Origin: a virus
Reading direction: 5' to 3' (one strand)
Virus record (IMG/VR): IMGVR_UViG_3300028423_001069
Coordinates: 1 to 23,019 of that record
DNA length: 23,019 bases
Translations under genes and position numbers: made by a program
In this document: positions 1 to 23,019 of the stretch, in pieces
Numbering within the stretch: position 1 is the stretch's first letter
Layout of the letters: each line of letters begins with the position of its first letter
The notes under the pieces: model-generated
Database searches by the model: none
What the model saw: only the letters and a program-made list of their open reading frames with translations
Told to the model about the DNA's origin: nothing

Positions 1-366
1 TCGGCCAATGCTACGATACATGTCTTCCAGCATTGTGTAGTCAAAACCGTAGCCTTGTCCCCAGAATGTATCAACACCTACAGAAAACTTTGAAATCTGT
101 GTCATTGCATCTTCTACTGTAACAGCACCTGTTTGATCAAATGCTTCCCCCATGATAGCAGGGTCCTGCTTGCTCCACCATGCAAGAGTTGCATCGCTCG
201 TAGTGCGTCCTAATCTATCTTGATCGTCAATGCTGATCTTAAAATAAAGTTCGGAATGTGGCTCAGCAAAACTAAGCGGATTGAATTTAACAGCACCCAA
301 ACTAAGCACAGTTGCTTGCGGACGAACATCAATTGTTTCAAGGTCGATTGATGCGTGTGTTGCCAA
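1..366 (-). CDS. 3'-5' exonuclease, DEDD/RNase T-like fold (partial, 3' end off the left edge)
   Basis: The reading frame is open from a TTG at 366-364 to base 1 (122 codons). Near the N-terminus is SIDLET, with D8 and E10 as the DxE motif of DEDD exonucleases, followed by LSLGAVKF, the usual beta strand after it. A second acidic motif region, GYGFDYTML (D109), fits the ExoII position. DATLAWWSKQ (58-67) is typical of the phage-associated Rv2179c-like exoribonuclease group. T4-like phages carry a comparable exonuclease (DexA), so a role in nucleic-acid turnover is likely; the substrate is inferred. The TTG start is chosen because AGAGGAG lies at 380-374, 7 nt upstream, and no ATG occurs nearby. 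The first 240 bases are about 45% GC by hand count, richer than most of the window. The last catalytic Asp/His motifs are outside the window. Confidence 0.82.
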   Translation of the reverse strand, partial: MATHASIDLETIDVRPQATVLSLGAVKFNPLSFAEPHSELYFKISIDDQDRLGRTTSDATLAWWSKQDPAIMGEAFDQTGAVTVEDAMTQISKFSVGVDTFWGQGYGFDYTMLEDMYRSIGR

Positions 367-368
367 AG

Positions 369-420
369 AAAAACTCCTCTACTGTTTATATAAAGTATAA
401 CACCTTTAAGTAGAGGAGTC
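369..420 (-). terminator. Intrinsic-type terminator hairpin after the co-chaperonin gene, overlapping a promoter and an RBS
   Basis: ACTCCTCTACT (419-409) is perfectly complementary to AGTAGAGGAGT (383-373), an 11-bp stem with a 25-nt loop followed by a T-run (373-369). It begins 5 nt after the TGA of the GroES-like gene, so it can end the leftward late transcript. The right arm includes AGAGGAG, the Shine-Dalgarno of the exonuclease, so read-through transcripts would have that site base-paired. The long loop is unusual for a terminator and holds the -10 box of the sigma70 promoter. Confidence 0.6.
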
Positions 421-422
421 AA
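394..422 (-). promoter_or_regulatory. Sigma70-type promoter for the exonuclease gene
   Basis: On the minus strand TTGACT (422-417) is followed after exactly 17 nt by TATACT (399-394), a near-consensus host housekeeping promoter. The expected start near 388-387 gives a leader of about 20 nt that contains the AGAGGAG ribosome-binding site. T4-like early genes use host sigma70, so early expression of the exonuclease is inferred. The -35 box overlaps the left arm of the hairpin described separately. Confidence 0.7.
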
Positions 423-424
423 GA

Positions 425-832
425 TCAAGTAGTTACAAATGATGAAGGATCAATAGTAGCAGATTCTCCGTCTCTGTACTCGTTGCCAAGAATAATACCT
501 TCTGGTTTCTCGTCTGCCCAGCCAAGAATACTTTCAGCTTCTACCATTCTAATTTCTTGTTCTTTGCCGTCATCGACGGTAATACCACGTGTCCAACGGC
601 CGTGTTCAACAAGGACCCAATCACCTTCGGAATAAGGATCATCATTGTGAGGTCCTTTTCGATATACTCGTCCCCAGCGTGGATAAACGCCTCTAGTAGT
701 ACCGTCGTCGTCTCTTAGGATGATACCGCTTGCAGTTTTCTGCTCCCCGAAGTACATATCAGAAACTAGTACCCTATTCCCTACAGCTTTGAGATTTTCT
801 TTTATTTCTATGGCGTTATAATTTACGCTCAT
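425..832 (-). CDS. GroES-like co-chaperonin (T4 gp31-type role)
   Basis: The 135-residue protein aligns by eye with GroES: AVGNRVLVSDM at 16-26 corresponds to the first beta strand, KTASGIIL (32-39) is the mobile-loop region that binds GroEL, GDWVLVEHG (70-78) matches the GDIVIF-type strand, and EIRMVEAESILG (93-104) matches the C-terminal strand. It is longer than bacterial GroES (about 97 residues) because of an acidic insert after the mobile loop and a C-terminal tail. In T4 the analogue gp31 replaces GroES so that host GroEL can fold the major capsid protein; the same role is inferred here. The ATG overlaps the upstream gene's TGA as ATGA (829-832), implying translational coupling. A terminator hairpin follows the stop codon. 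Confidence 0.85.
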   Translation of the reverse strand: MSVNYNAIEIKENLKAVGNRVLVSDMYFGEQKTASGIILRDDDGTTRGVYPRWGRVYRKGPHNDDPYSEGDWVLVEHGRWTRGITVDDGKEQEIRMVEAESILGWADEKPEGIILGNEYRDGESATIDPSSFVTT

Positions 833-1155
833 TTGTCCTCCTTGCGTACAAAATTACCTTCTTTATCTTCTATCCAGTTAGCAGTTTCATCTAAATTATT
901 GTGTAAATTTTCTTCTTCTTTATTACGTTTATTTTGTTTTTTAGTAGTAATCTCATCTGGTATCGGTGATTGTCCATTTTGTTCTTTTATTATATCTTCA
1001 CGTTTTTTAACAATTTTCCCGCCAGGGCCTAATTGATCACCTCTAGCATTCACTCTTGCATTTCCGACTGCAGGAGTAAGTTCATTTCTTTGGCGTAGTA
1101 GATCCATATCTACAGTTTTTCCTTGCATTGTTTTGTAAATCTTTCTTTGAGTCAT
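829..1155 (-). CDS. Small charged protein, marine T4-like phage type, function unknown
   Basis: 108 residues. The N-terminal half (KTMQGKTVDMDLLRQRNELT, then VGNARVNARGDQLGPGG) has the look of a conserved domain: I recall similar 'VGN-VNARGD' proteins in marine T4-like phages, from memory and not verified here. The C-terminal half is highly charged, Lys/Glu-rich and probably disordered. No signal peptide or membrane segment. Its ATG follows AGGAGAG (about 7 nt upstream), 24 nt after the DnaE-like ORF, and its stop overlaps the GroES-like start. The position between a polymerase fragment and a co-chaperonin does not fix a role. The opposite-strand ORF at 833-1036 is a shadow of it. Confidence 0.75.
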   Translation of the reverse strand: MTQRKIYKTMQGKTVDMDLLRQRNELTPAVGNARVNARGDQLGPGGKIVKKREDIIKEQNGQSPIPDEITTKKQNKRNKEEENLHNNLDETANWIEDKEGNFVRKEDK

Positions 1156-1179
1156 TATTCTCTCCTATAATATTTGTAC

Positions 1180-1743
1180 TTATCTTAGAAACTCTTGCCA
1201 ATCTAGGCCATATTGGATAGGATTAATGCGATGCACTCCGATGAGGTATAGCACATAACTTGCTACCGATGATCCTCTGCCTACTCCCCAGACTATTCCA
1301 TTTTTGCGCATAAAGTCCACAAGATAGATCATATATCTAAGCAGATCAAACATGTTGTTTTTATAAAACGCTTCTAGTTCTTCTTCTAGCCGTTTTACTT
1401 CTTTTGTGTTATTTTTTAGGTATACTTCTTCAGGATCTATTTCAAGTTCTCTTGCGATAGCATAGATAAACCATTCTTGTATATCAAGCTGTTTGTATTC
1501 TTCTGGCATTAGCCACTGTGACTGACATGCAGAATCAAATTCTGATTTATCTGCATCAATAGGGATATATTTGTGTAGAGTAGGCAAACCCTGTTCTTGT
1601 GCTGCTTCATTAAATTTATCAACTTCGTCAGAAGGATCGCATAGAACCACATGACATTTGTCCGTTTGACCATTATAGATCATATTGATAAGATCTTGAT
1701 TAGAGAATCGAGGTATCCCCAAGTTATCAGTTTTTATAAGCAT
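1180..1743 (-). CDS. DnaE-like (DNA polymerase III alpha) fragment lacking the catalytic aspartates
   Basis: 187 residues. The C-terminal 70 residues resemble the start of the bacterial C-family polymerase palm: RLEEELEAFYKNNMFDLLRY (118-137) followed by FMRKNGIVWGVGRGSSVASY (144-163), then LIGVHRINPIQYGL and a terminal FLR. GRGSS (155-159) matches the conserved GRGS loop of DnaE. In DnaE, FLN is followed within about ten residues by PDFDxDF, which carries two catalytic aspartates; here a TAA follows FLR directly. The N-terminal 110 residues are not recognised as a PHP domain. The protein therefore cannot be an active polymerase by itself. It may be a nucleotide- or DNA-binding derivative. 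It is an intact ORF in an intact operon, so it is not obviously decaying. A strong Shine-Dalgarno is not visible before the ATG. Confidence 0.7.
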   Translation of the reverse strand: MLIKTDNLGIPRFSNQDLINMIYNGQTDKCHVVLCDPSDEVDKFNEAAQEQGLPTLHKYIPIDADKSEFDSACQSQWLMPEEYKQLDIQEWFIYAIARELEIDPEEVYLKNNTKEVKRLEEELEAFYKNNMFDLLRYMIYLVDFMRKNGIVWGVGRGSSVASYVLYLIGVHRINPIQYGLDWQEFLR

Positions 1744-1752
1744 TTCATTAGT

Positions 1753-1980
1753 TTAATTGATATTAATCAAATTGTCAAGATCTGGATTGTTGTTGTCTGC
1801 ATTGATTTGCTTTCGACTACGTTCGAATTGTTCATATTTATACATATCAATAAACAAACTTATTTGATTTTGTACTGTGGGATTTTGAGTTTGATAAAAC
1901 TTCTTTGTAAGTTCGTTAATTTTTTTAGTTAATTCTTCATCAGATAATAATGTTAGATTTTCAGTTAATGGATTAAACAT
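1753..1980 (-). CDS. Small helical protein, marine T4-like phage type, unknown function
   Basis: 75 residues: MFNPLTENLTLLSDEELTKK, a helical middle region with NPTVQNQISLFIDMYKYEQF, then an Asn/Asp-rich tail. The pattern 'NPL..LSDEEL..KI..L..K...T.NP.VQ.QI...DMYK' looks like a small conserved family I recall from marine T4-like phages (memory, not checked here). No catalytic or metal-binding motif is visible. Its ATG lies inside the 3' end of the 471-residue structural gene (8-nt overlap, ATGTTTAA), with AGGATGGG just upstream serving as ribosome-binding site and encoding the end of the upstream protein. A perfect TATAAATA lies within it and may serve the genes downstream. Confidence 0.7.
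   Translation of the reverse strand: MFNPLTENLTLLSDEELTKKINELTKKFYQTQNPTVQNQISLFIDMYKYEQFERSRKQINADNNNPDLDNLININ
1835..1842 (-). promoter_or_regulatory. TATAAATA late-promoter octamer inside the small helical gene
   Basis: The minus strand reads TATAAATA, the full T4 late-promoter consensus (gp55-dependent), encoding part of MYKY. A start about 6 nt downstream would give a leader of about 85 nt before the DnaE-like ATG at 1743. It may be a chance match in AT-rich coding sequence. Confidence 0.35.
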
Positions 1981-3388
1981 CTACCCATCCTATTTGATCT
2001 ACATAAATCTGTAATGTTTCCGAGTCAGTATTAAATATAAGCTTTCCTGATGCAGGAACTGTAGCATCTCTATCAGACGACGATAGATTTGGAACAATAA
2101 ATTCTGACGGAGCAACATTTCCAACAACTACCGAATTTTCAAAATCAATAATTTCTAAATCGTTTTCTCCTATTACACCGCCTCTTAAAGTTCCTTTTAG
2201 TTCATCAAAAGTTCCGCTTTTTCTTTTTATTCCTATCTTAACACCGCCGTCTGTGCCCCCTCCAATTAGAGATGTGTCAAGTTGATTTTCTACGCCCCAT
2301 AAATATAATGGATTCGGAGTCTCTTCAGTAATTTTTATTTGTACATATGCTCCGTTGGTTCCTGCTTCGCCGTTAATTTCTACATTTTCACTGTATTCTG
2401 TTATACTAGCCGGAACACTAGTATCCGGTGTAGTTGAAAATCTCAAAGCAGCGTCAGAATTTGTTGTGTCAGATAAATCAAATTTATAAATTTTTCCCTG
2501 TTCTAAAGTAAAATCAGCAATTTCGGCGACACGTTCACCGTCAAAGAAAAACTCATCTTGTGCACCGGTTCCGTTATCCTGCACAGTAACAACTATGTTT
2601 TCAACTTCTAATGAATCAGAATTTTCCCATTGTTCTGTATCAAGATTATATCTTAAAACTTGCTTGTCGATGGGTTCATTAATTTGTACATCTTGAAGAT
2701 TTGTTATACCAACTGCAATTTCTAGATCTGGAAAAATAAGAGAACCGTTTACTCGCAAATTACCGTTTATGTTTACATCTCTACTTACACTTAGATTCCT
2801 TACCTCAGTGCTATTACTAAGGTCATTAGAATAAGTTCCGTGATAATGTGCGTAAATGTTTACACCACCGTCAAAACTAGTAAATTCGAATAGTTTATAA
2901 CTATTTTGATTATTTAAAATAATTATTTCTGGCCAATTTCCATCAAAATAGAAAGTTTGATTTTCTATTGTATTAAATGTTATTATATTAGACGATTCAT
3001 TATCGACATTAAAAATTGCTAATTTTATTGAAGCAAAATTTCCATTTTCTGGCCATTTGTTAAATGTAAAATTAACATTATCGCCTACTGTGATTACTTG
3101 AAATGATCCATTTTCGTGAGTAATCTCTGTCGTATTAACAATATTTCCTAAATCAAATACTGATTCTGAAACTGACAAAAGACTTGCATCGGCTATTTGA
3201 TTACCATTAAAGTTTGACTGTCTATCAGTTCTTGCTACATTTTCAGTTAAATCGTCAATTTCTAATTTTGCAATATCAAGATTGTTTTTGATACTACCAA
3301 AATTAGTTCGGAAGCCTTCTGTAGAATTATCTACTCCGGGCGTCGGATAATCGGTATTGATACCGTTTGTGTTAATATTACTGGCCAT
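1973..3388 (-). CDS. Virion structural protein, fibre/baseplate-associated
   Basis: 471 residues. The N-terminus has YPTPGVDNSTEGFRTNF then SIKNNLDIAKLEI, the 'PG.DN.(T/S).GFR.NF..IK.N' signature I know from phage fibre and baseplate-peripheral proteins; it resembles the N-terminal motif of two neighbours. The middle is beta-rich with short 'NGNLRVNGSL' (206-215) strands typical of trimeric fibres, and the C-terminus (SGKLIFNTDSETLQIYVDQI) is a common fibre-tip-like ending. No enzyme motif seen. The ATG is preceded by GGAGGA and, further up, by GATAAATA. The stretch 2881-3060 is only about 22% GC by hand count. Exact position in the tail is inferred. Confidence 0.78.
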   Translation of the reverse strand: MASNINTNGINTDYPTPGVDNSTEGFRTNFGSIKNNLDIAKLEIDDLTENVARTDRQSNFNGNQIADASLLSVSESVFDLGNIVNTTEITHENGSFQVITVGDNVNFTFNKWPENGNFASIKLAIFNVDNESSNIITFNTIENQTFYFDGNWPEIIILNNQNSYKLFEFTSFDGGVNIYAHYHGTYSNDLSNSTEVRNLSVSRDVNINGNLRVNGSLIFPDLEIAVGITNLQDVQINEPIDKQVLRYNLDTEQWENSDSLEVENIVVTVQDNGTGAQDEFFFDGERVAEIADFTLEQGKIYKFDLSDTTNSDAALRFSTTPDTSVPASITEYSENVEINGEAGTNGAYVQIKITEETPNPLYLWGVENQLDTSLIGGGTDGGVKIGIKRKSGTFDELKGTLRGGVIGENDLEIIDFENSVVVGNVAPSEFIVPNLSSSDRDATVPASGKLIFNTDSETLQIYVDQIGWVDV

Positions 3389-3404
3389 TTAAATCCTCCA
3401 ACCC

Positions 3405-3412
3405 TATTTATC
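3405..3412 (-). promoter_or_regulatory. GATAAATA late-promoter-like octamer before the 471-residue gene
   Basis: The minus strand reads GATAAATA, 7 of 8 matches to the T4 late consensus TATAAATA. It sits between the upstream stop (TGA at 3413-3411, overlapping the octamer) and GGAGGA. The predicted start (about 3399) would fall at the edge of the ribosome-binding site, so the leader would be very short. Confidence 0.4.
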
Positions 3413-6233
3413 ACAAATTAAATTCATAGTTTGCAAATAATATATACTGTTCCTGCGAACGCCCTTGCGTTGCGTCTATTATAAATCTATCTATTTCTAG
3501 ATGTAGTTGTTTTAAATCAAAATTACTATTTCGTATTGCTGCTAAAATCAGTTCACTATTACCAGGCTTGCAATAGATAAGCGGAACTGCTAATGTAAAC
3601 CCTAATTCTTGAAGACTACCTTCTTGTGGTGTGCGCATCCACAAAGGCAAAAAGTCTCTTTCGTTTTTCCCTACATCTCGAAGATTTTCTCTTAAATTTG
3701 AAGTATTACTTAGATATCTTGTTTGACTCTTGCTGTCACTAACTCTAACAGCGTCGCTGTCGGCTCCGATAAGATTTTCCAGATTTGCTCTATAGAAAAT
3801 ATTTGTTTCTGATCCCTGATTAAATAATATTTCTACTTTGCCAAACTCTCTAGTTGGAAAAAATCGAAAATTTTCAAAACTAATTAATTCAATATCATTG
3901 CGAGTTTCAACTTGAAGATTTGTGTTAAAGTAAATTTTATTGTCATTGTTACCGCGTTGACCAATATTTAAATAAGAAAGAGTAGTAGTATCATACAAAG
4001 GATTATCTGGCGTTGTCTTTATACTATCGACTGTTATTAACTGGTTTGTTGAAATTTTAATTTTCTTTTTATTATCGTTGCTTTCTGCAGGATCAAAAAC
4101 ATCTAAGTATACTACTTCATAAATTTCATTATTAGTTCCAGGTTCTTTTGCTACAGCAGATTTTACGTCTCGTACTTTCAAAGTTTTTCGTTTTGCGTAT
4201 TTTGCAGCAGCACTTACATAAAATTTAGCTTCGACTGTTTCTATACCGGCATAAAGAAGTATTTTAGTTTCTTTTTGTATACCAAAATTTGGATCATTTA
4301 TTCTATAAATATCTTCAGGCGAAACAATAGAATTATCTGTTAAAAAATTAGTTAATTGATTTCGATTTTGTCTTGGAAGAAGGGGTTTATAGTAAATATT
4401 CGAATAAAGTGTGTCGTCTTTGTTTTTTACTAATAAATTAAAAGTTTGAGTAATTGCACTTAACCCAAATTGATCTCTTGCCTTGACTGTAAAACTATAA
4501 TTTGTATCAGTAGGGATTTGTTGGTTTCGTACTTTTCCAAAAATCTCTCCAGAAAAAGACAATTCTAATCCCGGAGGTAGTGTACCAGATTCTAAAGTAT
4601 AGAATAAAAACGAATCGGGAACAGTTGTTTCGGCTTGAATTTTAAGTATTGAAATATAATTACTAGGAATACTGCCTAAATCGCTTGGCGTAATCCATTG
4701 TATAGTGCTATCAATCTCTCCGATTAGTTGAACATTAAAAGTTTTTAAGGTTTCAGCAACTTCTTGAGCTGAAACTGATATCACTCCTAGATCTATACCT
4801 GTTCGAGGTTTTACATATGTTTCTAATGGCTTGTCAAGAAAAAGAACATCATAGTCAGTACTAGATGTGTCAATTCCTATTACTGTATAAAAGATTTTTT
4901 GTATTTCGAATTTCTTGTTTTTAACTCTATTTGTGTTTTCTCTCAATTTATTAATTCTAATACTAGTGCTACCAACAAGTGCTTCTTCTTCTGTAAAAAC
5001 ATTAAGGTCAATTAAATCGTTTCTAGCAGCAACTCTACGAGCATTTACTGTAAATTTATATGTTTTTGTAACTGCTGGCTGGTAAGGAATTCTTCCAAAC
5101 ACTTCTCCTGATTGTTCGTCGAGATCGGTTCCGGGCGGCAATTCACTAAATGTTTCTGCTTCTATTACTTCCCATTGGTCGGGCGAAGAAGCAGAGAAAT
5201 TTGATTGAAGGAAAGTGGGCAAATCTCCTGTTAGTTCATATTTTCCGTTTTCGATTATTTCTCCGGTGCTTTTTAACCTATATTTCCCAGGGTTAGTTAA
5301 TTCAAGTTTGTAGACAATAATTCCAGGAACTTGATTAGGATCTAGTGTATCTAAAAATAGTGTAATAAAGTTATTAGCACGTCTTACTCCTAAATCTTTT
5401 GGAGTTAGCCATATAGGATTTCTTACAAATGTATTATCTGCAGTGAATATTCCAGTTCCTACGTTCATAACTGTATTATCAGACCTTAAGAAATCATCGC
5501 CTACTACAAATATTCTAAAAGTTCTTTTTGCAACAGTGTATCCGTCTGAAACCGACACTGTAAACTGATAATACCTATTTAATTTTCGCGGAACTCTTTC
5601 ATTAACCGCATAATCATAAACTTCTAGATCATAAAAAAAACTGCTATAACCTATTGAAGACTTTATTGCAAAATCATATGGTGTTCGATCAAACCTGCCT
5701 TGATCATAGAAACCTTGCTCAGATTCTTTTTCTAATGCTAAGATTGGGTCAACTACCCCGATTAATCTTCCGTCTTCGGTAAGTGTTATTCCGGGAGGAA
5801 GTATTCCGTCGCCGCTTGCAATAAAATATCTAAGTGTTTGTCCTGCTTCTAAGTCGGGATCAAGTGCTTCTAATTGAAAATCAACCGGATAACTATCTAA
5901 AATAAAATATGTTTCATTGTTTCCAACAGCTAATAGATCTTCAGGAGTTTGCCATACCGGATCATCGGCTCCTTGAATGCTGATAGAAAATGTTCTATCA
6001 TACTTGCTGTTATTTACTATTGCCCTAAGAACGAATCTAAATTTGGTATTTTTTGCAACTTCTTGTGGAGTTCCGGTTATTGTGGTTCCTATCAATTCCA
6101 TTCCGGGAGGAATTGTGCCAGCAATTAGTCTAATCTCAGCATCTGATTGAACAGGTAAATTGATTGTTTTTTCTACACCTTCCTGTAGGAGTGCTAGTGT
6201 AGTATTAGATCTTGCGGTCCAAATGTTCGACAT
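3411..6233 (-). CDS. Large virion structural protein with tandem Ig-like (He_PIG-type) modules
   Basis: 940 residues from the ATG at 6233-6231. At least three modules share a start W-(Q/L/I)-TP-x-DLg (residues 94-100, 275-281, 513-519) and an 'LPPG...G.(I/V/L).G' motif (146-159, 365-380, 552-566), followed by strands such as YKFTVNAR and YSFTVKARD; a fourth PPG motif is at 42-44. This 'PPG + G.I.G + FTV.A.D' pattern is that of putative Ig domains (He_PIG family). The C-terminal 330 residues are beta-rich and unrecognised. The start is placed at ATG, overlapping the upstream stop as TGATG; a TTG one codon earlier is less likely. It is probably a baseplate- or fibre-associated adhesin-like structural protein, expressed with its neighbours. 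Confidence 0.8.
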   Translation of the reverse strand: MSNIWTARSNTTLALLQEGVEKTINLPVQSDAEIRLIAGTIPPGMELIGTTITGTPQEVAKNTKFRFVLRAIVNNSKYDRTFSISIQGADDPVWQTPEDLLAVGNNETYFILDSYPVDFQLEALDPDLEAGQTLRYFIASGDGILPPGITLTEDGRLIGVVDPILALEKESEQGFYDQGRFDRTPYDFAIKSSIGYSSFFYDLEVYDYAVNERVPRKLNRYYQFTVSVSDGYTVAKRTFRIFVVGDDFLRSDNTVMNVGTGIFTADNTFVRNPIWLTPKDLGVRRANNFITLFLDTLDPNQVPGIIVYKLELTNPGKYRLKSTGEIIENGKYELTGDLPTFLQSNFSASSPDQWEVIEAETFSELPPGTDLDEQSGEVFGRIPYQPAVTKTYKFTVNARRVAARNDLIDLNVFTEEEALVGSTSIRINKLRENTNRVKNKKFEIQKIFYTVIGIDTSSTDYDVLFLDKPLETYVKPRTGIDLGVISVSAQEVAETLKTFNVQLIGEIDSTIQWITPSDLGSIPSNYISILKIQAETTVPDSFLFYTLESGTLPPGLELSFSGEIFGKVRNQQIPTDTNYSFTVKARDQFGLSAITQTFNLLVKNKDDTLYSNIYYKPLLPRQNRNQLTNFLTDNSIVSPEDIYRINDPNFGIQKETKILLYAGIETVEAKFYVSAAAKYAKRKTLKVRDVKSAVAKEPGTNNEIYEVVYLDVFDPAESNDNKKKIKISTNQLITVDSIKTTPDNPLYDTTTLSYLNIGQRGNNDNKIYFNTNLQVETRNDIELISFENFRFFPTREFGKVEILFNQGSETNIFYRANLENLIGADSDAVRVSDSKSQTRYLSNTSNLRENLRDVGKNERDFLPLWMRTPQEGSLQELGFTLAVPLIYCKPGNSELILAAIRNSNFDLKQLHLEIDRFIIDATQGRSQEQYILFANYEFNL

Positions 6234-6940
6234 CAAATCCCGCCCAAGTCAACATTAAAGAATTCAAGATCTTGTCCAACAAACGACCCTAGATCTACAT
6301 CTACACTAAAGATTATGTATTCCATAATATTCGAAAAACTAGGTATAATTTCACCAAAATCCCAATTTTCTCCAAAATATCTATTGATGTCGTTTATATC
6401 AACTCCGTTTACTAGTCCTGTTAAAGGACCGACAAACTCTTGTGCATTTATTGTATTGACATTGGATATGTCATTGTTTTGCGCTTTTAGAGTTGCACTT
6501 AATCTAGGATCAGTATCGTGTTCCACAATTCCAGAATCTTTCAAGTCGATAAACAAAGTATTACCCGGAGACCGTGTTTCTATAATATTTCCTCCTTGAA
6601 TTCCTAAATAATTAGAACCGTCAACAGTTATAGAACCGTTGTCAGAAAGAACTAGAATTTCGTCAAGTCCGCCTGCGCTTTCGATTATTATAGAGTTATT
6701 CGTTGTTGTTATATTAGTATTATTACCGGCCTGTAGTTCTTTGAAATATAATATACTATTTTCTTGCTTTGCAAAAACACCAACACCGGTTGTTCCTAGA
6801 TTTTGTGCAGTAATATTTGTAGAGGTTATCTTGTTATCAACTTCTGTAAAGTTATCGTTAACCTTAATAAAAGCTTCTCTAAGATCGTCCCCTGTTCCGT
6901 CATTGGCAATTTCACCTACATTAATGCGTTTGATAGTCAT
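6233..6940 (-). CDS. Fibre-like virion structural protein, short
   Basis: 235 residues. The N-terminus (INVGEIANDGTGDDLREAF, then KVNDNFTEV) is nearly the same signature that opens the 2601-residue fibre gene, suggesting a shared attachment to the same virion component. The middle (NNTNITTTNNSIIIESAGG, 'SDNGSITVDG') has fibre-type beta repeats and the C-terminus ends FFNVDLGGI. No enzymatic motif. It is much shorter than its paralogues, so it may be an adaptor or a fibre that lost its distal part. The ATG is preceded by GGGG (7 nt upstream) and by AATAAATA; the stop overlaps the next ATG. Confidence 0.75.
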   Translation of the reverse strand: MTIKRINVGEIANDGTGDDLREAFIKVNDNFTEVDNKITSTNITAQNLGTTGVGVFAKQENSILYFKELQAGNNTNITTTNNSIIIESAGGLDEILVLSDNGSITVDGSNYLGIQGGNIIETRSPGNTLFIDLKDSGIVEHDTDPRLSATLKAQNNDISNVNTINAQEFVGPLTGLVNGVDINDINRYFGENWDFGEIIPSFSNIMEYIIFSVDVDLGSFVGQDLEFFNVDLGGI

Positions 6941-6959
6941 TTTTTAACCCCGTTTATAA

Positions 6960-6967
6960 TATTTATT
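6960..6967 (-). promoter_or_regulatory. AATAAATA late-promoter-like octamer before the 235-residue gene
   Basis: The minus strand reads AATAAATA, 7 of 8 to the T4 late consensus, overlapping the stop of the 1037-residue fibre gene and 19 nt before the next ATG. A start near 6954 leaves a short leader with the GGGG ribosome-binding site. Confidence 0.4.
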
Positions 6968-9900
6968 AAGGATTCGTGCCAAGAGAAGCAACAGCAGCCG
7001 CTATTCTATCTAATGCTTCTGCCACTGTTTGAGGAGCAGGAGATTGCCAGTCGCTAGGGGAATTAGCGACATAAGGTAAAGAACCATTTACTCCGTCAAC
7101 TAATAAAGTCGAGTCGTCTGCAAATATGGAACCAATAACTTCTCCGGTTACATTGCCTTTAAGATTAGCTTGAATTTCATTTACTTCTAAAACATTATCC
7201 GACAACTGCATTAACAAGTTGGGCTCTAAGTCAACTCCTTCGTCTGAAGTTTGATACCATTCAAACTTATTCGAGCCGTGAGCCATAATACTTGGACTTG
7301 CAGCAATATAACATTTACTGTACTGATCAACATTGCTTTTGTCTTTACTAGCAATAGCAAACGAACCCTGCCAGTCAATACTTACTCCTTCTGTTAGTAT
7401 GTCGTTATCAAACAAAAAGATTCCGGTGTTCAGCGAGTTGTTAGTTATCGAAGTATCTGTTATGTCAAGTCGTCCGTTTACAAAATTTTCTAAATCGGTG
7501 CTACCCCCCACTGTTCCGTTCTTGTTTATATCAATAGACGAATTTGGAATTTGAACTTTGTCGGTTAAGGTTACAGAGTTAAATGTTACATCTGACGAAG
7601 TATCAACAGCTTGCCCAATAGAGATTGTTCCTGTTGAATAAGAAACACCGGTGCCACCAGTAAGATGAGCATCAACCAATTCTGTTGCAAAATATCTGTT
7701 TGACGTTCCTTCGGTGATATCGTCTGTGGTTTTTGTAGCTAGGTCATTGTCAAAATCACTTGATTTATAGTTTGTAACCGAAAACTCGCCTGTTGATTGG
7801 TTATAGTTTAAATCGCCTGTTGCTGAAAAGTGAGCTCTGACTTCTGCTGCGCTAGGCCCAATATAGGTAAAAATACCAGTTGAATTATCATACGATAATG
7901 ACCCGTCGCCGCCGGTATCTGTTACCGAAAGTGCTTGTCTAGCATCTGTGTCGGTATATTTTACCAGGGAAAACTCACCTGTTGATTGGTTATAATTTAA
8001 ATCTCCAGTTGCGGTAAACAAACCACGTACATCGGTTTCAGTTAAAATATCAACAGAATTAGAAATTACACCTGTTTGTGCGTCATAGGTAAGATCGCCC
8101 GAGGCACTAATAGCTGCACGAGCTCGATCTTCTGTAAAATACATTGTTCCGCTTGTGGGCGTTGCTGCAGGGTCTTCTGCTAAGGTACTGGTATTTTGAT
8201 TTCCTAAGCTGGATACAGTGCCATCAACGTCGCCGATTAAATCAGCAAAAACTCTAACAAATGTAACATCTCTGTCAGTGCCTACATCTTGTCCTATAGA
8301 AATGTCGCCATCACTAAAAGTAACACCAACTCCGCCACCAAGATAAGACTCTATAAAACTATCGCTATAGTATCGATTAAATGTACCTTCAGGAAGATCA
8401 TCAGTCGTTTTGTTTATAAAATTAATTTCGTTGTTATCACTGTCGACAAGTGTAATACCAGTTGACGAAAATACCGAACCAGTTAAATTACCTTCAAAAT
8501 CTTCTGCTTCAAACGTATCGGTTCCGACTGTCCATTTATTATCAGTTTCGTTCCATAAAAATTGTTTATTACCGAAAGTGCCTCGTTCTACTTCTATTCC
8601 AGCACTTTCAGTAGGATTAGTACCAACATAATTTGCATTTAGAACAATTATATTATCAGAAAGGAGGATTGTCTCAGTATTAATTGTAGTAGTTGTACCA
8701 TTTACAATCAAGTCAGAATTTACAGTAACTTGATTAAATATTACGTCTTTGTCAGTTCCGACGTCTTGTCCGATTGATATTGTGCCATTAGAATAAAAAA
8801 CACCCGTTCCGCCTTGTAGATAACTGTCTACGTCACTATCTTTGTAAGTTGTTACTGAAAAAACTCCAGTATTATTGTCGAAGATTAAATCACCGCCTGC
8901 AGAAAATAAATTTCGTATTTCGTTGTCAGTTCTATTAAACAGTATAAAATTGCCGGTTTCTGAATTATATGATAAATCGCCAGATGCGCTGAATAACGAT
9001 CTTATTTCAGCATCGGTTCTTTCGTTAAAAGAAAACACGCCGGTTTCGGTATCATAAGATAAATCTCCCGCAGCATTAAGACTTTGTCTAGCACGAGACG
9101 TTAAAAAATAAAGATTAGAAGTGCCTTCAGTAACATCGTCTGTGGTTTTTGTAGCTAGGTCGTTATCAAAATCAGCAGACTTATAAGTTACTAGAGAAAA
9201 TTCACCAATTGAACTGTCGTATGATAAGTCTCCTGCACTGCTAAACAAATCTCTAACTTCTTGATCGGTTCTTTCAGTAAACGAAAATGTTCCGGTTAAT
9301 GGCTCATATTCTATATCTCCACCTGCAAAAAGATCTGACCTTGCAATATATAAAGTATCATTTGCAAAATCACTTAATGCAGTTGGCACACCATCGAGTA
9401 CTTCGTAGGGAATATATCCGCTTACTCCGTCGACTAATAAAGTTGAATCATCAGCATATACCGATCCTATTACATCACCGTCGTATTTTATTTCGTCTGC
9501 AATGTCTGCGAAATTAACAAAACCAGCGTCGTTGATAAAGGTACTCAAATTAACTTCATCTAGTTTTTTTATATCACCTGCTTCTACAAAAGTTGGTCTC
9601 CAAGCACCGGCTCGAAATTTCAAAAATCTATTAGTCGTATCGCCTACACTAATTACGTCTGCAAATTCAGTTATTGATCTTGTTGATAAAACAACTTCTG
9701 ATAAAAATTCTTGAGTTGGTTCAAACTGCTCAGTAACTCCATTATATTTTAGTACATCTCCGCTCGAAAACTGACTTGATATAACATCGTCTAAGTCTTT
9801 AATGTTCTGAGGAATATCGGGCCTATTGCTGATATTATCCCAATCGAGTGGAGTTATAACAGGAGTATTATCAAGATCGTTAAAATCACCGCTAAAAGCA

Positions 9901-10079
9901 ACATCTGATAGAGTCTTGTTATCGATTAGTATCGAAGAGGCCGAAATAGTACCATCTGTGTCAATGTTACTTGCATTAACTATTCCGCTTCCAAGAAGAT
10001 TTAGACTATCTCCAGACGGAAGCTCTTTTAATCTATTATCGTCATCTCTGTCAAAAATTATTGGGAATCTTTCAGCCAT
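6966..10079 (-). CDS. Tail fibre protein built from GDLxYxxxTGxFS repeats
   Basis: 1037 residues. Residues 253-832 hold nine copies of 'G(D/S)(L/I)xYxxxTGxF' (at about 254, 283, 338, 367, 396, 661, 692, 726, 755), mostly preceded by 'TDxEIRxLFSA', and three longer 'GGxGVxxSxGxISIGQxVxTxxDVxF' units (423, 581, 808). 'KTTDDxxEGTxNxYF' recurs three times. Residues 458-515 (VNGTTTTINTETILLSDNII and FLWNETDNKWTVG) form a motif frequent in marine phage fibres. 'ADDSTLLVDGVxGxxPY' occurs twice, near 209 and near the C-terminus. The end (QTVAEALDRIAAAVASLG) is a helical cap. No S74 domain, collar or enzyme motif is seen. The ATG is 1 nt after the upstream oxygenase stop with no clear Shine-Dalgarno, suggesting translational coupling. 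Confidence 0.85.
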   Translation of the reverse strand: MAERFPIIFDRDDDNRLKELPSGDSLNLLGSGIVNASNIDTDGTISASSILIDNKTLSDVAFSGDFNDLDNTPVITPLDWDNISNRPDIPQNIKDLDDVISSQFSSGDVLKYNGVTEQFEPTQEFLSEVVLSTRSITEFADVISVGDTTNRFLKFRAGAWRPTFVEAGDIKKLDEVNLSTFINDAGFVNFADIADEIKYDGDVIGSVYADDSTLLVDGVSGYIPYEVLDGVPTALSDFANDTLYIARSDLFAGGDIEYEPLTGTFSFTERTDQEVRDLFSSAGDLSYDSSIGEFSLVTYKSADFDNDLATKTTDDVTEGTSNLYFLTSRARQSLNAAGDLSYDTETGVFSFNERTDAEIRSLFSASGDLSYNSETGNFILFNRTDNEIRNLFSAGGDLIFDNNTGVFSVTTYKDSDVDSYLQGGTGVFYSNGTISIGQDVGTDKDVIFNQVTVNSDLIVNGTTTTINTETILLSDNIIVLNANYVGTNPTESAGIEVERGTFGNKQFLWNETDNKWTVGTDTFEAEDFEGNLTGSVFSSTGITLVDSDNNEINFINKTTDDLPEGTFNRYYSDSFIESYLGGGVGVTFSDGDISIGQDVGTDRDVTFVRVFADLIGDVDGTVSSLGNQNTSTLAEDPAATPTSGTMYFTEDRARAAISASGDLTYDAQTGVISNSVDILTETDVRGLFTATGDLNYNQSTGEFSLVKYTDTDARQALSVTDTGGDGSLSYDNSTGIFTYIGPSAAEVRAHFSATGDLNYNQSTGEFSVTNYKSSDFDNDLATKTTDDITEGTSNRYFATELVDAHLTGGTGVSYSTGTISIGQAVDTSSDVTFNSVTLTDKVQIPNSSIDINKNGTVGGSTDLENFVNGRLDITDTSITNNSLNTGIFLFDNDILTEGVSIDWQGSFAIASKDKSNVDQYSKCYIAASPSIMAHGSNKFEWYQTSDEGVDLEPNLLMQLSDNVLEVNEIQANLKGNVTGEVIGSIFADDSTLLVDGVNGSLPYVANSPSDWQSPAPQTVAEALDRIAAAVASLGTNP
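7719..7745. repeat. 27-nt exact direct repeat, copy A (copy B at 9135-9161)
   Basis: The plus-strand sequence beginning ATCGTCTGTGG and ending GCTAGGTC is identical in both places. It encodes part of DLATKTTDD in the fibre. The flanks drift, which suggests recent gene conversion or selection on this linker. Confidence 0.8.
9135..9161. repeat. 27-nt exact direct repeat, copy B (copy A at 7719-7745)
   Basis: Second copy of the repeat described for 7719-7745, in the same reading frame of the same gene, about 1.4 kb away. Confidence 0.8.
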
Positions 10080-10080
10080 A

Positions 10081-10659
10081 TTAAATAAACCATGTTACTA
10101 TTGAAAATCTAGTTCCCTGTGTTACTTCTAGCACTTCGTGTGGATACATAAAATTAGAAGGAAACATAAGAACCGATCCTTTCTTTATACTGTATTTAAC
10201 ACTTCCTTGAAAAAAACCAAATTCGCCGCCTGAATAATCATTATTCAAACCAAAAATTGCCGTAACAGCTCGAGGATGTTGTTTATAAGAATCTGTATGT
10301 TCTTTGTAAAATTGACCTTCTTCATATTTAAGAAGCATATATCCGCAATCTTCTTCAATTTTGCAAAGAGGAAAGTCTGCATTATATGCACTTATAGATC
10401 GACCAGCTGCTTCCCAAACCAACTTATCAATATTATATCGAGTGTCCCAGTTTCGATGTAACGATTCTGGCATTGAAATCGGAATGCTTTCGACGTTTCG
10501 TACTGATCTATCTAAAACATCATTACCTACTTTCGAAGCAAGCCATTCATCTGTTTCTCCATATTCTGAAATTATTCGATCGCATACATCTTCGGGAATA
10601 ATATCATCATATACTTTAATATAGTTTGAGAGTGCGTTTACAATTTCTTCATTAAACAT
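10081..10659 (-). CDS. 2OG-Fe(II) oxygenase, prolyl-4-hydroxylase-like
   Basis: 192 residues. The double-stranded beta-helix core carries H121-T-D123 (KEHTDSYKQHP) and H174 (YPHEV) as iron ligands and R184 (GTRFSIVTWF) as the 2-oxoglutarate anchor. The spacer NDYSGGEFGFF (140-150) is the typical '(N/D)xxxGGE' stretch. All expected catalytic residues are present, so the enzyme should be active as a 2-oxoglutarate- and oxygen-dependent hydroxylase. The substrate is unknown; the position between collar and fibre genes suggests virion proteins, but host proteins are possible. It follows the second oxygenase by 4 nt and is 1 nt before the 1037-residue fibre gene. Cytoplasmic; no signal peptide. 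Confidence 0.85.
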   Translation of the reverse strand: MFNEEIVNALSNYIKVYDDIIPEDVCDRIISEYGETDEWLASKVGNDVLDRSVRNVESIPISMPESLHRNWDTRYNIDKLVWEAAGRSISAYNADFPLCKIEEDCGYMLLKYEEGQFYKEHTDSYKQHPRAVTAIFGLNNDYSGGEFGFFQGSVKYSIKKGSVLMFPSNFMYPHEVLEVTQGTRFSIVTWFI

Positions 10660-10663
10660 TTAA

Positions 10664-11206
10664 TCATTTCCTTTTGTCAAAATAAGCCCAACAATTTTCT
10701 CCGAACGCCCTTACGTAGTGCATAAAAACTTGAATATGTTTTTCTCCTTGGAACGAATCTCGCCAGTGCTCTGCAACTGTACCTCTATATACAAGAGCAT
10801 CGCCGGGATTTAGATTTATACTTTTTTCTTCTCCTTGAGGATTTTTAATAAAAATTGGCCAGTTATATCTGTCTTGGCTAAGATTCATTGTCATGCTAAT
10901 TTCACATGCTGGCCGGTCTAGGTGACGATCTAAAATTTCCCCGTTTTGATACACTCTCGAATATGCATAAGTAGGAAGTAGCTGTTCCTTAACAATACCG
11001 TTCATTTTTGGAGTAAGTTCTACCATAAGTCTTACAAAAGGCATGAAATCGTACATCGCAATTGATTTAGGACATTGCTCATCGTAAATCGCCATTGGAC
11101 TATTTTTTGCAAAATTTTCAAACTCTGCTGCTAGCATTTCTGCTCTTTCGCTGGGTATCATTTCTTTTACTAGTATGTAGTTGTTTTGTTTTAATTCTTT
11201 ATTCAT
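10664..11206 (-). CDS. Second 2OG-Fe(II) oxygenase-like protein
   Basis: 180 residues from the ATG at 11206-11204 (MNKELKQNN). H95-L-D97 (DRHLDRPACEIS) and H137 (AEHWRD) fit the iron triad, and NLNPGDALVYRG (121-132) is the strand and turn before the distal His, as in other phage oxygenases. At the position expected for the 2-oxoglutarate-binding Arg the sequence is GEKHIQVFMHYV, so Lys146 or His147 would have to substitute; activity is therefore less certain than for the neighbour. It is only distantly related to that neighbour, so this is a pair of different oxygenases and not a recent duplication. An upstream in-frame TTG (11239) lies inside the preceding gene and is not preferred. The gap to the previous stop is 2 nt. 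Confidence 0.72.
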   Translation of the reverse strand: MNKELKQNNYILVKEMIPSERAEMLAAEFENFAKNSPMAIYDEQCPKSIAMYDFMPFVRLMVELTPKMNGIVKEQLLPTYAYSRVYQNGEILDRHLDRPACEISMTMNLSQDRYNWPIFIKNPQGEEKSINLNPGDALVYRGTVAEHWRDSFQGEKHIQVFMHYVRAFGENCWAYFDKRK

Positions 11207-11208
11207 AA

Positions 11209-11718
11209 TTAAAAATTGTATGACCTTGCAAGTTCCCAAATTCGATCTATATCTTTTTGTGTTAAATCAAGGAATTCTAACAATGACTGTATTTCTGGGT
11301 CAGTCTTCCTCCAAGTTTGAACATGATTTAGATAGATTTTTTCTCTAAATGTTCTATCAGTCGAAGCAGCCCAAATTTCAAATCTATCAGCAAGTTTAAA
11401 TTCCTCTAGTGCTCTTAATATACCAACTGTTGCAGCAGTTAAAAGCTCTTCTTCTCTAGTTGATTTAGATAATTCTTCGTCTCTTTTGTTTATTTCGTGC
11501 TCGGCCCACTCCCATAATTTATAAGCAATTGAAAAATCATAATCATAGACTTTTCCTTGAAATGGATCATGTTCAACCCAAATTTCCTTGCCTTCTTGTA
11601 TTATCATTGTAATGTCTTCGTCGAAATGATTACTTGCATCGAAATCAAGTACTCTTTCATCGTAAAGACCGATTTCGTCTATAACAAGATCAATATATCT
11701 TCTTGGTATTTTTTTCAT
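11209..11718 (-). CDS. Unrecognised acidic helical protein
   Basis: 169 residues, not recognised. It starts KKIPRRYIDLVIDEIGLYDE, is rich in acidic and aromatic residues (EIWVEHDPFQGKVYDYDFS, AYKLWEWAEHEI), and is mostly helical in the second half (EELLTAATVGILRALEEF, then LSLEFLDLTQ-type helices ending RIWELARSYNF). No Cys pairs, signal peptide, membrane segment or catalytic motif are visible. Its RBS (GGAG) lies within the last codons of the upstream collar gene, and the gap to the oxygenase ATG is 2 nt, so it is translated with the collar and oxygenase genes. An assembly chaperone or oxygenase partner is possible but unsupported. Confidence 0.7.
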   Translation of the reverse strand: MKKIPRRYIDLVIDEIGLYDERVLDFDASNHFDEDITMIIQEGKEIWVEHDPFQGKVYDYDFSIAYKLWEWAEHEINKRDEELSKSTREEELLTAATVGILRALEEFKLADRFEIWAASTDRTFREKIYLNHVQTWRKTDPEIQSLLEFLDLTQKDIDRIWELARSYNF

Positions 11719-11720
11719 TC

Positions 11721-12323
11721 TTATTCTCCAACTTTCATAATAAAGTATAATGCACGAAACGGTGGGCGATTTTCGTGAGGGTCGCTTTCTCCTGCAGATC
11801 CGATAGAAATATCGTCTGTGCTAATTGGATGAGTATGATCGCCCGCTGTTCCAAATGACACACTGTGACTATGTTGGCCTCTTGCGGCTAAATTAATAGT
11901 TCTAGCACTTGAAGGTCCTGTTACACCCCTGGTAAACGGAACTCTGCCAGAACTTGGAGTAGTTAGTGCTCCGTTTACAGGATGATTATGTGACGGCGTG
12001 TTACCTACACTTACATTATGAGAGTGCGAACCAGCTAAATTAACATTTAGAGTCGATGAATGAGTATGCTGAGGTATTTCAGGAGATTGTAGGACTACTG
12101 TGTCACTTCCGCCGACGTCTCCTATATTACGAGTATTGCCGGCTCCTAACACAAATTGATTTCTTAAATCTGGTGTACCATTTTGCCCGTTACAGATTTT
12201 CCAACCATCTGGTAATTCTTCTAGAGGCTTCTGCCATATAACAATAGCTCCTACCGGTAACCCTGTAGGTTGAATACTAGAGTCGGGGAATTGTACACCA
12301 GTTGAAACTAAACTTGTACTCAT
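11721..12323 (-). CDS. Tail collar-domain protein, third copy (short-tail-fibre type)
   Basis: 200 residues. The collar fold is marked by LPVGAIVIW (22-30), LPDGWKICNGQNGTPDLR (37-54) and FVLGAG (57-62), ending PHENRPPFRALYFI. Between them are five HxH motifs: 86/88, 100/102, 112/114, 151/153, 163/165. In T4 gp12 and gp37, His residues of this kind coordinate metal ions along the trimer axis, so a metal-threaded trimeric needle is inferred. It is the last of three tandem paralogues. Its ATG overlaps the upstream copy's stop as ATGA (12320-12323). It is probably a receptor-binding or short tail fibre tip component. Confidence 0.85.
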   Translation of the reverse strand: MSTSLVSTGVQFPDSSIQPTGLPVGAIVIWQKPLEELPDGWKICNGQNGTPDLRNQFVLGAGNTRNIGDVGGSDTVVLQSPEIPQHTHSSTLNVNLAGSHSHNVSVGNTPSHNHPVNGALTTPSSGRVPFTRGVTGPSSARTINLAARGQHSHSVSFGTAGDHTHPISTDDISIGSAGESDPHENRPPFRALYFIMKVGE

Positions 12324-12919
12324 GTTGATACCTCCATTATGAAAGCTAAGGCATAGTAAGGAGGTCTATTTTCATGAGGGTCGGCATTATTCAAACTAGG
12401 AGTGTCGCCTACGTTCACTGTTACAGGATGTTTATGGTCTGGTGCTTCGCTCACACTTGAAGGATGACTGTGACTACCTCCGCCGCCTGAATTAAATTTA
12501 AAAGCAAATTTTTCAAAACCGTTTGATTCGTAATTTAGGGCGCCTGTAGCATCTACATTTAAATTTGAAGAATGACTGTGTGATGGTCGAGTACTTGTTG
12601 TTTTATTCGAATGGGAGTGTGATCCTCCAGGATCTACTGCTACATTTTCAACTGGATGAGAATGCTGAGGTAATTTAGGTTGACTAAGAACTGTTGTTTT
12701 CTCCCCTCCTGTTTCGTTTAGCGAATATTTGTCACCGGCTCCTACAATAAAATAATTTCTTAAATCTATGGTTCCATTTTGGCCGTCGCAAAGATACCAT
12801 CCTGACGGAATATTTTCAATAAATCCACCCCAAATAATAATTGACCCAGCAGGCAATGCTGATTCTTGAACAGTTTCATTAGGAAATTTAATTCCTTGAT
12901 TTACAAGTTCTGTGCTCAT
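12320..12919 (-). CDS. Tail collar-domain protein, second copy
   Basis: 199 residues: LPAGSIIIWGG (22-32), IPSGWYLCDGQNGTIDLR (37-54), FIVGAG (57-62), PHENRPPYYALAFIM (181-195). HxH motifs at 86/88, 101/103, 114/116, 150/152 and 162/164 are in nearly the same register as in the neighbours. The N-terminus (STELVNQGIKFPNETVQESA) matches the other two copies, so all three probably dock on the same partner. The segment between 117 and 149 differs most and includes a Gly-rich GGGG. It abuts the first copy (ATG at 12919, stop at 12920) and overlaps the third by 4 nt. Confidence 0.85.
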   Translation of the reverse strand: MSTELVNQGIKFPNETVQESALPAGSIIIWGGFIENIPSGWYLCDGQNGTIDLRNYFIVGAGDKYSLNETGGEKTTVLSQPKLPQHSHPVENVAVDPGGSHSHSNKTTSTRPSHSHSSNLNVDATGALNYESNGFEKFAFKFNSGGGGSHSHPSSVSEAPDHKHPVTVNVGDTPSLNNADPHENRPPYYALAFIMEVST

Positions 12920-13513
12920 CTATAACCTCATCAAAAACATCAAACAAAAAAATGGCGGTAAGTTGTTATGATCGTCGCTATTTCCGATTTCTCCCAAAGT
13001 TATTGACCCAGTGTGTGTATGGGCTCCTTCGTTGCTTATGTTTCCTACAGAGTGTCCATGCGAATCTGCAGGATTAATACTTCCAGTGTTAAGAGAGTCT
13101 GGGCCTGGCAATCTTCCAGCATAGTTAAAAGGAGGCGGAACAGCTAATGCAACTGGAGAATAAGGATGAGAATGCGCTGGAACAGTGCTTACGCTACTGC
13201 TATGACTGTGTTTACCTCCTTCTCCTGTTTCGCCCGACGACGATGACGAATGACTATGTTTGGGGATATTAGGCGATGCTAGCATTACCGTTTCGGCACC
13301 ACCAGTTGAATTTTCGATGTATTCATCGCCAGCACCGACGACAAATTTGTCTCTAAGATCCGGTGTGTCTTGCAAGCCGTCACAAAGAGCCCAACCTTGC
13401 GGTATGTTACTTATATCACCATACCACATAATAATTCCTTTTTGTGGTAAAGCCTTTGTTTGCGTAGAATTATCAGGAAATTCTACCCCTGAATCTAATA
13501 AGCTTGTAGCCAT
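12920..13513 (-). CDS. Tail collar-domain protein, first copy
   Basis: 197 residues: LPQKGIIMWYG (22-32), IPQGWALCDG and TPDLRDKFVVGAG (50-62). HxH motifs at 86/88, 102/104, 114/116, 152/154 and 165/167. The C-terminus has DDHNNLPPFFCLMFLM where the other copies have DPHENRPP, so this one is the most diverged there. A Pro-rich loop (AVPPPFNYAGRLPGP) occupies the variable segment. The ATG directly abuts the stop of the 2601-residue fibre gene, so the three collars are likely translated with it. Role as for the other collar copies, inferred. Confidence 0.85.
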   Translation of the reverse strand: MATSLLDSGVEFPDNSTQTKALPQKGIIMWYGDISNIPQGWALCDGLQDTPDLRDKFVVGAGDEYIENSTGGAETVMLASPNIPKHSHSSSSSGETGEGGKHSHSSSVSTVPAHSHPYSPVALAVPPPFNYAGRLPGPDSLNTGSINPADSHGHSVGNISNEGAHTHTGSITLGEIGNSDDHNNLPPFFCLMFLMRL

Positions 13514-16500
13514 TTATAATCTACCTTTTAACTCTTCTACCATTGTCCCTAAATCTTTAATTGCTTCTATTAACAAAGGAACTAGTTTTTCGTATTGAAC
13601 AGTTTTATAATCTTTTCCCGATTTGGAAGTAACACTGTCGCCTTTATTTAGTGCGTCAAATGGTGCCATCTTGACCGCTTCTGGCATAACTTTTTCTATT
13701 TCTTGTGCAATTACACCTACTGATTTTTCATCTCTAAATCCTTTGTCTAGGGCAAGTTCATTTGGAGAATATGTTACGCCGCTAATTAATTTAATCCTCT
13801 CGTAGGCATGACTTATTTTTTCGATATCTTTTTTCAAACGTTTGTCCGAAAAGTGAGAAACTATATCTCCAGTAGCTCTTATTTCTCCAGCAACTCCAGA
13901 AGCAGGTGTACCTACACCTAGAGAAGCAACTTGTAGAGATGCATCGCTGTCTGCACCTAAATTCCTCCATTCCGAATTATGATATCCTTCGAATGCATCT
14001 GTTTCTGTATTAAAACGGATCACACCGGCTGTGGGTGTATTAGTTCTATCGGCGGTATCTCCTATAGGAACTACCAATCTTCCTCCGGAAACAATCAGAC
14101 CGTTTTCTACTTCGACTTGACTCAAAGTTCTTACCGATGTTTCATCTATCACCATTCTTTCAGATCCGTTTGTAACAAATCCTATTACATTATCAGCAGA
14201 ATTACTGAACCCGGTTCCGTTACCGATTCCGATCCCAGTTGAATTTGAATCTCCTTCATTATTTGCTTCAATGAAGTTTGTATAAAGCCAATTAGTAGAA
14301 ATCCACCCATTTTCTGAGTAGGAATCTGAATTTAATTGAAACGTGCTAGCATCTTCTCTGTTGTCGCCGCCGACTGACAGACTGTCAGGAACAGATGTAA
14401 TTGTTTTTCCGTTTGCATTACTTGAACTTTCAGAAGAAAACACTGTGTCTCCTCCCGGTGTCCTAAAACGAACTACTCCTCCGGAATAGGTTATAATATC
14501 ATTTTGATTTAGTTGCAACCCTTCAGCAGCTACAAAACCTCTGGTATCTCTTCGTACAATAGTATTTGGCGAAGTATTATTAGTTACCGTTGTAGTAGCA
14601 TAGACATCATTATCTTCATCTATTTTTACTAAAGCATCTCCTCCGGTAGTAACCTGTTGTACCGAAGTTGGTCTCACTTCATAATTTTCGAGTGTAGTTG
14701 CATTAGAAATATTGTTACTGCTGTCAAATGTTCCAACAATGTCAATCAAATATAATACCGATTTATGAATTATTCTTGCTTGAACAGTTCCGGTTGCACC
14801 ACTTGTTAATTGTTGTATAATATCTCCAGGCTCTGCTGATACATCTCCATTTAGTTCTAATTTTGTTACTGAAGTTGTAGTCCAGTTATTACCGTCGAAG
14901 TCATTGTCTTCAAGACCTGATCCGTATTTTATCACATCACTGAAAGATATCGATTCTGTGTCACCCGTGTTTGTGTTTACTCTTCCGTATAATTCATACT
15001 GATTAACCAGCGGTAATTCCGCAAAAGCAATTCCGTTGTTTTTTATTCGAACGTAGCCGTCCTGTGTTTCAAAATTTTCGTCTGAAAATGTTGCTAAACC
15101 AAGGTCCGATTGTGTTTTGCTTGAAGTCCCGTTCCAGCCTGTTACTGCATCTTGCTCGACAAATGTATCAGCTTTTTGCATCGATAGTTTATTTTGTTGA
15201 ATACCTGCATTAGCTGCTATATCTGTATTAAGTAACGAGTCATTCTTAATTTGCAAATTTAAATCAGTATTAGATTGATTTCTAGTTGCAGTTATTTCGA
15301 TTACTGAATTTGATGTAATCTCTCCGTTTGCAAATTCGTTGTATGGACCTTCTAGAATTTCTGTGATTTCGTTGCCATCTGATACTTCGTCATTTTTTGA
15401 AAACACCCCAGAAATTTCTCTGTATGTAATAATATCAACATTGTTATAGATACCGTCACTGATATTTTGCTTGTCGACAATTTCTCCGATAGGAGTTCCG
15501 ACCGGAGAACTGCTAATTTCAAATTGACTACCAGGTTGCCAATTTGCTGGATCGGTTGCGTTTACAAAAATTCTTTTGTGACCGGTTGATACTAAAAATT
15601 GACTTCCTTCTAGAGAATTAATTTCGATGTCTTTTAAATCTGTAAACTTATTGTAATTTTGTGCAATTTCGTCTACATAACTCTTATTAGTAGCAGTTTT
15701 AGGATCATTATCGGGATCGTCTAGATTTTTAATCTGGTTGTTCCCCATATCTATTGAACCTATCATTGCTGCAATTCCGTTAAGTGGAAGATAACCCGAA
15801 CCTAACGTACCTGAAACAGTATTTCCGACAGAATCTAAACCTAATCTTTTATTAACATAACCAACTATCGCTTTTTCTACAGGAACAGCATTTTCTGAAA
15901 CGTCTGCCATTGTATCGTCTATAGAAAATTCGTCTATACTAACACCTTTCTTGAAACCTAATTGATTAATATCTGTTATACCGATTTCACCAGAAAAACT
16001 TATTGAACCTTGTGCTTGATCAACATTAAAGAAACGACCAACTCTAAAAAATCCAAACTGGTCTGTGCTTACCCAAAATACTCTGCCTTTTCGTCTTTCC
16101 CAAACCTGCGCACTCGATGCAGTTGGTTCGTTTGTATAGAACGGAGCCAAACTATTTACAGGATCGCCTAAAATTACATTCGGATAGTTTGAATCGTTAT
16201 AGCCCCCGGTTCCGATTTGCGTAAAGTCATGTCCGGTTGCCCTACAGAGAGAAATGCTTTTTGTGATTTCTCCTGTAGTGTCTTCAGGTAATCCAGCATA
16301 TAACACTCTATCTTCAGTAAACGGTTGAGAAATTCCAGTACCGCCGCTGGTAATATCCGTTATAGGACTGCTTGAAATTGTTATTTTAGCTGCATTATTG
16401 TCGAACGCAGCTCCTGTACCTGACCCCGAATTCTGTGCAGTAAAGGTATCTCCGTTTTCGTAGGTGACTCCGCTTGTATCTGCAACAGCGTTCCAGTCTG

Positions 16501-19500
16501 TGTCTCCTATATCCAAAATTGTGTAGTTTCTGCCTTCGATAAAATCTCCTGCATTTATAACTTCAGGATCAAATTCAAAGTTTTCGATTTTATGGCTTCG
16601 ACCTGCCCATGTTAAAATCATTCCGCCAGAATAACCAGGATCGCCTGGCTGTCTTCCGGCGACGTCTCTAGTTAACCTAGTAATTTCACTATCAGTTAGT
16701 TCATTACCAGTTGGTTTAATTGTGCGAATTGCAATTTCAGTATCGCCTGCAGTGTCTCCTTTATTTCCGGTAACTCTTTCAAAATCTACAGGAATTTCAA
16801 CTACATCATAAGGCAAATCAAATACTACAATAACAGAATCAGTATCTAATTCAGTCCCGTAGTTGTTAAATCCTGAAAAAGAAATTGATCTATAGGTAAC
16901 TTCGTCACTTTCGTCGAAGTTAATAGAAGTAGATGGTCTTGTCACTAAACTAAATTTATCTCGCACACCGGTTAGTTGGTGAGTTTCGCTAGAACGATAT
17001 TCAACCGCTGTTCCGTTTGCAACGTCGTCTTGTAGCTCACTAAAAAAGTCACCACCTTCTCCTGCAATAGTCCCTGAAAATTGTAATCGATACACGGTAT
17101 TATCGTATACGGTTCCTGTTGCAGTTAATTCGTCACTAATTTCAACTGTGCTAACTCGATAGCGAAGGGTTCCAATTGAACCGCCATGGTCGATAACAAC
17201 TATAGAATTAGGTTGTGGAGGATATTTTGCATCTGTAATATATAAATTTGTTTGATCTTCTAGATTTGTGTTTTCACCTGACTGAAGAAATGTTATTGCT
17301 TGTACAGGATAAGTCATATCTTGATCATAAGTAATTTGATCAGGAATTTCGTTAGGATCAGCACCTTCTGAAACTAGTGCAAAATTACCATAACCATTAG
17401 ACCCGTTTAGAGATCGGATTTCTGAACCATTTTTTGCATAATATCCTGCTTGACAGTAATAAGTGAACATTGATACCATTTCTGACAAAGCACCGTTATT
17501 GGTGACTAGGCCGTATCCTAGATCGTTTATCTGTGTAAAGTCATTCCCCAATATAGATCGATTCCCTGCAGTTTGTAGGAAAATATTTTTGTTTACAGCA
17601 CCTTGATAGCCTTGCCCGATATTTGATTGATCAGGATTGCTACTACTATCAAGATAAATTCTTGCTTCGCCGTTACCACTGACATAATCTGAAATTGCAT
17701 TTACTTGATACCTGATGCCATCTACATAAAAGGGACACGGCAGTTCCGGAGGTCTAATATATAAACCCTGTCCAAGGTCACTTTTGACATCTAAAACAAA
17801 TGGACTTACAATATTAACAATTTTTGTCGGTATGTTCCCAACAAACGCATCTATGTACATTCCGCCACGAAATGCTTTTTCGCTGTCGCTTTTTGAAAAA
17901 CTAGTGCCTGTCTGTATGTAAGGTGATTTAGTTAATATCTGTCCTTCCGGATCTAGAACAACCATAAATCCTCCGTGGCCTTGTACGGTCACGTTTCTGA
18001 CTATTGTTGCATCGTCCATCATGAAAACATCGACACCGGCGGCATCATTTATTTTTGCAGGATTAAAATCTTCATTAAATGCAAATAGAACCAATTCTAG
18101 AAGATTTCCAAATAAAGCAACTGTGCCAGATTCGGCTTCGCCTACACGCATGTCCGGTCTTAAATTATAATTTTGTGTAGGTTCGTTGCCATTAAGCAGT
18201 TCGACTATTATAGGTCTAGCATCATCTAATAGTTGAGAAATAAACGACCAATCAGTAGACTCTGTAAAGAGATAAAGATTGCTTTGTGATTCTAATGTAA
18301 ACTCAGTTTCACCTATTTCAAAATCTGTTGCTATATTTTCAAAAACAGGTTCTATTATTTCTTTAAACTTGGTCTGCTGTGTTTGACTTAATCCTTTATC
18401 ACCTAGAATTTCTTCTAGAATAAAACTAATGTTAAGTTTTATAATTTCTGATGCTTTTACAAAGTTTCCTGAATTTAACGGAACTATACCTACATTTTTT
18501 TCTTTAAAAGGATCTTCCAAGTAATGTCTTCCAAAATAACCTTGTAACTGATCGCTTTGATTAATAAATGGAGCAACACTGCTTTCGATAATATACATTC
18601 TTCCAGTTTCGGCTGTAAATGTTATATTTGATCCGCCGACAACATCGGAAACTGTTATTTGATCTTGACCTATCGAAGTTATGTAATAAGTAGTATCTTC
18701 GTCTATTGATCCTCCTATTAGATTTTGCCCAGCAAACCGTATGGGTTGATCGATGCTCATCCAGCTTGTATTGTCAACTTCGATAACATCAGAGTCGACA
18801 ACTCCTACTTGGTCTATTTGGGAGTGTTTTACCGGAAGCAATGGTATATCATCGAATTCTAAATCTCTAAAGAAATATGTATCAGACCATTTTGATTGAG
18901 ATAACCGTTTTTTTGGCCTAACAATAATTCTTCTAAATTCGTCACCCTTTAGAGATACGTTTGCTGCAAGTTTAATCGGATAGTCTTCTTCGTAGGTGCC
19001 TGATTCAACACATATTGTAACTTGTTTTTGTTTAACAAAATTTCCAAAACTTACAGATTCTCCAACTTCAAAATCAATCGAATTTAAAGGAATAAGTTCA
19101 AATGTATCTTCTTCGCTAGAATTTGTTAAAGACACGATTCTTCCTTTTGCACCAGAAGAATTTCCAACAATTACTTTTCCTGGAAGGGTATCTACATTTT
19201 GAGGGTCTGCTTGATCTACATGAGATTTTGTTGCACCGTTATCAAGTTTGATTTCATAATTTGATCCAAAAATAGCGCCACGTCCGGCGTCGATTCCGTT
19301 TTGTATTATTTCAATTACTAAATCAAAATTATTTAAAACCGAATCTTCTGCATCTTGATCGTCATTATAAGAAAAATCAAAAATTTGATCTAGTTTTGTA
19401 GAATTAAAATCGGCTATTCTTTCTTGGAATGTTTTTCCAAATTGTAAACCAAGAGTATAATCTGAATAACTAGAAATATCAAATTTATTTCTTAGTTCTT

Positions 19501-21319
19501 TATCAGTATAAAGCTCAAATTCAGTATCGGTTAAAACTCTTACATAAGCAGTTTGTCTGTCAATTTCGTCCATTCCGATATCAGTTGTACTATCGACTCT
19601 TCTAAACTTAACTTGGTCTCCGTTTTCAAGTTGGTGAGGAACAGTGCTACCTTGGGGATTTCCGCTTGTTATTGTTGAAGTATTTTTATCGATAAGTTGT
19701 ACTAAGTTTTGCGGTGGCTCGAACTCAAGATCAAACTTACGCTGATACAATCTATTATGTAGTATACCGTCAATTAGGTCTCTTACAAAATTTATTAACT
19801 CAAAAACTTGACTTTGTTGACTTTTTATTTTGTAACGTCCGTCAACTGTTGCATAGAATCTTTCAGCAGCCGATCGAGTTAATATATTTGCATTAGCACC
19901 TCGATTTATATCAAACGAAATTGCATTCACTATGCGAGTGATGTCTTCTGCCCATGAATCTTCATCGAAAATAAAATTTTCAAAATTTTCTCTTAAGAAT
20001 TCTAATGATTCATTTAGAATATATTCTAGATTTTTTAGTATTAGATTTCGTGTATCTGAGTAAATAGGATTTTTAATAGCTGCAGATGTTACTAGAGCAT
20101 CGTTTGCACCGTCTTCGTTAGTAATTGTTTGCATATACGGACCTGCTTCAGGTTCGCTTGCTCTAATTATTTCTTCTGCTCGCTTAGCTGCTGCATTTAT
20201 TGATCTAAATCCAAAATCAAATGCAGTTCCTTCCTTGCCTGGTGCCACGCCTTTCATTCTGTCGTCGCCGCTAGTAGTCACAAATATGTTTTCAGTTGAA
20301 GAATATGATGTATTGTCTACATAAAATTTAGTTGCAGCCTGCAAATCGTCGCTTCCAGATACATTACCGAATCCTGAGAGGTCTCCTGGATGGTCATCTA
20401 AAAACAGAGTCCCTTCCATTTTGTCGCCCTGCCTTCTTACTGCACTCTTGCGAGGAACCGGTGCGTCTTCTCTAAAGTTTCCTAAAAGATCCTCATTATA
20501 GCTAGCATCAATGATTTGATGAAAGTCACCAATGCTTGTGTCAATACTTCCAGTTACTGAAATTTTATCACCGCTGTTAACATCATATACACTTAATTGA
20601 TCATCATTTACATAGCGTATTTCGTAAACAGTGCCCGAAGTTAAACCATTAGGATCGTTAAATCTACTTTCGAAGCTAAAAAGTGTTCCGTTTACAGCTC
20701 GATCAAATCCGTGATCAGATAACAAGAGATTTCCATTTACGTAATCGTCTATATTAAGAAAATAGCTGTTCGTGTCCTCAGGCTCGCTTTCAATTCTTAC
20801 TGGCAAAACATTTGAATTAATGATATATCTTGAATCAGCAAACTTTTTGTCGATTACTAAATCTTCGATTGTGATATTTGTACCGTGTGTTATATTAAAA
20901 TCAGATGCTGCTGTATCTGAAATTTCTATATTACCTAACGAATTTGATCTAGCATCTAGAGGTTTTGTAAGAAAAGGAGTTTGATCGTCGCCTATTCTAC
21001 CAAATTCTGTTGATATTATCAATTTACCATTAACAGAAAAATCAAAACTTACAGTGTCAGCATTGTTAGGATTAAGTGCCCTGTCAGATGCAAGTTCTAC
21101 TGAGTTTAAATTTACCCCAGCCGAATCTACTAAAAGAACAGTGTTAGGTAACAATACGTCTGGTGTGTCTTCAAACGAAGTAAAACTTATTAAACCTCCT
21201 TCGCCGACTAAGCCGTAGATCTCGTCAAAGTTTTCATTGGTTTTTCTAAAACTTTCTCTAATAGAATCACCAGTTCCGTCGTTCCCTTCGATGCCGATGT
21301 TGATTTGCTGTTTTGCCAT
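13514..21319 (-). CDS. Giant fibre protein with pectin-lyase-like region and C-terminal S74 intramolecular chaperone
   Basis: 2601 residues. It opens with INIGIEGNDGTGDSIRES, the attachment-type signature shared with the 235-residue protein. Around 765-800, VTICVESGTYEEDYPIKL and NVSLKGDEFRRIIVRP look like the start of a right-handed beta-helix (pectin-lyase-like) domain continuing to about 1310 (EIRSLNGSNGYGNFALVSEG). Near 1600 is the 'YTI..IG.TDW...A' and 'GSGTGAAF' motif common in marine phage fibres, and near 1857 GSIDMGNNQIKNL. Residues 2489-2601 are an S74 domain: FSDKRLKKDI with Ser2491 and a Lys as the expected self-cleavage dyad, GVIAQEIEKVMPEAV, and a helical YEKLVPLLIEAIK tail. Such domains trimerise the fibre and then cut themselves off. 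GGAG precedes the ATG. Similar giant genes are known in marine T4-like phages. Confidence 0.88.
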   Translation of the reverse strand: MAKQQINIGIEGNDGTGDSIRESFRKTNENFDEIYGLVGEGGLISFTSFEDTPDVLLPNTVLLVDSAGVNLNSVELASDRALNPNNADTVSFDFSVNGKLIISTEFGRIGDDQTPFLTKPLDARSNSLGNIEISDTAASDFNITHGTNITIEDLVIDKKFADSRYIINSNVLPVRIESEPEDTNSYFLNIDDYVNGNLLLSDHGFDRAVNGTLFSFESRFNDPNGLTSGTVYEIRYVNDDQLSVYDVNSGDKISVTGSIDTSIGDFHQIIDASYNEDLLGNFREDAPVPRKSAVRRQGDKMEGTLFLDDHPGDLSGFGNVSGSDDLQAATKFYVDNTSYSSTENIFVTTSGDDRMKGVAPGKEGTAFDFGFRSINAAAKRAEEIIRASEPEAGPYMQTITNEDGANDALVTSAAIKNPIYSDTRNLILKNLEYILNESLEFLRENFENFIFDEDSWAEDITRIVNAISFDINRGANANILTRSAAERFYATVDGRYKIKSQQSQVFELINFVRDLIDGILHNRLYQRKFDLEFEPPQNLVQLIDKNTSTITSGNPQGSTVPHQLENGDQVKFRRVDSTTDIGMDEIDRQTAYVRVLTDTEFELYTDKELRNKFDISSYSDYTLGLQFGKTFQERIADFNSTKLDQIFDFSYNDDQDAEDSVLNNFDLVIEIIQNGIDAGRGAIFGSNYEIKLDNGATKSHVDQADPQNVDTLPGKVIVGNSSGAKGRIVSLTNSSEEDTFELIPLNSIDFEVGESVSFGNFVKQKQVTICVESGTYEEDYPIKLAANVSLKGDEFRRIIVRPKKRLSQSKWSDTYFFRDLEFDDIPLLPVKHSQIDQVGVVDSDVIEVDNTSWMSIDQPIRFAGQNLIGGSIDEDTTYYITSIGQDQITVSDVVGGSNITFTAETGRMYIIESSVAPFINQSDQLQGYFGRHYLEDPFKEKNVGIVPLNSGNFVKASEIIKLNISFILEEILGDKGLSQTQQTKFKEIIEPVFENIATDFEIGETEFTLESQSNLYLFTESTDWSFISQLLDDARPIIVELLNGNEPTQNYNLRPDMRVGEAESGTVALFGNLLELVLFAFNEDFNPAKINDAAGVDVFMMDDATIVRNVTVQGHGGFMVVLDPEGQILTKSPYIQTGTSFSKSDSEKAFRGGMYIDAFVGNIPTKIVNIVSPFVLDVKSDLGQGLYIRPPELPCPFYVDGIRYQVNAISDYVSGNGEARIYLDSSSNPDQSNIGQGYQGAVNKNIFLQTAGNRSILGNDFTQINDLGYGLVTNNGALSEMVSMFTYYCQAGYYAKNGSEIRSLNGSNGYGNFALVSEGADPNEIPDQITYDQDMTYPVQAITFLQSGENTNLEDQTNLYITDAKYPPQPNSIVVIDHGGSIGTLRYRVSTVEISDELTATGTVYDNTVYRLQFSGTIAGEGGDFFSELQDDVANGTAVEYRSSETHQLTGVRDKFSLVTRPSTSINFDESDEVTYRSISFSGFNNYGTELDTDSVIVVFDLPYDVVEIPVDFERVTGNKGDTAGDTEIAIRTIKPTGNELTDSEITRLTRDVAGRQPGDPGYSGGMILTWAGRSHKIENFEFDPEVINAGDFIEGRNYTILDIGDTDWNAVADTSGVTYENGDTFTAQNSGSGTGAAFDNNAAKITISSSPITDITSGGTGISQPFTEDRVLYAGLPEDTTGEITKSISLCRATGHDFTQIGTGGYNDSNYPNVILGDPVNSLAPFYTNEPTASSAQVWERRKGRVFWVSTDQFGFFRVGRFFNVDQAQGSISFSGEIGITDINQLGFKKGVSIDEFSIDDTMADVSENAVPVEKAIVGYVNKRLGLDSVGNTVSGTLGSGYLPLNGIAAMIGSIDMGNNQIKNLDDPDNDPKTATNKSYVDEIAQNYNKFTDLKDIEINSLEGSQFLVSTGHKRIFVNATDPANWQPGSQFEISSSPVGTPIGEIVDKQNISDGIYNNVDIITYREISGVFSKNDEVSDGNEITEILEGPYNEFANGEITSNSVIEITATRNQSNTDLNLQIKNDSLLNTDIAANAGIQQNKLSMQKADTFVEQDAVTGWNGTSSKTQSDLGLATFSDENFETQDGYVRIKNNGIAFAELPLVNQYELYGRVNTNTGDTESISFSDVIKYGSGLEDNDFDGNNWTTTSVTKLELNGDVSAEPGDIIQQLTSGATGTVQARIIHKSVLYLIDIVGTFDSSNNISNATTLENYEVRPTSVQQVTTGGDALVKIDEDNDVYATTTVTNNTSPNTIVRRDTRGFVAAEGLQLNQNDIITYSGGVVRFRTPGGDTVFSSESSSNANGKTITSVPDSLSVGGDNREDASTFQLNSDSYSENGWISTNWLYTNFIEANNEGDSNSTGIGIGNGTGFSNSADNVIGFVTNGSERMVIDETSVRTLSQVEVENGLIVSGGRLVVPIGDTADRTNTPTAGVIRFNTETDAFEGYHNSEWRNLGADSDASLQVASLGVGTPASGVAGEIRATGDIVSHFSDKRLKKDIEKISHAYERIKLISGVTYSPNELALDKGFRDEKSVGVIAQEIEKVMPEAVKMAPFDALNKGDSVTSKSGKDYKTVQYEKLVPLLIEAIKDLGTMVEELKGRL

Positions 21320-21334
21320 TCTTTGCTCCGATTT

Positions 21335-21664
21335 TTAAAAACTTATACTAACACCGCACCCGCATGCTGATTGCACATTAGGATTTCTAATTTTAATTTT
21401 AGAACCAAGCATTTCGGTTACGTAATCGATTTCTGTTCCTTCTAAAAAAGGAAGACTTGATGCACCAATTATAAGATTGCCTGTTCCTGTAGAAATTATT
21501 TCATCTTCTTCATTGACTTGATCTTTTGAAATAGTTCCCCATTCATATTCGAATCCTGCACACCCGCCCCCTTTTAGATTTAAAGAAACACCATAACAAT
21601 TCCTTTCGTTACAAATTGAATTTATATGATTTTTTGCTGTTTCGGTTAACTTGCGGATAGTCAT
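21335..21664 (-). CDS. A-type Fe-S cluster carrier (IscA/SufA/HesB-like)
   Basis: 109 residues, full length for the family. LNLKGGGCAGFEYEW (C35) and the C-terminal NPNVQSACGCGVSISF (C101, C103) supply the three conserved cysteines; IDYVTEMLGSKIKIRNPN is the usual preceding stretch. The protein should bind and deliver Fe-S clusters to apoproteins in the cytoplasm; the recipients in the infected cell are unknown. HesB-like genes are known in marine cyanophages as auxiliary genes. It is the first gene of the leftward late cluster, 15 nt before the giant fibre gene, with AGGAGA and a GATAAATA octamer upstream, so late expression is inferred. Confidence 0.88.
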   Translation of the reverse strand: MTIRKLTETAKNHINSICNERNCYGVSLNLKGGGCAGFEYEWGTISKDQVNEEDEIISTGTGNLIIGASSLPFLEGTEIDYVTEMLGSKIKIRNPNVQSACGCGVSISF

Positions 21665-21680
21665 TTTTTCTCCTGTTTAT

Positions 21681-21688
21681 TATTTATC
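21681..21688 (-). promoter_or_regulatory. GATAAATA late-promoter-like octamer heading the leftward operon
   Basis: The minus strand reads GATAAATA (7 of 8 to TATAAATA), 16 nt before the ATG of the Fe-S carrier with AGGAGA between. It is the best candidate for the late promoter that reads the carrier, giant fibre and collars. Confidence 0.5.
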
Positions 21689-21708
21689 GTAAAATTTTGT
21701 AAGCCTAA

Positions 21709-21716
21709 TGTAAATA
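21709..21716 (+). promoter_or_regulatory. TGTAAATA late-promoter-like octamer abutting the zinc-protein start
   Basis: TGTAAATA matches the T4 late consensus at 7 of 8. Only 5 nt separate it from the ATG at 21722, so the usual +1 position would fall on the A of the start codon. No Shine-Dalgarno is visible. Confidence 0.35.
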
Positions 21717-21721
21717 GCTAT

Positions 21722-22009
21722 ATGTATTTAGGTTATTTTGAAAACAAAACCCGTTATAAAAGAAAAAGCAAATTAGGAAAAGAACATTACTATACTCGAA
21801 TACAGAGATATGTAAATTTAAAATGTGATGCTTGCGGGGAAGAGTTTACAAGGCCGCGACGAAAAATGAATCCAACACGCCTTAATAATAATTATTTTCA
21901 TGTTTGTGATAATTGTGATGCAAAAAGATTTGCGCAAAAAAGAGGAGTTGAGAAAAGAAAGATATGGCAACTTACTGCAAGCTCAGAACTTCCTGTTAGT
22001 AAATTTTAG
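21722..22009 (+). CDS. Small basic zinc-ribbon-like protein
   Basis: 95 residues. C35-D-A-C38 and C62-D-N-C65 form two CxxC knuckles 23 residues apart, a probable structural zinc site. The N-terminus (LGYFENKTRYKRKSKLGK) and C-terminus are strongly basic, so nucleic-acid binding is likely. The 'YFENKTRYKRKSKLG' opening is one I recall from a small family in marine T4-like phages, not verified here. No HNH catalytic motif is apparent although the arrangement resembles HNH-type zinc ribbons; NNNYFHVCDNC contains a His that could be coincidental. It diverges from the Fe-S carrier and converges on the 54-residue membrane gene, overlapping its end by 4 nt. Confidence 0.78.
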   Translation: MYLGYFENKTRYKRKSKLGKEHYYTRIQRYVNLKCDACGEEFTRPRRKMNPTRLNNNYFHVCDNCDAKRFAQKRGVEKRKIWQLTASSELPVSKF

Positions 22010-22170
22010 TTTTTTGCAAATAAAGTGTATAGTCCATAACCTATTGCACCATATGCTACAACGGATGCAACAGGTTTGAAGATTAAAAAAACTATGCCTG
22101 CACCGATTAAAATTGCACCATCTAAACTAGTTCTTTCGTTTAATCTATTTTTTATAAAAGATTTTATCAC
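22006..22170 (-). CDS. Small membrane protein, 54 residues
   Basis: A GTG (22170-22168) preceded by GGAGAG opens a 54-residue frame ending in TAA (22008-22006). The sequence has a basic N-terminus (IKSFIKNRLNERTSLDG), then AILIGAGIVFLIFKP and VASVVAYGAIGYGLYTLF, two hydrophobic segments separated by KP, ending AKN. This predicts a two-pass or hairpin inner-membrane protein with the charged N-terminus inside. I recall similar small proteins in marine T4-like phages (not verified). Function unknown; membrane remodelling or a lysis-related role would be guesses. It converges with the zinc-ribbon gene. Confidence 0.7.
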   Translation of the reverse strand: MIKSFIKNRLNERTSLDGAILIGAGIVFLIFKPVASVVAYGAIGYGLYTLFAKN

Positions 22171-22200
22171 CGTTCTCTCCAAAAAGTTAACTGATAATAT

Positions 22201-22208
22201 TATTTAGT
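22201..22208 (-). promoter_or_regulatory. ACTAAATA weak late-promoter-like octamer for the membrane gene
   Basis: On the minus strand ACTAAATA shares the TAAATA core of the late consensus. It lies 31 nt before the GTG and shares its first base with the plus-strand TATAAATA, giving a back-to-back pair. Confidence 0.3.
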
Positions 22209-22215
22209 ATAAATA
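22208..22215 (+). promoter_or_regulatory. Perfect TATAAATA late promoter
   Basis: The full T4 late consensus, with a predicted start near 22221, then AAGGAG and the ATG at 22243. Spacing and orientation are those expected of a T4-type late promoter. It is the clearest late promoter in the window. Confidence 0.65.
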
Positions 22216-22242
22216 TTCTACCAATACAAAGGAGACAAAAAA

Positions 22243-22518
22243 ATGTTTGGATGGTTAAAGAACCTGTTTTTTGGCAAGAATGAAAAACCTACTCTTGAGA
22301 GACCGATTATAACTCCCAAGGTAGAAGCAGAACCAGCGCCAAAAAAAGAAACTAAGAAAAAACCTACAGCAACTACTGGCAGAAAGCCTGCAAGTAAATC
22401 TGTAGATGTAGACTCAATGACTAAGCCTCAGTTAATTGAACATGCTAAAAAACAAGGCATCAAAGTTAATGCAAGTTTGAAAAAGGCAGACCTTGTCAAA
22501 AAGATCAAGAACGCATAA
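22243..22518 (+). CDS. Small Lys/Pro-rich protein with C-terminal HeH/SAP-like motif
   Basis: 91 residues. The N-terminus (FGWLKNLFFGK) is a short amphipathic or membrane-touching helix. Residues 20-55 are a Lys/Pro/Ala linker. The C-terminus has MTKPQLIEHAKKQGIKVNAS then LKKADLVKKIKNA, a helix-extended-helix (HeH/SAP/LEM-like) pattern associated with DNA or protein binding. It may bind DNA or tether something to the membrane; neither is shown. A perfect TATAAATA and AAGGAG precede the ATG, so it is expressed late. The 3' end overlaps the converging coiled-coil ORF by 14 nt. Confidence 0.75.
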   Translation: MFGWLKNLFFGKNEKPTLERPIITPKVEAEPAPKKETKKKPTATTGRKPASKSVDVDSMTKPQLIEHAKKQGIKVNASLKKADLVKKIKNA

Positions 22519-22556
22519 TCTGAGAAAGCTGAGAAGCTAACTGTTCTTGCGTTCTT
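22498..22556 (-). terminator. Candidate terminator for the coiled-coil ORF
   Basis: On the minus strand AAGAACGCA (22556-22548) pairs perfectly with TGCGTTCTT (22515-22507), a 9-bp stem with a 32-nt loop. TTTTT follows at 22502-22498 after a 4-nt gap. The ORF's TGA overlaps the stem base. The long loop and gap make it moderate. Confidence 0.4.
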
Positions 22557-22681
22557 TCCGAGCGGGCGAGCTTGCGTTCTAGTACGTCTATAGCCGCCCG
22601 CTGTTTTTTGACCTGTTCTTCTATGCTTTGCACATATCTTTGAGAAGGAATCTGTCTTTCTTGACCATCCTCTCCTAAAAT
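22505..22681 (-). CDS. Coiled-coil ORF of about 58 residues with no normal start codon
   Basis: An open frame lies between TGA (22687-22685) and TGA (22507-22505). Its translation looks like a real protein: ILGEDGQERQIPSQRYVQ, then IEEQVKKQRAAIDVLERKLA and SERTQEQLASQLSQIMRS, a clear amphipathic coiled coil. The only near-N-terminal start is ATT at 22681; a GTG at 22633 would lose 16 residues including the ordered-looking opening. An ATG in another frame has AGGAGAGG but stops after 15 codons. It could be a gene with a rare start, a gene with a mutated start (the codon before TAT-ATT is TGA), or a programmed frameshift product. Function unknown. Confidence 0.5.
   Translation of the reverse strand: MLGEDGQERQIPSQRYVQSIEEQVKKQRAAIDVLERKLARSERTQEQLASQLSQIMRS
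22561..22609 (+). terminator. Intrinsic terminator downstream of the HeH/SAP-like gene
   Basis: AGCGGGCG (22561-22568) pairs with CGCCCGCT (22595-22602), an 8-bp GC-rich stem, followed by G and TTTTTT (22604-22609). The 26-nt loop can fold further. It lies 42 nt after the TAA of the plus-strand gene and within the antisense coiled-coil ORF. Confidence 0.6.
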
Positions 22682-22698
22682 ATATCAGTATTTACGTC

Positions 22699-22706
22699 AA
22701 TAAATA
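22699..22706 (+). promoter_or_regulatory. AATAAATA late-promoter-like octamer abutting the right-edge gene
   Basis: AATAAATA (7 of 8 to consensus) ends 4 nt before the ATG at 22711, so the predicted start lies at the start codon. On the other strand GTAAATAC (22695-22688) is 3 nt away, facing the coiled-coil ORF. No Shine-Dalgarno is seen before 22711. Confidence 0.35.
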
Positions 22707-22710
22707 CAAT

Positions 22711-23019
22711 ATGGGCAACAAGATGATATTTTCCTGGGCGATATTCATACTGCTAATAATAGGCACAGTTTCCTATCATTTGCAGCCACATCCTTTTGAT
22801 GCTCATATTGAATGGTTGACTGCGAACAGCGAATTTGAGTACCACGGAGAAGACTACCCTGAAGTTATATACGAGACTGAAGAGCAAATCCAGGTAATTG
22901 CCTACACTCAAGACAAAGTTGACGAAGCAAACAAAAACGGAACAGACATTCCACGCATAAAGGCGCTGTATAATCACCAAGACAATGTGATTATTCTACA
23001 AAAAGGCACAGATATAAAG
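22711..23019 (+). CDS. Membrane-anchored or exported protein, partial (3' end off the right edge)
   Basis: The frame is open from ATG 22711 to the last base (103 codons). MGNKMIFSWAIFILLIIGTV is an N-terminal signal anchor or signal peptide, followed by an acidic soluble domain (EFEYHGEDYPEVIYETEEQI, IPRIKALYNHQDNVIILQKG). A second start at 22723 would give MIFSWAIF. The domain resembles, from memory, small phage proteins in which a strand like 'NVIIL' is followed by an HExxH zinc-protease helix; that helix would lie just beyond the window, so this is only a guess. The antisense ORF at 22753-22980 is a shadow. Confidence 0.65.
   Translation, partial: MGNKMIFSWAIFILLIIGTVSYHLQPHPFDAHIEWLTANSEFEYHGEDYPEVIYETEEQIQVIAYTQDKVDEANKNGTDIPRIKALYNHQDNVIILQKGTDIK

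Follow-up and report, generated by a model that had tools for sequence, protein, structure and literature searches.

In T4, the genes e (lysozyme), soc, 49, I-TevI, I-TevII, I-TevIII and segB, as well as mobE of Aeh1, carry leader hairpins that sequester the ribosome-binding site (RBS). Long transcripts begun upstream fold the SD (Shine-Dalgarno) sequence into the stem, while a promoter within the hairpin or immediately ahead of it gives RNA that skips the 5' arm and is translated (PMC3014915, PMC2988022). The T4 promoter is a late one (gp55, TATAAATA), and the arrangement delays late genes on early transcripts. Here we describe a locus in an uncultivated phage that shares this layout, while its promoter is of the host type and its hairpin resembles an intrinsic terminator.

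The cassette and its neighbours

The window, i.e., the whole stretch of DNA that was analysed, is a complete IMG/VR record, 23,019 bases long, from an uncultivated phage. Within it, the 58 bases between the stop codon of a groES-like gene and the TTG start codon of an exonuclease gene hold a promoter, an 11-bp stem, a Shine-Dalgarno (SD) sequence and a U-tract. The whole cassette spans 427-364 on the minus strand, see Table 1.

Table 1. Features of the cassette and its surroundings, in window coordinates
Feature	Position	Strand	Basis and remarks
groES-like co-chaperonin gene	425..832	-	stop TGA 427-425; sequence, Pfam, PHROG
-35 hexamer TTGACT	417..422	-	sequence and promoter scan; kept in relatives
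Left arm ACTCCTCTACT	409..419	-	sequence, fold, covariation; present only in upstream-initiated RNA
-10 hexamer TATACT, extended (TGn), in loop	394..399	-	sequence and promoter scan; TATACT/TATAAT in relatives
Predicted transcription start, ~7 nt past -10, in loop	386..388	-	inferred from promoter geometry
Right arm AGTAGAGGAGT	373..383	-	sequence, fold, covariation
SD AGAGGAG of the exonuclease, wholly in right arm	374..380	-	sequence; opening-cost calculation
U-tract UUUUUCUUU after the stem, into the start codon	365..373	-	sequence; U-enrichment in cassettes
Exonuclease gene, 5' part, cut by contig end	1..366	-	TTG start 366-364; Pfam, PHROG, homologue alignment
T4-type late promoter-like ATAAATA	3405..3411	-	before tail-fibre gene (start 3388; PHROG tail fiber protein); same direction as cassette

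An earlier note, made from the sequence alone, had described a perfect 11-bp stem that ends in a T-run behind the co-chaperonin stop. Its coordinates are exact, and the T-run (373-369) is followed by C-TTT as far as 365. The near-consensus sigma70 promoter that it proposed, TTGACT-17-TATACT, is recovered in the sequence and by a promoter scan, which matches 10 of the 12 hexamer bases and places a TG one base upstream of the -10; this call is by sigma70 consensus. The -10 is indeed in the loop and the AGAGGAG in the right arm. The -35, however, was placed in the left arm as a whole, and this is true only of its last three bases, ACT; the rest of the hexamer is outside the stem.

The window has a single occurrence of the pattern CTCCTC-N15-45-GAGGAG, and 100 dinucleotide shuffles have none. 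Folded in silico at 37 C, the RNA reaches -21.8 kcal/mol (z = -2.93), and one in 200 shuffles is equally stable. An inner 5-bp helix is predicted. The loop is 25 nt long, which explains why the hairpin is missing from a terminator scan that permits at most 8 nt. A covariance-model search of positions 250-550 against Rfam gave no match at E<=1. The earlier note had also suggested folding both transcripts, and the contrast it predicted is obtained: opening the SD costs 13.7 kcal/mol in the read-through RNA vs 3.4 in RNA from the predicted start.

The groES-like gene matches Pfam Cpn10 with E=6e-4, slightly under the gathering score, and is head morphogenesis / GroES in PHROG. The exonuclease is a DexA-like / Rv2179c-like 3'-5' enzyme (Pfam PF16473, E=2.3e-20; PHROG 255 exonuclease), and its TTG start is credible because the ATG of the homologues aligns at the same residue. 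Adjoining the groES-like gene, 1180-1743 (-) encodes a short protein that covers just a portion of the DNA polymerase III alpha NTPase domain, with the same neighbour in Pectobacterium phage CBB, whose groES neighbourhood the window resembles. Further away, three tandem genes at 11721-12323, 12320-12919 and 12920-13513 (-) encode ~200-aa proteins that resemble one another, show tail-collar-like motifs (by eye) and look like paralogues.

As in the e/I-TevI type, the SD is predicted to be paired in upstream-initiated RNA, and RNA from the internal promoter is predicted to lack the 5' arm, as the left arm lies upstream of the -10. The window element thus works like these leaders, yet it is no member of the class as defined there: its promoter is host-type sigma70 rather than TATAAATA, and minus-strand positions 340-440 contain no ATAAATA. 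Furthermore, it is the late transcripts that are presumed to be silenced, a -35 base joins the stem, and the U-tract makes the hairpin terminator-like. With intrinsic terminators it shares a GC-containing stem behind an upstream stop and an immediate U-tract (11 bp, then UUUUUCUUU). However, the loop is 25 nt instead of about 3-8 nt and holds the -10, the right arm is the next SD, and the U-tract enters the start codon. Sigma70 promoters with an extended -10 have the same TTGACT/TTGACA, 17-nt spacing and TGn TATAAT, but the cassette's spacer is complementary to the 5' UTR that its promoter produces. This layout is not described in the literature that was searched, outside of which lie most subscription journals.

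Stem, promoter and covariation in relatives

Of the groES relatives, 80 were examined, and the cassette directly follows groES in several of the closest (L002/L003, L005/L006 and L007). L007 has a longer stem, in which two inner pairs are altered on both sides (A-U to U-G, C-G to G-U). The cassette is also present, with different arm sequences, in exonuclease relatives that have a different upstream neighbour (L083, L086, L087, L094). Others (L091-L093, L096-L100) follow directly after another gene or a tRNA-like sequence and have neither promoter nor stem. In L101-L105 and L115 the promoter is present and a strong stem is absent; promoter-bearing homologues of this kind also include L302, L318 and L361, so some lineages can do without the stem.

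A scan for TTGACT-N16-18-TATAAT followed by AGGAGTTTT finds at least 120 places, of which 80 were read. At 43 of these 80, the -35/spacer forms at least eight uninterrupted pairs with the SD region, while random dealing of the arms gives 12.7 (maximum 21). The strict-pattern matches L121, L127 and L130 look like chance. L122 and L132 have TTGACTCCTCTACGCTGTAAAATGTGTAGAGGAGTTTTTTATTATG before a phage gene, with stem, U-tract and SD, but no recognisable -10 at 16-18 nt.

As the pattern fixes part of the sequence, homologues were then collected by protein for three genes: the exonuclease, a ~53-aa membrane-like protein and MazG. For each, the 85 nt upstream of the start were analysed, and identical regions were counted once. 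The measure is the free energy for opening the SD in the read-through RNA; an SD is called buried at 8 kcal/mol or more, and dinucleotide shuffles of the upstream part serve as the null. An earlier stem counter (at least eight pairs, G-U allowed) was dropped as too lax, with 57 expected in the promoter-bearing regions.

The SD is buried in 100 of the 117 regions with a sigma70-like promoter, where 2.2 are expected, and in 1 of the 63 without; these pooled counts include related sequences, and the pooled p-values ignore relatedness. The stem is thus tied to the promoter. By set, the SD is buried for the exonuclease in 28/36 promoter-bearing regions (0.7 expected) vs 0/39 of the others, for MazG in 25/26 (0.7 expected) vs 0/21, and for the ~53-aa protein in 47/55 (0.8 expected) vs 1/3. 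The sole promoter-less region with a buried SD, L338, carries TTGACT-17-TCTAAT. The median opening cost is 13-14 kcal/mol in read-through RNA and ~2 in RNA starting 7 nt past the -10; T4 gene e scores 9.0 kcal/mol by the same measure. Cyanophage mazG was considered and set aside; it is inside an operon, directly behind other genes. The ~53-aa protein (L163, L185 and others; GIGTTG...GWAWPxLY...GIGQENRK) is conserved, stands directly upstream of the exonuclease in many of these phages and has no match in Pfam, PHROG or cultured phages.

The arms covary. The cassettes have stems of 9-18 bp and give 98 distinct arm pairs, with pairing in 909 of 1,078 cells. There are 827 Watson-Crick cells, while column shuffling leaves 661 (at most 692 in any of 300 shuffles), and a register shift of 1 or 2 destroys the pairing. 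At positions 6-11, the pair types vary among A-U, U-A, G-C, C-G and G-U. G-U cells outnumber A-C cells 82 to 29 (90 and 57 after shuffling), and 31 to 3 in the exonuclease set. As G-U is kept and its mirror A-C depleted, this points to sense-strand RNA and not to a DNA dyad. On a tree of 32 exonucleases, a single parsimony reconstruction places on five to six branches, for each of positions 6-11, a change of both sides with pairing kept, ~33 in total; these are the compensatory changes that the earlier note had suggested looking for in related phages. In L442 the pairing reaches the -35 itself: there TTGACC is matched by GGAGG instead of GGAGT on the SD side, and the pair is restored.

Genomic position and cultured phages

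Twenty large related records were searched with the strict pattern. Fifteen have exactly one match and five have none, so the idea that the cassette recurs before many genes of a genome was rejected. It also follows that most other early promoters do without a cassette. Twelve of the single matches show the full cassette, and the other three (L497-L499) differ, with a shorter match and no TATA box. With broader scans, the genomes G003 and G018 each gain one weaker site. The cassette ranks first among all SD-occlusion sites of G003 and of G015, and first among the promoter-linked ones of G018. G003 has a second, unrelated promoter-SD hairpin at contig 74812 (-), TTGACAGTCC...GAGGGCTGAG-ATG before a 402-aa gene, and G018 has one at contig 111686 (-), TTGACAACGTGTGCCT...AGAGGCACACACA-ATG before a 281-aa gene; both are without a T-run.

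In the three genomes that were read out, the cassette is in a syntenic stretch, with tail-fibre genes on one side and a clamp-loader block on the other. In G003 this block contains the clamp loader, endonuclease III, ferredoxin, DHFR, thymidylate synthase (ThyA) and dCMP deaminase; the G018 genes look similar by eye. The gene behind the cassette varies and can be MazG, a ~78-aa protein (L157), the membrane-like protein or the exonuclease, so it is the position at the module boundary that is kept rather than the gene. A same-strand open frame ends ahead of the -35, at a median of 12 nt, in 95 of 96 cassettes.

The motif ATAAATA is strand-biased before gene starts (coding to opposite strand 11:1, 9:1 and 19:1 in three genomes), and TATAAATA, tried as the late motif, is not enriched. 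ATAAATA is likely a T4-type late promoter in these phages. In the window it occurs on the minus strand at 3411, 6966 and 21687 before starts at 3388, 6940 and 21664, upstream of the cassette and facing it. The earlier note's picture of late read-through into an early unit fits these tail-fibre genes with ATAAATA upstream, and also what relatives carry downstream, namely clamp loader, DHFR and ThyA. Gene content and ATAAATA support this picture without proving it, and the exonuclease would then be an early gene.

The nearest cultured relatives of the clamp loader are in Pseudomonas jumbo phages, e.g. Paride and PA5oct (53%), and in Agrobacterium phage Atu_ph07 (47%). A DNA search against cultured phages found no match, and the TTGACTCC form is absent from Paride, CBB and Atu_ph07. 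Nevertheless, Atu_ph07 has buried SDs at 9 of 95 promoter+SD sites (1.0 expected). One of these, at 240018-, reads TTGACA...GGCTCTTGA...TATTAT...TCAGGAGCC-TTTTTT-C-ATG and is ahead of a small gene adjoining the clamp-loader gene. In the Atu_ph07 sequence L535, a 13-bp case precedes the gene at L535:6792, and a hairpin is also present at 3744. Further promoter-terminator-SD hairpins are at 425502+, 195521-, 108173+, 28803- and 322940-, and none of the Atu_ph07 hairpins is in its annotation table as read. The architecture is shared with the window, while the arm sequences are unrelated, so the layout has probably arisen more than once. At some Atu_ph07 sites, however, the left arm begins past the -10 and the start would be inside the arm, so that the internal transcript would hold part of it.

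Proposed termination and masking, and alternative explanations

We consider it likely that the cassette is a compact junction of two same-direction transcription units, in which a terminator and an SD mask act on read-through and the downstream gene's own promoter escapes both. A polymerase arriving from the upstream late unit (tail-fibre to groES) would copy both arms. The hairpin and U-tract would then terminate most of the late-unit RNA at about 373-365, and in the remaining read-through RNA the exonuclease SD would be locked in the stem and left untranslated. A host-type sigma70 polymerase would instead start in the loop and make an RNA without the left arm, in which no stem forms and the SD is exposed. 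The exonuclease would thus be expressed only from its own early promoter.

A T-run of at least four stands behind the stem in 75 of 100 cassettes and behind 0 of 66 other SDs. The nine bases past the SD hold on average 5.9 T in cassettes vs 2.7 elsewhere (p~1e-21, relatedness ignored). Exonuclease genes start with TTG in 20 of 30 cases with a cassette (the other ten with ATG) and in 5 of 45 without (39 with ATG). From the tie of the T-run to the stem and from the TTG starts, which lengthen the U-tract, termination is probably part of the design. However, a quarter of the cassettes keep the stem without a T-run of four or more. Termination is thus not universal, and masking of the SD looks the more constant part. 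Given the 25-nt loop and moderate GC content, termination could also be inefficient. From this pattern we favour that termination and masking act together. That the hairpin only occludes the RBS, as in T4 gene e, with the U-rich stretch an A+T-rich spacer between SD and start and little termination, seems to us rather unlikely, although it would suit the cassettes that keep the stem without the T-run (e.g. L085, L090; the TTGACA...GGAGTGT forms L366 and L387), the second hairpins of G003 and G018, and the long loop, which disfavours termination. The excess of T-runs and U density and the TTG starts that track the cassette speak against it.

It is improbable that the hairpin is an ordinary intrinsic terminator of the upstream operon which overlaps promoter and SD by chance and has no translational role. 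A stem and U-tract immediately behind the upstream stop would be natural in tightly packed phage genomes, but here nearly every stem keeps a fixed register with the SD. The promoter-less loci also follow a gene, yet lack such a stem. A free terminator needs no SD in its arm and need not be lost together with the promoter, and it would hardly retain its stem where the T-run is gone. An inverted repeat acting in DNA, as an operator or cruciform controlling the promoter, was rejected on the shuffle, SD-opening and covariation results and is now very unlikely: the dyad is perfect, brackets the -10 and overlaps the -35, but its arms vary freely with pairing kept, leaving no conserved binding site, and G-U pairs are tolerated. 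Hairpins at 3' ends often stabilise messages, and with stems of this length the element might shield the late message at its 3' end, or an RNase III cut might free the downstream RBS. We give such a processing or stability role equally little weight, as it leaves both the SD register and the occurrence of the stem only with promoters unexplained. Finally, TTGACTCC and GGAGT are both short, and consensus alone makes them complementary in part, so that an AG-rich SD, a TTGACT -35 and a random dyad might coincide. For the cassette family this is refuted by the SD-opening counts and by the covariation of variable pairs outside the consensus, and chance has a negligible probability.

If the junction reading is true, with termination, masking or both, the element reads where a transcript began, and not a ligand or a protein, and it marks the junction from a late to an early module. 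With ~60 bases and neither ligand nor protein, it would restrict a gene to expression from its own promoter, which is the insulation that the earlier note had in mind, and many uncultivated phages have it at a module boundary. The T4 late-gene trick would thereby be extended to host-type promoters and combined with a terminator. On balance, we lean towards a class of self-insulating promoters, so far undescribed and spread widely among large phages, with the -35/spacer antisense to the promoter's own 5' UTR. Such a class would help in annotating the transcription units of phages known only from metagenomes and offers a ready design for compact insulated promoters. Plain reporters and a cultured phage should both allow a test of the element, and given Atu_ph07 the layout can be tested in culture.

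Two sites with the form TTGACTCCT-TATAAT-AGGAGTTTT precede bacterial genes. One is on a Bacillota MAG contig (L531, 5292-5340 +) and the other on a Christensenella MAG contig (L532, 5620-5675 -), where the gene product resembles Rrf2-family regulators by eye. These sites might be bacterial cases of this design, or due to chance.
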